Source of the DNA: Schlesneria sp.
Lineage (GTDB): Bacteria; Planctomycetota; Planctomycetia; Planctomycetales; Planctomycetaceae
DNA length: 64,000 nucleotides
Assembly (NCBI GenBank): GCA_028291515.1
Contig: JAQGHU010000040.1
Coordinates: 62,001 to 126,000 of the forward strand
Reading direction: 5' to 3'
Shown: positions 1 to 64,000 of the stretch, piece by piece
Numbering within the stretch: the stretch's first letter is position 1
Layout: each line of letters opens with the position of its first letter
Notes under the pieces: model-generated
Databases searched by the model: none
Seen by the model: only the letters and a program-made list of their open reading frames with translations
What the model was told of the DNA's origin: nothing
Position numbers and translations under genes: made by a program

Positions 1-1110
1 CGGAAGCGGCACGCGGCCCAACGATCTGGCAGCTTCGGCGCGGACAGTCCAAGTGCGTTCATCATCGGCGAGGACCGCTTTCAGGACATCAACAACGATT
101 GGCTTCCCCTGAACCAGATCGACATCCATCGCGGCGAGGGCCGCGGCCAGTCGCATTTGATACCACGAGTGAGCCTTCTTATTACTCAGTTCCGCCACCA
201 GAGCCTGAGCCACTTTGGTTCGAACGGTGACGTTGGCGTTACCCAAGCGCAGGTTTCTTGCCAGTCCGTTTACTGCAACAATCTTCACACCTTCGGGTTG
301 GTCCGGTGAAGAAATCACCTGCAACAACGGCTCGCAAACGGGAGAGTAAGCCTCCAGCTTCAGTGCGAATTTGGGGTTCTCTTCCGTGAGGTTCAGCTCG
401 CCCAATAGCAGGGCGATATGCAACCGGACATGAAATGGTTGAGTGACGAGCAATGGCCCCGCTTGACTGACAATTTCTTGCATCACAATCTGGCGGAAAC
501 TTTTGATTGCGTTCGCGTTCGCGGCCTCGGGTGCAGAGGCCGCCGAGTTCAAGTCGCGAGTCAGATCTTCGTGCAGCTTGCTTAGCTCCAGCCGGTTCTT
601 CTTCAGGCACATCAGTGCCAGGCGATAGCGAATCCCGTTGCGGATCAGAATTTTGTCAGCGTCGGTCGATTTCGCCGTTCGCATTACGGTCTGATATTTC
701 GCCAAGTCCTTCTTGAGTTTGTCGATTTCGTCTTGCATCGCCAACGGTTGGTCGAGGTCCATGACCTCGGCCTTCGCGGCTGGGGGCGCGAATTTTTTTG
801 GCAGCGTCTCTGAATCGATCTTCAACTCGGTTGGAGGGCCTTTGAGGGCATTGGGGTTGGCTTGCCCCGGAATTGGTGGACCTGCTGGAGCACCTGGACC
901 ACCAGTTCTACCCGGCATCCCGGGCATTCCTGGCAATCCGGGCGGGCGTCCTGGTCCACCTGAACCATGTGCCCCGCTACTACCGTGTGCTCCGCCCGCC
1001 TGTGCGAACGTCACCTGGTCAACTGAAAGCCCAAGCAACGCGATCGTGAGCCACGCCAAACGGGAAACAGCGGCAATCCGAGAGTGGACGGGCAACGAGG
1101 TCACAGTCAT
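1..1110 (-). CDS. Secreted protein with collagen-like stretch and helical repeats (3' end beyond window)
   Basis: The minus strand is open from an ATG at 1110 to the left edge without a stop, giving at least 370 residues; the C-terminus lies outside the window. The first ~40 residues look like a signal peptide (hydrophobic core WLTIALLGL, then an Ala-Gln boundary). Next comes a Gly/Pro-rich stretch of about 35 residues with collagen-like triplets such as GLPGMPGMPG and GGPGAPAGPP. A charged helical segment follows (DEIDKLKKDLAKYQ). The rest is Leu/Ala-rich with phrases such as MRLAAALAAMDVDLVQGKP and VRAEAARSLGRVP, which resemble HEAT-like helical repeats. I do not recognise a named family. 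Export and helical repeats are inferences; the function is unknown. No clear Shine-Dalgarno sequence precedes the ATG. Confidence 0.72.
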   Translation of the reverse strand, partial: MTVTSLPVHSRIAAVSRLAWLTIALLGLSVDQVTFAQAGGAHGSSGAHGSGGPGRPPGLPGMPGMPGRTGGPGAPAGPPIPGQANPNALKGPPTELKIDSETLPKKFAPPAAKAEVMDLDQPLAMQDEIDKLKKDLAKYQTVMRTAKSTDADKILIRNGIRYRLALMCLKKNRLELSKLHEDLTRDLNSAASAPEAANANAIKSFRQIVMQEIVSQAGPLLVTQPFHVRLHIALLLGELNLTEENPKFALKLEAYSPVCEPLLQVISSPDQPEGVKIVAVNGLARNLRLGNANVTVRTKVAQALVAELSNKKAHSWYQMRLAAALAAMDVDLVQGKPIVVDVLKAVLADDERTWTVRAEAARSLGRVPLP

Positions 1111-1248
1111 GTCTCGCACGAGGCCATCCCTTAGTGTTCACGAAACCGTGCCGTGAGGAACTTTCACAAGCGTTTGCGGATGGACCAATCCGACTGCATC
1201 CAGTTCCGCTTGAGAATCCCCAAACACACTACCTGCGAAAATAGGCTT

Positions 1249-1536
1249 TTACCACCAGTTTAACGACGATTCATCTTCGATCCATGACCATAGCGAGACA
1301 ACGGCCCGCATGTTCGGTATTTGGAGCGTGATGAGTTTAGCGATCAGGACATTTGAAACGATCAGAACGACGAGAAAGGAACGATACGATACGGCGGGAA
1401 GATCGACAACTGAGCGGCTCGAACGAGCCCGGAAAAAGTGGATAACACTTCCCAAATTGCAGTGAATCAGAATAAAGATGATCAGACGGGAAATGCCAAT
1501 TGAAACTATCACTGCAGTGCCAGCAATGTCAAGCAC
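1249..1536 (-). CDS. Possible small membrane protein (doubtful)
   Basis: A 95-codon frame opening with GTG lies just downstream of the alpha/beta hydrolase on the same strand. Its product would have two hydrophobic stretches, roughly residues 2-35 (AVIVSIGISRLIIFILI) and 50-75 (FLVVLIVSNVLIAKLITL), which fits a two-pass membrane protein. I see no ribosome-binding site, no known domain and no ATG, so this could be a chance frame. It is listed because it fills most of an otherwise empty 470-base gap. Nothing else is visible between 1111 and 1581. Confidence 0.25.
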   Translation of the reverse strand: MLDIAGTAVIVSIGISRLIIFILIHCNLGSVIHFFRARSSRSVVDLPAVSYRSFLVVLIVSNVLIAKLITLQIPNMRAVVSLWSWIEDESSLNWW

Positions 1537-1581
1537 CGTATTGCATCGAAACGGTGCTGATATCGCGGCGCAATATGAAAA

Positions 1582-2514
1582 TCAGGCTGTCAATTGTGAG
1601 AAGAATGCTGTGAGACGGCTGTCGTATTCGGCTGCAGCAACGGCACGAGCCCGGTTGTGTTTTGCACTGGGGACCGTCCAAACTTCGGCAGCCGAAGAAT
1701 GAATGCACCGAACAAGCTCACGAGCCACATCTGGATGGACGTAATTATCGCGTTCTCCAGCAACCAAAAGCACAGGACGATTGCGAAGCCGCGGCAACCA
1801 ACGCTCCAAAACAACATAAGGCCGTTGTCGCAAGATACGGCTGGTCCAACGGACCATTTTCATTGTGAGGCGATAGTGCCAGAGAGGAATAAGAGTCCTG
1901 ATCCAGCCGGGAACGTACAGCCGTGACCAATGCAATATGAAGTACAGCATCAACGAATCGGTTGAATAGGCACCCTCGCAGCAGACCGCACGCACGCTTG
2001 GGCATTCAGCCGCAGCAATCAGAGCCAGGGTAGAACCGCGGCTGACTCCCATTAGTCCCAGCGGAAGGTTCTGCAGATCGGGACGTCGCGAAATGAAGTC
2101 GATCGCCGCTCGCACGTCTTCGACTTCGTACATCGTCGGCCAGTGGTTGGGGATGTACCCTGGTGAGGCGTCGCTCTCACCCTGTCCACGGAAATCGAAG
2201 GACAGGACATCGAACCCGTCTTGGATCAATGCGTGGCAATATGACATGGCAGACCAATGGCTGCTGTCGGTTTCGGGGCAGAATAAGATCAAACCTTTGG
2301 GTGTACGGTCTGGTTGTCGGTGCAAACTGCCCCGCAGGATCACTCCATCGCTGGACGTAAACTCAAGTGCTTCAGCCGTGGGATCGGGTGGAAAAATGTG
2401 AGCGCGGAACGGGGGCTTTGTTTCAAACACCCGGAGCACGATCCGGACGTAGTAAACTCGCACCGCCAAGTCAAAAGCCAAGAGCACGACGAGCGCCACA
2501 AGTAACCACACCAC
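1582..2514 (-). CDS. Membrane-anchored alpha/beta hydrolase
   Basis: Serine hydrolase of the alpha/beta fold, last gene of the fatty-acid-type operon. I start it at a GTG at 2514 because AGGAG sits eight bases upstream; a TTG at 2559 would add 15 residues. A hydrophobic N-terminus (VVWLLVALVVLLAF) should anchor it in a membrane. The core shows the strand-turn motif FDFRGQGES, the nucleophile elbow GVSRGS (Ser about residue 158), a candidate acid in GERDNY (Asp ~256) and a candidate His in AKHNRA (~286), so the triad appears complete. It lies 68 bases behind the ketosynthase gene. By position it may act as a thioesterase or acyl-releasing or acyl-transferring enzyme for that pathway, but the substrate cannot be read from the sequence. 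Confidence 0.8.
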   Translation of the reverse strand: MVWLLVALVVLLAFDLAVRVYYVRIVLRVFETKPPFRAHIFPPDPTAEALEFTSSDGVILRGSLHRQPDRTPKGLILFCPETDSSHWSAMSYCHALIQDGFDVLSFDFRGQGESDASPGYIPNHWPTMYEVEDVRAAIDFISRRPDLQNLPLGLMGVSRGSTLALIAAAECPSVRAVCCEGAYSTDSLMLYFILHWSRLYVPGWIRTLIPLWHYRLTMKMVRWTSRILRQRPYVVLERWLPRLRNRPVLLVAGERDNYVHPDVARELVRCIHSSAAEVWTVPSAKHNRARAVAAAEYDSRLTAFFSQLTA

Positions 2515-2582
2515 AACTGATTCTCCTGCAGACCACTCGAGGTCTAAGACGCCCGACAAAAAACGCTCGTGGGGCTAAAACC

Positions 2583-3866
2583 TCAAGCAACGTATTCGGA
2601 GAAAATCAACGATACGTTTTGCCCGCCGAATCCGAAGCTATTCGACAGAGCCCGCTTGACTGGCCAATCTCGAGCCGCATTCGGGATGTAGTCCAAGTCG
2701 CAATCTGGATCCGGCGTCGTGTAATTGATCGTCGGAGGCACGACATTATCGCGAATACTCAAGAGACAGGTAATCGCTTCAACACTACCCGCCGCAGCAA
2801 TCAGGTGTCCCATCATGCTCTTGATGCTGGAGACGGGAGTCTTGTAGGCGGCACTGCCGAACGTTTGACGGATGGCAGCGGTTTCCACCTTATCATTGAC
2901 TTCGGTGCTGGTCCCATGCGCATTGATGTATTGAATGTCCTCGGGATTCACACCGGCGTCTCGCATCGCCATTCGAATACAGGCGACCGCCCCGCGTCCT
3001 TCGGGATGAATGTCCGTAATTCGGTAAGCGTCCGCCGTTGAACCGTAGCCAATGATTTCGCCGTAAATTCGGGCTCCTCGCTTCTTGGCATGTTCGAGTT
3101 CTTCCAGCACAACCATGCCTGCCCCTTCGCCCAGCACAAACCCATCTCGATCGCGATCAAACGGACGCGATGCCCCTTGAGGATCTTCATTGTGGGTCGA
3201 CAGTGCGGTCAGCAGGTTGAACCCCGTGACGCCAAATGGATGGATCATGCTGTGGGCTCCACCCGACAACATCGCATCGGCATCCCCGCGCCGAATGATC
3301 TCTGTCGCCTCGCCAATGGCCTGGCTGGAAGCGGCGCAGGCCGTCAAACAGTTGAGGTTTGGACCTTGAGCGTCGAACAAGCCAGCCAAGTGTCCGGCGG
3401 GCATGTTGGGTTCCTGCTCCAATTCGGTTTGGGCATGGAGACGTTGAAGGCCGGCCCGTGTGAATGACTCGAGGTTGACCTGTCCCTCGTGCTGGGATTC
3501 TGCGATCAGCCCCATCACCAAGTGGAAGTCTTGCTGCCCCTCGCCCGCTCCCAGGTAAATCCCTAATCGCGATGGGTCCATTTTGGAGTCAAGAATTCCC
3601 GAATCGTCCATCGCCTGCTTCGCAGCACCTACCGCAAACCGGATATTGCGTCCCGAGAACTGAAAACGCTTCGGATCTTCGACATACATCCCAAGATCGA
3701 AGTCTTTGACTTCAGCAGCGAATTTCGTGGGAAAGTGAGACGCGTCGAAGTGGGTGATCAAACCAATCCCACTTTTCCCCTCGCGAAGCGACTTCCACAT
3801 TTCTTCGATGGTCCGGCCGATCGGTGTGACGGCCCCCATTCCAGTGACTACGACTCGTCGTCTCAT
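2583..3866 (-). CDS. fabF: Beta-ketoacyl-ACP synthase, FabF type
   Basis: Condensing enzyme that extends an ACP-bound acyl chain with malonyl-ACP. The 427-residue length is normal for FabF/KAS II. It opens with RRRVVVTGMGAVTPIG and carries the complete Cys-His-His set: Cys177 in NCLTACAASS, His317 in NAHGTST and His354 in KSMMGHLIAAAG, with the conserved Lys349. The C-terminal SNSFGFGGQN glycine loop is present. The ATG at 3866 follows GAGG by eight bases. Its neighbours are a dehydratase upstream and a hydrolase downstream, all on one strand. Because FabD, FabH and FabI homologues are absent from the window, it may be a specialised ketosynthase rather than the housekeeping FabF. Confidence 0.93.
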   Translation of the reverse strand: MRRRVVVTGMGAVTPIGRTIEEMWKSLREGKSGIGLITHFDASHFPTKFAAEVKDFDLGMYVEDPKRFQFSGRNIRFAVGAAKQAMDDSGILDSKMDPSRLGIYLGAGEGQQDFHLVMGLIAESQHEGQVNLESFTRAGLQRLHAQTELEQEPNMPAGHLAGLFDAQGPNLNCLTACAASSQAIGEATEIIRRGDADAMLSGGAHSMIHPFGVTGFNLLTALSTHNEDPQGASRPFDRDRDGFVLGEGAGMVVLEELEHAKKRGARIYGEIIGYGSTADAYRITDIHPEGRGAVACIRMAMRDAGVNPEDIQYINAHGTSTEVNDKVETAAIRQTFGSAAYKTPVSSIKSMMGHLIAAAGSVEAITCLLSIRDNVVPPTINYTTPDPDCDLDYIPNAARDWPVKRALSNSFGFGGQNVSLIFSEYVA

Positions 3867-3996
3867 CGCGAATTCCTCGTCAATAACTACGGAACAATGA
3901 CATCGTGCCGAGGCTAAGGTGACACAATACCGTATTCCGGCAAGCGGAGCAGTTCGGGAACCGGCCCATTTCCGGCGAAGTCATCCCGGTGCGAAC

Positions 3997-4479
3997 TTAC
4001 GCACCGGTCCCGTTACCTGCCTTGCCGACATCCATCACGTTCCGCAGAATTTGAAACACGAAGTTCTTTTGGTCGATCTTCGCCCCGCCATTGGCGGCAT
4101 CGTCAACATGCGCGAACACAATCTCACCCTCGGCGACCAGACGCTCGCCGACATGGGCTTTCACTTCGACCATTCCCCCTTCTTCACTCTGCTGAATCAG
4201 CTTCGCTGAATAAAGCAGCGAGTCTCCAGGGCAGGCCCAGCTGTGAAACGTCATCTTGGGCACTTTCGCCAGAATCACAATATGGGCGAATTGATTGCTT
4301 TCGCCCAGCAGAATCCCGCCCGTCTGTGCCATTCCTTCCAGCATCAATGATGCGGGCATGACCGGGAACCCCGGCAAATGGTCATGCAAGTGTTCCTCGG
4401 CCAAGGTAACGTTTTTAATCGCCGTGGCGTGAGATCCACTTTTAAATTCAGTGAATCGGTCAATCCAAAACCAGCGCAT
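3997..4479 (-). CDS. 3-hydroxyacyl-ACP dehydratase, FabZ-like (copy 2 of the operon)
   Basis: Hot-dog-fold dehydratase that would remove water from 3-hydroxyacyl-ACP. At 160 residues it has the FabZ size. The catalytic pair is visible: His34 in HLPGFPVMP and Glu48 in MLEGMAQTGG. The start ATG follows AAGGG by six bases. It lies 22 bases after the ACP gene and 130 bases before the ketosynthase gene. It is clearly paralogous to the dehydratase at 5842-6318: both begin Met-Arg and share IDR.TE near the N-terminus, the LAEE spacing and the catalytic positions. The retained active-site residues argue against a purely structural role, although a heterodimer of the two is possible. Confidence 0.87.
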   Translation of the reverse strand: MRWFWIDRFTEFKSGSHATAIKNVTLAEEHLHDHLPGFPVMPASLMLEGMAQTGGILLGESNQFAHIVILAKVPKMTFHSWACPGDSLLYSAKLIQQSEEGGMVEVKAHVGERLVAEGEIVFAHVDDAANGGAKIDQKNFVFQILRNVMDVGKAGNGTGA

Positions 4480-4501
4480 TCGATACCCTTCGCAGCCGCA
4501 A

Positions 4502-4900
4502 TTAACCGTTAAGCTTGGCTGTCAGGAAATTGACGACCATGTTCACGGTGAACAAGTCCTCGACATTCTCAACCCGAGGATCCTTCGCCAACGCTTCAAT
4601 GGTGTCTTTGTCAGCATGCGGCAAGCGCGTGCGAAGTTCGGCGATCCCCTTGTCGGTGACGCGACCGTTTTCGGCGAAGCCAGAATCTGCGGTGAACAAG
4701 CTTTCCGGGAACAGCTCGTTCCGTGGGATCTTGATGCCGAAGTTCTTTTCCAGGCGGAAGACGATGTCGAGGAAGTCGATTGATTCGGCACCCAAGTCGG
4801 CCTTCAGCCGTGAAGTGCCGTTGACCTCGTCTTCGTCCAGACCCAAGGCGTCGACCAGTGTTGTTTTGACTTTCTCGAAGATTTCGTCGCGTGAAGGCAT
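4502..4900 (-). CDS. Acyl carrier protein, long form
   Basis: Carrier protein that holds growing acyl chains on 4'-phosphopantetheine. The attachment motif is LGAESIDFLDIV with Ser40 as the modified residue, preceded by a typical ACP helix I (IFEKVKTTLVDALGLDEDEV). I start it at the ATG at 4900 because AGGAG lies eight bases upstream; the frame stays open to 5011 but those extra 37 residues do not look like ACP. The product has 132 residues against about 80 for ordinary ACP. The extra length is an insert of roughly 40 residues after helix II (about residues 56-100), before the ACP-like end VENVEDLFTVNMVVNFL. It sits between the ketoreductase and dehydratase genes of the operon. Confidence 0.88.
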   Translation of the reverse strand: MPSRDEIFEKVKTTLVDALGLDEDEVNGTSRLKADLGAESIDFLDIVFRLEKNFGIKIPRNELFPESLFTADSGFAENGRVTDKGIAELRTRLPHADKDTIEALAKDPRVENVEDLFTVNMVVNFLTAKLNG

Positions 4901-5041
4901 CCAAGATTCTCCTGCGGAACGAGTCGGGACAGTGCCACGACCTTGTCCGCCAAATTGGCCCCAAAACTGATGACTGATCGCCGGGGCAACGCACGTATCA
5001 ATCAAACCCATAATACCGTCAGACTGGTTGGAGAAGGGGTC

Positions 5042-5803
5042 TCAGCCCATTCCGCCCAACGTCAGTCCTCCATCAACTTTAATAACCTGACCGGTGATGT
5101 AGCTGGCTTCTGACGCTGCCAGAAACAAAACCGCATATGAGATATCTTCCGGTTTTCCCAAGCGCTTCACCGGAATCGCATTCTTGATTTTGTCACCTGC
5201 CAGGTTCACCACCGCGACCGTCATGTCCGTTTCAATAAAACCGGGCGCAACGCAATTCACCGTGATTCCACGCTTGGCATATTCAGTCGCCATACACCGT
5301 GAAAAGCCTTCGATACCTGCCTTGCTGGCGGCATAGTTGGCCTGGCCAGGATTCGAAAAATCTGCCGAGACACTGGACATGTTAATGATTCGGCCATAAC
5401 GCGCCTGCATCATTGGCCGAACGACTGCCTGACAGAAATTGAAGACACTGGTCAAATTTGTATCGATCACCGACTGCCAATCCTCGCTGGACATCGCCAG
5501 GATCGGTTTGTCACGGATGATGCCAGCGTTGTTGACAAGAATGTCGATCTTTTCCCATTTCGCCAAGACTTGTTCGACGACGGCGTCGGCTTCGTCTTTC
5601 TTGCTGACATCTGCCTGCAGGGCTATCACGTCGCGCCCGAGAGCCGTTTGTTCGGTGGCCAATTTATCAGCCGCGTCACGGTTCGACTGATAGACGAAGG
5701 CCACCTTCGCCCCTGCTTCGGCGAGGCTGCAAACGATGGCGCGACCGATACCGCGGCTGCCACCAGTCACCAATGCTGTCCGTCCGGAAAGATTCATCAA
5801 CAT
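5042..5803 (-). CDS. fabG: 3-oxoacyl-ACP reductase, FabG type
   Basis: Short-chain dehydrogenase/reductase that would reduce 3-ketoacyl-ACP with NADPH. The nucleotide loop TGGSRGIG is at residues 13-20, NNAG at 91-94, and the catalytic Ser144, Tyr157 and Lys161 lie in NMSSVSADFS and NYAASKAG. The end ITGQVIKVDGGLTLGGMG is the usual FabG C-terminus. Three candidate starts lie close together (TTG 5806, ATG 5803, ATG 5797); I prefer 5803, with AAGGA ten bases upstream. At about 253 residues the length is typical. It is the second gene of the operon, 38 bases after the first dehydratase gene. FabG is the confident call given the adjacent ACP, although many SDRs look alike. Confidence 0.9.
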   Translation of the reverse strand: MLMNLSGRTALVTGGSRGIGRAIVCSLAEAGAKVAFVYQSNRDAADKLATEQTALGRDVIALQADVSKKDEADAVVEQVLAKWEKIDILVNNAGIIRDKPILAMSSEDWQSVIDTNLTSVFNFCQAVVRPMMQARYGRIINMSSVSADFSNPGQANYAASKAGIEGFSRCMATEYAKRGITVNCVAPGFIETDMTVAVVNLAGDKIKNAIPVKRLGKPEDISYAVLFLAASEASYITGQVIKVDGGLTLGGMG

Positions 5804-5841
5804 CAAGACAAAATCCTTAGTGAGTCAGGCGTCCCAAAGCG

Positions 5842-6318
5842 TCAGGCGACTGGCTTCCAAATCTGTTTGAATAGACCACGATACACTTCCCGGCGAGCGT
5901 CGTCCGATGACTGCATCTCGGGGTTTTTATCGCCCAGGTTAAACGCTTCCAGGATCAGTCGGGCCGAAACTGCCGAAGCCCCGTTGACTGTCCCGCTGGC
6001 GTTAAAATCCCAAATCGCGCCTTCTTGTTTGCGAACCGTCAGGTCGACCTTCAAGGTGTTTCCTGGCGAGACAAAATTGTTATACCGAATTGCTCGAACC
6101 TCTTTCAGCAGGATCGCGCTATGAGCAAAGTCTTCGGATTCACGGACTAACCACCCACCAGCTTGAACCAATGTTTCCAGCATTAAGACGCCGGGCATCA
6201 CCGGAAAGCCGGGAAAATGATCCGCGAGATACTCTTCGGCAAGTGTAAGGTTCTTGACCGCCGAGATCGACTTGTGCGGCACAAGTTCCGTGATCCGATC
6301 AATCAGCAGGAATCGCAT
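5842..6318 (-). CDS. 3-hydroxyacyl-ACP dehydratase, FabZ-like (copy 1, first gene of the operon)
   Basis: First gene of the fatty-acid-type operon; 158 residues. Hot-dog-fold dehydratase with His34 in HFPGFPVMPG and Glu48 in MLETLVQAGG. It begins RFLLIDRITEL, much like its paralogue at 3997-4479. The start has no strong Shine-Dalgarno sequence (GGATAATTTGG precedes ATG). The 314 bases upstream contain the terminator of the preceding gene and must also hold the promoter of this operon, though I cannot assign promoter boxes. Expected reaction: dehydration of 3-hydroxyacyl-ACP to trans-2-enoyl-ACP. Confidence 0.87.
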   Translation of the reverse strand: MRFLLIDRITELVPHKSISAVKNLTLAEEYLADHFPGFPVMPGVLMLETLVQAGGWLVRESEDFAHSAILLKEVRAIRYNNFVSPGNTLKVDLTVRKQEGAIWDFNASGTVNGASAVSARLILEAFNLGDKNPEMQSSDDARREVYRGLFKQIWKPVA

Positions 6319-6552
6319 CCAAATTATCCAACGGTGTCATTATTCAATGAAGTCGCGAAAAACGCGAATCCGGATATTCTATTGGCCCATCAATCCCCCC
6401 ACAACTGAGAAGGCTAGACGGACCGTTATCGTTTTGATCGACCAAAATACTCGACTGGCCACGGACTTGTGTTCAGTAACGGTAAAATTCTACCCGTCCT
6501 CCCTGATCATCCCGATCATTGCAGCAGGCATGGGGAGCACAGTCGATGTCCA

Positions 6553-6603
6553 AAGAACAAAAAACTCGAATGCGCGACGAAACGTAAGTCGCACATTCGA
6601 GTT
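6553..6603 (-). terminator. Intrinsic terminator of the coiled-coil gene
   Basis: A 16-base stem (arms 6563-6578 and 6588-6603, one mismatch, nine-base loop) reads on the minus strand into a run of six T followed by GTTC. It lies 30 bases after the stop of the 6633-7874 gene, so it should separate that gene from the operon starting at 6318. Apart from this, 6319-6632 shows no gene. Confidence 0.8.
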
Positions 6604-6632
6604 ATGATTCGTCACGTTTTCCTCGTGATCAA

Positions 6633-7874
6633 CTATTCCATATCATCAGGTGCTGGTACGAGAGGAGTTTTTTCGGCCGTCTCGCTTGAGGTCGCATCGA
6701 TGGGCTGGGGCTGCGAGGTCGGTGTGTGCTTCGAAATACGGGTCGCCGTTCGTCCATCCAGAATTAACCGGGCTGCGTGACGCAGCTCTTCATCGCTCAG
6801 CCGACGCAGATTTCCAAGTTCTGACAGCGGCTTCATCATCCGCGACACTTTGGCCAGAGTATTCTCCATCATGCTGATTTCCAGCAAACTACGATGCATC
6901 TCGCCCAGTACTTGGATCTGGGTAATGAACTCATCCTGAAAGCCGTTCATGACTTCCAGCGTTTGAATCGCGTCGCCGAGCGACTTGGATTGGCCAACCA
7001 GATGCTGCTGAATTCCGATCAAACCGTCCAAGTTCTTTTGTGAAGTCGTCACGTTCAGGCTTTTATCGTCGAGCTTCTTGTTCAAGGCGATCAACTGACC
7101 AGCTCGCTCTGTGGCGACTTCGACTGATTGCCCCCCTTCGGCGAGACGTCGTTCCAAGGCGACGAGTTGGTCCGACACAGCCTGAGCGGATTCCAAATCT
7201 TCGGCAGCTTTTGTCAAACCGTTCTTCAAGGTCGACAAGCCGTCGAGTCCACGATTGGCGAGCGCCATTCCGTCGTTCTGCTGTCGCAGTTCTGCAGCAA
7301 CGTTGATCATTTGCTTCAGGGCGCTACGGGTTTCTTCCAGATCTTTCGCTTGCTGTCGGATTTCATTCTTCATGGCGATCATTTCGGCCAGCGTGATGCC
7401 CGCAGCCTTGTTAGATTCAACCTGAGCCGTCAGAAGGCTTTGCAACGACTTCATTTGCTCGAATGATTCGCCGGCCGCTTCAACGGCGGGCTGCTGATCG
7501 ATCAGTTGCGACTGCAATTTCGCCACGAGATCCAATGAGTTTGTCGCTTGAGCGTTGTGGCTGGCTTCTTCGATCAAATCGCTACGCAATTCGCGAATAT
7601 TCTGGAGTGCTCCGCGAGCGTCCGAGATCTGCCCCTGTTGTGCCTTCAGGCTGGAAAGCAGGCTATTCGCCTCCCATACCGTGTCTCGAGCGCCAACCAG
7701 ATCTTGCATCCGTTGTTCGACTTGGGCCATGTTCTGCTGCATCTGGGCAATCTGGCGGACCAGCGGTCGCGCCATCATAAAGTGCAGGCCGATGAAGCCT
7801 GCAGTAATTCCAGCCACCAACATGAGCCAAGATTGTTTCTGCTGTTCTGCCAGTTGATTTTCAATTGATCGCAT
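6633..7874 (-). CDS. Membrane-anchored long coiled-coil protein, unknown function
   Basis: A 413-residue protein with one membrane segment near the N-terminus (WLMLVAGITAGFIGLHFMM) followed by about 300 residues of heptad-like, Gln/Glu/Leu-rich sequence. Phrases recur (SLLSSLKAQQGQ, LQSLLTAQVESN, LIALNKKLDDKS, LIGIQQHLVGQS), suggesting a long coiled coil. The tail is Pro/Thr-rich and acidic. I start at the ATG at 7874 because AGAAGG precedes it at good spacing; the frame stays open to 7976. It resembles MCP-like or tropomyosin-like coiled coils only in composition; no signalling or enzymatic domain is visible. It is followed by its own terminator, so co-transcription with the FAS-like operon is unlikely. 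Confidence 0.75.
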   Translation of the reverse strand: MRSIENQLAEQQKQSWLMLVAGITAGFIGLHFMMARPLVRQIAQMQQNMAQVEQRMQDLVGARDTVWEANSLLSSLKAQQGQISDARGALQNIRELRSDLIEEASHNAQATNSLDLVAKLQSQLIDQQPAVEAAGESFEQMKSLQSLLTAQVESNKAAGITLAEMIAMKNEIRQQAKDLEETRSALKQMINVAAELRQQNDGMALANRGLDGLSTLKNGLTKAAEDLESAQAVSDQLVALERRLAEGGQSVEVATERAGQLIALNKKLDDKSLNVTTSQKNLDGLIGIQQHLVGQSKSLGDAIQTLEVMNGFQDEFITQIQVLGEMHRSLLEISMMENTLAKVSRMMKPLSELGNLRRLSDEELRHAARLILDGRTATRISKHTPTSQPQPIDATSSETAEKTPLVPAPDDME

Positions 7875-8284
7875 TTTCGCACCTTCTGATGTGTACACGA
7901 TGACTCCTTCGATCCGCGAATAGGGAGTTCTTTGTTGACGCGGGTCTTCCTGGACCTGTTTCTGCATCCTGGGCATCGGTTCAGTCCCGGCGACGGGACT
8001 TTGTCACTGAAATATCGATGCATGTCCGATGGGGAGTTGTTGAGCAGCAATCCCCCGCAAAGTTTCCTCACGCGAATCAATATCGCCATTTTCACTCGGC
8101 AAGTTTTGCCGATTGGCGACTCACCCCCGCATTCGTCAGACTGTTGGTGTGCATCCGCGCCGTGCGTAACGACTGCAGCGAATGCGAAGAGATTAAGCCG
8201 TGAAGTTGCCTGAAAAATTGCAGTTCACCGATTCCTCGCAATGGCGCATCGCGAAATCACCAGTCCGCCTCAAAGAGCTGTTCA
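7875..8284. other. Intergenic region between divergent genes
   Basis: About 410 bases separate the minus-strand coiled-coil gene from the plus-strand GNAT gene. Both promoters should lie here. Frames in this stretch have no ribosome-binding site or family resemblance. I can assign no promoter boxes, RNA gene or repeat. Confidence 0.5.
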
Positions 8285-8758
8285 ATGACACCACCGCCAT
8301 GTCAAATCCGACTCGCGACAAGCGACGACTACGAAGTCATTTCCGATTTCAACACTCGCCTGGCTTTAGAGACCGAAGGGAAGTTCCTAGACCCTGAGAC
8401 GATTCAGGCAGGAGTGAAGGCCTTCCTCGCGGATCAGCATCGTGGGTGTTATTTCGTTGCCTTCAGCAAAGGTGCTGTGGTCGGCCAGATGGCGCACACG
8501 CGGGAGTGGAGTGATTGGCGCAATGGCGAGATCTGGTGGTTACAAAGTGTCTACGTGCTTCCTAAGTTTCGTCAGCAGGGGATATTCCGGGCTCTCTACC
8601 AACATCTGGAATCTTTGGCACTCAGCTCACTTGATGTGATTGGCGTGCGGTTGTATGTGGAAACCCACAACCGAAGAGCCCAAGAGGCCTACGGCAGTCT
8701 GGGGCTTCGAGACGCCAATTACTCTGTGATGGAGCGAATTTTTCGTAACGATGTCTGA
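8285..8758 (+). CDS. GNAT-family N-acetyltransferase
   Basis: A 157-residue acetyltransferase of the GNAT fold, which transfers the acetyl group of acetyl-CoA to an amine. Beta-strand 4 and the CoA-binding loop are clear in the span VYVLPKFRQQGIFRALY (about residues 92-108), where the R-x-x-G-x-x/A pattern reads RQQGIF. Beta-strand 5 is VRLYVETHNRRAQEAYGSLG, with the usual Asn-x-x-Ala-x-x-x-Tyr. The first part IRLATSDDYEVISDFN is a normal GNAT opening. The substrate is unknown. It stands alone: 126 bases separate it from the peroxidase gene, and the gene before it runs the other way. Confidence 0.85.
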   Translation: MTPPPCQIRLATSDDYEVISDFNTRLALETEGKFLDPETIQAGVKAFLADQHRGCYFVAFSKGAVVGQMAHTREWSDWRNGEIWWLQSVYVLPKFRQQGIFRALYQHLESLALSSLDVIGVRLYVETHNRRAQEAYGSLGLRDANYSVMERIFRNDV

Positions 8759-8883
8759 GAGGGATCAAGGACTGTCACTGGCCATCTGGCATCGGATGAC
8801 TACACTGATATCCGTACCGCGTGAATCGCCCTTGGGGGCGATCACTTCGCGCGGCTGTCGGATCCCGCCAGGAGTCTCTGCCG

Positions 8884-9462
8884 ATGAGAATGCTTGCCGC
8901 CTGCCTGTTCACCGGAGTCGCGATCACCCTGACCGCTGGTTCCCTTCCTGCAGCTGAAAAGGCTTCCCCAGTGCTCGAACACAAAGTCAAAACGATCAAG
9001 GGCGAAGAAGTTGACCTGACCAAGTACCAAGGAAAGGTACTGCTGGTGGTTAACGTGGCCAGCAAATGTGGAGCGACTCCGCAGTATGAGCAACTCGAAT
9101 CGCTCAATGACAAATACAAGGACAAAGGCCTGGCTGTCCTCGGCTTCCCCTGCAATCAATTCGGCAAACAGGAACCGGGCACCGAAGAAGACATCGTGAA
9201 GTTCTGCAAATCGACGTACGATGTCTCGTTTGATATGTTCGCCAAGATCGACGTGAACGGTCCAGACGCTTCACCAGTCTACAAGACGCTAACTTCGAAG
9301 GAAACGGATCCCAAGTTTGCCGGCGACATCAAGTGGAACTTCGAAAAGTTCCTGATCGGCCGCAACGGTGAGATTGTTGCTCGATTCCCAACAGGGACCA
9401 AGCCTGACGCTCCCGAAGTGGTTAAGGCGATCGAAACGGAACTTGCCAAGACCGCTAAATAG
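8884..9462 (+). CDS. Exported glutathione-peroxidase-family thiol peroxidase
   Basis: A 192-residue thioredoxin-fold peroxidase. The start is the ATG at 8884, with AGGAG nine bases upstream; a more distal frame start at 8821 adds residues that do not look like protein. Residues 1-24 form a signal peptide (ACLFTGVAITLTAGSLPAA), so it acts outside the cytoplasm. The catalytic set of the family is visible: Cys62 in NVASKCGATPQY, Gln92 in GFPCNQFG, and Trp151-Asn152 in IKWNFEKFL. The peroxidatic residue is Cys, not selenocysteine. Bacterial and non-mammalian enzymes of this kind usually take electrons from thioredoxin rather than glutathione. An intrinsic terminator follows 28 bases after the stop, so the gene is monocistronic. 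Confidence 0.92.
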   Translation: MRMLAACLFTGVAITLTAGSLPAAEKASPVLEHKVKTIKGEEVDLTKYQGKVLLVVNVASKCGATPQYEQLESLNDKYKDKGLAVLGFPCNQFGKQEPGTEEDIVKFCKSTYDVSFDMFAKIDVNGPDASPVYKTLTSKETDPKFAGDIKWNFEKFLIGRNGEIVARFPTGTKPDAPEVVKAIETELAKTAK

Positions 9463-9490
9463 TCTGCATTGCGAATGTTTGGCACTTTAT

Positions 9491-9528
9491 GAAAGCCCGG
9501 CTCCCTCAAGGCCGGGCTTTCGTTCTGT
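9491..9528 (+). terminator. Intrinsic terminator after the peroxidase gene
   Basis: Perfect 11-base stem GAAAGCCCGGC / GCCGGGCTTTC (9491-9501 and 9511-9521) with a nine-base loop, followed by GTTCTGTC. The tail is only modestly T-rich. The most upstream ATG of the next gene (9489) would fall inside this hairpin, which argues for a later start there. Confidence 0.75.
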
Positions 9529-9545
9529 CAGGAGTGAAGCTCTAC

Positions 9546-10742
9546 GTGGCATTTCTTTTTTTGGGCGTCGTCTTTCTGCTAGCGGCTGGCTTCGCCAAAT
9601 TCATGGCGATCTGGATCAACTGGGTCTGCTCGTTGCGAATCGCCAGGAAACTCGTCATCGCCGACAAAGGGCTGAACCTGCTCCTAATCGGAGCGTATCC
9701 GCTTGTCCTGCTCTATGGACTCGGTTGGCACGGGCCTCAATTCCTGCGTGGTGGTGGTGGCGCGACATCAATTGAGCCGCTGTGGTGGTTGCCGATCGGC
9801 TTAGGAATTTTCGGCTTCGTGGCGCTCGTGCATGCGGCGATTCGATTTCGAATCTATCGGCCGCCCGCCTGCGAATTGGACGCGACAAGGGAGCTACTGG
9901 ATCTCCGTATGCTTGAATCGTGGCGGGAACGATTTGTCGGATCAGGAGGCCTGATGCGTCGAATTGCGTTGCTGCCCGGCAATGAGCAATTCACGATTGA
10001 AGTCAGTACGAAATCTTATCGATTGCCGCGACTACCCGTCACATGGAATGGCCTGACAATTGTCCATCTCAGCGATCTGCACTTTTATCACAGCGTGGCT
10101 AAAGACTACTTTAAGCAAGTGTGCGAGCAGGCGGCGAAGTTGCAGCCGGACATCTACATTTTTAGCGGCGACCTGCTGGACGATGTGCGACGATTAGACT
10201 GGCTACCCGAAACACTGGGCCAACTGCATGCCCCGCTCGGCCAATACTTTGTCTTGGGAAACCACGACTGGTACTTGGACCCGGTGGCGACGCGAAGTGA
10301 ATTGGCCCGCTTAGGGTGGACCGATCTGGCACCCCACTTCGCTTTAATCGGTTCGCCGACTGATTCATCAGCGGCCCCGCTGGTCCTTTGCGGCGATGAA
10401 ACGCCCTGGATGGGAGCACATGCCGATTTGACGAAAGCACCACAGGATACGTTTCGGATCCTGGTCAGCCATACGCCGGACAATATCGAGTGGGCAAGGC
10501 GTCATCGGATCGACCTGATGCTTTCCGGGCATACTCATGGCGGACAGGTGCGTTTACCGCTACTGGGTCCGATCTATTCGCCAAGCCGCTACGGGTGTCG
10601 GTATGCATCCGGGGTCTTCTGGCGCGACCCGACGCTGTTGTATGTGTCGCGCGGTATCAGCGGCAAAGAGCCTCTTCGTTATAACTGTCCACCAGAGGTG
10701 ACAAAACTTGTGCTGAGATCCACGCCATCGTCCGGCAGGTGA
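9546..10742 (+). CDS. Membrane-bound metallophosphoesterase (YkuE-like)
   Basis: Calcineurin-like phosphoesterase with an N-terminal membrane region. I place the start at GTG 9546 because AGGAG lies 11 bases upstream and because the earlier ATG at 9489 is inside a terminator; GTG 9534 is also possible. Residues 1-110 contain two or three hydrophobic helices (FLFLGVVFLLAAGF; LLLIGAYPLVLLYGLGW; IGLGIFGFVALVHAAI). The catalytic domain has all metal-ligand blocks: LSDLHFYH (~176), SGDLLDD (~207), LGNHDWY (~237), SHTPDN and SGHTHGGQVRLP (~330). Family members act on phosphoesters, some on UDP-sugar or lipid substrates; the substrate here is not readable. The stop codon lies within an inverted repeat shared with the convergent GH3 gene. 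Confidence 0.88.
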   Translation: MAFLFLGVVFLLAAGFAKFMAIWINWVCSLRIARKLVIADKGLNLLLIGAYPLVLLYGLGWHGPQFLRGGGGATSIEPLWWLPIGLGIFGFVALVHAAIRFRIYRPPACELDATRELLDLRMLESWRERFVGSGGLMRRIALLPGNEQFTIEVSTKSYRLPRLPVTWNGLTIVHLSDLHFYHSVAKDYFKQVCEQAAKLQPDIYIFSGDLLDDVRRLDWLPETLGQLHAPLGQYFVLGNHDWYLDPVATRSELARLGWTDLAPHFALIGSPTDSSAAPLVLCGDETPWMGAHADLTKAPQDTFRILVSHTPDNIEWARRHRIDLMLSGHTHGGQVRLPLLGPIYSPSRYGCRYASGVFWRDPTLLYVSRGISGKEPLRYNCPPEVTKLVLRSTPSSGR

Positions 10743-10765
10743 CCCGAATTCGATCGGGCCACCTG
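10736..10765. terminator. Hairpin between convergent genes, without a T-run
   Basis: Inverted repeat CAGGTGACCCGA / TCGGGCCACCTG (one mismatch, six-base loop) that includes the metallophosphoesterase stop codon and lies 17 bases beyond the GH3 stop. Neither strand continues with a T-run, so it is at best a weak or factor-assisted bidirectional terminator. Confidence 0.4.
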
Positions 10766-10782
10766 ATCGTCGAGAGTTCGTA

Positions 10783-12495
10783 CTACGCGGCATTGGATTC
10801 GGGGCGATCTTCGGTCGACCCAAAATCTTTCAGCAGAGTTTCGCTAAACGTCAGCGAGGGGACCAGGCAAGGATGCTTGTACTGTTCCAAGCTCGCACCG
10901 AAGCGAGACTGGCGTTGGCGAATGAATCGGTCCCAAGTCCCATTGGGCAGGGCCACACACTCAATCGGCCCTAAGCGACCTGACTGGCGTTTTTCCCGAT
11001 ACTCGACATTCAGCTCTTGAAGTTCCGTATCGACGTTGGAGGCCAATCGCTGACGCAGCTCGGGAATCGCCACGTCGTTGCGTTCCACATGCAGCCGATA
11101 CTTCGGAGGATCTTCCCAGATGGGGGACAGCGTGAAGTGCTGCAGATCCAGCTTCAGACGATCCAATCCCCCGCGAACGGCGGAAACGACTTGCGATTCG
11201 GCTAGCTTTTCACCTGTGACACTGGCAATGTGGGCCCCCTTGTGGAGGAATTCGAGCAGCGGGGTGGTTCCGCGAAATCCTGTACAACGCACGACATCGC
11301 GGATGTCATAGCGATAGAGTCCGGAGACGGTGGTCAACAGGATGAAATAATTGCGGCCCACTTCCAACTCATGAGCTTCAAGCACCGTTGGGTTCGTCGA
11401 CTCGTGTTCATCTTCGGGGATGAACTCGAAGAAATGTGAGCCCACATCCAGAACGCCTGCCGCCGTACCGTCGGCGAGCGGAATCGTCATGCGACCTTCA
11501 CTGGCCGAGAGACCATGATCTCGAATAGTCACATCACCGAAGTACTTTCGCATCGGCTGCAAGTAGCCGCCGACGCTTCCACCGGTCCAAACAGCAACCA
11601 TCGCGAGCTTTGGCCAAACATCGCGGGGCATGATCGTCCCTGTTCGTGCCGCGATCAGTTCCAGTTCGCGTGCTCGTTGACGATCCGGATGTTTGATGCG
11701 GCCACGAAGCTGCGCGCGAATGGAATCGTCGACGTTAAACTTTGCTGACAAAGTTCCGTCGGCAATGTCGCGGATCAGTTCTTCCTGGTGCTGATGTGCT
11801 GCCTTTGAGAGTTGAATCAGCGTGCTCGGATTGGCTGTCATGATGAGGCCAACATGAGCATTGGCATACGCACATCGTAGAGCGGTATACCCTTTGGCGG
11901 CCGAGTCAGAGATCATCGCGACCGGGTTTGGGACTGCATACATGGTCTGCACGACTCTGCTCTGCATCGCGCCAACCAAGCCACTGATGTTGCCGCAGGG
12001 TGTTCCGCTCTCAGTGCGGTATTGATCGTGATTGCTTCCCAATTGCACGATATCGGACATGTGCAGCGAAGGATGGTTATCCATGGCGTTGATGCCCCAG
12101 ACCTGCCATCCACGACGATAATCGCTCAGAAATTGCGACGTGATCGGGATGTACTTGGCCTGAGATGTCGTGCCGCTGCTGAGGGCAAACATCAGCAGCT
12201 TGTTCTTCGGGCCGAGCAGGCTCTGATGGTTCCCCTGCTTCATCTGCTCGATTTCGTCACGGACTGTTTCGAAGTCCGAAATCGGCAAAGCACGGCGAAA
12301 TTGCTCGACAGTGAGGCTTCCACTCAGGCCCCGCCGCCGCGAGTAAAAACTCTCGGCGTTGAGGTCCATGATGCGAGCCAAGGTTTGTCGCTGAGTTGCT
12401 CGACAATTCTCGAGCAATCCAATGAACCGTTTGGCGTCGCGGCGAATTCGTGCTCGGACGAGAATACCGCCGACATAGCGCAGATGACGGATCAT
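10783..12495 (-). CDS. GH3-family acyl-adenylating protein
   Basis: 570 residues, the normal size for the GH3 auxin-responsive-promoter family, an acyl-adenylate (ANL superfamily) branch that in plants joins amino acids to hormone acids. The phosphate-binding motif appears as ALSSGTTSQAKYIPIT (residues ~104-119). A second block, DHGLSASEGRMTIPL, lies at ~326-340, and the hinge/adenylate block NYFILLTTVSGLYRYDIRD is at ~382-400. The ATG at 12495 is preceded by AAGGG at four to five bases. Bacterial members are common but their substrates are mostly unknown. It is not in an operon here. A direct repeat with an inner palindrome sits immediately upstream (12504-12540). Confidence 0.88.
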   Translation of the reverse strand: MIRHLRYVGGILVRARIRRDAKRFIGLLENCRATQRQTLARIMDLNAESFYSRRRGLSGSLTVEQFRRALPISDFETVRDEIEQMKQGNHQSLLGPKNKLLMFALSSGTTSQAKYIPITSQFLSDYRRGWQVWGINAMDNHPSLHMSDIVQLGSNHDQYRTESGTPCGNISGLVGAMQSRVVQTMYAVPNPVAMISDSAAKGYTALRCAYANAHVGLIMTANPSTLIQLSKAAHQHQEELIRDIADGTLSAKFNVDDSIRAQLRGRIKHPDRQRARELELIAARTGTIMPRDVWPKLAMVAVWTGGSVGGYLQPMRKYFGDVTIRDHGLSASEGRMTIPLADGTAAGVLDVGSHFFEFIPEDEHESTNPTVLEAHELEVGRNYFILLTTVSGLYRYDIRDVVRCTGFRGTTPLLEFLHKGAHIASVTGEKLAESQVVSAVRGGLDRLKLDLQHFTLSPIWEDPPKYRLHVERNDVAIPELRQRLASNVDTELQELNVEYREKRQSGRLGPIECVALPNGTWDRFIRQRQSRFGASLEQYKHPCLVPSLTFSETLLKDFGSTEDRPESNAA

Positions 12496-12503
12496 GCCAC
12501 CCT

Positions 12504-12540
12504 TCCCTGGGATTTAGTGTAATCACACAATCCCTGGGAT
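12504..12540 (-). promoter_or_regulatory. Operator-like repeat in front of the GH3 gene
   Basis: Two identical ten-base copies of TCCCTGGGAT (12504-12513 and 12531-12540), each internally palindromic (TCCC-T-GGGA), flank a GTGT-AATC-ACAC palindrome (12517-12528). The proximal copy abuts the ribosome-binding site of the GH3 gene, so a bound regulator could block transcription or translation. The function is an inference from symmetry and position only. Confidence 0.4.
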
Positions 12541-12561
12541 AGATGACGGACTCCGATCGAC

Positions 12562-12744
12562 CTGCATCAGACGGCCTTGCCGCCTGATGCAGACATCAAC
12601 AAGCCCACATTGCCGCAGGCCTCAGAAAAAATCAACGGGTAGCAAGACAGTTGCCCTGAAGGGGCCAACTCTCGCCACCCGCCGGTATTCCTCCGCAGAT
12701 TCGACACGCCCCCAGGGAATATTGAGCACCGACAAAGTCGGTGC
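12562..12744. other. Two hairpins in the gap between the GH3 gene and the small basic protein gene
   Basis: The gap 12541-12791 holds two inverted repeats. 12562-12592 pairs CTGCATCAGACGGC with GCCGCCTGATGCAG (one mismatch, three-base loop). 12726-12744 pairs GCACCGAC with GTCGGTGC perfectly around AAA. Neither is followed by a T-run. They lie downstream of the small basic protein gene on the minus strand and may be T-less terminators or mRNA stabilising structures. I see no gene in this gap. Confidence 0.45.
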
Positions 12745-12791
12745 CCATTCGATGATTCCCTGCGGCCAAGGCGAGTCGACCCGCTGGCAGA

Positions 12792-13031
12792 CTATTTCTT
12801 CTTAGCCGCCTTCTTCTTATCGGCCGCAGCGTCGCCGCCTTCAGCAGCCTTTTTCTTTTTCTTCTTACCCAAGACCAATCGAATGACTCGTGTTTTGGGA
12901 ATCCCAAACGGGCTGGTCCCGTCGGCCCACTTTTCGTTGGCCTTCATTTGGTCGATTCGCTCGGCTCGCGTCAAAACGCTGCGAACGCGGGCAAGGCGGC
13001 TCTTTCGCTTCAAACTCTTGTCAATGGACAC
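12792..13031 (-). CDS. Small basic protein of the PVC type
   Basis: A 79-residue, strongly basic protein starting at GTG 13031 (GGAG nine bases upstream). It opens VSIDKSLKRKSRLARVRSV, continues LTRAERIDQMKANEKW and SPFGIPKTRVIRLVLG, and ends in a lysine-rich tail with a six-Lys run and repeated Ala-Lys blocks. I recognise this as the small basic protein family described from Chlamydiae, Verrucomicrobia and Planctomycetes, probably ribosome- or RNA-associated. That link is from memory of the family pattern; binding to RNA is inferred from charge. It is transcribed away from ffh. A longer frame up to 13052 would need a start without a ribosome-binding site. Confidence 0.75.
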   Translation of the reverse strand: MSIDKSLKRKSRLARVRSVLTRAERIDQMKANEKWADGTSPFGIPKTRVIRLVLGKKKKKKAAEGGDAAADKKKAAKKK

Positions 13032-13411
13032 GTTAGACGACTCCAGTCTCACAATTCCGACAGCAAACCACTCGTTTCACGCAGCCCCGTTTGGCGAAAC
13101 AGACCCGGCCCAGCACAGGGGGCGGCGAATTCTGCGGGAATCTACGGCAATTTCCCAAAAGTGGAGGGAAAGATGTTAGTCCACCGTTCAAGATGTTGCA
13201 AGTAGACCGAGGTCGACTTTGTCTCCGCGGACAAACCTCTGCTCGATTCCCGGCTCAAATTGCAGTCTCTGCCGGTTGTCATCCACCGCCTCCTTCTTTA
13301 TAGTACGCGACTCGACCCGGATCCTGGGTGCCGCCGTGCGCCTGGATCACCGCTTCATGTGGTGCCATGCAATTGCATGCTCCGGACCTCCAGAACCCGA
13401 GTTCGTAAACG
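13032..13411. other. Intergenic region upstream of ffh
   Basis: About 380 bases between the divergent small basic protein gene and ffh. I looked for the SRP RNA (the conserved GGAA tetraloop and GGAAGCAGCC-like element) because of the neighbouring ffh gene, and did not find it. No other gene or clear promoter box can be assigned. Confidence 0.5.
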
Positions 13412-14890
<1,479 letters not shown>

Positions 14891-14941
14891 ACCGCATTGA
14901 ACTTGTCAACAACTGTTGGATTTTGACAGAAGGAGATTTGA

Positions 14942-15304
14942 GTGGCAGTAAGAATTCGTATGAAGAAGATCGGACGCAAGCATCGTCCGTTCTACCGGAT
15001 CTGCGTGATGGACTCCCGAGTCCATCGTGAAGGTAAAGCGATCGAAGAAGTGGGCTGGTACGATACGTCGGTCGCCGACAAGTCGAAGCGAGTCCTCGTC
15101 AAGATGGATCGCGTCGATTACTGGCTGTCGGTCGGTGCCAGCATGTCCGAACGCGTCGCCACCCTCGTCAAGAAGGTGAAGACCAACCGGTTCGGCGTCG
15201 CTGCTCCTCCTCCACCGATGCTCGCTCCGAAAGAACCAGCACCACCAGCTCCGGCTGAAGGTGAAGGCGAAGCTCCTGCCGAGACGGAAGCTGCTGCTGA
15301 ATGA
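14942..15304 (+). CDS. rpsP: 30S ribosomal protein S16
   Basis: Small-subunit protein that helps fold the 16S 5' domain. The core AVRIRMKKIGRKHRPFYRI and VEEVGWYD-like block (IEEVGWYDTSV) are diagnostic. The start is GTG at 14942 with AAGGAG six bases upstream. At 120 residues it is longer than the usual ~80-90; the extra part is a Pro/Ala/Glu-rich tail (APPPPMLAPKEPAPPAP, then an acidic end), probably disordered. It lies 51 bases after ffh and 68 bases before trmD. Confidence 0.96.
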   Translation: MAVRIRMKKIGRKHRPFYRICVMDSRVHREGKAIEEVGWYDTSVADKSKRVLVKMDRVDYWLSVGASMSERVATLVKKVKTNRFGVAAPPPPMLAPKEPAPPAPAEGEGEAPAETEAAAE

Positions 15305-15372
15305 TCTAGCGTGACCTGTGACGAACACCTGTGTTTGTCACGTGACACTGACGAAACGTGTGGTCGACCGAG

Positions 15373-16041
15373 ATGCGATTTGATGTCCTTAGTCTGTTTC
15401 CCGAGTTATTCCAGAGCTATCTTCAACAAAGCCTGTTGAAGCGAGCCATCGAGAATCAACTTGTGGATGTCAGGCTCTGGAATATTCGCGATTGGACGAC
15501 TGACAAGCATAAATCGGTGGACGATACCCCTTACGGGGGCGGCCCCGGAATGCTGATTGCCTGCCCACCGGTCTACGGTTGCGTGGAAGCGGTTCAGGCT
15601 GACGCTAATCCTCCAGGTCAGTTGGTGATGTTGACGCCGCAAGGGCGTCCGCTGAACCAAGCTTTAGTCCAGGAACTGGCGACGTACGAGAGACTGTTGT
15701 TGTTGTGTGGTCGTTATGAAGGATTCGATGAACGAATTGCTCAGGGGCTGAAACCGCTGGAAATCTCAGCGGGCGACTTCATCTGCAATGGAGGCGAAGT
15801 TCCGGCCATGTTGGTCATCGACACCGTCATCCGACTGGTTCCGGGAGTCTTGGGAGACGAGACGAGTAGTAAATACGATTCGTTCAGCGAAGCGGGATTG
15901 TTGGAGTATCCGCAATACACTCGCCCACGCGAATTCCGAGGCATGGCGGTTCCCGACATTTTGTTAAGCGGCAATCACGGTGAGATTGCCAAATGGCGGG
16001 AGCAGCAAAGCTTGGAACGGACACGACAACGCCGCGGCTGA
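15373..16041 (+). CDS. trmD: tRNA (guanine-37-N1)-methyltransferase
   Basis: SPOUT-class enzyme that methylates G37 next to the anticodon and so prevents frameshifting. I start at ATG 15373 (MRFDVLSLFPELF), the usual TrmD N-terminus; a GTG at 15358 would add five residues. Diagnostic blocks: DDTPYGGGPGMLI, LLCGRYEGFDERI (trefoil knot), EISAGDFICNGGEVPAM and IDTVIRLVPGVLG. The C-terminal helical segment is short (222 residues in all, compared with about 245-255), ending soon after SGNHGEIAKWR. It is the third gene of the ffh-rpsP-trmD-rplS cluster. Confidence 0.96.
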   Translation: MRFDVLSLFPELFQSYLQQSLLKRAIENQLVDVRLWNIRDWTTDKHKSVDDTPYGGGPGMLIACPPVYGCVEAVQADANPPGQLVMLTPQGRPLNQALVQELATYERLLLLCGRYEGFDERIAQGLKPLEISAGDFICNGGEVPAMLVIDTVIRLVPGVLGDETSSKYDSFSEAGLLEYPQYTRPREFRGMAVPDILLSGNHGEIAKWREQQSLERTRQRRG

Positions 16042-16171
16042 TCGAGTTGGTCGAGAAGCTGTCGATGAGATTGTTGAGAATTGATAATGGCGCAGACGGA
16101 TCACCCGTCGCGAATTGGAAACGAGTGACGGCTGGGCCGCTGACGCCCCTTGATTGAGATTGGAAATAAAC

Positions 16172-16579
16172 ATGATTCCCAAGATGCTTGAGTTGGTCGA
16201 ATCGAAGCATATTCGCCAAGATCGGCTGGTCTTTGAGATCGGTGATACGGTCGACGTTCATACCAAGATCCAGGAAGGCGACAAAGAACGCGTCCAGATC
16301 TTCTCTGGTATCGTGATCGCCCGTCGTGGTGGTGGAACTCGCGAAAACTTCACCGTCCGACGCATCGTCGCCGGTGAAGGTGTGGAGCGAACGTTCCCCA
16401 TCAATTCCCCAAGGATCGCCAAAGTCGATGTGAAGCGTCACGGTAAAGTTCGCCGCGCCAAGTTGTTCTTCCTGCGTGATCGCGTCGGTAAGGCCACCAA
16501 GCTGGTCGAACGCGTGGATCTCGCCGAACGCGAAGCCGCGAATCAGGCCAAGAAGGCTCGCAAGGGCGGAGCGACCTGA
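16172..16579 (+). CDS. rplS: 50S ribosomal protein L19
   Basis: Large-subunit protein located near the 30S-50S interface. The start is ATG 16172; a TTG-initiated extension to 16154 is not needed. The 135-residue product has the diagnostic core FEIGDTVDVHTKI, RVQIFSGIVIARRGGG, NFTVRRI and GVERTFPINSP, followed by VDVKRHGKVRRAKLFFLRD and an Ala/Lys-rich C-terminal helix slightly longer than usual. It closes the conserved ribosomal cluster, and an imperfect terminator follows at 16626-16673. Confidence 0.96.
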   Translation: MIPKMLELVESKHIRQDRLVFEIGDTVDVHTKIQEGDKERVQIFSGIVIARRGGGTRENFTVRRIVAGEGVERTFPINSPRIAKVDVKRHGKVRRAKLFFLRDRVGKATKLVERVDLAEREAANQAKKARKGGAT

Positions 16580-16625
16580 GTTCCGAACTGAAGTTCGGCT
16601 CAGCTTGCGTTTGTGATCAATTCGT

Positions 16626-16673
16626 GACGATAGCGTGTTTGTTAGCTCGAACGCGCTATCGTCGCCGTTGTTT
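16626..16673 (+). terminator. Hairpin after rplS, likely end of the ribosomal cluster
   Basis: Stem of 12 pairs with one G-U (GACGATAGCGTG at 16626-16637 against CGCGCTATCGTC at 16652-16663), 14-base loop, then GCCGTTGTTTC. The tail is weakly T-rich, so termination may be partial and the yraN gene 70 bases later may receive read-through. Confidence 0.55.
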
Positions 16674-16731
16674 CACGCCTATTAGGTGCCGTCCTAAAAC
16701 CCTTGTCACGTTCCCGGTCTCAGGGGTCGAC

Positions 16732-17154
16732 ATGTGGAACTGGTTGACCACGCTATTCCGGCGTCCTCAGACCACCGCTCGATTGGGCGATCGCGGTGAA
16801 AACGTCGCGGCAAATTATCTGGAATCCCAAAGTTTTCGGATCCTGGAGCGCCAGCACCGCGGACACTACGGTGAAGTGGATTTGATCGCGATCGACGGAG
16901 ACACAATTGTTTTTGTCGAAGTTAAAACCCGTGCGACCTCCGCGGCTGGCGACCCGACCGAAGCTGTAGATCGAACCAAACAGCGTAAAATCACGAGGTC
17001 AGCTCTCGCTTATCTGAAGCAGAAGGGCTGGCTGGAACGGCGTGCTCGATTCGATGTCGTGGCGATCCTCTGGAACGGTGGCGGCGGACAGCCGACGCTT
17101 AAACACTATCGCAACGCCTTCGATGCCACCGATTCCGGGCAGATGTACTCGTGA
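16732..17154 (+). CDS. YraN/UPF0102 family nuclease-like protein
   Basis: 140 residues with the core of the UPF0102 (YraN) family, which has a restriction-endonuclease-like fold. The opening ARLGDRGENVAANYLESQSF and the active-site-like GEVDLIAIDGDTIVFVEVKT (Asp, then Glu-Val-Lys) match the PD-(D/E)XK pattern. It ends with RFDVVAILW, the usual YraN beta strand. The start at ATG 16732 has AGGGG five bases upstream; the frame is open further 5' but without protein-like sequence. The family often sits next to rplS and rnhB; its role is not firmly known, though DNA or RNA processing is suspected. Confidence 0.9.
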   Translation: MWNWLTTLFRRPQTTARLGDRGENVAANYLESQSFRILERQHRGHYGEVDLIAIDGDTIVFVEVKTRATSAAGDPTEAVDRTKQRKITRSALAYLKQKGWLERRARFDVVAILWNGGGGQPTLKHYRNAFDATDSGQMYS

Positions 17155-17319
17155 AATCGGTGGTTTGCTCGAAATCGCAGCCGCGTTCGTGCGATCCGAA
17201 TTTGACGACTGGCGAATCTCGACGTAGATATTCCATACCGCCAATGCCTCGCTCGGTCGACGCTGACCATGCTGTCGATTTCCCGTTGGAACGAGGTGAC
17301 GGCCAAGGGTAGATCCGAA

Positions 17320-17697
17320 ATGGGAGACCGCCGTACCGCCGGAGACCGCCGAGTCTCCGATCGTCGCCAAGCACAGCGATCACCCGTCGATTGTCAAATT
17401 CGCCTGCTGAGCGCCAAGACTCCTTCGCAGGTGGTGCAAGGGAGCTTGTTGGATGTGTCGGCGACCGGTATGCGCCTGATCCTTTCGCAACCCATTTCGA
17501 CCGGCGAAAAATTGTTGATCGAGGCTCGTCGTTCGTCGCGCGTGGTCTGCAATGTCACCGTGCAAGTGATCTGGGTTGAGGCCGGAACCGTCGGACAGAT
17601 CAACGTCGGCTGCGAATCGATTGCCGATCTTTCGCCGAGACAGTTGAGTCAGCTAAAATCAGCAGCCACCGATGTCGCCAGCGTCGCGACGGTCTAA
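17320..17697 (+). CDS. PilZ-domain protein
   Basis: A 125-residue protein built of one PilZ-like domain, the common receptor fold for cyclic di-GMP. An Arg-rich opening (GDRRTAGDRRVSDRRQAQR) includes the R-x-x-x-R signature, and the second signature (D/N)-x-S-x-x-G appears as DVSATGMRL. Strands continue as VTVQVIWVE. I choose ATG 17320, with AGGG ten bases upstream, over ATG 17269, which has none. The Arg repeat before the domain is unusual. It precedes the ATP-grasp gene by 74 bases and the oppositely transcribed export genes, so a role in c-di-GMP control of motility or surface polymers is possible but only inferred. Confidence 0.78.
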   Translation: MGDRRTAGDRRVSDRRQAQRSPVDCQIRLLSAKTPSQVVQGSLLDVSATGMRLILSQPISTGEKLLIEARRSSRVVCNVTVQVIWVEAGTVGQINVGCESIADLSPRQLSQLKSAATDVASVATV

Positions 17698-17771
17698 GCT
17701 GATCACTACGATCATCTCACCTGCGGTTCGACAATCGAATCCGCTCGGCTCTCAATTCCACGAGAACCCGC

Positions 17772-18848
17772 GTGCGTATCTTTGTATCGGAATATATCGC
17801 TGGCGGAGGAATGGCGGGCCGTCCACTTCCTGCTTCGTTGCTGCGCGAAGGGCGAGCCATGCATGCCGCCGTGGTTGCAGATCTACTGGCAATCCCAGGG
17901 TGTCATGTCGCAACGACGTTGGATGAGAGACAGCGTGTTTCGTCAACGCTGCCACCCTCGCAATTTCTTGAGGTCGAATACGTCGATGAAACAGCGCGCG
18001 AACAGACCGCATTTGATCGGCTCTGCATCGAAACAAGTGCAACACTTGTGATCGCGCCAGAAACGGGTGGCGAACTGAATCGGCGAGTACAGCACGTAGT
18101 CGACTTGGGACGACTGGCGTTAAATTGCGCGTCCCACGCGATCGGTCTCTGTGGGGACAAGTTGCGTCTCGCCGAGCATCTCTTGAATCAAGGCATTGCC
18201 ACGATTCACACGCGCGCGGTTCCGGATAGCAAAAATCCCTGGGATGTTTTCGCTGGCGATTGCGTTGTCAAACCTCGTGATGGAGCTGGGTCCTGGTTGA
18301 CGTTTCTGGTTCCGGATCGCGATGCCGTCCGTTGGGAATGTGTTCGCGGTGAGATGAAGGCGGCTCACATGTTTGAGAGTGCGATCATTCAGCCGTACAT
18401 CGCAGGGGAGTCACTGTCTGTCGGATGCTTGTGCGACTCGGTTGGAAATGTCGAGGTATTTCCAATCGCACGTCAAAGCCTGAATGGCCCCAATTTCGAA
18501 TACCAAGGCGGCAGTCTGCCGGCCGAATTAGAGCCTCGGACAGTTGCCGCCATCCACGAACTTGCTCGATCGGCCTGCAAGTCGATTCACGGCTTGCGGG
18601 GCTACGTGGGTATCGATTTGCTGCTTCCAGATGCTAGCTCGATCAGTCCGCTAATCGTCGAGGTCAATCCGCGATTGACGACATCGTACATTGGTTATCG
18701 AAAACTCTGTCGCAATAACATCGCCGAGCGAATGCTGTCGGCCTCTGTCAGCGAATCGCTGCCGCCGCTCGATTGGAATTCGGGCTCGGTCACTTTTGAC
18801 GCTGCGGGAGACTGCCAACATCATATTGGCGGAGGGCCGTCGAGTTGA
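17772..18848 (+). CDS. ATP-grasp ligase, MfnD-like
   Basis: A 358-residue ATP-grasp enzyme. GTG at 17772 is the likely start. The N-terminus RIFVSEYIAGGGMAG resembles the tyramine-glutamate ligase (MfnD) group of methanofuran biosynthesis. ATP-binding Lys167 lies in CVVKPRDGAGSW, and the metal-binding triad Glu297-x-Asn299-x-Arg301 is in VEVNPRLTTSYIG. Planctomycetes are known to carry C1-transfer genes with methanofuran and tetrahydromethanopterin cofactors, so a role in that pathway is plausible. No other C1 gene is in this window, so the substrate remains a guess. The last 28 bases overlap the 3' end of the convergent flhB. Confidence 0.8.
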   Translation: MRIFVSEYIAGGGMAGRPLPASLLREGRAMHAAVVADLLAIPGCHVATTLDERQRVSSTLPPSQFLEVEYVDETAREQTAFDRLCIETSATLVIAPETGGELNRRVQHVVDLGRLALNCASHAIGLCGDKLRLAEHLLNQGIATIHTRAVPDSKNPWDVFAGDCVVKPRDGAGSWLTFLVPDRDAVRWECVRGEMKAAHMFESAIIQPYIAGESLSVGCLCDSVGNVEVFPIARQSLNGPNFEYQGGSLPAELEPRTVAAIHELARSACKSIHGLRGYVGIDLLLPDASSISPLIVEVNPRLTTSYIGYRKLCRNNIAERMLSASVSESLPPLDWNSGSVTFDAAGDCQHHIGGGPSS

Positions 18849-19609
18849 CGAGAAGCCTCGGCAACCGCCAACTCGCGTCGTCGACGTTTCAGACGCGGAT
18901 TCGTCTCGTCTTCTCGCTGTTCGCGACGGACCTCTTCGACCGTCATCATCAATCGACGTTCTGCCTGCCAGAATTGATAGCCATAGTCGGCGATCGCCAC
19001 TACGACCAGTGACAACGATAGAACGACGGCCAACTCTCCGATCAACATCGTCGAGATTGAGTAGATCACTGAAGGTGAGCCGGTCACCAGCGGATCGGCT
19101 GAGATGAGGCGCATGCGCGTATAGGTCATCAGGACTCCGAATAGAATCGCCAGCTTGATCATCGATAAAAATAATCCGAACCATGTCGACATCGACCACC
19201 ATCGGCCTAAACCGCGAGCCAAGTCGAGTCGCTCTAGCTGGGGGAGCACTGCTGTCGGTACCCATAAGAAGCCAGTCTGCACCAGGCTGGCCGCCGCTGC
19301 CGCCGCCGCGATCATAAACAGAATTGGGAGTAAGACGATACCGAGGCGCGTGGCAAGTTGAAGAAAGGTCTCGACGACAATCTGCTCATTAATTGATGTG
19401 GGCGGTTGCGACGACAAGGTGGAACGCATCATGCCGGACAGTTCGCTTCCCAAGCCAGGCCCAAACCACCAGACCCCAAGAGAAGCGAATAGCAACACGA
19501 ACGCACTGACAAAGTCAGTGCTGCGAGCCACTTCGCCTCGTGCGCGAGCTTCGCGACGCCGACGCTCTGTCGGTCGCTGCGTTCTTTCTCCAGTGTCATC
19601 GGCGGACAT
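18821..19609 (-). CDS. flhB: FlhB-like export protein lacking the autocleavage domain
   Basis: Membrane part of FlhB, the substrate-specificity switch of the flagellar/type III export gate. The N-terminal amphipathic block ERTQRPTERRRREARARGEV and four membrane helices (about residues 33-52, 89-118, 143-162, 184-210) are all present, with the cytoplasmic linker MTVEEVRREQREDETNPRLK. The protein then stops at residue 262, where ordinary FlhB (~350-380) continues into the domain with the Asn-Pro-Thr-His autocleavage site. No such motif is present in any frame downstream, where the convergent ATP-grasp gene lies. It is the last gene of fliOPQR-flhB, 30 bases after fliR. It may need a separately encoded C-terminal domain (FlhX-like) or may lack switching. 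Confidence 0.85.
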   Translation of the reverse strand: MSADDTGERTQRPTERRRREARARGEVARSTDFVSAFVLLFASLGVWWFGPGLGSELSGMMRSTLSSQPPTSINEQIVVETFLQLATRLGIVLLPILFMIAAAAAAASLVQTGFLWVPTAVLPQLERLDLARGLGRWWSMSTWFGLFLSMIKLAILFGVLMTYTRMRLISADPLVTGSPSVIYSISTMLIGELAVVLSLSLVVVAIADYGYQFWQAERRLMMTVEEVRREQREDETNPRLKRRRRELAVAEASRQLDGPPPI

Positions 19610-19639
19610 TCTTAGCTCTCACAACGCAGTGTCTGGACA

Positions 19640-20566
19640 TCAATCTTGAGCGGAGGGCGAGTCGATCTTGCTCGCCGCTATCTCAATCGTTTCTTGAACC
19701 GAAGACATCACCGCTTCTTGAATCCCCGGCAATGTCGCAGCCAGAACTAACATAGAGGCTGCTGCACGCAAAACAAACGCGATCGAGGCCAGTTCCCATC
19801 TCGATGATCGCCGGATCCAACTCAAAGTGAGATCGAGTAACGACATCGCCACAACGAACGGCACAGCAATCCGTAATCCCAAGATCAACGACTGCTGTGT
19901 CATTGCAATCAGTAACTCAGAAATGGAATTCGGCAGTCTCGTCAAGCCGACAGGAATTACATGAAACGTGTCGAGGATCAGACGAACGAGATGCAAGTGA
20001 CCATTCATTGGCAGCATGGTCAGAATCACGGCGATGCCAAATAGGCAGACCAGTTTCCCCGTCCCCGAGTCACCTGATGAGAAGTCGGGATTCAGGACCT
20101 GCCCCATCCCCAGTCCGCTATGCCGATCGATCCACTCACCGGCGAGTTTCAGGCCGGACAAGAAAATTGCAATCGACAGTGCCAGCGACACTCCGACTGC
20201 CGCGTTACAAATCATCCCCGCGACCAAGTCGGTTGATGACCAGTCTGCATCGATGGTAGAGAGTGCGGTCTGATCCAGCGGGCGAATCTCAACTCGTTCC
20301 AGATGCGAGACTGCACGTATCGATCGACCGTCATCAGGAGCGAGTCCGATTCCTGGAGCAACAATTAACGTCAGCAGTACGACCAAGCCGATGCGGATGG
20401 GCCATGGAAGTATCCCACGTTCAATCAACGGCCAGGCCAGGAAAAAGCCGGTCCACCGTGTGGCCACCAACAAAAAGACAGCAGCCCGCGCGACACCGTC
20501 ACCCGTCACCACTTGCAGAAGCTCGTGGGGGATGTTTCCAAACAAGGATTGAAAGAGCTGGTCCAT
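19640..20566 (-). CDS. fliR: Flagellar/type III export protein FliR
   Basis: Polytopic membrane protein of the export gate, 308 residues against ~260 in E. coli. Family features: RAAVFLLVATRWTGFFLAWPLIERGILPWPIRIG near the N-terminus, then IFLSGLKLAGEWIDRHSGLGMGQVLNPD and ILGLRIAVPFVVAMSLLDLTL. A periplasmic-like charged loop at about residues 78-105 (DGRSIRAVSHLERVEI) accounts for the extra length. It lies 25 bases after fliQ and 30 bases before flhB on the same strand. Confidence 0.92.
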   Translation of the reverse strand: MDQLFQSLFGNIPHELLQVVTGDGVARAAVFLLVATRWTGFFLAWPLIERGILPWPIRIGLVVLLTLIVAPGIGLAPDDGRSIRAVSHLERVEIRPLDQTALSTIDADWSSTDLVAGMICNAAVGVSLALSIAIFLSGLKLAGEWIDRHSGLGMGQVLNPDFSSGDSGTGKLVCLFGIAVILTMLPMNGHLHLVRLILDTFHVIPVGLTRLPNSISELLIAMTQQSLILGLRIAVPFVVAMSLLDLTLSWIRRSSRWELASIAFVLRAAASMLVLAATLPGIQEAVMSSVQETIEIAASKIDSPSAQD

Positions 20567-20591
20567 TGCAATGCCTTGTGACGCATGCCGG

Positions 20592-20858
20592 TCAGATCGT
20601 TCCCGGGATCCCTCGGATCAGATCAACCGCGTATTCAGACAACAATCCCAATCCCCATGGCATCAGCAGCAGCACCACGACAACCAGAGCAATCAGTCGA
20701 GGGACAAATGTCAGCGATTGGTCTTGCACCTGGGTCAGCCCCTGCAGCAGTCCCATCACCAGTCCAACTGCGAGGGCGACCAACAGGACTGGGCCACTGA
20801 TCATCAATACCAGCATCGCGGCGTTGCGGCAGAGTTCGATGGCAGTATCTGGAGTCAT
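20592..20858 (-). CDS. fliQ: Flagellar/type III export protein FliQ
   Basis: Small two-helix membrane subunit of the export gate, 88 residues as expected. The helices run [20 protein letters not shown] and [19 protein letters not shown], with the conserved loop [19 protein letters not shown] (the family Q-I-Q-E-x-T-L-x-F-x-P-K pattern). Its ATG overlaps the fliP stop in ATGA, which suggests coupled translation. Confidence 0.95.
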
Positions 20859-21811
20859 GCGAGTCGCACACTTTCCAGCAACATGCCGATCGTTAAGAAC
20901 CAGCCGTCGATCAGCACGAACAGCAGCAACTTGAACGGAAGCGAAACCATTGAAGGCGGCAGCATATTCAGACCGAGGCTGGTCAAGATAGAAGCCACAA
21001 CCAGATCGATCACCAGAAACGGAAGGAAGATTTGGAACCCAATCAGGAACGCGACTTTCAACTCGCTCAATAGATAAGCAGGAGCGAGGACATTCAGACC
21101 GACATCGTCGTAGCTCTTGGGTTCATTCCAATCGCTTGCCGCTTGTGACTTCGTTTCAGGCCGTTGGTAGTCGATCAGCATCCAGACGGCATCGGCGTTG
21201 CCCGCCTGATCGATTTGTCTAGCCATGAAGTCGCGCAATGGAGCCACTGTCTTCTGGAAGGCAGTGGCCTCGTCCAACGGTTGAATGCCTGCGACTGGGT
21301 TGGTGTAAGGATGAATTCCATCGTCGTAGGCTCGTTGCCAAACTGGCGACATAACCAGGAACGTCAGAAACATGGCGAGTGCCATCGAGATCTGCCCTGG
21401 CAAGGCTTGTGATGTGCCGAGTGCCTGCCTTAGTAGCCCCAGCACAATACTGAAGCGAACAAAGCACGTTGTCATCATCAGGATTGACGGAACCAGACCC
21501 AGGATCGTCACGGCGACGAGGACTCGTAGCGATGTTCCTACGGTTGCTGGATCGACATTCGGCAGGATCTCAGCAGCCTGCGCCTGGGCTGCGGCATCGA
21601 TCACCTTAGCCGCGTCGTCCAGACGACCGGGAGCAAGTTGCCCCACCTCGCGGTTTTGCTGCGGTCCTCGGACAGATGCTGGATTAGGGCGAGATTGACG
21701 CTCACTTTGCGCTGTGGCACTTTTTGGATCAGAAACAATGATGACCAGCGCAGCAATCAATGTTGCTGCGACAAGTCGGCTGCGGTAGTTCTGCGAATGG
21801 ATGCTATCCAC
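20855..21811 (-). CDS. fliP: Flagellar/type III export protein FliP
   Basis: Core pore subunit of the export gate, 318 residues. The start is GTG 21811, eight bases inside the end of fliO, with GGTGAGG nine bases upstream; the frame is open to 22078 only as antisense-like sequence over fliO. A signal peptide-like segment ([16 protein letters not shown]) is followed by a Gln/Ala-rich periplasmic linker (about 35-90). Signatures: [39 protein letters not shown] and [20 protein letters not shown]. The family name FliP is secure; flagellar rather than injectisome use is inferred from the fliO neighbour. Confidence 0.94.
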
Positions 21812-22415
21812 GGCGTGAATCCTCACCGGGGAGTGGAGTTCGATGCGTTGCAGGGCGCAAAGTTGAGCCGAGTGGGCTGGCGGAAAAGTTGCTCGCCTGC
21901 TTGGAGTCACGTGGTGCATGGCAGGCGTCAACCAGTCGTCGCACTTCGGCCGGATCGGTGATCTCAGACAACGTTCTTGCCCCTTCGGGCGACACACTGA
22001 GCACGAGAACCCGGCCGCCGCAGCGGACCAGATGAATGGCGACTTTCTGTTCGAGCGATCGCCGACCCAGCAATTCAACGGCCTCGACCGGCAGACCGCG
22101 AGAAACGCCCAGATAGGGCTTTATCCAATAGGTCAGCGTGCCCAAAGCGGCAACGATCACAGACAAAGAGACGATCGTGGTCCAGAGTCCGTCCGTCGCA
22201 GACGTACTTTTTCGTTGCGGCGTCGCAATGGAATCGCGGCCGCCGTTTCGTGGAGGAAGCTTAATGGACGTGGCGGGCTGTCGAGGTCCTTCATTGAGAT
22301 CATCGTCGGCGCAGGCGACTGCCGACAGCGATACCGCAAACGCGAGCAACATCACCAATCTCAATGGTGATTGCAGGTTATGGCTTCGCAACATCCTTGT
22401 CGCACTCAGCTTCAT
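21804..22415 (-). CDS. fliO: FliO-like export gate assembly protein
   Basis: Poorly conserved family, so the call leans on position just before fliP as well as on structure. 203 residues: an N-terminal signal-like segment ([17 protein letters not shown]), a polar linker, one membrane helix ([20 protein letters not shown], ~78-97) and a cytoplasmic tail with [22 protein letters not shown] and [11 protein letters not shown], which matches the FliO beta-strand block. FliO helps assemble the FliP ring. Its last eight bases overlap fliP. No fliM or fliN is seen upstream in the window, so this is the start of the visible cluster. Confidence 0.82.
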
Positions 22416-22552
22416 CCGTGACTAGCTCGCCCGTTTCCAAAGACATCCTGGTCGGCAGAATTTGCCGAAACTAGGGGGTCGATGAGATACCTGGCGCGGC
22501 GAAAACGGGCAAGATCAGATTTGACAACCGATTTGGCCGGGATCAAATGCCA

Positions 22553-22602
22553 AGGGCTCTCCAAGGCAAGCGGCGGAGACGACCACTTCCTCGGAGAGCC
22601 CT
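22553..22602. repeat. Long inverted repeat between fliO and the small secreted gene
   Basis: Arms AGGGCTCTCCAAGG (22553-22566) and CCTCGGAGAGCCCT (22589-22602) pair over 14 bases with one mismatch around a 22-base loop. On the minus strand the sequence continues TTGGCATTTG, not a true T-run. It could terminate transcription of the small secreted gene or act as an RNA structure before fliO. Confidence 0.5.
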
Positions 22603-22657
22603 GGTAACACCAACCACTCACGACGGACGTTCGATTAATTAGCGGTTCGAGATTCGA

Positions 22658-22870
22658 TCATCGGCTGAAAAACATTTGGCGCAGGGCGGCATTCTTACGC
22701 CGTTCCATTTCCATCAATCTTGCGAACGGCCCATCAGACTGCACGTTCTGAACTGCATAGCCGTTGCTGGGTTGAGCCGTGCTCGTGCGGATTCGGCGAT
22801 TCGATGCTTCGCTGTCTGTACAAACCAAAGTCATAACGGCCAACGCGGCCAATGCGATAAGCTTTTGCAT
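22658..22870 (-). CDS. Small secreted protein, unknown function
   Basis: A 70-residue product with a clear signal peptide (KLIALAALAVMTLVCTDSEA) and a short basic mature part ending ERRKNAALRQMFFSR. The ATG is preceded by AAGGAG at four bases, a strong ribosome-binding site, which makes this a believable gene despite its size. No known domain. It stands alone, 242 bases upstream of fliO on the same strand. Confidence 0.65.
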   Translation of the reverse strand: MQKLIALAALAVMTLVCTDSEASNRRIRTSTAQPSNGYAVQNVQSDGPFARLMEMERRKNAALRQMFFSR

Positions 22871-23404
22871 GCTGCTCCTTCATGGTCAGGAATCAGGTGA
22901 TTTCAATACGTCCAGGAAATACGGGCGAATCAGTCGACCAACACGGTTGTTGACGTCACGTTCAACAGTGCTGGCAGTACGCGAATCCACGACGTGTCGA
23001 CGACGTTGTGAACCCGGACTAGCCCATGACTGATTCTTCCGGCTCATTCGGCAAAAACTGCCGAAGCCCCTCTACACTAGTTTTCGACCAACATCGCGGG
23101 GTGGATTGAATCGATGGGGTCATGTTTTGTTGAATCACCCAAGGTGTTTCCACCTGTGTGGACTGACCTCAAAGCGATGGATTTGGCTGCCAAGCAACAT
23201 GGGTAAAGCATTCAGCTTGGGCGAACCGTCACGGCAAAAGCGGTCAATCCAAGCCTCGTAGCTCGTTGGAATCGATGCAATCGCTTTCTTCGAACCAGCA
23301 GTTCCCGTTCGCCGACAGGTCCGGAGGCAATTTGTCCGTGCAGCATGGGCTATGTTTGCATAGCGCGATCCCTGCGCTATCACTTAAACCGGCCGGAGCC
23401 ACCG
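22871..23404. other. Intergenic region upstream of the sugar transferase
   Basis: About 530 bases between the divergent small secreted gene and the sugar transferase. Frames here, such as 23135-23383 on the minus strand, have no ribosome-binding site and no protein-like pattern. I see no tRNA, repeat or clear promoter box. Confidence 0.5.
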
Positions 23405-24262
23405 ATGAGTGTCACTGTTGCAGAACCTGTTTCCGTACCTAAACCGCAAGATGGTGGATTTGCCGATCTGTTCGACCAGTACGTGGGCGACATGGATCTG
23501 CCTTCAACGGAGTGGTTTACCCGGCTCAAACTGGAACGACCGCGAAGAAATACGAAGTGTCTGGGTGAGACGACGCGGTTGCTGAAACGAGCCACTGATA
23601 TCCTCATCGCTTCAATCCTGCTAGTCACACTTGCTCCTCTGATGCTGCTGGTGGCCGTCGCGGTTCGCCTGACATCGCGCGGACCGGTCATCTTCAAGCA
23701 GACTCGCGTCGGATTGAATCTGCGTTCGAAGAAGACGGATCGACGTAGCAACATGGCAAATGCAGAGGCACCAAACGGTGTGGATCGCCGCGATCCCGAT
23801 CGTGACCGCCGTCGAGATCAAGGCTACGGCAAGCCGTTTACGCTCTATAAGTTCCGGACGATGAAAGTCGATGCGGAAAAGCACGGCGCTCAGTTCGCTG
23901 TGAAAGGCGATCCGCGGGTCACATGCATCGGTCGCTTCATGCGAAAGACGCGACTAGATGAACTTCCCCAGTTGTGGAACGTCCTACGTGGCGAGATGTC
24001 GCTGGTCGGACCGCGCCCGGAACGTCCCGAATTCATCGAGACGCTGTCTTCTGAGATTCCCAACTACATAAATAGATTGGGGTTAAAGCCAGGGCTGACA
24101 GGGCTGGCGCAGATCATCAATGGTTATGACAACAATATCGAGAGCTTCAGGCGCAAGGTGAATCTGGATCTGATGTATCTCCAGAACTGCTGTTTCTGGA
24201 ATGATTGCAAGATCCTGTTTCGCACGATTCGCGTTGTCTTAACAGGCAGCGGCGCGCTTTAG
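23405..24262 (+). CDS. Undecaprenyl-phosphate sugar transferase (bacterial sugar transferase family)
   Basis: Enzyme that loads the first sugar-1-phosphate on a polyprenyl-phosphate carrier for exopolysaccharide or similar glycan. I start at ATG 23405 with GGAG six bases upstream. A membrane helix ([21 protein letters not shown], residues 63-83) is followed by the catalytic domain: [21 protein letters not shown] (144-153), [31 protein letters not shown] and [14 protein letters not shown]. Length 285 residues. Odd: a hydrophilic insert of about 35 residues (~106-140; [13 protein letters not shown]) splits the normally adjacent RVG and YKFRTM blocks. A perfect terminator follows. No other polysaccharide genes are adjacent. 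Confidence 0.9.
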
Positions 24263-24286
24263 AGCGGAATCGAAGCTGAAAAATGA

Positions 24287-24323
24287 CATCGGGCTGGCAA
24301 TCGCCAGCCCGATGTTTTTCTTT
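24287..24323. terminator. Bidirectional intrinsic terminator
   Basis: Perfect 12-base stem CATCGGGCTGGC / GCCAGCCCGATG (24287-24298 and 24303-24314) with loop AATC, followed on the plus strand by TTTTTCTTT and on the minus strand by TCATTTTTC. It serves the convergent sugar transferase and serA genes. Confidence 0.9.
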
Positions 24324-24325
24324 GC

Positions 24326-25963
24326 TTAGCGGCAAACCAGCCAGGGCAACGGTTCACCTGCACGTGGCAGTTTCACCAGTTCCACGCCAGTGACCGCAGG
24401 ATTCTTCGCCACTTCGGCCAACGTCGCAGCATCGGGTTCGTTATCGAGGTTCAGCACGGCGATCGCATCGCCACCTTGCTCGTTGCGCTCTCGTCCCAAC
24501 GCCATGTGGGCAATGTTGACGTTTCGTTGGCCGCAGACGGTGCCGATATAGCCGATGACACCGGGACGATCGATGTGCCGATAGAGCAGCAGCAACCCAT
24601 CGAGATAGGCATCGAGATGGAACTGATCGAGCCGCACCAGTCGCAAGAATTGCTTCCCGAAAATCGTCCCGGCAGCGGTGATTTCGCCGTTGTCGGTCAC
24701 GATCGTCGCGGAGACTAATGTCGAGAAATCGCCGGTTTCGTTCGACAACTCTTCCTTGATCTCGATGCCGCGTTCCTTGGCGAGCAAGTCGGCATTGACG
24801 ATATTCACATCCTCGGCCATCGCATTCATCAACAGTCCAGACGCAAAAGCGCTGGCGATCAACTGCGTTTTCATCGAAGCGGCTTCGCCCCGGAAGTTCA
24901 ACGTCGCCTTACGAACCCCGCCACCCTTGTTGAGTTGAGCAAGCAGCAACCCGAGTCGTCGACCAAGATCCAGATAGGGCTGAATCACGGCCATCTCGGC
25001 GGCTGAGACCGGCACCATGTTCATGGCATGGCGAACTTCGTTTCGCAACAAGAAGCCAGTAATGATTTCGACGGCTTCGATCGAGACCATTTCCTGGGCT
25101 TCTTCGGTGGAAGCACCCAGATGCGGTGTCGACAAGATCTGCGGCGTTTGTGCCAGGGTCCAGTCTTTCGGTGGCTCATCAACGAAGACATCCAGTGCCG
25201 CACCGGCGACATGTCCAGACTGGATCGCTGCCTGCAATGCTGCTTCGTCGATCAAGCCGCCGCGAGCTCCGTTGATCAGCCGGACTCCCTTTTTCATCTT
25301 CGCGATGCGTTCAGCATTGATCAGTCCGCGAGTTTCTGCGGTCATCGGCGTATGAAGGGTCAGAAAATCGCACTTTCCAACCAGATCATCGATATCGCGA
25401 TAGAGTTCGATCCCTTCATTGCGAGCCCGTTCCTCTGATAGGAACGGATCGTATCCCAGGACCTTCATCTCGAATGCGAGGCAGCGACGGGCGACGGTCA
25501 ATCCAATTCGGCCAAGACCGATCACGGCAATGGACTTTCCGGCCAGTTGGGTTCCCGTGAAGCTCTTTTTGTCCCATTTTCCGGCCTTCATTGAGGCAGC
25601 AGCCGGTGCGATGTTGCGAGCCATGGACAGCAGCAACGCCATCGCATGCTCGGCGGTCGAGGTGGTATTTCCCGCCGGGGTGTTCATCACGACGATTCCC
25701 TCCCGGGTCGCCGCGGGGAGATCGATATTATCGACGCCAACACCGGCTCGCACGATCACCTTCAGGCGTGGCTGATCTTTCAGCACTGCCGGGGTAAGCG
25801 TCGTGGCACTGCGAATGATAATTCCATCCGCCTCTTTCAGGTATTCGCGAACCTGTTCCGGGGTGTGCTTTCCGCTACGGACATCGACCTCAATGCCAGG
25901 GATGTCTTGCAACATGGCCAGTGCGGATTTGGACAAATCATCAGTAATAAGGACTCGGTACAT
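24326..25963 (-). CDS. serA: D-3-phosphoglycerate dehydrogenase
   Basis: First enzyme of serine synthesis, oxidising 3-phosphoglycerate with NAD. I start at ATG 25963 (MYRVLITDDLS); the frame is open to 26101 but that part is not protein-like. The product is 545 residues, the long three-domain type: substrate and NAD domains with VIGLGRIGLTVARR (~147), ARGGLIDEAAL and STPHLGAST (catalytic Arg, Glu, His), then an intervening domain from about 320 (NMVPVSAAEMAVIQPYL) and a C-terminal ACT domain (RPGVIGYIGTVCGQRNVNI, ~465-535) that often senses serine. No Shine-Dalgarno sequence is visible. Divergent from ispH. Confidence 0.96.
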   Translation of the reverse strand: MYRVLITDDLSKSALAMLQDIPGIEVDVRSGKHTPEQVREYLKEADGIIIRSATTLTPAVLKDQPRLKVIVRAGVGVDNIDLPAATREGIVVMNTPAGNTTSTAEHAMALLLSMARNIAPAAASMKAGKWDKKSFTGTQLAGKSIAVIGLGRIGLTVARRCLAFEMKVLGYDPFLSEERARNEGIELYRDIDDLVGKCDFLTLHTPMTAETRGLINAERIAKMKKGVRLINGARGGLIDEAALQAAIQSGHVAGAALDVFVDEPPKDWTLAQTPQILSTPHLGASTEEAQEMVSIEAVEIITGFLLRNEVRHAMNMVPVSAAEMAVIQPYLDLGRRLGLLLAQLNKGGGVRKATLNFRGEAASMKTQLIASAFASGLLMNAMAEDVNIVNADLLAKERGIEIKEELSNETGDFSTLVSATIVTDNGEITAAGTIFGKQFLRLVRLDQFHLDAYLDGLLLLYRHIDRPGVIGYIGTVCGQRNVNIAHMALGRERNEQGGDAIAVLNLDNEPDAATLAEVAKNPAVTGVELVKLPRAGEPLPWLVCR

Positions 25964-26281
25964 AATAAATCGACTGATTGATGCCTGGAGGGTATTGAAA
26001 CAGGCAGCGCACCGCTGCCGCGACCCCGAAATGCCTGCAATTGGCGGGTCACCTTTGGCCAAGAGCATACGCGGCAGAACTGGATGGGCCAAGTGTGACA
26101 CGGGATTCCGAAGACCGGTGCATCAATGTTGACCGTTTCGTAATTCAGGAACGAGACCGCAATTGATTTTGAGAAGTGGGGAACTTCCAAAATGGTTTCC
26201 GCGCAGGATTCGGCGTGCCAGCAACTTCTGCTAGAATCCATTGGCGGAAAAACGACAACCGAGAATGGAGTTCTGATTCGA
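25964..26281. other. Divergent promoter region of serA and ispH
   Basis: About 318 bases between two divergent start codons. Frames extend into it from both genes but the sequence is not protein-like. Promoters for both should lie here; I cannot name the boxes with confidence, and I see no riboswitch-like fold. Confidence 0.45.
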
Positions 26282-27223
26282 ATGAAGATCATCCTGGCGA
26301 ATCCACGGGGATTCTGTGCTGGCGTCAATATGGCGATTGAATGCCTGGATAAAGCCATTTCGATGTTCGGATCGAACATTTATGTCTATCACGAAATCGT
26401 CCACAACAAGTATGTGGTCGAACGCTTTACGCAGCAGGGCGTCAAGTTTGTCAACGAGATTGCCGAGGTTCCCCCCGGCTCAATCTTGTTGTACTCAGCT
26501 CATGGTGTCTCCCCGGAGATTCGCGAGCAGTCCCGCAAGCGAGATCTGCGGACGATTGATGCCACGTGTCCGTTGGTGACAAAAGTGCATTTGGAAGCCG
26601 TTCGCTACGCTCGCGATGGCTATCACATCATCCTGATCGGCCATGAGGGGCATGATGAGGTCATTGGTACGATGGGTGAGGCCCCGGCCAGCATCACGCT
26701 GGTCGAGACGCCTGAGGAAGTTGCCAATCTCCAGTTCCCTGACGAAGCCAAGATCGCGTATTTGACTCAAACAACCTTGAGCGTAGACGAGGCGGGCCGG
26801 GTGATCGCGGCCCTCCGAAGTCGGTATCCGAAAATCGATAGTCCTCCGAAAGAAGACATTTGCTACGCGACTACCAACCGACAGGACGCGGTCAAGCAAC
26901 TGGCAAAGGAAGCCGACGTCGTACTGGTGCTTGGCAGTCAAAACAGTTCCAACAGCCGAAGGCTGAAAGAAATTGGAGCATCGTTCGAGAAGAAAGCCTT
27001 CTTGATCGATGGAGCCAATGAACTGCGTCACGAGTGGTTTGAGGGTGTGAACTGTGTACTCGTGACGGCCGGGGCGAGTGCTCCCGATGTTGTCGTCCAA
27101 GATTGCATTGACTGGCTGGTTCGCGAATACGGAGCAACGTTAGAGGAAGTCACAACCCGAGAGGAGCACGTGTCATTTCCGCTGCCGAAAGAGTTGCGTA
27201 TCCTGCAGTCAGCAGGGCATTAG
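26282..27223 (+). CDS. ispH: 4-hydroxy-3-methylbut-2-enyl diphosphate reductase
   Basis: Last step of the MEP isoprenoid pathway, making IPP and DMAPP with an iron-sulfur cluster. Start ATG 26282. The three cluster cysteines are Cys12 (NPRGFCAGV), Cys96 (DATCPLV) and Cys194 (DICYATTNRQ). Substrate-binding His41 (YHEIVHN), His74 (YSAHGVS), His124 and Glu126 (GHEGHDEVIG) are in place, as is the QTTLS block. 313 residues, as usual. Followed by murA after 209 bases; both serve envelope precursor synthesis (undecaprenyl phosphate and UDP-MurNAc), but a shared transcript is not evident. Confidence 0.97.
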   Translation: MKIILANPRGFCAGVNMAIECLDKAISMFGSNIYVYHEIVHNKYVVERFTQQGVKFVNEIAEVPPGSILLYSAHGVSPEIREQSRKRDLRTIDATCPLVTKVHLEAVRYARDGYHIILIGHEGHDEVIGTMGEAPASITLVETPEEVANLQFPDEAKIAYLTQTTLSVDEAGRVIAALRSRYPKIDSPPKEDICYATTNRQDAVKQLAKEADVVLVLGSQNSSNSRRLKEIGASFEKKAFLIDGANELRHEWFEGVNCVLVTAGASAPDVVVQDCIDWLVREYGATLEEVTTREEHVSFPLPKELRILQSAGH

Positions 27224-27432
27224 CGTCCGGAGAAGGCAACTCGGGGATGTTCAGTTGCGACGACTAACGAACCGCGGGAAACGATTCTCGCCTTGCCGGG
27301 TTTTGAATCCGGTGGTTCAATACCGCACGATTTGGAAATGCTGATGCGGTTCTTGAGATGGGAACCGTATCTCGATGCTCGTCGTTGGCACGACGGCGAC
27401 ATCGTGACGGGTGAATATCAAGGAGTCCATGG

Positions 27433-28851
27433 ATGGACATGCTGGTGGTACGTGGTGGTCACTCACTTCGTGGAGCGGTGACGATCGGCGGAGCCAAAAA
27501 CGCCGCCCTGCCGATCATGGCCGCGTCTCTTGTCGCTGAGGGAACGACCGTCCTGCATGGCATTCCCGATCTGGTCGACGTGACGACATTGTCGCACGTC
27601 CTCCGCTCGCTGGGGGCTCGAGTCGCTCGGCGGATCGATGGTGCCATCGAGATCACTGTCGAAGATCAGCAGCCTTGCCTGGCGGACTATGAACTTGTCC
27701 GTCGAATGCGAGCCAGTGTCTGCGTGCTGGGTCCGCTACTGGCTCGTCGTAAGCGTGCGCGCGTCTCTTTACCTGGGGGCTGTAATATCGGCCACCGACC
27801 GATCGATTTGCATCTGAAAGGTCTTCGAGCTCTGGGGGCTGAGATCACGATCGAACGCGGATACGTCTTTGCGCGCGCCGATCGATTGCGCGGCACCGAC
27901 ATTTACTTGGGGGGGGCGTTCGGAAGTACGGTCACCGGAACTTGCAACGTAATGTCAGCCGCAGTTCTGGCTGAAGGAGTCACCCGCATTTCTGCGGCAG
28001 CCTGCGAGCCCGAAGTTGTTGATCTCGGAAAAATGCTGAATGCGATGGGGGCCCGAATCGAAGGATTGGGAACGCCTCTACTGCTGATCGAAGGCGTTAA
28101 GCATCTTGATTCTGTGGAACACACGGTGATTCCAGATCGCATCGAAGCGGCCACGATCATGATCGCCGCCGCTATGACGAAGGGAGAACTCATTCTCGAA
28201 AACGTGTGCGCAGACCACTTGGCTGCCGTCACGGATGTAGTGCGCTCAACTGGTGCCATCGTCGAATTCTGTGATTCGCAGGCGATCGTTCGTGCCACCA
28301 AAGCACCACGGCCCGTCGATGTCACGGCTCTACCATATCCCGGAGTTCCCACCGACGTTCAAGCTCCAGTGACCGCTTTGCTCGCATTGGCCGATGGCAT
28401 CAGCATCGTGACGGACAAAGTGTTCCCTGATCGGTTTATGCACATCCCCGAATTGATGCGACTGGGGGCAAATATCCGGCGCGAAGGGGCGAGTGCGATT
28501 ATCAGTGGAACTAATCGACTCAGCGGAGCGTGTGTGATGGCGTCGGATCTACGAGCGAGTGCAGCGTTGCTGCTCGCTGCGATGGCCGCTGACGGCGAGT
28601 CGATTATTCGCCGCGTCTATCATCTGGACCGTGGATACGAGCGACTCGAACGAAAGCTTAATGCGGTTGGGGCCGAGATCTTGCGTGTTGTCGATGATCC
28701 AGCCAACATGCCCGACAGCCTGCAGCTTTCGATGGATGATCAGTCGACTCCATCAATCGATTCCAGCGACACGCCACCCCCGCCAAAATTCCTGCGACAT
28801 CACGAGTTCAGCAAGGGTGGCGAAAAGCGAGAAACCAACTCGCGCCCCTGA
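27433..28851 (+). CDS. murA: UDP-N-acetylglucosamine 1-carboxyvinyltransferase
   Basis: First committed step of peptidoglycan precursor synthesis, adding enolpyruvate to UDP-GlcNAc. The N-terminus [27 protein letters not shown] carries Lys22-Asn23, and the PEP-binding Cys117 lies in [15 protein letters not shown]; having Cys means it should be fosfomycin-sensitive. Also present: [18 protein letters not shown] and [11 protein letters not shown]. The C-terminal ~45 residues (after LRVVDD) are a Ser/Pro-rich extension not found in the usual 420-residue enzyme. ATG 27433 follows AAGGAG at seven bases. Along with pbpC in this window it supports a peptidoglycan wall. Confidence 0.96.
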
Positions 28852-28909
28852 ATCTGGGCTCGAGATGGCTTCCCGCATGGACTATCGAACTGTCTTGTCA
28901 CTTAGTCGA

Positions 28910-30502
28910 TCAAGGCACATTCACCTCGGTCTGCTTGATAATCGCATTGCCCAGCAAGGTAACAACGTCACTTCCTGCGCCGCCGTCGATCGACAGCAAT
29001 GTATAGATGGAGTTGTACAGGAAGCTGGCGGTGTCATTGCCGTCACCCAAGGCGAGGGTGATCGTCGAGCTGAAGAACGAGTTGAAAGTAATCGTATCGT
29101 CCCCTGCACCCATGTTGGCGTTAACTGCGTATCGCAGCTTACCAACCTCCAATGCGACCCCAGTCGAAGAACCGTTAACGATAGTTGAGGTATCGCCGGG
29201 GACAATGGTGACCGTCGCACCAGTGAAGACTCCGGACACCTTGGTCTGCTTGTATGTCATTGTGATGTTATTTGGCTGAGCATCACCCGTGATCGTCAAG
29301 ATGCCATTGGCAAACGAAGCGGTCACCATTGGCGGCGGTGGCGGCGTGTAGTTGGTGAACAGTTGCGTCAGCGGCACTCCATTTGGCACGCCCAGGCCAG
29401 TACACGCGTCGGCACCGATTGCTGCGCTATATCCGCCGTTCGAACCTTTCGTGATGTCCACAAATGCTTTGGGGTTCTTCCACAGCGTTGGAGAGACAAA
29501 CCCTAATTTCTTGCCGAATGCGGCGAACAGGCCGGAATATAGCGGTGACACGCCGCTCGTGCCGCCGACTTGAGATTCAAAACCCCAGGAAACGATGAGC
29601 ATTCCAGTATTTGGATCGGCGCAGGCCGAAATATCGGGGACCATTCTCCCCAATCCTGCAGGAGCTTTGGGGGCGTTCAACTGGAATGACTGAACAGGGA
29701 AAATGGACGAGAACCCGCCGCCCGTTCCTGAATCATTCTGGAAGCCATCACCCCAGACTGTTTCCGTGGTTTTCGTCTTGTTTGTGCCACCACAGGCGAT
29801 GATATGGGGGCACGCTGCCGGCACGTCAACGTTGTTGCCAACCGAGTCATCACCCGAGCTATCGTCACCAGCCGCTGCAAAGATCGCCATACCGCTGGCT
29901 GCGGCGGCGATCGCCGCATTTTCCACGATCTGCGCCGAACCTGGTGCCTGCTGTTTCCAGACGGCTTCTGAAGCACCCCAACTGATCGAAAGGACATCGC
30001 ACTTGGCCGCAACCGCCGCTTCAATCACTGACTTGAAAGAGGCATCACTGTTCTGTGCGAAGAAAACCTTGATCGTCGGCATCGTTCCCGTCGCGTAATA
30101 GTAGCTTGCCGCTGCGGCTTCGATATCGAGAGCGACTTCCGTATCGGCTTGGAAATCGACCCCGTAATCATTCGTGGTGCCATCGACATTCACATCGGTC
30201 ACCTGAATTGGGGGAAGATTGTTCCTGGCCGAGAACAGATCCAGATCGTCCTGACTCCACCCGCCGCCCAGTTCCAGAATCCCAATGACACCGCCACCTG
30301 GCAAGCCAGTCGGAAAGTTATAGGCCTTGCAGAGTTGAGACACTCTCCAGACTGCACTGCCAGCATTCGCAGTATTCCGATTGATGATGACATAGGGACG
30401 CGATTTCACCCGCGTTGCTGCTTCGCCAAGATTACAGGTTCCCACCAATACCGCGAGAGCGCCGAGCGCTCGGCAGAAGGTACGAAATCGCAGACTCGTC
30501 AT
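28910..30502 (-). CDS. Secreted S53 (sedolisin-type) peptidase with RTX-like C-terminal domain
   Basis: 530-residue acid-type serine peptidase. I start at ATG 30502 (AAGG upstream). Signal peptide: residues 1-29. The S53 triad appears complete: Glu122 and Asp126 in TEVALDIEAA, Ser316 in GGTSGVSP; the oxyanion Asp213 is in AAGDDSSGDD. The calcium-site region DITKGSNGGYSA...DACTGLGVPNG is also classic S53. The long N-terminal propeptide typical of the family is missing: the catalytic domain begins about residue 33. After a Pro-rich linker (TPPPPPM) the last 139 residues form a beta-rich domain with acidic GAGDD / GDGND / GGAGSD turns, nearly the same as the tail of the next gene. Confidence 0.88.
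   Translation of the reverse strand: MTSLRFRTFCRALGALAVLVGTCNLGEAATRVKSRPYVIINRNTANAGSAVWRVSQLCKAYNFPTGLPGGGVIGILELGGGWSQDDLDLFSARNNLPPIQVTDVNVDGTTNDYGVDFQADTEVALDIEAAAASYYYATGTMPTIKVFFAQNSDASFKSVIEAAVAAKCDVLSISWGASEAVWKQQAPGSAQIVENAAIAAAASGMAIFAAAGDDSSGDDSVGNNVDVPAACPHIIACGGTNKTKTTETVWGDGFQNDSGTGGGFSSIFPVQSFQLNAPKAPAGLGRMVPDISACADPNTGMLIVSWGFESQVGGTSGVSPLYSGLFAAFGKKLGFVSPTLWKNPKAFVDITKGSNGGYSAAIGADACTGLGVPNGVPLTQLFTNYTPPPPPMVTASFANGILTITGDAQPNNITMTYKQTKVSGVFTGATVTIVPGDTSTIVNGSSTGVALEVGKLRYAVNANMGAGDDTITFNSFFSSTITLALGDGNDTASFLYNSIYTLLSIDGGAGSDVVTLLGNAIIKQTEVNVP
28913..29329 (-). repeat. Shared C-terminal domain, copy A (peptidase)
   Basis: This 139-codon block is about 70% identical at protein level (hand alignment, 99 of 139) to 30882-31295. 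The most alike part is the end, where FLYNSIYTLLSIDGGAGSDV is identical in both. The DNA is also visibly similar, pointing to duplication or gene conversion rather than old homology. Confidence 0.85.
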
Positions 30503-30808
30503 GTGGAGGCCCTTATAGCGATGGCACTGGAGCAAGAGGCAGCAGACCGCAGAAATTTTCCCCTCGATAGAAGTTGATCATGTAACCGAGAAAGCGGGCC
30601 GGATTCCTTATCGGCTGCTACCAACTTCGTAAGACAAGCGATCCCCGAAGTCGAATTTGTGGCCTCACGTTGCGAATCTCGTCGTCATCGATGCGAAAAC
30701 TTTCGCTACTGTCAGCATCGAAGGGGGGCCACCAGTGAAATGGTGAAGAGTGTCGAGACGACAGGCTGTCACGACGTTGCATGCCGCCTTGGCTGATGAT
30801 GCTCGTAC
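30503..30808. other. Intergenic region between the Kelch and peptidase genes
   Basis: About 300 bases upstream of the peptidase gene and downstream of the Kelch gene terminator. It should hold the peptidase promoter. No gene or clear box is visible. Confidence 0.45.
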
Positions 30809-30848
30809 GAAATGAAAGAAGCCACCTCGCACTTTAATGCGAGATGGC
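30809..30848 (-). terminator. Intrinsic terminator of the Kelch-type gene
   Basis: On the minus strand GCCATCTCGCA pairs with TGCGAGGTGGC (30838-30848 and 30821-30831, one G-U pair, six-base loop) and is followed by TTCTTTCATTTC. It lies 30 bases past the stop at 30879. Confidence 0.75.
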
Positions 30849-30878
30849 TTGCGAGAACGCGAGCAATAGGTCCAGGCC

Positions 30879-32861
30879 TTACGGAACGTTCGTCACCGTT
30901 TGCTTGATGATTGAATTGCCCGTAAAGGTCACGACATCCGAACCAGCACCACCGTCAATCGACAACAAAGTGTAGATTGAGTTGTAAAGAAAGCTGGCGG
31001 TGTCATTGCCCAAGCCCAGTTGAAGATTAATCGTTTGGCTGTAAAACGAGTTGAACGTTACAGAGTCATCGCCGGCCCCCATATCGACGTTGGCATTGAA
31101 GCGGGCCGTCCCCACATTCAATACGACCGAGGATGTGCCATTGACCATGGTATAAATGTCATTGGCGGCGATTGTGACCGTTGCACTCGTCAACACACCA
31201 GAAGTTTTGGTCTGCTTATAGGTCATGGTGATATTGCTCGCTTCACCGTCGCCCGTAACCGTCAGTACGCCATTAGCAAATGACGCCGTGACAAGCCCCG
31301 GTTGGATCGTCAGCGGTAGGCTGGTTGGAGATGCGATGCCGTTGGCAATGACGCTGACGTTATAAGTGCCAGCTGGCAGACCGGCTGGTGCCTGAAAATT
31401 GAACGATCCGAAGTTGCCGCTACCCGGCCGCGAGATCCCCGCATTCCAGTTCGACGTGCGAGCATATCGCACAATCCCTCCGGTGGAGGTCAGTTTGACG
31501 ATTGGATAATTCGTCGACATCCGTGCGTTGTTGCCGAAGGTGGCTCCTTCGGAGATTCCGTTGAGTTGACTTCCGATCACCTGGTAGGTGTTGGCCGCCG
31601 TTTTCGAGACGCTCGAAATCGTCGGCTTCCACGTTGCCAGTGGTGTCCCCGATGTCTTGTACACCCAGATGTTGTCGAAGAATCCGCCAGTGCTTAGCAG
31701 CAGGCCTCCGTCAGGTAGCACTAGCATTCTGCAAGTGCTTGAATCTGTGAAAGAGAGCTCGGATTGCAGTTGGCTGGGAAGTGTGGCTGTGATGTTCGTG
31801 ATTGTATTGCTGACATAGTCGTAGTCGAACAGCATTGTTGGTGACGTTGACGGGTAGAAATCGGCCAGGAAGAGGAAATGACCATCTGGCAGCATTGCTC
31901 CCGGAGCGTCGTCTGCCCCCATACCCACTGGCAGGCTGGGGCCCGCGACCCAAGTTCCTGGCTGGGCGCTCGAAACTGGAGGAGTGTAGATCGCGGTCGC
32001 TTCGTTGCCGCCGATCTGGATCACCTTGCCGTTCGGAAGCACACTTCCGGGACCGACTTTAGATTTTTGTGTTGCGGTCGTCAGCAGTGCCGTCAGTGTA
32101 CCCGCATCCACCCAAGCATCCGAGTTGTAACTGAACTTTTGGGCAGTCCCAGCAGTGTTTGTGATGCTCGCATTCACGTCATAAGAAAGAATGTTGTTGT
32201 CCGGAAGCAGCAGCCAGGTCTCTTCCGTGTTGACATCGGTCCGTAGTTTTGGGTCACCCGCGAGGTTGCTACCAAAGGTGAACCAAAAATCGGATGGCGG
32301 ATAGTAGAAGTGTGTGAATGCCGTTTGTCCGCCTGCCAGTACGTAACCGAACGGATGCAACACCGCTGGCCCGGCTCCGAATTTAGGTTCGGGGAACGCT
32401 GTCATTGTCGTCCATTTGTTAGTGACGGGGTTATAGATCGTCCCGGTGTTTGTGTCATTCTTCGTCAGCGAGGGACCGCTGAATTGCCCGCCAAGAACCA
32501 TAACCCGACCATCAGTTAAGACCGTCGATGCAAAATTCTGGCGATTGGTCGACATGGACGGCAGATAGGACCATGTTCCATTCACGTAACTGCCGGTTGC
32601 ATCCGGAGTCAGCTTTGTCCACGACCGATAGTCGTTGCCGGACAAGACCATGACGCTCCCATCTGTTAGTAGCAGCATGGTGTCAGTAAAGAACTCTGGA
32701 TTGCTATTCGAAAGTGGAGTCCAAGTGCCGGCTTGAACTATGCTTGTCGCAAGCATGAGGGACGCAACGAGTCCGCAAATGGTCTTTTGCCACAATGCGC
32801 GACGGGTCGTGCGCGGGGTGGCTACCCCACGTTGGAAGGAGGATACGGAAAAATGAGTCAT
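30879..32861 (-). CDS. Secreted Kelch/galactose-oxidase-like protein with RTX-like C-terminal domain
   Basis: 660 residues from ATG 32861 (AGGA nine bases upstream). A signal peptide (ICGLVASLMLATSIVQAG, ending near residue 45) is followed by a beta-propeller with Kelch-like repeats: LLLTDGSVMVLSGND, VLTDGRVMVLGGQ, VLPNGKVIQIGGN, MLPDGHFLFLADF and VLPDGGLLLSTGG. A fibronectin/IPT-like or E-set domain (about 420-520, FQAPAGLPAGTYNVSVIANG) follows, as in galactose oxidases. The copper-ligand Tyr/Cys residues of true galactose oxidase cannot be confirmed by eye, so it may only bind carbohydrate. Residues 523-660 are the shared C-terminal domain. Confidence 0.85.
   Translation of the reverse strand: MTHFSVSSFQRGVATPRTTRRALWQKTICGLVASLMLATSIVQAGTWTPLSNSNPEFFTDTMLLLTDGSVMVLSGNDYRSWTKLTPDATGSYVNGTWSYLPSMSTNRQNFASTVLTDGRVMVLGGQFSGPSLTKNDTNTGTIYNPVTNKWTTMTAFPEPKFGAGPAVLHPFGYVLAGGQTAFTHFYYPPSDFWFTFGSNLAGDPKLRTDVNTEETWLLLPDNNILSYDVNASITNTAGTAQKFSYNSDAWVDAGTLTALLTTATQKSKVGPGSVLPNGKVIQIGGNEATAIYTPPVSSAQPGTWVAGPSLPVGMGADDAPGAMLPDGHFLFLADFYPSTSPTMLFDYDYVSNTITNITATLPSQLQSELSFTDSSTCRMLVLPDGGLLLSTGGFFDNIWVYKTSGTPLATWKPTISSVSKTAANTYQVIGSQLNGISEGATFGNNARMSTNYPIVKLTSTGGIVRYARTSNWNAGISRPGSGNFGSFNFQAPAGLPAGTYNVSVIANGIASPTSLPLTIQPGLVTASFANGVLTVTGDGEASNITMTYKQTKTSGVLTSATVTIAANDIYTMVNGTSSVVLNVGTARFNANVDMGAGDDSVTFNSFYSQTINLQLGLGNDTASFLYNSIYTLLSIDGGAGSDVVTFTGNSIIKQTVTNVP
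30882..31295 (-). repeat. Shared C-terminal domain, copy B (Kelch protein)
   Basis: 138-codon partner of 28913-29329. Both start VTASFANG and end IIKQT..NVP, and both carry GAGDD, GNDTASF and GGAGSD turns, which resemble but do not exactly match RTX calcium nonapeptides. Confidence 0.85.
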
Positions 32862-33421
32862 CGGATGTCGTCCTGAAAACCTGGAATCGAGCACGAATGG
32901 CAGAATGACGGCGCAAACACTTTCACGTGGCGAAAGGGGCTTTGCAAGCGGAAAGTCGTCCGGTGACTCGAATGTCTGACGAAATGTCTTGAAAAAGGCT
33001 ATCGACTAGGAATTCGTCGAGCATCACCGACCTGCTACACACGAACTTAGCAGAAATTCGAAACAGCTGATTCGCCACGCGCACCGGTGGACGTAGGCAA
33101 ACGCGTCGTGTTTTGCCGAGGCCGCCGGTGATTGGCAAGTTACCGCTTGGAACGATTCCCCGATTTTCAACCTGGCCGATTAGGGCGAGTTTAAAGATCG
33201 TTCGTCATTGGCTTTGCCTATTGGACAGTTTCATTTGTCGCTAAGGGCGACGTTCGCAGAACTAGATAGATAGTATCAATAGGGGTGCTTGAGCAGATCG
33301 TGCGGGGGAAGCGATCGAATCCCGCTAACCTCAGCCACCGGGACGATCTGGCGCAGGATTTCAGACTCCGCGTTACAATTCCTGCTGTCGGAACAACTGC
33401 GAAATTTGGCTGAGGTCTCAG
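32862..33421. other. Divergent intergenic region
   Basis: 560 bases between the Kelch gene and the DUF1592-type gene. It must hold promoters for both. There are short imperfect palindromes around 33093-33116 (GGCAAACGCG...TTTTGCC) but nothing I can name, and no gene. Confidence 0.45.
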
Positions 33422-36307
33422 ATGCTGCGATATGCTTGGATGGTTGCACTGACGGCGGGGCTGACATTCTCGCGCGGAGCCAGCGGAGCAGATCCCTCGA
33501 TGACGAGGATTCAAAAGTCGTTCGAACAAGTTGTGCAACCCTTCTTGAAGACCTATTGCACCGATTGCCACGGCGGCGAGAAGCAGGAAGGGAAGCTCGA
33601 TCTAAGTGGTTATCAATCGGTCGCCTCTGTTGCTCGCAACCATGAAACTTGGAAGCTCGTTGCCGATCGTCTCGAAGCGAACGAGATGCCTCCCAAGGAG
33701 ACGGCGCGGCGGCCCCCTGATCAAGATCGCCAGGCGGTGATCGACTGGATTACGCAGCTACGCGACGATGAAGCGAAACGAAATGCAGGCGATCCGGGAG
33801 TCGTTCTGGCCCGTCGACTGAGCAATTCCGAATATGACTATACGATCCGCGATCTCACGGGGCAGGACATTCGGCCGACTCGCGAGTTTCCGGTCGACCC
33901 TGCCAACGAAGCCGGATTCGATAACACAGGCGAATCACTGACGATGTCGCCCGCGCTCGTCAAGAAATATCTGGCAGCGGCACGACTGGTTGCTGATCAC
34001 GTTGTTCTCAAGCCGCAAGGGTTGCTCTTCGCTCCGCACCCGATGATTGCTGAGACAGATCGAGACAAATACTGCGTCCAGAGGATCGTCCATTTTTATG
34101 AACAGCACCAGGTCGACTTGGCCGACTACCTGTTCATGGCCTGGGAGTATCAACATCGTGTTGCATTGGGTCGTACAGATTCATCGATTGACGACTTCGC
34201 CAGATCTGGTACGGCGAAACAAAAGCTAAGTCCGAAGTATTTGACATTGATCCTATCCGCTCTTGTTGAGCCGGTTGCTTCGGGGCCGCTCGCCGAGGTT
34301 CAATCTGAATGGAGCAAGCTTTCCAACGATGTCCGCACTTCAGTGGCCACTAGGCGGGATTGCGAACGAATACGCGATCTGATCTTGAAACGTCGAGCTG
34401 AACTCGATGTGAAGATCGAGAAGTTGCACGTGAAGGGCGAGTCAGATGGTAGCCAGCCGCTCATCCTCTGGTGGAACCGACAGTTGGCCGCGCAACGGAT
34501 GAAATATCGCGGCGATGGGATAGACGCGACACTTGATGCTGCTCGCGATCGATTCTGCCATGTCTTTCCGAATGCCTTTGCCGTTTCGAGCCGCGGTCAC
34601 TACGCAGATCAGAAACTCGGTGCGGAAGTCCGATTGTTGACGGCCGGGTTCCACCTGATGCAGGGCTATTTTCGTGACGATCAGCCGCTGTGCGAATTGA
34701 TTTTGAGTGATGAAGAACGGCGCGAGTTGGATTTGATGTGGCAGGAACTGAATTTCATCACGTTGGTTCCCCTGCGCCAGTACAAGGACTTTCTCTTCTT
34801 CGAGCGTGCCGAGCCGCCGCGATTTGCGGGCGGGCCGGAGTTTGATTTTGCCAGGCCCGAAGATAAAGATTCCACATCCGATGAAAAGCTCACGCGGATG
34901 CGAAAGGCCTACCTGGAGAAAGCTCGAAAGAGCGGTGCCAGCGAGTCTGCGTTAGAAGCCATTGAGACCTATTTCACCAATATGTCCTCTGACGCGCGTT
35001 GGATCGAGAAGACTCATCGCGAAGCGGAGCCAACTCATGTTGCCGCGATTGTCCGATTCGCAGAAAAGGCCTATCGTCGCCCGTTAGATCAGGCCGAACG
35101 CGATGATCTCGCAGCCTTCTACTGCCGCTTACGAGACACAGATGGGTTACTTCACGAGGATGCAATCCGAGACTGTATCGTCAGCATCTTGATGTCACCG
35201 TTTTTCTGTTACCGGTTCGACCTTGCCGCCGATAGCGGGCAGATTCAATCGCTCACAGATTACGAATTGGCGAGCCGCCTCAGCTACTTCCTCTGGTCAA
35301 GCATGCCTGATGACGAATTGCTCGCTCATGCCGCAGCGAGCGACCTGCACCATCCACAAGTGCTACTGACTCAGGCTCGTCGTATGTTGCGCGATGCTCG
35401 CGTACGTGCATTGGCTGTGGAGTTCACGGGGAACTGGCTGGACTTTCGTCGATTCGAGGAAGCAAACAGCGTCGATCGCCAACGGTTTCCGACATTTACA
35501 AACGAGTTGCGAGCGGCCATGTTTGAAGAGCCGATCCGGTTCTTCCTGGATGTGATTCAACGCGATGGTTCGGTGCATGACTTCCTTTACGGCGATCACA
35601 CCTTTGTGAATCCCATTTTGGCAAAGCACTACGGAATCGACATTGAGGACTCCAAAGACGCCACATACTGGATAAGGATCGATCAGGCTCGGCAGTACGG
35701 TCGCGGCGGTCTACTGCCGATGTCGGTCTTCCTGACCAAAAACTCACCTGGATTGCGTACCAGCCCGGTCAAACGAGGGTACTGGGTCGTCCGAAGGTTA
35801 TTGGGCGAACACATTCCCGCTCCGCCACCCAACGTTCCCGAATTACCTGCCGACGAAGCGAACTTGGGCGAACTCACTCTAGCCCAGGTGCTTGCTCGCC
35901 ATCGGGATCATGAGGCCTGCGCGGGTTGCCATCTGAGATTTGATTCGGTCGGTCTGGTCTTTGAAGGCTATGGTCCAATCGGAGAAAGACGCCAGAAAGA
36001 CTTTGGCAGTCGCCTCGTCGAAACGAAGGCGACCTTTCCCGATCATAGCGAAGGAAGTGGGCTCGACGATCTGCGCAGGTATCTCGCCGAAAAGCGAGAG
36101 AGCGACTTTGTGAACAGCTTGTGCAGCAAACTGCTTTCGTATGGTTTGGGCCGCAGCTTGCAGTTATCCGATCGGCCGACGGTCGAGCAAATGCAAAAGA
36201 ATCTGGCGGCGCGCGCCAATCGATTTGGCGCGCTGGTGGAATCGATCGTCACCAGTCCTCAATTTTTACGGAAACGAGGTCGCGAGAATTCGTTAGAGCA
36301 AGACTAA
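33422..36307 (+). CDS. Planctomycete cytochrome c-type DUF1587/1592/1588/1585 protein
   Basis: 961 residues, exported (signal peptide about 1-23). Two haem c motifs: Cys46-x-x-Cys49-His50 in TYCTDCHGGEKQEGKLDLSG, and Cys833-x-x-Cys836-His837 in ACAGCHLRFDSVG. Between them lie the blocks I associate with DUF1587 (RRLSNSEYDYTIRDLTG), DUF1595 (AYRRPLDQAERDDL), DUF1592 (YELASRLSYFLWSSMPDDEL), DUF1588 (HYGIDIEDSKDATYWI... GGLLPMSVFLTKNSPGLRTSP) and DUF1585 (LLSYGLGRSL). These proteins are expanded in planctomycetes and often sit next to a DUF1552 partner; here the next gene is an unrelated convergent SDR. Its role is unproven, with polysaccharide oxidation or electron transfer often suggested. Confidence 0.93.
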   Translation: MLRYAWMVALTAGLTFSRGASGADPSMTRIQKSFEQVVQPFLKTYCTDCHGGEKQEGKLDLSGYQSVASVARNHETWKLVADRLEANEMPPKETARRPPDQDRQAVIDWITQLRDDEAKRNAGDPGVVLARRLSNSEYDYTIRDLTGQDIRPTREFPVDPANEAGFDNTGESLTMSPALVKKYLAAARLVADHVVLKPQGLLFAPHPMIAETDRDKYCVQRIVHFYEQHQVDLADYLFMAWEYQHRVALGRTDSSIDDFARSGTAKQKLSPKYLTLILSALVEPVASGPLAEVQSEWSKLSNDVRTSVATRRDCERIRDLILKRRAELDVKIEKLHVKGESDGSQPLILWWNRQLAAQRMKYRGDGIDATLDAARDRFCHVFPNAFAVSSRGHYADQKLGAEVRLLTAGFHLMQGYFRDDQPLCELILSDEERRELDLMWQELNFITLVPLRQYKDFLFFERAEPPRFAGGPEFDFARPEDKDSTSDEKLTRMRKAYLEKARKSGASESALEAIETYFTNMSSDARWIEKTHREAEPTHVAAIVRFAEKAYRRPLDQAERDDLAAFYCRLRDTDGLLHEDAIRDCIVSILMSPFFCYRFDLAADSGQIQSLTDYELASRLSYFLWSSMPDDELLAHAAASDLHHPQVLLTQARRMLRDARVRALAVEFTGNWLDFRRFEEANSVDRQRFPTFTNELRAAMFEEPIRFFLDVIQRDGSVHDFLYGDHTFVNPILAKHYGIDIEDSKDATYWIRIDQARQYGRGGLLPMSVFLTKNSPGLRTSPVKRGYWVVRRLLGEHIPAPPPNVPELPADEANLGELTLAQVLARHRDHEACAGCHLRFDSVGLVFEGYGPIGERRQKDFGSRLVETKATFPDHSEGSGLDDLRRYLAEKRESDFVNSLCSKLLSYGLGRSLQLSDRPTVEQMQKNLAARANRFGALVESIVTSPQFLRKRGRENSLEQD

Positions 36308-37035
36308 CCGCGGGCCAGATAGGCTTGATCTCGCGGCAAGACGATTGCTTCCAGGAAATTCACATCTGCGGGCAACGTGACCATCGCGAGTGCCGCGCGG
36401 GCAATCGTTTCGGGGGACATCATTGCTTCGTCGTCGGAAGAGACTCCGGAATCCGTCCGGCGTTCGACTTGGACATTACCCGGATGCAGACACGAGCAAG
36501 TAATTCCATAGGGGCGAGCATCGATCGCAATCGCCTGGGTCAGGCCCCACACGCCAAATTTGGCGGCGGCATAAGGCGTGTTCCCTGCGCGGGGGCGTTG
36601 AGCTGAAATCGAGCCGATATTCAGAATGCGTCCCGAACGTCGGGGCTTCATCAAACGAAAGGCAGCGCGACTGCAGAGGAACGAACCGGTCAAGCACGAG
36701 CCGACCACATTGTTCCAGGCGGCCAGCGACACTTCATCCAGCGGTCCGCCGTCAAACGCGCCGGCATTATTAACGAGAATATCGACCCAGCCAAATCGCT
36801 GCTGAACGGCAGCAAACAACGCTTCCACGTCGGACTCGCTGGAAACATCGCATGTCTGCGCCAGGACTTTGACACCTTCCTGCGTGAATTCATCCGCAAC
36901 CTTCTTCAGCTTGTCTCCGTTACGAGCGCAGAGCACAAGAGACGCGCCTTCTTGAGCGAAGGCCTTGGCAATCGCCTTGCCGATTCCTTGGTTGGCTCCG
37001 GTGACAACAGCGATCTGGTTGGCGAGCTGCGGCAT
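36304..37035 (-). CDS. Short-chain dehydrogenase/reductase
   Basis: 243-residue SDR. NAD(P) loop TGANQGIG at residues 12-19, NNAG at 89-92, catalytic Ser142 or Ser144 (NIGSISAQ), Tyr155 and Lys159 (YAAAKFG). The C-terminus replaces the usual (V/I)-x-G-G-x-x block with FLEAIVLPRDQAYLARG. It resembles FabG-type reductases, but no ACP neighbour exists, so the substrate is open. Its stop overlaps the stop of the convergent cytochrome gene in the four bases CTAA. Confidence 0.88.
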   Translation of the reverse strand: MPQLANQIAVVTGANQGIGKAIAKAFAQEGASLVLCARNGDKLKKVADEFTQEGVKVLAQTCDVSSESDVEALFAAVQQRFGWVDILVNNAGAFDGGPLDEVSLAAWNNVVGSCLTGSFLCSRAAFRLMKPRRSGRILNIGSISAQRPRAGNTPYAAAKFGVWGLTQAIAIDARPYGITCSCLHPGNVQVERRTDSGVSSDDEAMMSPETIARAALAMVTLPADVNFLEAIVLPRDQAYLARG

Positions 37036-37096
37036 AGTTGGATCTCAGTAGTGATGGTGGTCAGACGCATTGTTTTAGCAGGCTCGTCCGGAGAAT

Positions 37097-38077
37097 TCAT
37101 TCCTGCGACGACCGACGTTGTCGGCCGTGACGCTGCAAGATCGCCTTCGTGGACGTGGCAATCAGCCTATGACTTTCCGAAGTGTATCCTCCACCCAACA
37201 GCATCACCGTGGGTAGCTGTCGTTGACGAAGTTGATCGACGACGAATTGGTCACGTTCCAGAACGTCAGCAGCCGACAACGCCAACATGCCAAGATCGTC
37301 GCCTGCGAATACGTCCGTGCCCGCGGTATAGATCGCCAACGCGACATCGCCCGAGCGGGTGATGGAATCCAGAAATGCTGGAAGCCGAGCCTTTAATTGC
37401 TCGAGGTAGTATTCTCCCTCACAGCCGATCGGAACGGGAACTCTGCAATCGATCCGATCTTGCGCAACCAGATCGCTGGTGGGATAGATAGCTTCGTTGT
37501 ACATGTCGAAGATGAACGTGCGTGCATCCTGCAAGAACTGGTGGCATACGCCGTTTCCCTGATGGGCATCAAGATCGACGTACGCAATTCGAGATTCCAG
37601 TTGAATCGAGCCATCCGCGCGTAGCTGGGCGACAATCAATGCGATATCTGAAAACAGGCAAAAACCTTCTGCGCGATCCGGTTTGGCATGATGAAAGCCG
37701 CCACCAAGATTGATGGACAACCCCTGACGCAAGGCTTGCCGCGCGGCGATCACGGAACCTCTGGTCGCCCAGCGCATCGGGTGTAGAAAGCCCGAATCGA
37801 TCAGCGAGAACGGCAGCAGGGACACTGCCGGAATTTCGAAAGCTTTCGCAAGAGCATGGGAATCTCGCATGCGTAGCAAGTGATCGGCGGTATGCACTGC
37901 CAACATTTCTTCGTCGGTGATCGGACGGTCGACTTCGACGTGCCAACCCGCCAGAGTTGCACCCAATTCCTGCTCCAGCAAGCTCCAGGCCCGCGCGAAT
38001 TTCTTCGTGTCGAAGGGATGCAGCTTTTCCAAGCCGAATAGACCCATATTGTAGTGAGAGCTGTAGACGATGCTCAT
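37097..38077 (-). CDS. Histone-deacetylase-family zinc hydrolase
   Basis: 326-residue arginase/deacetylase-fold enzyme. Proton-relay His129-His130 lie in GGGFHHAKP, zinc ligands Asp170 and His172 in VDLDAHQGNG, Asp255 in TAGTDVFAGD, and the transition-state Tyr in LGGGYTSES. It looks catalytically complete. Bacterial members deacetylate acetoin-linked, polyamine or protein-lysine substrates; the sequence resembles the class IV/HDAC11 kind (short, VDLDAHQGNG). The actual substrate is unknown. Transcribed in the same direction as the SDR downstream, 61 bases apart. Confidence 0.9.
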   Translation of the reverse strand: MSIVYSSHYNMGLFGLEKLHPFDTKKFARAWSLLEQELGATLAGWHVEVDRPITDEEMLAVHTADHLLRMRDSHALAKAFEIPAVSLLPFSLIDSGFLHPMRWATRGSVIAARQALRQGLSINLGGGFHHAKPDRAEGFCLFSDIALIVAQLRADGSIQLESRIAYVDLDAHQGNGVCHQFLQDARTFIFDMYNEAIYPTSDLVAQDRIDCRVPVPIGCEGEYYLEQLKARLPAFLDSITRSGDVALAIYTAGTDVFAGDDLGMLALSAADVLERDQFVVDQLRQRQLPTVMLLGGGYTSESHRLIATSTKAILQRHGRQRRSSQE

Positions 38078-38173
38078 GACTGGTTTTTGTGAAGAGCTTA
38101 TGTGATGAACTCGGCAGGTCTGCTTTTTTGAGGTGATCGCGTCACCCTTCGAGGTCCTCTGTGCTGACGCAAC

Positions 38174-39045
38174 CTACCACAACCTCGAGATCGGCAACCT
38201 GAGCGAATCCTTCTTTTTCTGAATCGCCTCATTCGCTTTCTTAACGACACGGCCTTCTTGCGAATGGATCAGGTCTTCGAAGAATTTTCGTGAACTATCT
38301 CCCAGTTCTTCGGCGATATCGCCTCCGATGCGGCCAATACGGTGAGTATTCACGTCCACCAGATTGAGACGCAGGTATGGACGGCTGGATCCAGGACCAG
38401 ATCTGGCAACAGGCTGCCGCGCTTTGTTTCAGGGCGGATAGACATTTGCACGATGGCGTGCATGTGGACCTCGACATCAGACTCGAAGTCGAAGTTCAGC
38501 CCTTTCACTCCCATGACCCACTGTTCGAACTGGCCATGTAACTGAATGTTCTTCATCGCCACATGGACGGCAAATGAGAATTTGCCGGTTCCCTGAGACT
38601 GGATTTGATCGATGACCAGCTTCAGATTTTGTTCTGGGTTTGGAAAGCGAATGGTGTACATGTACCACGATCCGTGGTTGACCTTTCGCTTTCGTTCCGA
38701 CATACGAATGTTGAAGCCGCGCTGCTGGACGCTAATACCGTCGAAGATCTCGCGAGTTTTATCCCAATGTTTTCGGTCCACGTATTTGTCCGGAATCGCC
38801 GTCAGCACAATGGCCCGGGCGAGTTCCGACCAGGTCGGCACATCTTTCAGCGGCGGTCCGTCCAATGCTGATGGCGGAACGAGTTTTGGCTGCACAACTG
38901 GTAGACGGACTGCTGTGGGGGGCTTCGGAACCGTCGGATCCGCTGCGAAACATGTTATCGCGATCGAAACTGCCGCCGAGAATTGTGCCAACAATTGGAT
39001 CGATAGGATGCTGGTAAGCGTGCTCGCCCGTGATTCGCGATTCAC
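38174..39045 (-). pseudogene. Secreted protein gene broken by a frameshift
   Basis: The gene starts at GTG 39045 (GGAGG seven bases upstream) with a signal peptide (ILSIQLLAQFSAAVSIAITCFA). The first frame runs through KNIQLHGQFEQWVMGVKG and LLPDLVLDPAVHT and stops at 38350 after a nonsense end (CVSIWWT). The shifted frame continues with convincing protein: LVDVNTHRIGRIGGDIAEEL, FFEDLIHSQEG, NEAIQKKKDSLRL, stopping at 38174. The switch must fall between 38352 and 38431, because the second frame has a TGA at 38431-38433. Rejoined, it would be about 290 residues. Either a true recent mutation or a single-base sequencing error. The family is unknown to me; the product is probably periplasmic. 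Confidence 0.72.
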
Positions 39046-39848
39046 CTGAATTCCTCCGATACCAGATCGCCAACCGCTCATTGAGGGGGCCACACCCGGC
39101 CACACCCCTCCGCCATTGTATCCCATAACCTGCCTGCGCCGGTCCAGAGGGTTTTCAATATCTGGAAGTCGAATCACGAAAAACGTGGTGCCGTATTCGC
39201 CGGCATTTTCCTGAGATCGACTAGGGAGTGATCGCGAATCAACTCTGCACTCGCGCTGCGCAACATCTCATCTTGGGAACCGCGCCGAAAAATGGGTTTC
39301 CGCCCCTCTCTACAGTCCGCACTCAACAAGGGAACCAGAGATGTTCCGCTCGATAACGGCAGACCGGTTTGTCAAACGCCTATGGTCACAGGCATCATTG
39401 AAACGCTCGCGAGATGATTCGCCGGCAAATGGAGGTTCGCCGCCATTGTTTGCAGAAGCAGTAAAGATAACTGGTGCCTGTGCGATCGCTCAGTCCGTCG
39501 TGAGTTCCCAAAATATCAATGTTGAGGTCTCCCCAGACATCGGCACTCTCGCGAATTGATGCAGAGTCCGCGGAAATCACACTACTGTCACGCAGCAATT
39601 ACTCCGAATGACGCGATTTGCGATAGGCGTGGAATTATGGACTGGCGCATCTCGCACGGATTGTTTTAGTATCGCGAAATGAATCCAAGATATGGCATTG
39701 TGAAGTTTTTTTTGAGGTAAATGTTAAAAACTCGCGATATTCGACGCACAGTTCGATGTAGACCCGCGTTTCTGGATAGTCCTTGTCCATATGCAGCTGG
39801 CTAAGTTGCCAGACTGCGGGTCACCACACTTCAAGGGGTCTGTTTACT
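39046..39848. other. Long non-coding-looking gap
   Basis: About 800 bases, the longest gap in the window. A 72-codon frame at 39341-39559 has an AGGG eight bases before its ATG, but its product looks random. A run of eight T at 39709-39716 sits near GAGGTAAATG. I see no family match, RNA gene or repeat. The gap holds the promoter of the DUF1559 gene and of the frameshifted gene. Confidence 0.4.
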
Positions 39849-40790
39849 GTGCCAAGTCAAGTTCGACGGAGTTCATCTCGACGGGGGTTTACATTAATCG
39901 AGTTGCTGGTGGTCATCGCCATCATCGCGGTGCTGATCGCACTGCTCCTGCCCGCTGTGCAGCAAGCCCGCGAAGCCGCACGACGGACACAGTGTAAAAA
40001 CCAACTGAAGCAGTTGGGACTGGCTTTGCACAACTATCATGACACGACTGTCAATTCGATGCCGCCAGGTTACATCAACAACATCGCCGTGCCAGCCACT
40101 TATCTCTTCTGGGGCTGGAACGTGATGTTGCTGCCACAAATGGATCAGGCTCCGCTCTACAGCTCGCTCTCTTCGGGAACCCTCAATTTCAACAACGGGC
40201 TCGGGTATTTGACGGGCGCAACAGCACCTGCTTCGACGATTCAGAGCAACTTGTCTGCTTTGCGATGCCCTTCTGATCCGGGACAGCCAGCCACTACAAT
40301 CTCGGCGATCCAAGGAACGCCAGTTAGTGGGGGAACGGCTCAGTTTGGTCGGACCAGTTATCTGGCTGTTGTCGGGGCGACGGCGATCGCGAGCGCTCCA
40401 ATCGATACCGCGACCTACGGTGGAGTTTTTGGAGCCAATAGCCGTAGAGGGTTGCGGGATATGACCGACGGCAGCAGCAATTCGATTTTGGTGGGAGAAC
40501 GGTTTACTCCCACAACCCCAGGCTTGGGTGATGGTATCTGGGCGGGCGTCACTCATAATGGCACAAATACAGGCCAGGCTAATGCTTTGGGCGACACGTC
40601 CATTCGAATTAATAATGGAATGACGGCCGGGGTTCGCCCCCAAACAACGGGGTTCGGCAGCTTGCACGTTGGTGGTTGTCATTTCCTAATGGGTGACGGC
40701 GCAGTCCGGTTTATCAGCGAAAACGTCGATCTCTTGACCTACCAGCGCCTGTCCACGGTTGCTGATGGTAATGTCATCGGCGAATTCTAA
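39849..40790 (+). CDS. DUF1559 domain protein with prepilin-like N-terminus
   Basis: 313 residues from GTG 39849 (AGGGG ten bases upstream). The N-terminus RRGFTLIELLVVIAIIAVLI is a type IV pilin/pseudopilin cleavage and methylation motif, followed by ALLLPAVQQAREAARRTQC, the planctomycete DUF1559 signature. The body has GMNVM-like blocks (FWGWNVMLLPQMDQAPLY), RCPSDPG and the C-terminal HVGGCHFLMGDGAVRFI, all typical. These proteins are highly multiplied in planctomycetes and are thought to be exported by a type II/IV pilus-like system; the function is unknown. A terminator follows. Confidence 0.94.
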   Translation: MPSQVRRSSSRRGFTLIELLVVIAIIAVLIALLLPAVQQAREAARRTQCKNQLKQLGLALHNYHDTTVNSMPPGYINNIAVPATYLFWGWNVMLLPQMDQAPLYSSLSSGTLNFNNGLGYLTGATAPASTIQSNLSALRCPSDPGQPATTISAIQGTPVSGGTAQFGRTSYLAVVGATAIASAPIDTATYGGVFGANSRRGLRDMTDGSSNSILVGERFTPTTPGLGDGIWAGVTHNGTNTGQANALGDTSIRINNGMTAGVRPQTTGFGSLHVGGCHFLMGDGAVRFISENVDLLTYQRLSTVADGNVIGEF

Positions 40791-40824
40791 GGGCTAATCT
40801 GAGATTCGCCCCTCGAGGTAAGAC

Positions 40825-40858
40825 CGCCGGGTGCTTGAAACGGCATCCGGCGTTGTTT
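40825..40858 (+). terminator. Terminator between DUF1559 and pbpC genes
   Basis: Ten-base stem CGCCGGGTGC / GCATCCGGCG with one G-U (40825-40834 and 40843-40852), loop TTGAAACG, tail TTGTTTAC. It ends at the stop of the convergent pbpC. Confidence 0.7.
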
Positions 40859-42956
40859 ACTTCACGATGAATTGCACGGATGCCGACTGGCCGGAAATGC
40901 TCACCGCACGCAATTCATGTGAGCCGCGGGAAACAATCAGGCGGGACGCGTCGTCTTCCGTCAGCACTTGCCCGTTGTGAAACCAGGTGATCGCTTCGCG
41001 ACAGCTGACAGTGGGGTGAACTATAGTCGTTCCGTTCAAGGTAAGGAATGCAGCGTCATTGCGCGGGGAAAGAATCGCAATCCGCCCTTCGGCTTCAACA
41101 GGTCGCGGCAGAGGGTTTTGTACTTCCCATTTCTCGTAGGTTGCTCCCGTCATAACAGCGGACAGCGATTTCAATTGAAACAGTCGGCTCAGGATTGGCT
41201 CAGCGGTCTCACGACCGACAAATTCGAGATGTCCGCCCCCATGGAAATTGCCGACCCAAACACCGATTGCGTACCGGCCATTGTGCCCGATTGCCCAGGC
41301 ATCGCGGCGTCCAGAACTGGTACCCGTTTTCCACGCGAACCACGTCGGCGAATTCTCGGACGTTACTCCCCATCCATTCGGGCAACGATGCTGAGACGAT
41401 AAGATCGAGGTGATTGCGCGGCAGACATTGGCACTCAGAACCCGCCTTGGAGATGGTCGAGGGTGCTCATAGTTAATGACCAGGATCGGCTCTTGATGCA
41501 ATCCTTCGCACGCAATCGTGGCATATGCATTTGTCAGTTCCAGCAAGTTGACTTCCAACCCACCAGTGGCGACAGCCAAACCTCCCCGTGACTCCGAATC
41601 GGCCGGTAGTTCGAGGCCCAGCGAATTCAGCACGCCCAGGCAGCGGGGTAAGCCCAAACCCTCTGTGATCGTGATTGCAGGTACGTTCAGCGATTGCCGC
41701 AATGCTTCTGTTGCGGATACAGAACCGCGGTAGGTACGATCAAAGTTTTCGGGGGACCAGCCGGCACGTTCAATGGCCACATCGTCGACGAGGGAGTCCG
41801 GTGATAGTCGTCGAGCCTCAAATGCCGCCGCATACAGCAACGGCTTCAGTGTCGACCCTGGACTGCGACGTGCTGTGGCCCCGTTCACCTGACCGTCGAT
41901 CGGGTCTTGATCATTCGCTGACCCGACCAACGAAACAATTTCACGTGTCGCGACATCGACGACGACGACAGCGAGATCCGCGCCCTCTGGCAACTGCGCG
42001 ACATTGCTTCTGGCTGTCGCTTCGACTTCCCGCTGCAAATCGACCTCTATGGCAGTGCGTCCACCTGCCGGCCACTGAGCGAGAGCCATCCAAGCGGCGT
42101 GGGTTGCGACTGCTGGTTTCAAGTCGCGCGACTGAACGGCAATTGGTTCGCGAATCGCGTCATCGTGCTGAGACTGCGTGATGTTCCCCAGTTCCAGCAT
42201 GCGATTCAATACAGCATTGCGACGGATCTTTGCAGCATCGGGATGACGATCCGGTGCAAAGCGGTTCGGGGACTGCGGCAATCCAGCCAGCAGCGCCGCC
42301 TCGGCCAAAGACAGTTCCGATGCGCTCTTGCCAAAGTATGCTTGCGAGGCCGCCTCGACTCCACGCAGGTTACCGCCACAAGGAATCAGGTTCAGGTATC
42401 TTGCCAGAATTTCGGGCTTCGATCGTTGCTGCTCCAACTGCAAAGCGCGGAATGCCTCGATCAGTTTCGCGCGACAGGTTCGTGGGCGTTCGTCGATCAT
42501 CTTGCAAAGCTGCATCGTAATCGTGCTGGCCCCCGACACCTTCCGTCGGGCATGCAAATTCTGACCAGTGGCGCGAATCACGGCGCAGAAATCCACGCCC
42601 CAATGGGACTCAAACCGCTCATCCTCGATGGCCACAATCGCCTTCGATAGCCACGGCGACATTGCCGCCAATGGTACGCGTCGCTGGCGTTGGCCAGCAG
42701 GCCCTACGAGTTCGATCAATACTCGTCCAGAACGGTCGGTCACGAGGACGCTGTCGAGTTTTGAATCGAGTTTTTCCCATGGAAAAGGGAAAACGTGCCA
42801 ACAGATGATGAACGCGAAGGCAGGGATTGCGCCGGACAGAGCGCAAAGGATTGTCAGCACTCGCCAGCGAAGACGAACCTGCGCACATAGCCCCAGAAGG
42901 CCGCGGTAAACGCGGCTTGATTTGAACGCGCTGGTGCGTCGAGAACGATCCATCAT
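40857..42956 (-). CDS. pbpC: Penicillin-binding protein 1C (bifunctional glycosyltransferase/transpeptidase)
   Basis: 699-residue class A PBP. N-terminal membrane helix (VLTILCALSGAIPAFAFIICWHVF), GT51 domain with catalytic Glu111 in IEDERFESHWGVD and the block SGASTITMQL, then transpeptidase with Ser368-x-x-Lys371 (SPGSTLKP), Ser-Leu-Asn at 422-424 and KTGTSSGRRD at 543-552. The C-terminal ~90 residues (GRIAILSPRNDAAFL to the end) match the PbpC C-terminal beta domain. The length is slightly under E. coli PBP1C (770). Start at ATG 42956 or 42953, no Shine-Dalgarno sequence. With murA it implies active peptidoglycan synthesis. Confidence 0.94.
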   Translation of the reverse strand: MMDRSRRTSAFKSSRVYRGLLGLCAQVRLRWRVLTILCALSGAIPAFAFIICWHVFPFPWEKLDSKLDSVLVTDRSGRVLIELVGPAGQRQRRVPLAAMSPWLSKAIVAIEDERFESHWGVDFCAVIRATGQNLHARRKVSGASTITMQLCKMIDERPRTCRAKLIEAFRALQLEQQRSKPEILARYLNLIPCGGNLRGVEAASQAYFGKSASELSLAEAALLAGLPQSPNRFAPDRHPDAAKIRRNAVLNRMLELGNITQSQHDDAIREPIAVQSRDLKPAVATHAAWMALAQWPAGGRTAIEVDLQREVEATARSNVAQLPEGADLAVVVVDVATREIVSLVGSANDQDPIDGQVNGATARRSPGSTLKPLLYAAAFEARRLSPDSLVDDVAIERAGWSPENFDRTYRGSVSATEALRQSLNVPAITITEGLGLPRCLGVLNSLGLELPADSESRGGLAVATGGLEVNLLELTNAYATIACEGLHQEPILVINYEHPRPSPRRVLSANVCRAITSILSSQHRCPNGWGVTSENSPTWFAWKTGTSSGRRDAWAIGHNGRYAIGVWVGNFHGGGHLEFVGRETAEPILSRLFQLKSLSAVMTGATYEKWEVQNPLPRPVEAEGRIAILSPRNDAAFLTLNGTTIVHPTVSCREAITWFHNGQVLTEDDASRLIVSRGSHELRAVSISGQSASVQFIVK

Positions 42957-43075
42957 TCGTCGACCAGGAATTAGTGAACAACGCTCCGCGTTGCCGGCAT
43001 CACTGCCAAATCTCTAACTCAAGCAATCCAAAGGGCGGTGGCCCGCCCCGACGATTAGTACGAAATACCAACCTG

Positions 43076-43261
43076 TTACTTAACGAGTGCGTTCTCGTGA
43101 TCCAAACGCTTCTGCATGACATCGGCCTGAGCGCGGAAGTGCTTGGCATGCCACAGAAACGTGTTCTGCTTTGGCTTGCTGCCAGCGAGGCCAGCGAGGC
43201 GCTCGTACTTCTTCGACAACTCCAGTTTGACCTGAATTTTCTTTTCAACAGACTTCGACAT
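43076..43261 (-). CDS. Small basic protein, unknown
   Basis: 61 codons giving a charged helical product: SKSVEKKIQVKLELSKKYER, then KPKQNTFLWHAKHFRAQADV and a short end. Codon use resembles nearby genes, and a GGA lies three bases before the ATG. No known domain. It might be a planctomycete-specific small protein; a chance frame cannot be ruled out. Confidence 0.45.
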   Translation of the reverse strand: MSKSVEKKIQVKLELSKKYERLAGLAGSKPKQNTFLWHAKHFRAQADVMQKRLDHENALVK

Positions 43262-43865
43262 GTTTCCAACTCAAAATCGAACGAGCGGTCTGCCCATTTA
43301 GCAGCGAATTCCGCCGGTTCCAGTAAATCTTCTTCCCGATCCCACGCTGGGCGGAAGGCGAGATTGTAACGAAAGTCGCTGACTGCAACATCCCACGCCG
43401 TTGAATTCCGAAATCTTCAGAGCACCAATGGTTGATGTGCTTCCCTGATTGCTTGGTGTCGACTGTCGTAAACGTGATATAAGTGTAAACTGTATAATAG
43501 GTTGAGACTTGTTCTGCATGCTTTGCAAGTAGCGGATCCGTGAATGGAGCTGACACATTGAGGCCCTGATAATTCGCGCCACACTTAAGCTGCTCGATCA
43601 TGCACCGCGGCCGATTTGCTGCTGGAATTCCTGTGATGTTTTGAAAACAGAATGGCAGCGAGACCCGATAAATATGCCCCAAAGTGAAATGTCACTTGAG
43701 TTTCATGCGTATCCTGGACGTTGTGATTGGAATTGTTTGGGAAAGTATCGCGAGTGCGCATTGTTCTGCCGAGTTGAAATCTGAATGGGTATACTCCACC
43801 AGCCGGCAGCCTCGGTCCGGCTGTGAAGCTTTGATTTTCGTCCCGCCTTCAGAGAGGCACTTCCC
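43262..43865. other. AT-richer gap before htrA
   Basis: About 600 bases. It is visibly AT-richer than its surroundings around 43480-43510, where TATAAT occurs at 43493-43498, but I find no matching -35 box. Frames on the minus strand here (43245-43682) are not protein-like. The htrA promoter should be in this stretch. Confidence 0.4.
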
Positions 43866-45359
43866 ATGCGCCAAATGTCGACTCTCGTCCTGTGTGGCGG
43901 AACGCTCGTTGCCGGGCTCGTTCTGGGAGCAGGATTTGGCTCGTCGACTTTCCCTCGCACTGTCCAAGCCGATCCGTTGGATTCAGCCACCACTGAACGG
44001 CTCTATCGAGAGCTTAGCCAGGATACGTCGGCGTTTCAGGAAGGGAGCAATCTGCTGGCGAAGATTACCGCCGTATGCACTCCCGCTGTCGTCCATATTC
44101 AGAGCGAACGCAAGGTTCCAGGTCGAGGACGTGAAGAAGAGACCGGTTCCGGCGTGATCATGAACAGCGCCAAGCTGTCGGGTTTTTTCGTGGTGACGAA
44201 CGCTCACGTTGTCGACAAGACACCGATGGAATCGATCTCCATTCACCTGCACGACGGACGGCAACTCCAGCCTGAACGCGTCTGGGCCGATCCCCAAACT
44301 GACGTGGCAATCTTGAGGGTGAGCGCCCCCAATCTGACGGCCGCGAAGTGGGGTGACAGCATGCGGCTGGATATTGGCCACATGGTCCTGGCAATGGGCA
44401 GTCCATTCGGCCTCAGCCGCTCGGTCACGTTCGGCATCATCAGTGCCAAAGGGCGACGACAACTGAAACTGGGGCAGTCGGAAGTGCTGAACCAGGACTT
44501 TCTACAGACGGACGCAGCGATTAATCCCGGTAACAGCGGTGGGCCGCTGATCGATATGCAGGGTCGCGTCGTGGGGATCAATACTGCGATCGCATCATCG
44601 AGTGGTGGCAATGAAGGGATCGGCTTCAGTATCCCCAGCCATCTCGTTCAACGCGTTATGGAGCAACTCCTTGAACATGGCGTGGTCACCCGGGCGTGGA
44701 TCGGCGTCAAACTCGACGACAAATTCGATTCCAAAGCGGCTACCAAGCTAAAGCTCGATCGCCTGAGCGGAACCCGTGTCAGCGAAGTGTTTCCGAATTC
44801 GCCTGCCGCACGCTCCGGATTGCAGTTTGACGATGTGATTCTGAATTTCGATACCACGGATGTTCAGGATCATGACCATCTCATCAATCTGGTCAGCCTG
44901 TCTCCGATTGGCAAACGCATTCAGATGGTCGTCTGGCGCGGTGGCAAGAAGATCAACCTGTTTATCGTACTGGCTGACAGGAGCGAGCTTCCGGCGAATA
45001 GCGAAGCACCCAAATCAGAGTTGGGTGTCCCCGTTCGCACGATGGGCTTAACGGTCCATCCACTTGATGAAGATCTGGCAGATCAACTGGGCCACTCCCG
45101 AGCCGCACGCGGCCTGTTGATCATGAGCGTCGATCGGAACGGACCACTCAGTCAACGCCTTCAGCCGTACGATATTATCGAAGCGATTGGTCGAACCCCG
45201 GTTTCCAATCTCGATGAGCTGACCGAGGCACTGAATGCCAATGCCGATCGCGATTCAGTCGTCCTGCGCATCCATCGCGGAGACAGCGCAGAATCGGGTT
45301 TGGAGGAACAACTGATTGTCTGGAAACGAGCCCAACAGGCCGAGTCGAGTGACAGATAG
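43866..45359 (+). CDS. HtrA/DegP-family serine protease with two PDZ domains
   Basis: 497-residue periplasmic quality-control protease and chaperone. An N-terminal hydrophobic segment (STLVLCGGTLVAGLVLGAGF) exports or anchors it. Catalytic triad: His114 (VVTNAHVVD), Asp146 (PQTDVAIL), Ser224 (INPGNSGGPL). PDZ1 begins near residue 285 (ARAWIGVKLDD-like block, VTRAWIGVKL; SGTRVSEVFPNSPAARSGLQ) and PDZ2 near 385 (LGVPVRTMGLTV; ARGLLIMSVDRNGPL). AGAGG precedes the ATG by eight bases. It stands alone upstream of a PfkB-type kinase. Confidence 0.95.
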   Translation: MRQMSTLVLCGGTLVAGLVLGAGFGSSTFPRTVQADPLDSATTERLYRELSQDTSAFQEGSNLLAKITAVCTPAVVHIQSERKVPGRGREEETGSGVIMNSAKLSGFFVVTNAHVVDKTPMESISIHLHDGRQLQPERVWADPQTDVAILRVSAPNLTAAKWGDSMRLDIGHMVLAMGSPFGLSRSVTFGIISAKGRRQLKLGQSEVLNQDFLQTDAAINPGNSGGPLIDMQGRVVGINTAIASSSGGNEGIGFSIPSHLVQRVMEQLLEHGVVTRAWIGVKLDDKFDSKAATKLKLDRLSGTRVSEVFPNSPAARSGLQFDDVILNFDTTDVQDHDHLINLVSLSPIGKRIQMVVWRGGKKINLFIVLADRSELPANSEAPKSELGVPVRTMGLTVHPLDEDLADQLGHSRAARGLLIMSVDRNGPLSQRLQPYDIIEAIGRTPVSNLDELTEALNANADRDSVVLRIHRGDSAESGLEEQLIVWKRAQQAESSDR

Positions 45360-45440
45360 CGGCAAACCGTTATTGTAGGGCGTCTCGGGCAGGCTGGTCC
45401 TGCGAAACGTTGTCACTTGTCCCCTCGGATCTCTTGTCTC

Positions 45441-46478
45441 ATGCAGCTCGATCGCTTGCAGGCCTTGCTGGGCCAGTTCCCTACCCGGCGCATTGCTGTG
45501 CTGGGTGATTTCTTCCTGGATAAGTATCTGGAAATTGACCCCGCTTTGGCTGAGCCAAGCCTGGAAACAGGCCGCGTGGCTCATCAGGTGATCGGTATCC
45601 GACGCAGCCCGGGAGCGGCCGGCACGGTGGTGAATAACCTCGCGGCGCTCGGGGCGGGTCAATTACAGGCAATCGGAGCTATCGGAGACGACGGCGAAGG
45701 GTACGATCTCTGTCAGGGTTTGGAACGACTGAAGTGTTCAACCAATGGTTTGCTTCGTTGTTCGGACATGATGACCCCCACGTATCTCAAGCCGTGCGAT
45801 ACGGGGGTACATGGTTTAGAAGGCGAACATTCTCGCTATGACACGAAGAATCGACGACCGACTTCAGAGACGATCGTGGCTGGAATCATCACGAATCTGG
45901 AGCGGATATTCCCTGAAATAGACGCGCTAATCGTGATGGATCAAGTCGATCAGGCGGATTGCGGCGTCGTCACTGCAGCAGTTCGAGATCGTCTGGCGCA
46001 ATTCGCCAGGCAGTATCCGCATGTCTTGATTTGGGCCGATAGCCGGCGCTTCATCCGGCAGTTCCGGAATGTCACGATCAAAGCGAATCAGTTTGAAGCC
46101 GTGCATAAGCTGAATCCCGCCGTGGGAGAAGAGGTATCACTCGAAGAACTGCATCGGCTCGTTCCCAAGTTGCGGGCAGAAATGGGAGCGACCGTATTCG
46201 TGACTTGTGCCGATCGAGGGATCCTGACCAGCGACCCGGAAATCACATTGGTGCCCGGAGTCCGAGTGAAAGGTCCCATCGACCCGACTGGTGCTGGGGA
46301 CAGCGCCACGGCAGGTGCAGTACTTTCTCTGACGAGCGGTGCCACACCCGCGGAGGCCGCATTGGTTGCGAACCTGGTGGCATCGACTACGGTCCAACAA
46401 TTGGGGACGACCGGCACCGCGTCGCCTGCACAAGTCTGCGAAGCGTTGGCTGAGTGGACACGGCAGCAGGCGAATTGA
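45441..46478 (+). CDS. PfkB-family sugar kinase (RfaE/HldE-like)
   Basis: 345 residues; ATG 45441 is chosen over TTG 45417. The N-terminus (RRIAVLGDFFLDKYLEID) and the glycine-rich PGAAGTVVNNLAALGA block resemble the kinase domain of heptose kinases (RfaE/HldE), and the catalytic DPTGAGDSATAGAVLSL near the C-terminus is the PfkB signature. The family transfers phosphate from ATP to a sugar; heptose-7-phosphate is possible for lipopolysaccharide core synthesis, but no adenylyltransferase domain follows. The stop is three bases before the next start, so it is likely co-transcribed with the methyltransferase. Confidence 0.87.
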   Translation: MQLDRLQALLGQFPTRRIAVLGDFFLDKYLEIDPALAEPSLETGRVAHQVIGIRRSPGAAGTVVNNLAALGAGQLQAIGAIGDDGEGYDLCQGLERLKCSTNGLLRCSDMMTPTYLKPCDTGVHGLEGEHSRYDTKNRRPTSETIVAGIITNLERIFPEIDALIVMDQVDQADCGVVTAAVRDRLAQFARQYPHVLIWADSRRFIRQFRNVTIKANQFEAVHKLNPAVGEEVSLEELHRLVPKLRAEMGATVFVTCADRGILTSDPEITLVPGVRVKGPIDPTGAGDSATAGAVLSLTSGATPAEAALVANLVASTTVQQLGTTGTASPAQVCEALAEWTRQQAN

Positions 46479-46480
46479 AC

Positions 46481-47677
46481 ATGGACTTCGTTCGTTTTGA
46501 TTCCGATCCCATTGTGCTGCGTTTGAATCGTGATCTGGCTCGTACGATTAAACGAGGACACCCCTGGGTATTCGCGGATGCACTACGCGATCTGCCTCGT
46601 ACCGTCGCGGGGTCGTCCGCAGTGCTGCTCGACAATCGCAAAGGCCAACCGATTGCAGTCGGTTTCTACGATCCTGCGTCACCGCTGGCATTTCGAGTTT
46701 GTGATACAGACGGACGGGTGAAACTCGATCAGCGATGGGCTCAGGGCCGCCTGCACGATACGTTAAGTCTGCGCCGATCTTTGTTTGATTCAACAACGAC
46801 AGGGTTCCGACTGGCGAATGGCGAAGGGGACGCTGTACCAGGCCTGGTGATTGACATCTATGGCGAGACGGCTGTTGTGAAGCTCGACGGGGCCGGGCCC
46901 TGCGGCTTCTGGCAAACTGACGGGATTGCTGACTGGTTATCACGCGAAGCCGCTATCGGTTGCGTCTACGAACGGCGCAAAGAGCGAGGCCGTGAGGGGC
47001 GGCCACTTATTGGGACCGAGCCTTCGGATCCCGTGACCTTTCTAGAAAACGGACTGCGATTTACTTCGGACATTGTTCGCGGACAGAAGACCGGATTCTT
47101 CCTGGACCAGCGAGACAACAGGCATACGATCCGCCGGTTGGCTCAAGGTCGAAGTCTCCTGAACTTGTTTGCTTACACTGGCGGATTCTCCGTCGCCGCA
47201 GGTGTCGGCGGTGCATCACACGTCACGACGGTGGATTTGGCCCAGCCTGCGATCGACGCCGCGCGACAGCATTGGCGACTCAACGAGCTCGATGATGCGA
47301 CGCACGATGCGATCGCGGTTGACGCCTTCGAATATCTCGACGAAGCAACTGCGAAACGCCGACGATGGGATATCGTCGTCGTCGATCCCCCGTCGTTCGC
47401 TCCCAACCAGGACTCTGTGACGAAAGCGAAGGCCGCGTATCAAACGTTGATTGCTGGGGGAGCTCGATCTACGGCATCCGGCGGTCTGCTGGCTGCGGCA
47501 TCGTGTTCGAGTCACATCGACTTGTCCACGTTCCTCGCGATTTGCGAAGAGGGGATCTCTGAGGCTCGACGACGCGGCACTGTGTTGGCAATTCAAGGAC
47601 AGCCGGCCGACCATCCCAGCCCGCTGGCTCTGCCAGAATTCCGCTACTTGAAGTTCGTGTTGATCCGAATCGACTGA
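46481..47677 (+). CDS. RlmI-like 23S rRNA methyltransferase
   Basis: 398 residues, start ATG 46481. N-terminal PUA-like domain (RDLARTIKRGHPWVFADAL, then VLLDNRKGQPIAVGFYDP), linker, and a Rossmann methyltransferase domain: LLNLFAYTGGFSVAAGVGG (~223-241), VVDPPSFAPNQ (~300) and AAASCSSHIDLSTF with the candidate catalytic Cys (~340). This arrangement fits RlmI, which makes 5-methylcytosine in 23S rRNA; a related rRNA or tRNA target cannot be excluded. The preceding kinase gene ends two bases upstream, suggesting an operon. Confidence 0.88.
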   Translation: MDFVRFDSDPIVLRLNRDLARTIKRGHPWVFADALRDLPRTVAGSSAVLLDNRKGQPIAVGFYDPASPLAFRVCDTDGRVKLDQRWAQGRLHDTLSLRRSLFDSTTTGFRLANGEGDAVPGLVIDIYGETAVVKLDGAGPCGFWQTDGIADWLSREAAIGCVYERRKERGREGRPLIGTEPSDPVTFLENGLRFTSDIVRGQKTGFFLDQRDNRHTIRRLAQGRSLLNLFAYTGGFSVAAGVGGASHVTTVDLAQPAIDAARQHWRLNELDDATHDAIAVDAFEYLDEATAKRRRWDIVVVDPPSFAPNQDSVTKAKAAYQTLIAGGARSTASGGLLAAASCSSHIDLSTFLAICEEGISEARRRGTVLAIQGQPADHPSPLALPEFRYLKFVLIRID

Positions 47678-47712
47678 ATATCAACTGGCAATCAGCAGAT
47701 TGCCAATGACAA

Positions 47713-48540
47713 CTATGGCACCATCAGTTCGCTGGTTCCATTCGGGCCGCCCTTGCCGGTTTCGCGGGCCTTCATTTCGATCGTCACTTCGGTCGTTGGT
47801 TTGAAGGCATCTCGTGGTTCTTGTGGATCTTTTATCTCACGAGTAATCTTGGCGCTCCATCGGGCGACACCAAACGGCACCTCCGGGCTCTTCCAGATCG
47901 TCGATTCCATGATCGTGCGACTCTGCGGACGTTCTGTGGTGACTTGTCCCTGCCATTGTGATGCGGTCTTCACTTCGGCCAATCCAACTTCAGGATCAAC
48001 AGAGGCTTCCACTTCGCGCAGCTCTCTGAAATAGCCCACCAGGATTCCCAATGGGTACAACTGCAATGCGGGTTCCGTGAGCACTTTAGGGTCGGTTTTG
48101 CCAACCTTTCGATAGCCTTTCACCAGAGGTAAGAAACTGATGGGAACCCCTTCGCTGTCAACGTTGTCGGTAATGACCGCTGAATCCGGAATCAGAACCT
48201 TATAGATTGTCGTGCCGGTTAGACCGGTATCGATCTTGCCGTCGATTTCTCGACCCCGCTCGATCTTGATTTCGATCCAGCGGCACTCAGTCGTCTCGCC
48301 TCGATACTCGGCCGATTCGGCTCCGACCGACTTAATCCAGACATGCTCGATCCAAGGGGTGATTTCGAGATTCCCGGCGGCCCCGTCGGGACGGATTTCG
48401 GATTGGGCGTAGGTTCCTTCGAACCGGACCCATGTTCCGTCTTCGGGTAACTGGCAAACCACACCTTGAGCGCACGCGACTTGTCCAATCACGCCAATGT
48501 GAGCGACCAGGCAAATCAGTGCTGCAACGAAAACCTTCAT
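47713..48540 (-). CDS. Secreted protein, unknown function
   Basis: 275 residues from ATG 48540 (AAGGG nine bases upstream; the frame is open to 48795 without protein-like sequence). Signal peptide KVFVAALICLVAHIGVIGQ, ending near residue 25. The mature part is beta-rich: WVRFEGTYAQSEIRPDG, IEHVWIKSVGAESAEYRG, CRWIEIKIERG, and a block ending WSAKITREIKDPQEPRDAFK. I do not recognise the family; the layout of strands suggests a lipocalin-like or beta-sandwich protein. Convergent with the RlmI-like gene; a 7-base hairpin (GGCAATC/GATTGCC, 47686-47703) lies between them without a T-run. Confidence 0.75.
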   Translation of the reverse strand: MKVFVAALICLVAHIGVIGQVACAQGVVCQLPEDGTWVRFEGTYAQSEIRPDGAAGNLEITPWIEHVWIKSVGAESAEYRGETTECRWIEIKIERGREIDGKIDTGLTGTTIYKVLIPDSAVITDNVDSEGVPISFLPLVKGYRKVGKTDPKVLTEPALQLYPLGILVGYFRELREVEASVDPEVGLAEVKTASQWQGQVTTERPQSRTIMESTIWKSPEVPFGVARWSAKITREIKDPQEPRDAFKPTTEVTIEMKARETGKGGPNGTSELMVP

Positions 48541-48771
48541 CGGAATATACCCTTCCAGACCAGAAACTGTCCGAATGTCCAAGTCTGGCAGACGTTGGCA
48601 CCCCTGACAAGATCGAATCGCCGCCGAAATCACAATCGTGGCAAGGGGTTTCGGGGTTGTTTCATCCCTTCCGTGTTTCTCGACGACAGCAGGGTGGCTA
48701 CGATGGAACTCCGTTTCCAACGATCGTGCCTTGGCGGCCCTCTGTCCCACTCTATCCAGCCTCGCCGACCT

Positions 48772-50331
48772 ATGACCGCAGAAAAGATCTCTCAAACACC
48801 CACAATATCAGTCGGACGCGTCTACCTTGTCGGTGCAGGACCGGGAGATCCCGGCCTACTAACGCTACGTGGAGCCGAATGCCTGCAGCAAGCGGAACTC
48901 GTGCTATACGATGGACTTGTTAACCCGCTGCTGTTGCGACACAGTCGGGCGAATTCCGAACGAACGTGTCGTGCTGAGGGGCCGACAGGTCGTCATATTC
49001 CTCAGGAAGAGATCAATCAACGCTTGATTGCGGCGGCTCGGCAAGGCAAGACGGTTGTGCGTCTGAAAGGGGGCGACCCCTTTATCTTCGGACGGGGTTC
49101 CGAAGAGGCCGCGGCTCTGCGAGAAGCTGGGATTCCCTTCGAAGTCGTTCCAGGAATTACTGCCGCGACGGCCGCCGCCGTCTACACAGGAATTTCCCTC
49201 ACTCATCGCGATCATGCGTCGGCGGTCGCTTTTATCACCGGACACGAGGATCCGTCCAAGCCAGCGTCCGCTTTGGATTATGACGCGCTGGCTCGGTTTC
49301 CCGGAACGCTCGTCTTTTATATGGGGCTTCATCGACTGGACGCGATCGCCTCGGCGTTGGTCGCTGCTGGAAAGCCTGCCACCACTCCTGTGTGTGTCGT
49401 CTGCCGCGCAACTCAGCCGCTGCAACGGACTGTTACGGGGACTTTAGCTGATGTCGCTTCCGTAGTCAGCACGGCTGGCCTTCATCCCCCCTCGCTGGTG
49501 ATTGTGGGCGAGTGCGTGAAGGTTCGAGAGCAGGCTCGCTGGTTCGAAGACCGGCCATTATTCGGCCTGCGAATCGGTATCACGCGTCCTGAAGAGCAAT
49601 CGACCGATGCGGCGCGGCGCGCGTACGAGTTGGGGGCATTGCCTGTCCTACTACCGACGATCGAAATCGCCCCTCCCGAAGATTGGACCGCAGTCGACAG
49701 TGTACTCGGTCGCCTGGATCAATTTGACTGGATCATCTGGACAAGCTCCAACGGCGTGCGAGGGCTATTAGGGCGACTCTGGGAACTGGGTGGCGATACG
49801 CGCCGCCTCAATCACGCCCAACTTGCTTGCATCGGTTCTTCGACCGCGGCCGAATTGGAAAAATACTCGCTTCGGGCCGATGTTGTCCCACCAGAATATC
49901 GGGCAGAGTCGCTTGCTGCTGAATTGAGTTCGCAAGTCTCGGGGAAGCGGGTTCTATGGGCACGCGCCAGTCGAGGTCGTGATGTACTTCCTCAAGAACT
50001 GACGAACGCCGGTGCGTCATTGGAACAAGTCGTCGTCTATCAGAATCGCGATGTCCCGACACTTCCGGCCCATGAATTGGGACAGATTGAACGAGGGGAA
50101 CTAGACTGGATCGGCCTTTCGAGTCCCTCGATCGCTCGTTCGCTGGCACGTCTGCTGACACCAAGCGCTCGGCAGCATGTCGGGTCCAGAACCCGATTGG
50201 CCAGCATCAGCCCCGTGACGACGGCGGCAGCGCTTGAAGTTGGCTTACCCATCGCGGCCGAAGCGACCACATACACTTGGGAAGGTTTGTTTCAGTGTAT
50301 GGTGAAGTCGGAATTGGAGCGAACTCACTAG
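48772..50331 (+). CDS. Fused uroporphyrinogen-III methyltransferase and uroporphyrinogen-III synthase
   Basis: 519-residue two-domain tetrapyrrole enzyme. Residues ~1-255 are the SAM-dependent methyltransferase (CobA/SumT): VYLVGAGPGDPGLLTLRGAE, VLYDGLVNP, VVRLKGGDPFIFGRG (~97-111) and VPGITAATAAA. Residues ~262-515 are HemD: IGITRPEEQSTDAARRAYEL, WIIWTSSNGVRG, LACIGSSTAAELEK and an end TTYTWEGLFQCM. HemD closes hydroxymethylbilane to uroporphyrinogen III, and CobA then diverts it to precorrin-2 for sirohaem or B12. I start at ATG 48772; the frame runs 5' to 48466 across the secreted gene's start but is not protein-like there. Confidence 0.93.
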   Translation: MTAEKISQTPTISVGRVYLVGAGPGDPGLLTLRGAECLQQAELVLYDGLVNPLLLRHSRANSERTCRAEGPTGRHIPQEEINQRLIAAARQGKTVVRLKGGDPFIFGRGSEEAAALREAGIPFEVVPGITAATAAAVYTGISLTHRDHASAVAFITGHEDPSKPASALDYDALARFPGTLVFYMGLHRLDAIASALVAAGKPATTPVCVVCRATQPLQRTVTGTLADVASVVSTAGLHPPSLVIVGECVKVREQARWFEDRPLFGLRIGITRPEEQSTDAARRAYELGALPVLLPTIEIAPPEDWTAVDSVLGRLDQFDWIIWTSSNGVRGLLGRLWELGGDTRRLNHAQLACIGSSTAAELEKYSLRADVVPPEYRAESLAAELSSQVSGKRVLWARASRGRDVLPQELTNAGASLEQVVVYQNRDVPTLPAHELGQIERGELDWIGLSSPSIARSLARLLTPSARQHVGSRTRLASISPVTTAAALEVGLPIAAEATTYTWEGLFQCMVKSELERTH

Positions 50332-50413
50332 CGCTCTGACATGACGCTAGCGGCATTTTAGAGTTTTCGGTCAGCTTCGTGGGTGAGGCGACAAGCTAAC
50401 GAGGATCGCGGCC

Positions 50414-50884
50414 ATGGAAAGTGACAATCAGCAAATACGAATGCTGTCGATTGCTCACTACGTCGTGGCAGGAATGATGGCATTGTCTGCCTGCATCCCA
50501 CTGATTCATGTCACGATCGGCCTGCTGCTGTTCTTGCATCCACCAGAGAACGGACCAGGTGGCGAACCGTTTCCTGCCCAATTTGTCGGACTGATCGTTG
50601 CGGGTGCGGGAACTTTGATGATCCTGTTCGGTTGGGCAATGGCAATCTGCATCCTATTGGCGGGGCGATCGCTGGAACAACGACGGCGTTATCGTTTTTG
50701 CATGGTAGTTGCCGCGATTATCTGCTTGTTTCCACCTCTCTGTACGGCATTGGGAGTGTTGACGCTGATCGTACTGTCGCGTCCCTCCGTCCAGACTCAA
50801 TTTGGGCAAGCGGGACCTCTTCCAGAATCTTCGGACGAAATTCCATTCGCCGACGCCGATGATCGCGATGCGACTACGAGTTGA
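50414..50884 (+). CDS. Small membrane protein, unknown function
   Basis: 156 residues with three or four membrane helices: about 12-40 (IAHYVVAGMMALSACIPLIH, VTIGLLLFL), 55-82 (FVGLIVAGAGTLMILFGWAM) and 96-120 (MVVAAIICLFPPLCTALGVL). The N-terminus is charged and the acidic tail (DEIPFADADDRDATTS) is cytoplasmic or periplasmic. Proteins of this shape are common in planctomycete genomes, without a known role. Ends in an 11-base convergent overlap with the amidohydrolase gene. Confidence 0.75.
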   Translation: MESDNQQIRMLSIAHYVVAGMMALSACIPLIHVTIGLLLFLHPPENGPGGEPFPAQFVGLIVAGAGTLMILFGWAMAICILLAGRSLEQRRRYRFCMVVAAIICLFPPLCTALGVLTLIVLSRPSVQTQFGQAGPLPESSDEIPFADADDRDATTS

Positions 50885-51821
50885 AAAAGACGCGTTCGGC
50901 AGTCTTCCGAAGCAGCCATGCCATGTCTTCGGCAGAGACGAAATCGAGTTTATCCCTGATCAGACTGATTGACGCTTTGTAGTTGTTCACTCCTTGAATC
51001 TGATACGGGCAGTCACTCGCCCACATCAGGCGCTGGGGCCCGAAGGCGTCGTACAGGCGTTTGATCATCGGTATCAATTCGACGTGCGGCGGCTTTTTCT
51101 GCCCCAAAGCGTAAAATGCGGAAAGTTTCACGCAAGTCTGCTTGTGCCGCGCGAGGCGAACGAGTTTCTGGATGTCTTCGTCCCGCGTCTGACCATCAGT
51201 ACCGATTCTTGCAAAGTGGTCGATCACCACCGGTGTCTCGGGGTTTTGTTCACACATTGCGTCAACGCCGGGAAGATGTTCCGGATTCACCAGACAGCAC
51301 ATGGCCTGCCTTGTTTCGGCACCGGTCTTCCACATTTGACGCATCCCTGCGGTGTTCAGCCAATTCTCAGGTTGAACTTTGCGAATGAAGGGGGTGATAC
51401 GAAATCCGGTCACACCTAGCGGTTGCAGCCGATTCATTTCGGCTCCTGAAGTAGATTGGTGGTCGTCCACCATTCCAACGACTCGAAACCGCTTGGGATG
51501 ACGACGAACTGCATCGATAAGGTAGGAGTTATCGAAGAGGTGGAAAACCGAATGCTGAATCAGTACGACTCGCGTCACCCCTTCGGGGCCGGCAATCGCC
51601 ATCAGCTCATCATCGGTGAAACTTGCAGGTTCGAGATCTCGCTTTGTCAGTCCCGCGACTAGAGGAAACTTGTCGGTCTCGGCGGGCCAGATATGCGAGT
51701 GCGCATCAATCCAGCCATCGCTCTCTTCCGCCTGGGCTAATGATGCCAGGACCGAAAGACCGGCAGCCATGGCACCGGATTTGATCGCTTGTCGCCGTGT
51801 CATCGATCCCCATTCGTTCAT
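50874..51821 (-). CDS. Tat-exported amidohydrolase (TIM-barrel metal hydrolase)
   Basis: 315 residues from ATG 51821 (AGGA seven bases upstream). The start of the protein carries a twin-arginine signal (MTRRQAIKSGAMAAGLSVLA), so it is folded before export. The metal site HxH is His41 and His43 in DAHSHIW; other expected ligands are in VIDHFARIG and the Asp of MWASDCPY. This fits the amidohydrolase-2 family (lactonase, decarboxylase or hydrolase). No substrate can be named. Confidence 0.88.
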   Translation of the reverse strand: MNEWGSMTRRQAIKSGAMAAGLSVLASLAQAEESDGWIDAHSHIWPAETDKFPLVAGLTKRDLEPASFTDDELMAIAGPEGVTRVVLIQHSVFHLFDNSYLIDAVRRHPKRFRVVGMVDDHQSTSGAEMNRLQPLGVTGFRITPFIRKVQPENWLNTAGMRQMWKTGAETRQAMCCLVNPEHLPGVDAMCEQNPETPVVIDHFARIGTDGQTRDEDIQKLVRLARHKQTCVKLSAFYALGQKKPPHVELIPMIKRLYDAFGPQRLMWASDCPYQIQGVNNYKASISLIRDKLDFVSAEDMAWLLRKTAERVFFNS

Positions 51822-52240
51822 CGCGCGTTCCTGTGCTTGGTACGGCAAGAAGTCTGACATCAACGATCACTATAACTCGCTTCAAGCAGCTTGTCAGAAC
51901 GCATCAAGCCCAAGCTGGAAGTGCCCTAAAAACTGCGTCACCCCGACGCCAGTGGCAGGTTCCGCCGTTTCTGGGCAAGTGTCATCCGCCGACATCGGCC
52001 ATTCAAAGCAGTTCGTCCGCATCGGAAGGTGCAACGGGAGTGTGAGACTTTGTGGCTTATGACGAAAGTAGCTTTTGTAGCGGTAATTCGCTCAACAGCG
52101 TCGCCCTACTTTTCCGAAAATTACGGATAACCGCTAGAGGTGGAATAACCGTCAAGGTCCCGGACCGCGCGGGATTAGCGGGAAATGTCGCTGGGCAGGG
52201 GTGGCGTGCGAGGTCTTCTCAGCAGTCGCTGGAGCAACCG
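51822..52240. other. Intergenic region before the giant surface protein
   Basis: About 420 bases. A long-range inverted repeat TAGCGGTAA ... TAACCGCTA (52077-52085 and 52126-52134) lies just upstream of the giant gene and could fold in its 5' leader. No small gene, RNA gene or certain promoter box is visible. Confidence 0.4.
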
Positions 52241-55200
52241 ATGAATCTTCGAATCAAACGGTGTTGGTCAGGACTCATGGCTTGGGCCGCTTTGACGGGT
52301 ATTGCCGTCGCTCAATCGCCAAATGAGCCGGAAGGGTCTGTGAAACTGGGGCAACCCCCAGTGACTCAGGCATCGCCCGAGGCCACTGAAGGCACCGTCC
52401 AATTAGGTACGGCACCTGCTGCCGATCCAGGACCGCTGACGCAGTTGTCGGCACCTGGAATCGGGTATAGCAATGGTGGCGGTGGTGGCAACTACTTCCC
52501 CTTCCAGAACGTTGATAACCGGTATCAGCCGCGCTACAACGTCGATTCCCGTGGCGGCGGGCTGTACGGCTATTCCGGCGGTTATACCACCGTCGGTGCG
52601 TTCGTGCCGTTCTCCATCGACGCGGATGACGAGGCGATTTTCTTCGTCGACGGTCGCGGGTTGATCACCTACGACAACCAAGGCGGTGGTGCCAACGTGG
52701 GTGCCGGTTGGCGATGGTGGATGCGTGAGTTCGACTCCGTTGTGGGCTTGTCGACCTGGTACGACAACTCGACCGGCGGTATCGGACCAAACTTCAACCA
52801 GATTGGTCTAAGCTTTGAATACTTGAGCCGCTACGTGGACTACCGCATCAACGGATATATTCCGGTTGGTTCGAAAGATCACATTGGGACATCGGCATTG
52901 GCCTCAACTGCGTCGTGCATGGGCAATAACATTGTCTTCCAACGCACGACACAAGTTGCACAGGCTTACACTGGTTTAGACTTCGAAACAGGCGGTCCGC
53001 TGCCGCTGATCGGTCGCTATGGAGTGAACGGCTATATCGGCGGTTACCACTTCATGGGAACAGGACAGGCTGGCGGAAGCTTCACCGGTGTGAGCGGACG
53101 ATTCCTCTCGCAAATCAACGAAGATGTTTCGTTCGGTATGCAGGTCACCAACGATCACACGTTTGGACTGAATACCCAGTTCCAAGTCTTCGTTACTCTT
53201 CCAGATGGCATGCCCAGCCGCTGGATGCGTAATCCTGCGGTTCAAGATCGCATGACACAGTCGGTCTTCCGTCAGTTCCGAGCGATCACGCATATTGACG
53301 CTGTGAAGACGAATGAAGAGGCAATTAATCCGCTGACCAACAAGCCATACTTCGTGGCCTTCATCAATCCAAACCTGACCACCGGTGGTTCTGGCACGGA
53401 CGAGAATCCATTCAATTCGGTTGCTCAATTCAACAGCCTGACCGCACTGCAACGAGCATCTTACGATGTCATCCTCGTAAATGGTCGTGTTGACGGCACC
53501 AGTACCAATCTCGACACCGGATTGGGCACTGCAGCTCCCGCTTTGGGCCTGCAACTGTCAAGCAACCAGCACCTCTGGGGTGCGAACATCGTGCATGATT
53601 TTGTGACCCCAAGCGGAACGTTCCAGTTCCAATGCTCTGATGGTTCGGCAACACCGATCCTGGTTAACCAGCAAACGACCGGCGGTAACGTGATTACCCT
53701 GGCCGACAACAACGAAGTGTCTGGCTTCAAGATCAATGGTGCCACGCCTCTCGGAACCCAGAACTACGGCATCCGCAGCCAGGCGGGTGGAATCACCGGC
53801 GGCTTCAACATCAACAACAACAGCTTCATCAATACTCTGTCTGCAGTTCAGTTGACACATAGCGGCAGTGCTGTGGGTCGGCTGGTGAATAACACTGTGA
53901 CTGGTGGTCCGGCAACCGGATCCGCAATCGGGTTCCAATCAAATGCTGGCTTCGAAGTGACACAAACTGCTGGAACGCTTGGCCTGTACGTTCAAGGCAA
54001 TACGATCACCGACGTGAAGGGTGAAGACGCCAATGGAAATGGCGTTCTCGATCCTGGCGAAGACACGAACGGCAATGCCACTCTCGATATGGGCATCGGA
54101 ATGCGATTTATCGCCACCGGCGCGACGGCTGCAATTGATGCTAACGATCCGACAAACACGACCCTCCCTTTGGGTATTCTGAGCAACACTGTCAGCGGCA
54201 GTGGAGCTGGGATCGAACTTGACGCCCTGGCGGGTGGGAAGGTCAATGCCGCGGTCCAAGGTAACACTCTCAGCAACAACACGACCGACTCCAGTGTCGT
54301 CCCAACGGCAGGATTCGGCTTCAAGGCTGTGGCCGACGGGGTTGGCAGTGTGATGTCGATCGGAACGTACATCGACAACCAAACCAACAACAACGAGGGT
54401 GACGGTGCGGTACTCGCTGCACGCAACGGCGGAGTACTGCAGGTTGTGGGCGACATCGTCGGCCCGCAATCCGGCGGTACCGCAGTCGGTGATACTTTCA
54501 CCGGCAACAAGGGCGATGGCCTGCGAGTTGAAGCTGATAACGGAAACGTGCTGATTCAGTCAATCACCAGCACGACGTTCGACACGAATGGCAAAAATGG
54601 CCTGAACCTGATGGCTACGAATGGCGGTCTAATCCAGATCACCGATCCGTTGGCCGGGAATTCCTTCACCGGAAATGGGCTGAATGGCCTGTTGGTCAAT
54701 GCGCAGAATGGCACGATCGACGTCATGCTTAACACTACGACATTGCCGAACATCTTCACAACGAACGGTGGCGATGGATTGTTGTTCCAGACCGCCACAG
54801 GTGGTCTGATTAACACAGACCTGGCTGGTGTGACATCGACTGGCAACACAAAAGACGGGATCGGGTTCTTCCTGGATGGCGGTGTGATCAACGTCACCAA
54901 CATTCAGTCAAACATTGCCACAGGCAACGGACAAGACGGCCTGAGCATCGTCAATAGCAATGGTGGTACCTTCAACACCAATCTCGTTGGTGGATTAACG
55001 CCAGCCTTGGGCAACGATTTCTCCAACAATACCCGTGCGGGTCTGTTCTTCGGTGGTGTGACACCACCAACCCCGCTGTCGTTCAACAACATTGTACAGA
55101 TCGCCAACAACAACTTTAACCGTACGACCACAGGAACTGACGGGATTCTGTTCGACACGACGAACGTCCTGACCTCCAACTCAGGTGCTCTGACTTTGCT

Positions 55201-57370
55201 GACTCAGAACACCTTTGTCGGTGGAGCGAATACTGCTGATCGAGGTGTCGGCGGTACGGTGAATGGTGGGGGCATCGGATTTGCCTTCGGTGATAACAGA
55301 CTCTCAAACACCAACACCTTTACGTCCAACAAAGACGCGAATATCGGATTGATTCTGAATGGTGATTCAACCAACGTGATTACGATCGATAATCACGACT
55401 TGTCAGGGGTCGTGAACGGAGCCAACGCGACGTTCAATGGTGAAGGCGTTGCGTTCATCGTCCAGGACACGGCAACACTGGCTGGCTTTATTCAACGGTC
55501 GACGATCAACAACAATGCGAACGACGGCATCAGAATCGATGTCAGCGGTACTGCACTTCCAACGGAATTCGCGTCGGTTAACAACTTTGTGATCGGGGGA
55601 ACCACGGCGAATCTCGGTAACACCATTCAAGGAAACGGGACCAACGGTATCGAAGTTAACCGGACGACGAATGGCGAAGTCAACAATATGCAGATTCTCA
55701 ACAACACCATCCAGACTAATACGACTAACGGTATCCGACTGGTGGCCTCGAACCAGCCGAACCAGGATACGTATGTCATTAACAACAACTTGATCACTGC
55801 AAACGGGTTTGACGGAATCCAACTGCGGGTGGAAGCTGATGCTTCGATCAATGCGATGATTGATCTGAATACGATCACTGGCAACGGTACGGCCGGCAAT
55901 CCAATCTTCGGTAGCGGTATCCATACGTTGGAACAAGCTAACAGTGCTAACGACCTGCGATTCGTCGCTGGTATCTGGACCCGCAACACGATCACAGGCA
56001 ACAACCTCGACGGTATTGACCTTGACTCCGCCATGACCACGCTCGTGATTGGGGATCCTGTCGATACGACGTTGGGCAACTTTATCTCAGCGAACAAGCG
56101 AAACGGGGTGAATGTCGAGGGCGCCACAGGTGCGGGTGAAGTCGTCATCGGCAGCAACGTGATCTCTCTGAACGGCACAGCAGGTACTGTCGGCACAGCC
56201 AACGAATCCGCCGGTATCATGGCGAATGTTCGTCCCACCAGTAACGTGACGATCATCAACAACCAGATTGTCAACAACCTCGGAGACGGAATTCAATACG
56301 GGATCAACCGAAACTTCATTGGTTCCGGTCAGCTTCAGGTTATTGGCAACAATGTCGCCTTCAACGATGGTCGCGGATTGGACATCTTGAACCTTGGTGA
56401 CGACTTCATCCAAGTCACGGTCGACAGCAACGTGTTCAATCGCAACCTGCTGGAAGGTGTGTATGTCGTCAATACGGCCTCCCGAACGCAGGACCAGTTC
56501 AGTGCCCAAACGGTCGCGATGGCCGCTGATGGAAACGTCTTCCGCGATCCTGTCATCGAAATGCAATTCACTAATAATCAGGTCATCGGAAACGGCTTCG
56601 GAACAACTGCGGGTACAACTGCCACAGGCTTGGTTGTGCGTGTCGGAACTAGCGGTGCCACAAGTAGTGCGAGCGATCTTGGCGGATTCGCCAGTGACGG
56701 TGGGCCTGTCGCAGTGGGAGCGAGTCCATTCGGAACCTCGACGTTCCGAGGTGGTGTGACGATGACCGTAGACAACAATCAGTTCAGCGGTAACTTCGGG
56801 GATGACCTCAAGTTCGCGTCGTTCGTCTCGACCGTCGATCCAAACACAGGGACAGCATGGGATCTCGGTGCTGCTCCTCCAACATTTAACACGAACGGAT
56901 ATCAGAGCGACCCACTGGCTCGATTGGACCTGTATTTCCGCAACAACACCTATGATGGTCAAGGGACCGATATCACAAGCGGTATCAACAACGCTCAAGG
57001 GATTGCCAACGGATCTCAGTCGAACGTGGCTTACTACAACAATGCGGACGGGGTCTTCAAATCTCGTACTGGGTTTAACAACAACGACCCAACCCAGTCT
57101 GGTCCATTCACCAGTGCCACCCGACGTCGAAATGCTCAACGTCAGGCATCACGATCAATCACCGGTTTTACGAATCCGAACAACCCTGTTGGGGCGAGCT
57201 TTGTCTTCCCTGGCGTTGGCGAAAGTACCTTCCGAGTTAGTTCGGACAGTGACACAATCGACTTCCTGCTGGATAACGAACCCGTCACGAGCCCTGCAGA
57301 TTGGAATGGATTTAACTTCAACAACGTCAATACCGTCGGCGAAGCACCCTTTGGTTGGGGTTCCTTCTAA
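52241..57370 (+). CDS. Giant surface protein: inverse-autotransporter-like barrel plus beta-helix
   Basis: 1,709 residues from ATG 52241 (GGAG six bases upstream; the frame runs open to 52052 without protein-like sequence). Signal peptide 1-26 (MAWAALTGIAVAQ). Residues ~98-320 are barrel-like: alternating aromatic strands as in NVGAGWRWWMREFDSVVGLS, IGLSFEYLSRYVDYRINGYI and GVNGYIGGYHFMGTG, resembling the intimin/invasin inverse-autotransporter domain. From ~430 to ~1600 runs a right-handed beta-helix of short repeats rich in NN, GNG and NGT, for instance FTGNGLNGLLVNAQNGTIDV. An EF-hand/dockerin-like calcium loop is at ~595-615 (DANGNGVLDPGEDTNGN). It would sit in the outer membrane with the helix outside, as an adhesin or polymer-binding protein. 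A terminator follows at once. Confidence 0.85.
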   Translation: MNLRIKRCWSGLMAWAALTGIAVAQSPNEPEGSVKLGQPPVTQASPEATEGTVQLGTAPAADPGPLTQLSAPGIGYSNGGGGGNYFPFQNVDNRYQPRYNVDSRGGGLYGYSGGYTTVGAFVPFSIDADDEAIFFVDGRGLITYDNQGGGANVGAGWRWWMREFDSVVGLSTWYDNSTGGIGPNFNQIGLSFEYLSRYVDYRINGYIPVGSKDHIGTSALASTASCMGNNIVFQRTTQVAQAYTGLDFETGGPLPLIGRYGVNGYIGGYHFMGTGQAGGSFTGVSGRFLSQINEDVSFGMQVTNDHTFGLNTQFQVFVTLPDGMPSRWMRNPAVQDRMTQSVFRQFRAITHIDAVKTNEEAINPLTNKPYFVAFINPNLTTGGSGTDENPFNSVAQFNSLTALQRASYDVILVNGRVDGTSTNLDTGLGTAAPALGLQLSSNQHLWGANIVHDFVTPSGTFQFQCSDGSATPILVNQQTTGGNVITLADNNEVSGFKINGATPLGTQNYGIRSQAGGITGGFNINNNSFINTLSAVQLTHSGSAVGRLVNNTVTGGPATGSAIGFQSNAGFEVTQTAGTLGLYVQGNTITDVKGEDANGNGVLDPGEDTNGNATLDMGIGMRFIATGATAAIDANDPTNTTLPLGILSNTVSGSGAGIELDALAGGKVNAAVQGNTLSNNTTDSSVVPTAGFGFKAVADGVGSVMSIGTYIDNQTNNNEGDGAVLAARNGGVLQVVGDIVGPQSGGTAVGDTFTGNKGDGLRVEADNGNVLIQSITSTTFDTNGKNGLNLMATNGGLIQITDPLAGNSFTGNGLNGLLVNAQNGTIDVMLNTTTLPNIFTTNGGDGLLFQTATGGLINTDLAGVTSTGNTKDGIGFFLDGGVINVTNIQSNIATGNGQDGLSIVNSNGGTFNTNLVGGLTPALGNDFSNNTRAGLFFGGVTPPTPLSFNNIVQIANNNFNRTTTGTDGILFDTTNVLTSNSGALTLLTQNTFVGGANTADRGVGGTVNGGGIGFAFGDNRLSNTNTFTSNKDANIGLILNGDSTNVITIDNHDLSGVVNGANATFNGEGVAFIVQDTATLAGFIQRSTINNNANDGIRIDVSGTALPTEFASVNNFVIGGTTANLGNTIQGNGTNGIEVNRTTNGEVNNMQILNNTIQTNTTNGIRLVASNQPNQDTYVINNNLITANGFDGIQLRVEADASINAMIDLNTITGNGTAGNPIFGSGIHTLEQANSANDLRFVAGIWTRNTITGNNLDGIDLDSAMTTLVIGDPVDTTLGNFISANKRNGVNVEGATGAGEVVIGSNVISLNGTAGTVGTANESAGIMANVRPTSNVTIINNQIVNNLGDGIQYGINRNFIGSGQLQVIGNNVAFNDGRGLDILNLGDDFIQVTVDSNVFNRNLLEGVYVVNTASRTQDQFSAQTVAMAADGNVFRDPVIEMQFTNNQVIGNGFGTTAGTTATGLVVRVGTSGATSSASDLGGFASDGGPVAVGASPFGTSTFRGGVTMTVDNNQFSGNFGDDLKFASFVSTVDPNTGTAWDLGAAPPTFNTNGYQSDPLARLDLYFRNNTYDGQGTDITSGINNAQGIANGSQSNVAYYNNADGVFKSRTGFNNNDPTQSGPFTSATRRRNAQRQASRSITGFTNPNNPVGASFVFPGVGESTFRVSSDSDTIDFLLDNEPVTSPADWNGFNFNNVNTVGEAPFGWGSF

Positions 57371-57398
57371 GAAGGCAAGCGTTACCTGAAAAACTCTG

Positions 57399-57433
57399 AC
57401 ACGCCGCACCTTCAAACGTGCGGCGTGTTTTCT
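57399..57433. terminator. Intrinsic terminator after the giant gene
   Basis: Perfect 11-base stem ACACGCCGCAC / GTGCGGCGTGT (57399-57409 and 57418-57428), eight-base loop, then TTTCTTTTT. The stop codon of the convergent isomerase gene (57412-57414) lies in its loop, so the hairpin also codes the last residues of that protein (NTPHV). Confidence 0.9.
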
Positions 57434-58278
57434 TTTTGATCCTTGGCAATGCCGATCGATCGCGTCAGAAACTGGAAGGACTCTTTCAGAACTTCCGGAG
57501 CAATATGACTATGGCGACTCAGTTCGACGTTCAAGCCGCCTCGATAGTCCAGATCTTGCAAGGCCTTGAATACGGACGGAAAATCGATGGTCCCTTCGCC
57601 GAACCGCAAGTGATCGTGAACCCCGCGATTCATATCCTCGATGTGAATCGTATAGATGCGGTCATGCCATTCGGCCAGGTAATCTGCAATCGGTTTCGGT
57701 TCGAGGCAATGTACGTGTCCAATGTCGACGCAAAGTCCGAAGCCCGGCCCATCGACATGCGACAGCAATTCGCGGAAGTCGTCAAACGTCTGGATGAACA
57801 TGCCAGGTTCGGGTTCGAACGCCAATTTCACGTCTTGTTTGTTGGCATAGTCGATGACTTCACGAATGCCAGTTGCCAGCCGGCCGAAGACTTCGTTACG
57901 CGACGCATCGTCGCGAACGATTCCGGCCCAGAACGAGACCGCCTCGGACCGCAGTTCGCGTGCGATGTCGATGCACCGCTTCAGGAAGTCGATCCGGATT
58001 ACTCGCTGTTTCGGCAGCGGGCTGACTAGAGTCGGCTCATGCTTGTGCCGTGGGTCCAACAAAAACCTCGCCCCTGTTTCGATGCACGAGATCATGTCGT
58101 ACCGCGCTAATGTCTGGCGCATGCGGTCGATTTCGAGAGGCAGGTTCGGCGAATAGGGATCCAGGCAATGATGATCAATCGTGATCGCGACCGAGCGATA
58201 ACCGATCTCGTGCATCAGTTCCAGTGCCTGCAGCCAAAGATGTCCTGTCAATCCGTTTGTGTTGTAACCCAACCGCAT
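57412..58278 (-). CDS. Sugar-phosphate isomerase/epimerase-like TIM-barrel protein
   Basis: 288 residues from ATG 58278 (AGGA five bases upstream). Xylose-isomerase-like TIM barrel: RLGYNTNGLTGHL, SVAITIDHHCLDPY, then KLAFEPEPGMFIQTFDDF (metal-binding Glu), FGLCVDIGHVHCLEP (Asp and His), IYTIHIEDMNRGVHDHL and GGLNVELSRHSHI. The metal ligands of the AP-endonuclease-2 family therefore appear intact. Planctomycetes carry many of these; the substrate is unknown. It lies 79 bases downstream of the PVC haem protein gene on the same strand, so the two may be co-transcribed. Confidence 0.88.
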   Translation of the reverse strand: MRLGYNTNGLTGHLWLQALELMHEIGYRSVAITIDHHCLDPYSPNLPLEIDRMRQTLARYDMISCIETGARFLLDPRHKHEPTLVSPLPKQRVIRIDFLKRCIDIARELRSEAVSFWAGIVRDDASRNEVFGRLATGIREVIDYANKQDVKLAFEPEPGMFIQTFDDFRELLSHVDGPGFGLCVDIGHVHCLEPKPIADYLAEWHDRIYTIHIEDMNRGVHDHLRFGEGTIDFPSVFKALQDLDYRGGLNVELSRHSHIAPEVLKESFQFLTRSIGIAKDQKENTPHV

Positions 58279-58357
58279 ATTGATCCTGCTCGACAAATTT
58301 TCTGACAATTGATGTTGGCGATCTACTCCATTTCCCAACTCAGGTTAATGTCTGCAT

Positions 58358-61300
58358 CTATTTTGGGGCGGGAACCTGAGCTTTGATGAAAGCGATCAGA
58401 TCGGCCAGTGCCTGCTGGTCGATGTCCTTCTCCAGGCCTTCGGGCATCAATGATTGTCCGGTGGAGACCAATTCATCGATGGCCTCTCGCAGCACGACAT
58501 CCTCTTTGGCCTCCGCTCGTTTTAGAGTCAGGCTGGCGGTTGTTTCAACGGAGATAATCCCCGCATGAACCGTTCCCTGCTTGGTAATCGCGGTATAGGT
58601 CTGAAAGCTCGGCTGAGCTTCCCGGTTCGGGTCAAGAATCGCGACTAATAAATCGGCGGATGACTTGTTTTGTACACTCGCGAGATCGGGACCGACTTGA
58701 TGGCCTGAAGTTCCTGATCGGTGGCATTGCACGCACGTCTTACCATAAAGCATTTTCCCACGCTCTTGATTTCCTTCCAGTTCCAGAGCGGGCTGGTAGT
58801 CGGCGACGACCTGCTTGCGGTTGCTCGGGGGATCGGCCAAAACTTTGCGGGCCGCTTCACGAACCATGGTATTAGGATGATTCAACAGCAACTGACGCTT
58901 GTCCCGTTCAATTTCTCCAATCTTGATTTCTCCGACTTCAACAGCTTTGATCAGTGCTGTTGCTCCGCGAGCTGAGCCGACAAGCTGGTCAACCGCTTCG
59001 CGCCGTGTTGTCGGGCCGAATGCTTTCCACGGCGCGATGATCAAATCTGTGGAATGCAGTGTATTGCTGATCGCGAGGGCTTTCACCGCCGATTGCTGAA
59101 GCGAAGGAGAAGTCTGAGGTGTACACAACTGCGGAAGAGTTTGCTCAACGAGATCGCCGTCGGCGTAAGCCATCAAAGCGACCGCAGAGATGCGATCCGC
59201 CTCCAAAGCGGCAGCATCAAGCGATTTTACGGCCGCTTGCTGAAAGACCTTGGCGAGCGACGTATTGACATTTTGATTACGTGCCTCCGCCAAAACATTC
59301 GCGATGGAAGTTCCGCGCCGCCGCAATCCTTCTCCAAAAGCTGATAACACGGCAAAACGAGTCTGTTCGGGAACACTCGGTTTTGAAGTCGCGACGAGAA
59401 ACTGAACGGCGTCGTTCGTTTTTGGCGAAGATCCAATCAGTAGCGCCAATTCGACCAATAGTGGACGAACAACTTCTGTTTCTCCGGCCAGCAGCTCTGC
59501 AGCCAAGCTTCCCATGTACGGATGGACCGATGACAGCCACGCAACGCGCAGGTCAGGATCGCTGGCCGCAGCGCGGGCCAGCTCTTTCAACCCGGGAACG
59601 GCCCGCCTGGCATCCAGTTGTCCCAGTGACAATGCCCATTGCCAGCGAAGTTTTGGCGGCCCATCAGCTAGCAGCGTCGTGATCCGCTTCAGGCACTCGC
59701 TACTGCGGAGATTCTCGAACAAGATGATTCCGTGACGCTGCACTCGCGGATCGGGATCATGCAGCAACCCCAACACATCAGTTTCATTGAGAGCTCGCAA
59801 ACCTTGCAGTGCCAAGGCCGCATGCAGCCTCGCGACCGAACTGAACGGGGGTGTACGCTTGGGTAGCCAGGGTAGCGAGGAAGAGGTGACCACCCGCAGT
59901 TGGTCGATGGCCGAGTTATTCTGGCGTTCAACCAGCAGACGTTGCGCGGTGTCGCGGACAGATCCATGAGGCGAATTCAGCTGTGTGACAAGTTCAATCG
60001 TCGTCGCGCGGCTTAAATCAGGAAGTGGCAGTGTTGAACGCTTCATATCCGACGAAACCAAACGCCAGATCCGCCCTTTGTCGAATCCACTTTCGAGATC
60101 GCACAGTGCCTTGATGTCTTCGGGAATCGAAGCGGGGTGTTCAATGGTTTCGCGATACATGTCCAGCATGTACAGCGTTCCATCGGGCGCGTTGACAAAA
60201 TTCGCCGGGCGAAACCAATTGTCTGTGGAGGTCAGGAATTCGCAATTGGCATCCGCACGTTCCGCAATAAAGCCGATGCCATCCTCGGTCAACTTCTTCC
60301 GATGGACGAGATTTCCACCCACATCGCCGATGAAGACGTTTCCGAGATAGTCAGCAGGATAAGCCCCTCCGCGATAGACCGTGATTCCCGTCGCTGAAGT
60401 GAAGAATCCAATCGGAACCAGTTCGGTGGGAGGCAGCCGCTTGGCAAATTCTGGATCCGCCGCGCGGCGCGCGGTGCGGACGAGTCGCCACGGTTCAGCG
60501 GAGCTTTTGCGAAAGACGACTGCAGCAGCCCCTTCTTTCGCAATCGGGCGAATGACGCTGGGGATACTGAGTTGCGGATTGCGTTCCAGGTAGTGCAACG
60601 GCCAGGCGACATGGACAATGTGATTGCTGTTCGAGCAAATGAATCGCTCGCCATAGTCATCGATCGTATGACCAAACTGTTGGCCTCCCGAAACCATCGT
60701 GATTTCGTTCGTCATAGGGTCAAGTCGCAGATCGCGACGGCCGGGCGTCAGCTTTCGTTCCGCAGTTGTTCCGTGCGCGGGAATCGTCAAATCACCGCCT
60801 GCCATCCCCGAAGAGAAATAGATCGCGTTGTCGCGTCCCCATTCCAATCCATTCGCCAGACCTTGCACATTCGTCTGGCTGAAGCCGGTACAAATGACGT
60901 CTTTCTGATCGGCGACATCATCGCCATTGAGATCCTTCATGTAATACAGATGGGGCGGAGCGAGCACGTACACTCCCCCTTTCGAACAACACACCGACTG
61001 TGCCCAGCGCAGCTTGTCAGCAAACACAACGCTCTTGTCCATCTGCCCGTCGGCGTTCGTATCTGACAGCAGGCGAATTCGACTCCAGCTTTCTGGCCGC
61101 TGATCTCGATACTTCTGAGGTCGTTGCTCGGGCAGAAAAGGATAGTCGGACATCTCGACTACGTACATCCGATTTCGCTCGTCGAATGCCGCGTCGATTG
61201 GATTCGCGATCTGCGGTTCACTCGCCACTAATTCCAGCGAGAAGCCATGCTGCAGCTCAAATGACTTCAAAGCTTCATCAGGAGACTTGGACGGGATCCG

Positions 61301-61414
61301 CGGCATCAGGTCCGCCAGCGGTTTGTCCTCGGCGCAACGAGCACTATGCGTAATCCAAAACTGACTAAAGATGGCGGCAACAACAAATAGCCAGGCCGTG
61401 TGGTTGCGACACAT
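58358..61414 (-). CDS. PVC-type haem-binding dehydrogenase-like protein with HEAT repeats
   Basis: 1,018 residues from ATG 61414 (GGAG nine bases upstream). Signal peptide 1-28 (WLFVVAAIFSQFW). Residues ~35-430 form an NHL/soluble-glucose-dehydrogenase-like propeller of the membrane-bound dehydrogenase kind (GFSLELVASEPQIANPIDAA, RMYVVEMSDYP, GTLYMLDMYRETIEHP). Residues ~470-850 are helical HEAT-like (DPDPRVQRHGIILFENLRSS). A single haem c site lies near residue 890 (CVQCHRSGTSGHQVGPDL), followed by LLVAILDPNREAQPSFQTY and LMPEGLEKDIDQQALADLI, the PVC haem-domain pattern. Electron transfer during sugar oxidation is the usual suggestion but not proven. Confidence 0.93.
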   Translation of the reverse strand: MCRNHTAWLFVVAAIFSQFWITHSARCAEDKPLADLMPRIPSKSPDEALKSFELQHGFSLELVASEPQIANPIDAAFDERNRMYVVEMSDYPFLPEQRPQKYRDQRPESWSRIRLLSDTNADGQMDKSVVFADKLRWAQSVCCSKGGVYVLAPPHLYYMKDLNGDDVADQKDVICTGFSQTNVQGLANGLEWGRDNAIYFSSGMAGGDLTIPAHGTTAERKLTPGRRDLRLDPMTNEITMVSGGQQFGHTIDDYGERFICSNSNHIVHVAWPLHYLERNPQLSIPSVIRPIAKEGAAAVVFRKSSAEPWRLVRTARRAADPEFAKRLPPTELVPIGFFTSATGITVYRGGAYPADYLGNVFIGDVGGNLVHRKKLTEDGIGFIAERADANCEFLTSTDNWFRPANFVNAPDGTLYMLDMYRETIEHPASIPEDIKALCDLESGFDKGRIWRLVSSDMKRSTLPLPDLSRATTIELVTQLNSPHGSVRDTAQRLLVERQNNSAIDQLRVVTSSSLPWLPKRTPPFSSVARLHAALALQGLRALNETDVLGLLHDPDPRVQRHGIILFENLRSSECLKRITTLLADGPPKLRWQWALSLGQLDARRAVPGLKELARAAASDPDLRVAWLSSVHPYMGSLAAELLAGETEVVRPLLVELALLIGSSPKTNDAVQFLVATSKPSVPEQTRFAVLSAFGEGLRRRGTSIANVLAEARNQNVNTSLAKVFQQAAVKSLDAAALEADRISAVALMAYADGDLVEQTLPQLCTPQTSPSLQQSAVKALAISNTLHSTDLIIAPWKAFGPTTRREAVDQLVGSARGATALIKAVEVGEIKIGEIERDKRQLLLNHPNTMVREAARKVLADPPSNRKQVVADYQPALELEGNQERGKMLYGKTCVQCHRSGTSGHQVGPDLASVQNKSSADLLVAILDPNREAQPSFQTYTAITKQGTVHAGIISVETTASLTLKRAEAKEDVVLREAIDELVSTGQSLMPEGLEKDIDQQALADLIAFIKAQVPAPK

Positions 61415-61630
61415 GAACTGGTTCTCCACAGGTGGGCTTTTGCGATGGGGCGTGACTGATTGAGAATACCGCATCGTGCCTGCGAAGCCACCCATCCATG
61501 ATCAGTATTCCATCTGGAACACTCCTCACTTCGGTGAAGCCCAGTCTGGGCCATGTCTTAGGTTTCGGTCATCTTCGTGAAGCCGAACTGCTGATATGGC
61601 ATCAACCTCGGCATCGGTCGCGAGCCTGGA

Positions 61631-61987
61631 TCAGTAAGAAGCCACTATTGCGATGGGCCGTTCTACTTCCGCTGAGTATATCGCATCCAGCAAAAATGCA
61701 ATCTCACGCGCAATAAGAGCAATCGCGAGATCACTGCCCCAGACGTTGAGGAGTGGAGATTCATCCGCGGCCCATTCACGCAAACCCAGCTTGCGACTGG
61801 ACACAACGACAGAAGCAGCATCCCGTCGAGGCTGAATGACTATCATTTCGCCGGGCTTGAATGGATTGGGTCGTGTGACTGGAGATCCCCTTACGAGCCG
61901 AGGGTCAGACTCGCAAAGCGCAATCCAGCGATCTCTATCCAACGGCGCACTGTCCGATTTCCCGACAATGACGCCGTGAAGTTCCAT
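61631..61987 (-). CDS. Conserved-looking small protein downstream of rseP, unknown function
   Basis: 118 residues starting at ATG 61987, only ten bases after the rseP stop, so it is very likely in that operon. Shows HGVIVGKSDSAPLDRDRWI, LVRGSPVTRPNPFKPGEMIV and SPLLNVWGSDLAIALIAREI. No membrane segment and no known domain. Downstream (61415-61630) lies only the gap to the PVC haem gene. Confidence 0.65.
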   Translation of the reverse strand: MELHGVIVGKSDSAPLDRDRWIALCESDPRLVRGSPVTRPNPFKPGEMIVIQPRRDAASVVVSSRKLGLREWAADESPLLNVWGSDLAIALIAREIAFLLDAIYSAEVERPIAIVASY

Positions 61988-61997
61988 TAATCGGTGA

Positions 61998-63989
61998 CTA
62001 CTTCTTGAACGGATGTACTAGCAAGTCCAGATACAGGACGAATCCCATCAGGCCCAGCAGGAATGCCATCCCGGCATAGGTGGCACCGATCAGGACCTTT
62101 TCGCTCGGGCGGCGGCGTGTAACCGCTTCCCACAACAAAAAGACCATGTGTCCCCCGTCGAGGACCGGGATGGGCAGAAAGTTCAGCACCGCCAGATTGA
62201 TGCTCAGGAAACCGAGGAACAACAGCAGCGGGGCAAACCCATGCTCAACGATCTGAATCGCTGCCGAGGCGATACCGATCGGGCCATGCAGTTCCTTGGG
62301 AGAAACTCGACCCGTAAATAGGCTGCTCAGCGTGAGATAGATGTTCATCGCTGAGTTACGAGTATAGTTCGACGACATCGACCAGGCGTCACCAATGTTG
62401 TGTGCCTTCAGTTCGATGAGCAATGGTTGAGTGCGCAGGCCCAGGATCATTGGCAGCGGCCAGCTTGGATCGGGTTGCGGAATCAAGTCGACCTTTCGTT
62501 CCTTCTGGTCTTCGATCAACGTCAATCGGACATGGCGCTGCGGAAGTTCCTGCATCTTCCAGAAGGCGTAACCCCAATTGTTAGACTTGGCTTCTTTGAT
62601 GGGGTCATCCAGATCGATCGCAATCGTTTTGTCTTTCAGTCCGTCGGTGGCTGCGGCTGGCAAGAAGAGTTCAATTCGCTTCACCTTGGACAGTCGCTTG
62701 ATGCCTTCCTTATCGGCGGCACTGCCGGGCTCAACACCCAACACCACCGGAATCGTATGAAATGCCACGCCGATTGCTGGGATGGCGATTGATTCGCCTT
62801 CCATGAATGGTTGATCGGTCCAACCTGGTTGATCAACGGGACGGATTGTTAGATCAACCTGTTTGGGGCCTCCCTCTTTGGGCTGTCGGGTGACGCGAAC
62901 ATCGACTTCCTGACCTTGCAACTTAGCGAATTCGTTGGGCAACTTGAGCGGATCGAGTTCCTCACCCACGGTCTTGCCATTGACCTTCACAAATTTATCG
63001 CCTTCCAGCAATCCGGCAATCTCGGCGGGCGACCCCTTTTGGATCGATGCGATCGGGCCCGAATCCATCGACAGCCCCAACGTCCGAAACACATTGTCTT
63101 TCACGACAACCGTCTCTTTTGTCCCATTGCTTCGCTCGACTCCCACCTCAAGTGGCTTTGCAGTCTGAGCAGCCAACTTCTTTCGCATTTCCCAGAATGT
63201 GGTGACCGCTTCGCCATTGATGGACTTGATTGCATCACCAGGCATAAACGGCGGTTCAGCGTTGGCAGCCGGAGTCCCCTCGGCGGTCGCTTTGATCTTC
63301 TCTGTGGGATCTTTGAAAACATTCAAACTGCTGGAATGCAGCACGCCGATCTGCGGTAGAGAACCGGTCTTCTTCGGCAGAACCTCGATTTCAAACGAGC
63401 TTCCGTCACGATGACGACCTTCGATCGCCAACGGGGGAGACGACAACGCCACATTCAGTCGCACTTCTTCAAACGTCAGAATGCGGCGGCCGTTGATCTT
63501 CTCGATCAAGTCGTCTGGTCGCAGTCCTGCCTGCCAGGCGGGCATGCCCGGACGAACTTCACCGATCACGGCAGGAGTTGTTTCGTAACCCAGCGCGAAC
63601 GCTCCAGCAACGAAGAACACAGCAGTGATCACGTTCATCGTGACGCCAGCGGAAATGATGGCCATCCGCTGGAACACATTCTTGGCCAGGTACGATCGCG
63701 GATCTTGAGCGATCTCTTCATTGGTCAATTGACTCGGATCGGCATCGTCCTGGCCCAGCATCTTGACATAGCCGCCAAACGGGATCAGCGACAGCGCGTA
63801 CTCGGTCTCGCCCCACTTCCAACCAAACAGAATGGGGCCGAACCCAATGCTGAATCGTTCCACATTGACGTTGCACCATTTGGCGACCGCGAAATGCCCG
63901 AGCTCGTGAAAGAAGATCACCATGCCTAGACCAATCGCGGCCCACGCGATGTTCACGCCGTTGGAGGCCAGATAGTTCAAGTTGTCCAT
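61998..63989 (-). CDS. rseP: RseP-family site-2 metalloprotease, enlarged
   Basis: 663 residues from ATG 63989 at the right edge (upstream sequence is beyond the window). Intramembrane zinc protease that cuts membrane-bound anti-sigma factors. HELGH at 28-32 lies in the first membrane helix (VIFFHELGHFAVAKW), and the second motif LPIPVLDGGHMVFL is near residue 600. Between them are several PDZ-like segments (ITPAVIGEVRPG-type block GEVRPGMPAWQAGLRPDDLI, IASIQKGSPAEIAGLLEGDK, LGVEPGSAADKEGIKRL), so it has three or four where E. coli (450 residues) has two. The extra ~200 residues lie in this periplasmic part. The small gene downstream probably shares its transcript. Confidence 0.93.
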   Translation of the reverse strand: MDNLNYLASNGVNIAWAAIGLGMVIFFHELGHFAVAKWCNVNVERFSIGFGPILFGWKWGETEYALSLIPFGGYVKMLGQDDADPSQLTNEEIAQDPRSYLAKNVFQRMAIISAGVTMNVITAVFFVAGAFALGYETTPAVIGEVRPGMPAWQAGLRPDDLIEKINGRRILTFEEVRLNVALSSPPLAIEGRHRDGSSFEIEVLPKKTGSLPQIGVLHSSSLNVFKDPTEKIKATAEGTPAANAEPPFMPGDAIKSINGEAVTTFWEMRKKLAAQTAKPLEVGVERSNGTKETVVVKDNVFRTLGLSMDSGPIASIQKGSPAEIAGLLEGDKFVKVNGKTVGEELDPLKLPNEFAKLQGQEVDVRVTRQPKEGGPKQVDLTIRPVDQPGWTDQPFMEGESIAIPAIGVAFHTIPVVLGVEPGSAADKEGIKRLSKVKRIELFLPAAATDGLKDKTIAIDLDDPIKEAKSNNWGYAFWKMQELPQRHVRLTLIEDQKERKVDLIPQPDPSWPLPMILGLRTQPLLIELKAHNIGDAWSMSSNYTRNSAMNIYLTLSSLFTGRVSPKELHGPIGIASAAIQIVEHGFAPLLLFLGFLSINLAVLNFLPIPVLDGGHMVFLLWEAVTRRRPSEKVLIGATYAGMAFLLGLMGFVLYLDLLVHPFKK

Positions 63990-64000
63990 CAACTTGGCAG

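Follow-up and report, generated by a model that had tools for sequence, protein, structure and literature searches.

What does a flagellar-type export gate do when its FlhB subunit ends before the domain that switches substrate specificity? This question is raised by a 64,000-nucleotide window (the whole stretch of DNA that was analysed) from a Schlesneria genome. A preliminary description of the window had noted an FlhB with an intact membrane part that stops at 262 residues, and had concluded that such a system must either not switch or use a second protein encoded elsewhere. The question was addressed in a survey of 59 genomes, comprising the window's own (G000) and 58 relatives, in which flagellar parts were identified with Pfam models.

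The truncated FlhB and its partner genes

The gene in question, here termed flhB2 (18821..19609, minus strand, stop codon included), is an intact open reading frame with an ATG start and a product of 262 amino acids. The Bac_export_2 model PF01312 covers residues 7-255 (E 4.9e-56), which correspond to profile positions 1-243 of 335; the final positions of the profile, about 90 in number, have no counterpart in the protein. Residues 2-256 align residue for residue with residues 2-256 of solved FlhB chains (8z5s, 6s3l), and the protein stops six residues later. In both comparisons the four-helix membrane domain, the gate loop and the cytoplasmic linker are retained, confirming an intact membrane part with a stop ahead of the cleavage domain. 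FlhB2 shares with the flagellar FlhB family (TIGR00328 / PF01312) the N-terminal gate-forming half with D208 and E230, but not the autocleavage domain, and scores 163 bits against TIGR00328, below the cut-off of 349. Among 17 FlhBs without the Asn-Pro cleavage site (siteless FlhBs), D208 is nearly invariant and E230 invariant, with the numbering equated by alignment.

The autocleaving C-terminal domain with its Asn-Pro (NPTH) site is absent from FlhB2 and from all frames of the window. Neither NPTH nor NPTE occurs in any frame between positions 17500 and 20600, in agreement with the earlier statement that no such motif is found in other frames. A profile built from 20 planctomycete FlhB C-terminal domains gave zero matches at E ≤ 10 in the six frames of the whole window and of 42 related loci; as a positive control, it recovered the genome's own full-length FlhB with E 2.7e-41. 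The sole 'NP' of FlhB2 is part of a TNPRL stretch near residue 238, lies in the linker and is not a cleavage site. The 3' end of the gene is located inside a convergent ATP-grasp gene (17772-18848, plus strand), with an overlap of 28 bp.

The FlhB lengths of relatives were compared, as had been proposed. The truncated gene was found in all 15 Schlesneria genomes, with open frames in each; its closest copy, that of G012, is equally long and 87% identical over 262 codons. Because the same truncation occurs throughout the genus, an assembly error is rejected and the short FlhB is genuine. The preliminary description had regarded a full-length FlhB in close relatives as counter-evidence, but such a protein in place of the truncated copy was found only outside the genus (in the flagellated G015).

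flhB2 is the last gene of a FliO-P-Q-R-FlhB run, the members of which are all encoded on the minus strand. The export-gate subunit genes fliR2 (19640..20566, 308 aa; PF01311, E 3e-35; NCBIfam fliR 106 vs sctT 59 bits) and fliQ2 (20592..20858, 88 aa; PF01313, E 9.3e-24) are preceded by fliP2 (20855..22078; PF00813, E 7.8e-64; NCBIfam fliP 214 vs sctR 159 bits) and fliO2 (21804..22415, 203 aa; PF04347, E 1.5e-7). Counted from its first TTG, fliP2 encodes 407 amino acids with the FliP domain at 190-400. This over-long frame bears a long non-FliP front and overlaps fliO2 by 275 bp (21804-22078); the true start of fliP2 is probably further downstream.

Partner genes are scattered over the window's genome. 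Contig C18 carries a FliF-FliG-FliH-FliI run with the second FliF of this genome, and contig C81 carries FlhA-FlhF-FlhG-FliA with the second FlhA. The gene set with the truncated FlhB is referred to as the headless system in the following. Its FliM is found on contig C8 beside infC-rplT-pheS-like genes, as in G003, and its FliN is probably encoded on contig C85. The FliG has N, M and C domains and the FlhA is complete, cytoplasmic domain included. All five of FliP, FliQ, FliR, FlhA and FlhB are present, and without FliPQR no export would be possible. Six further genomes have the FliF-G-H-I run (G001, G002, G003, G005, G006 and G014). In the flagellated G015, FlgB, FlgC and FliE stand ahead of the FliF run; among the reading frames at this locus, none of the three was found ahead of it in the window's genome or in G024. 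The NCBIfam bit scores for flagellar and Sct families are 744/537 for FlhA, 214/159 for FliP, 163/150 for FlhB and 584/554 for FliI, all four below the equivalog cut-offs. Judged by these scores, the headless components are closer to flagellar than to injectisome families.

At the flhB loci, FliOPQR adjoins flhB in 6 of the 15 genus members and does not in the other 9. Among the 19 genomes in which only siteless FlhBs were found (siteless-only genomes), FliP lies beside FlhB in 11 and was not seen there in the other 8, again considering flhB loci only. Of the 16 siteless-only genomes with scanned loci, 12 have a FliA-type sigma gene in the vicinity of FlhA; of the other four, the loci of G006 and G052 are cut at the edge. 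In the nine genus members with flhB outside the fliOPQR operon (L042-L050), the gene stands beside a conserved protein of 129-158 amino acids. In the window's genome as well as in G003, the second FliM gene (L215:5637-6608, L216:6150-7148) adjoins infC- and rplT/pheS-like genes; the G003 copy has apparently lost the usual FliM N-terminus. Conserved neighbours of FlhB, FlhA and FliF were considered as substrate candidates, which yielded nothing convincing; many of the clusters were antisense frames.

FlhB type and flagellar parts across the genomes

The window's genome encodes a second FlhB, which is full-length with an NPTH site, in a separate operon (G000:C25:159331-160350). This gene directly precedes an flhA. 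FliP and FliQ were detected at the same locus by tblastn, FliO and FliR were assigned by reading, and two FliM/FliN domains lie just upstream. FliK (C117), flagellin-domain genes, rod/hook genes and one MotB plug are also present in the genome. We infer that these axial, FliK and stator genes belong to the system with the full-length FlhB. Schlesneria daughter cells are described as motile by two flagella in the relevant part of PMC4334474, which is expected for genomes with both systems. An assignment of the full-length FlhB as an injectisome SctU was dropped, as flagellin, FliK and rod/hook genes track this copy and not the truncated one.

An FlhB with the Asn-Pro site was found in 38 of the 59 genomes. 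All of these 38 have flagellin and rod/hook genes, 36 have FliK (exceptions G004 and G019) and 37 have the MotB plug (exception G016). The 19 siteless-only genomes yielded flagellin in a single case (G024) and no rod/hook, FliK or MotB match, and they retain FlhA (19/19), FliF (18/19) and a FliM/N domain (17/19). The remaining two genomes are G033, with only an FlhB fragment at a contig end, and G053, without FlhB or FlhA. FlhB type thus tracks the flagellar parts, indicating that the flagellum is served by the full-length FlhB, and that the truncated FlhB belongs to something else. Fisher's test on the flagellin table gives p 6e-14 for species that are not independent; independent pairs on the FlhA tree agree in 4 of 4 cases, which are too few for significance.

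Both FlhB types occur together in eight genomes (G000, G004, G007, G008, G009, G011, G012 and G013), each with two FlhA and two FliF. The flagellum is absent from 7 of the 15 genus genomes, and the headless FlhB is retained in every one. A search for a separate FlhB C-terminal domain, as proposed earlier, returned from the 15 genus genomes at E ≤ 10 only the full-length FlhBs of eight genomes (E 9e-37 or better) and four noise matches (E 0.4-0.7). Five of the seven genus genomes without a full-length FlhB had no match to the C-domain profile at all at this threshold. Of the two options that had been offered, the absence of switching stands in so far as the system cannot switch by the known mechanism; a second protein supplying the domain is unsupported in the 15 genus genomes.

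G024, which is 79% complete, is the only genome that combines a truncated FlhB with flagellins. Three flagellins, one FliD-like and one FlaG-like frame are located on a separate 18-kb contig (G024:C88, L227; other loci of this genome are L041 and L228). Contamination and an early stage are both possible explanations.

Two genomes can be compared with Table 1 and text of PMC12288469, as far as these were available. Flagella are listed there (Table 1) for Isosphaera pallida; G042 gave no flagellin, rod/hook, MotB or FliF match, which conflicts with the listing if G042 is this species. Kolteria novifilia is called flagellated in the same source, in agreement with the Asn-Pro FlhB and flagellin of G039 if this genome represents that species.

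Descent of the headless system

The FlhA tree comprises 62 rows. All 15 headless FlhA copies of the genus fall into a single clade (100/100), which is sister to the flagellated G015 (100/99). Together with G015, the genus is nested within the family's principal flagellar clade. The eight FlhA that belong to the flagella of the two-system genomes form a separate clade (100/100) at a large distance, in the company of families f3 and f6 and four further genera. Left out of this tree were the fragments of G016, G023, G030 and G033, the second pieces of G014 and G031 and the half-length frames of G040, G049 and G057. G024 was labelled flagellated in the tree and siteless in the state-change and contrast analysis.

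Five changes of the Asn-Pro state were found on the FlhA tree, namely in the genus, in G020 + G024, in G017, in G054 and in family f2, to which G042 belongs. The FlhBs of G017, G046, G050, G055 and G058 (f2 and G017) keep the C-terminal domain without Asn-Pro, which looks like an intermediate stage. A tree of the FlhB N-terminal part (57 rows) has only two state changes and does not group the genus with G015; long branches join in this tree. With the Isosphaeraceae-like f2 rows, G017, G020, G023, G024 and G054 removed, a clade of the genus and G015 was not rejected for the resulting set of 45 FlhB rows (p-AU 0.37). The FlhA phylogeny implies that the headless system descends from the flagellum of its own family, and that about five independent losses took place.

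Proposed function and alternative explanations

We consider it probable, at roughly 60%, that the headless system is a second, flagellum-derived export base that has lost shaft, hook, filament, stator, ruler and switch domain and is reused as a late-mode exporter without a specificity switch. The FliO-P-Q-R-FlhB run of the window would be part of this second type III apparatus, whose other components would be encoded on other contigs. Where no hook has to be measured, there would be nothing to switch, and the system could do without the FlhB domain on which early (rod/hook) substrates dock and which keeps the gate in early mode. The gate left behind would stay in late-secretion mode at all times, and late-type substrates docked on FlhA would be exported across the inner membrane. 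Their destination would probably be the periplasm, because rod and hook are gone. In the window's genome, such an exporter would coexist with a complete flagellum that uses the full-length FlhB. As siteless-only genomes are devoid of recognisable flagellin, rod/hook, FliK and MotB genes (the G024 flagellins excepted), the system is most likely non-switching because neither hook nor filament is built.

A laboratory counterpart is known from Salmonella, in which early substrates dock on the cleaved FlhB C-terminal domain, which also keeps the gate in early mode, according to the portion of PMC13344023 (mBio 2026) drawn on here. In Salmonella without the rod-hook genes and flk, an FlhB with a stop at 258 or a deletion of 270-383 allows the late substrate FlgM-Bla to reach the periplasm, while early FlgE-Bla is blocked and FliK is not needed (PMC13344023). 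The FlhB without C-domain works only in the absence of Flk and with raised expression. The half of FlhB that is retained is an integral gate part in cryo-EM structures (PMC7064499). In the proposed exporter, FlhB stops at the same point as in the Salmonella mutants; rod, hook and FliK would likewise be dispensable, and in the window's genome FlhA and the other gate subunits are present. It differs in that the Salmonella case, as presented in that portion of the paper, is an engineered or selected laboratory state that needs raised expression, whereas the present system is natural and fixed throughout the genus.

Beyond the genus, we tentatively suggest, with somewhat less than even confidence, that flagella of Planctomycetota turned about five times into a new type III exporter. 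Each time, the Asn-Pro site or the entire switch domain would have disappeared along with rod, hook, filament, stator and ruler. The parts left over, namely C-ring, MS ring, ATPase and gate, would constitute a machine naturally locked in late mode, which persists after the flagellum is gone and sends proteins to the periplasm.

Among the alternatives, a decaying relic is unlikely but survives best. According to this explanation, the former flagellum disappeared piece by piece, and the leftover genes, including the flhB without its 3' part, are functionless. Stepwise loss of parts is indeed seen, since G042 is without FliF and FliM/N, G055 is without FliM/N, and G003 and G010 are without FlhF/FlhG beside FlhA. 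The separation of flhB from fliOPQR in nine genus members points in the same direction, as does the lower constraint on the truncated FlhB (dN/dS 0.22 vs 0.04 for the full-length copy, window's genome against G012). However, the frames are open in all 15 genus genomes, and dN/dS values (NG86; three pairs per gene among the flagellum-less G001, G002, G005 and G006) range from 0.04 to 0.19 for five genes in these four genomes: 0.13-0.15 for FlhB, 0.08-0.09 for FlhA, 0.15-0.19 for FliF, 0.11-0.13 for FliG and 0.04-0.06 for FliI. For window's genome and G012, the headless FlhA is as constrained as the flagellar one (0.044 vs 0.035). The headless genes are under purifying selection, with FlhB less constrained than the flagellar FlhB. 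Moreover, the seven flagellum-less genus genomes lost the flagellum or never had one, and the headless system was lost in none.

It is improbable that the genes build a second flagellum or other appendage, either with axial proteins that have diverged beyond recognition by Pfam or, in two-system genomes, with axial proteins and switch borrowed from the other system. FliG, FliM, FliN and the FliA-type sigma factor are retained, the window's genome does contain rod, hook, flagellin, FliK and MotB genes, and the available table of PMC12288469 lists flagella for Isosphaera pallida. Yet axial genes were recognised by these Pfam models in each of the 38 genomes that encode an Asn-Pro FlhB, close relatives included, and the 19 siteless-only genomes, without a rod/hook or MotB match, have nothing to borrow. 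In addition, early rod/hook subunits dock on the very FlhB domain that is missing here (PMC13344023, in the portion used).

Lower still is the likelihood of a role without export, in which MS ring, C-ring and gate act as scaffolding in the membrane, for example for pole marking with FlhF/FlhG or for surface sensing. The C-ring proteins and, in most scanned loci, FlhF/FlhG are kept despite the loss of the stator, but a scaffold would need neither the export ATPase FliI with FliH nor the whole FlhA, which are kept and constrained. An error of sequencing or assembly, a frameshift, or an FlhX-like C-domain encoded as a protein of its own is hardly credible: stand-alone C-domains do exist in other genera, but the truncation is shared by 15 of 15 genus genomes, the C-domain is absent from every window frame and no stand-alone copy was detected in those genomes at E ≤ 10 besides the noise mentioned above.

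Comparison with known systems

According to current views, injectisomes arose from the flagellum a single time in the distant past. The same first step, i.e. loss of axial parts with retention of the export base, seems to be repeated and more recent for the headless system, and the path can be followed, as the intact ancestor still exists in sister genera. Derivation of secretion systems from flagella is already known, and the closest analogue is that of Myxococcales. The 'Myxo' NF-T3SS (Abby and Rocha, PMC3459982, as far as available) is likewise a flagellum-derived export apparatus without FlgBCDEK and MotAB; it also lacks FliE and is argued to translocate protein. In contrast to the present system, which keeps FliG, FliM and FliN and is nested among the flagella of its family, the Myxo system is without FliG and is an old lineage at the base of the injectisomes. 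Flagellar genes are similarly kept in the nonflagellated Lysobacter enzymogenes (PMC9927559); the portion of this source drawn on here concerns the effects of lost genes put back and describes no FlhB truncation. A headless flagellar system or a truncated FlhB in Planctomycetota was not found described in the open-licence literature of PubMed Central.

The genomes provide a natural test of the role of the FlhB switch domain, which goes whenever hook and ruler go. This is expected if early-substrate docking and hook-length switching, rather than export as such, depend on the domain. In two-system genomes, complete and headless systems are comparable within one cell.

Stand-alone FlhB C-domains, which we take to be FlhX/FhlB-like, would supply the missing domain; none was found in the genus with the C-domain profile. 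They occur in 10 of the 59 genomes, all of other genera, as frames of 91-153 amino acids, each shortly after an additional Flg_hook (FliK-like) gene (G043:C1:438337-438558, G051:C74:28532-28759, G038:C3:35201-35416, G048:C299:39518-39736, G056:C7:22991-23206, G047:C1:5104583-5104798, G044:C15:26297-26515, G026:C635:14210-14428, G039:C1:7468841-7469062 and G028:C89:1428-1643). The seven that were read (L065-L071) have no Asn-Pro site, and FlhB is full-length in those genomes. The stand-alone domain and the additional Flg_hook gene together resemble a FliK-FlhX pair that accompanies a full-length FlhB. In three genomes from a single family, extra frames of 509-515 amino acids match only the C-terminal half of FlhA (profile positions ~309-656; G040:C10:357603-358631, G049:C38:36083-37069 and G057:C13:189810-190814).
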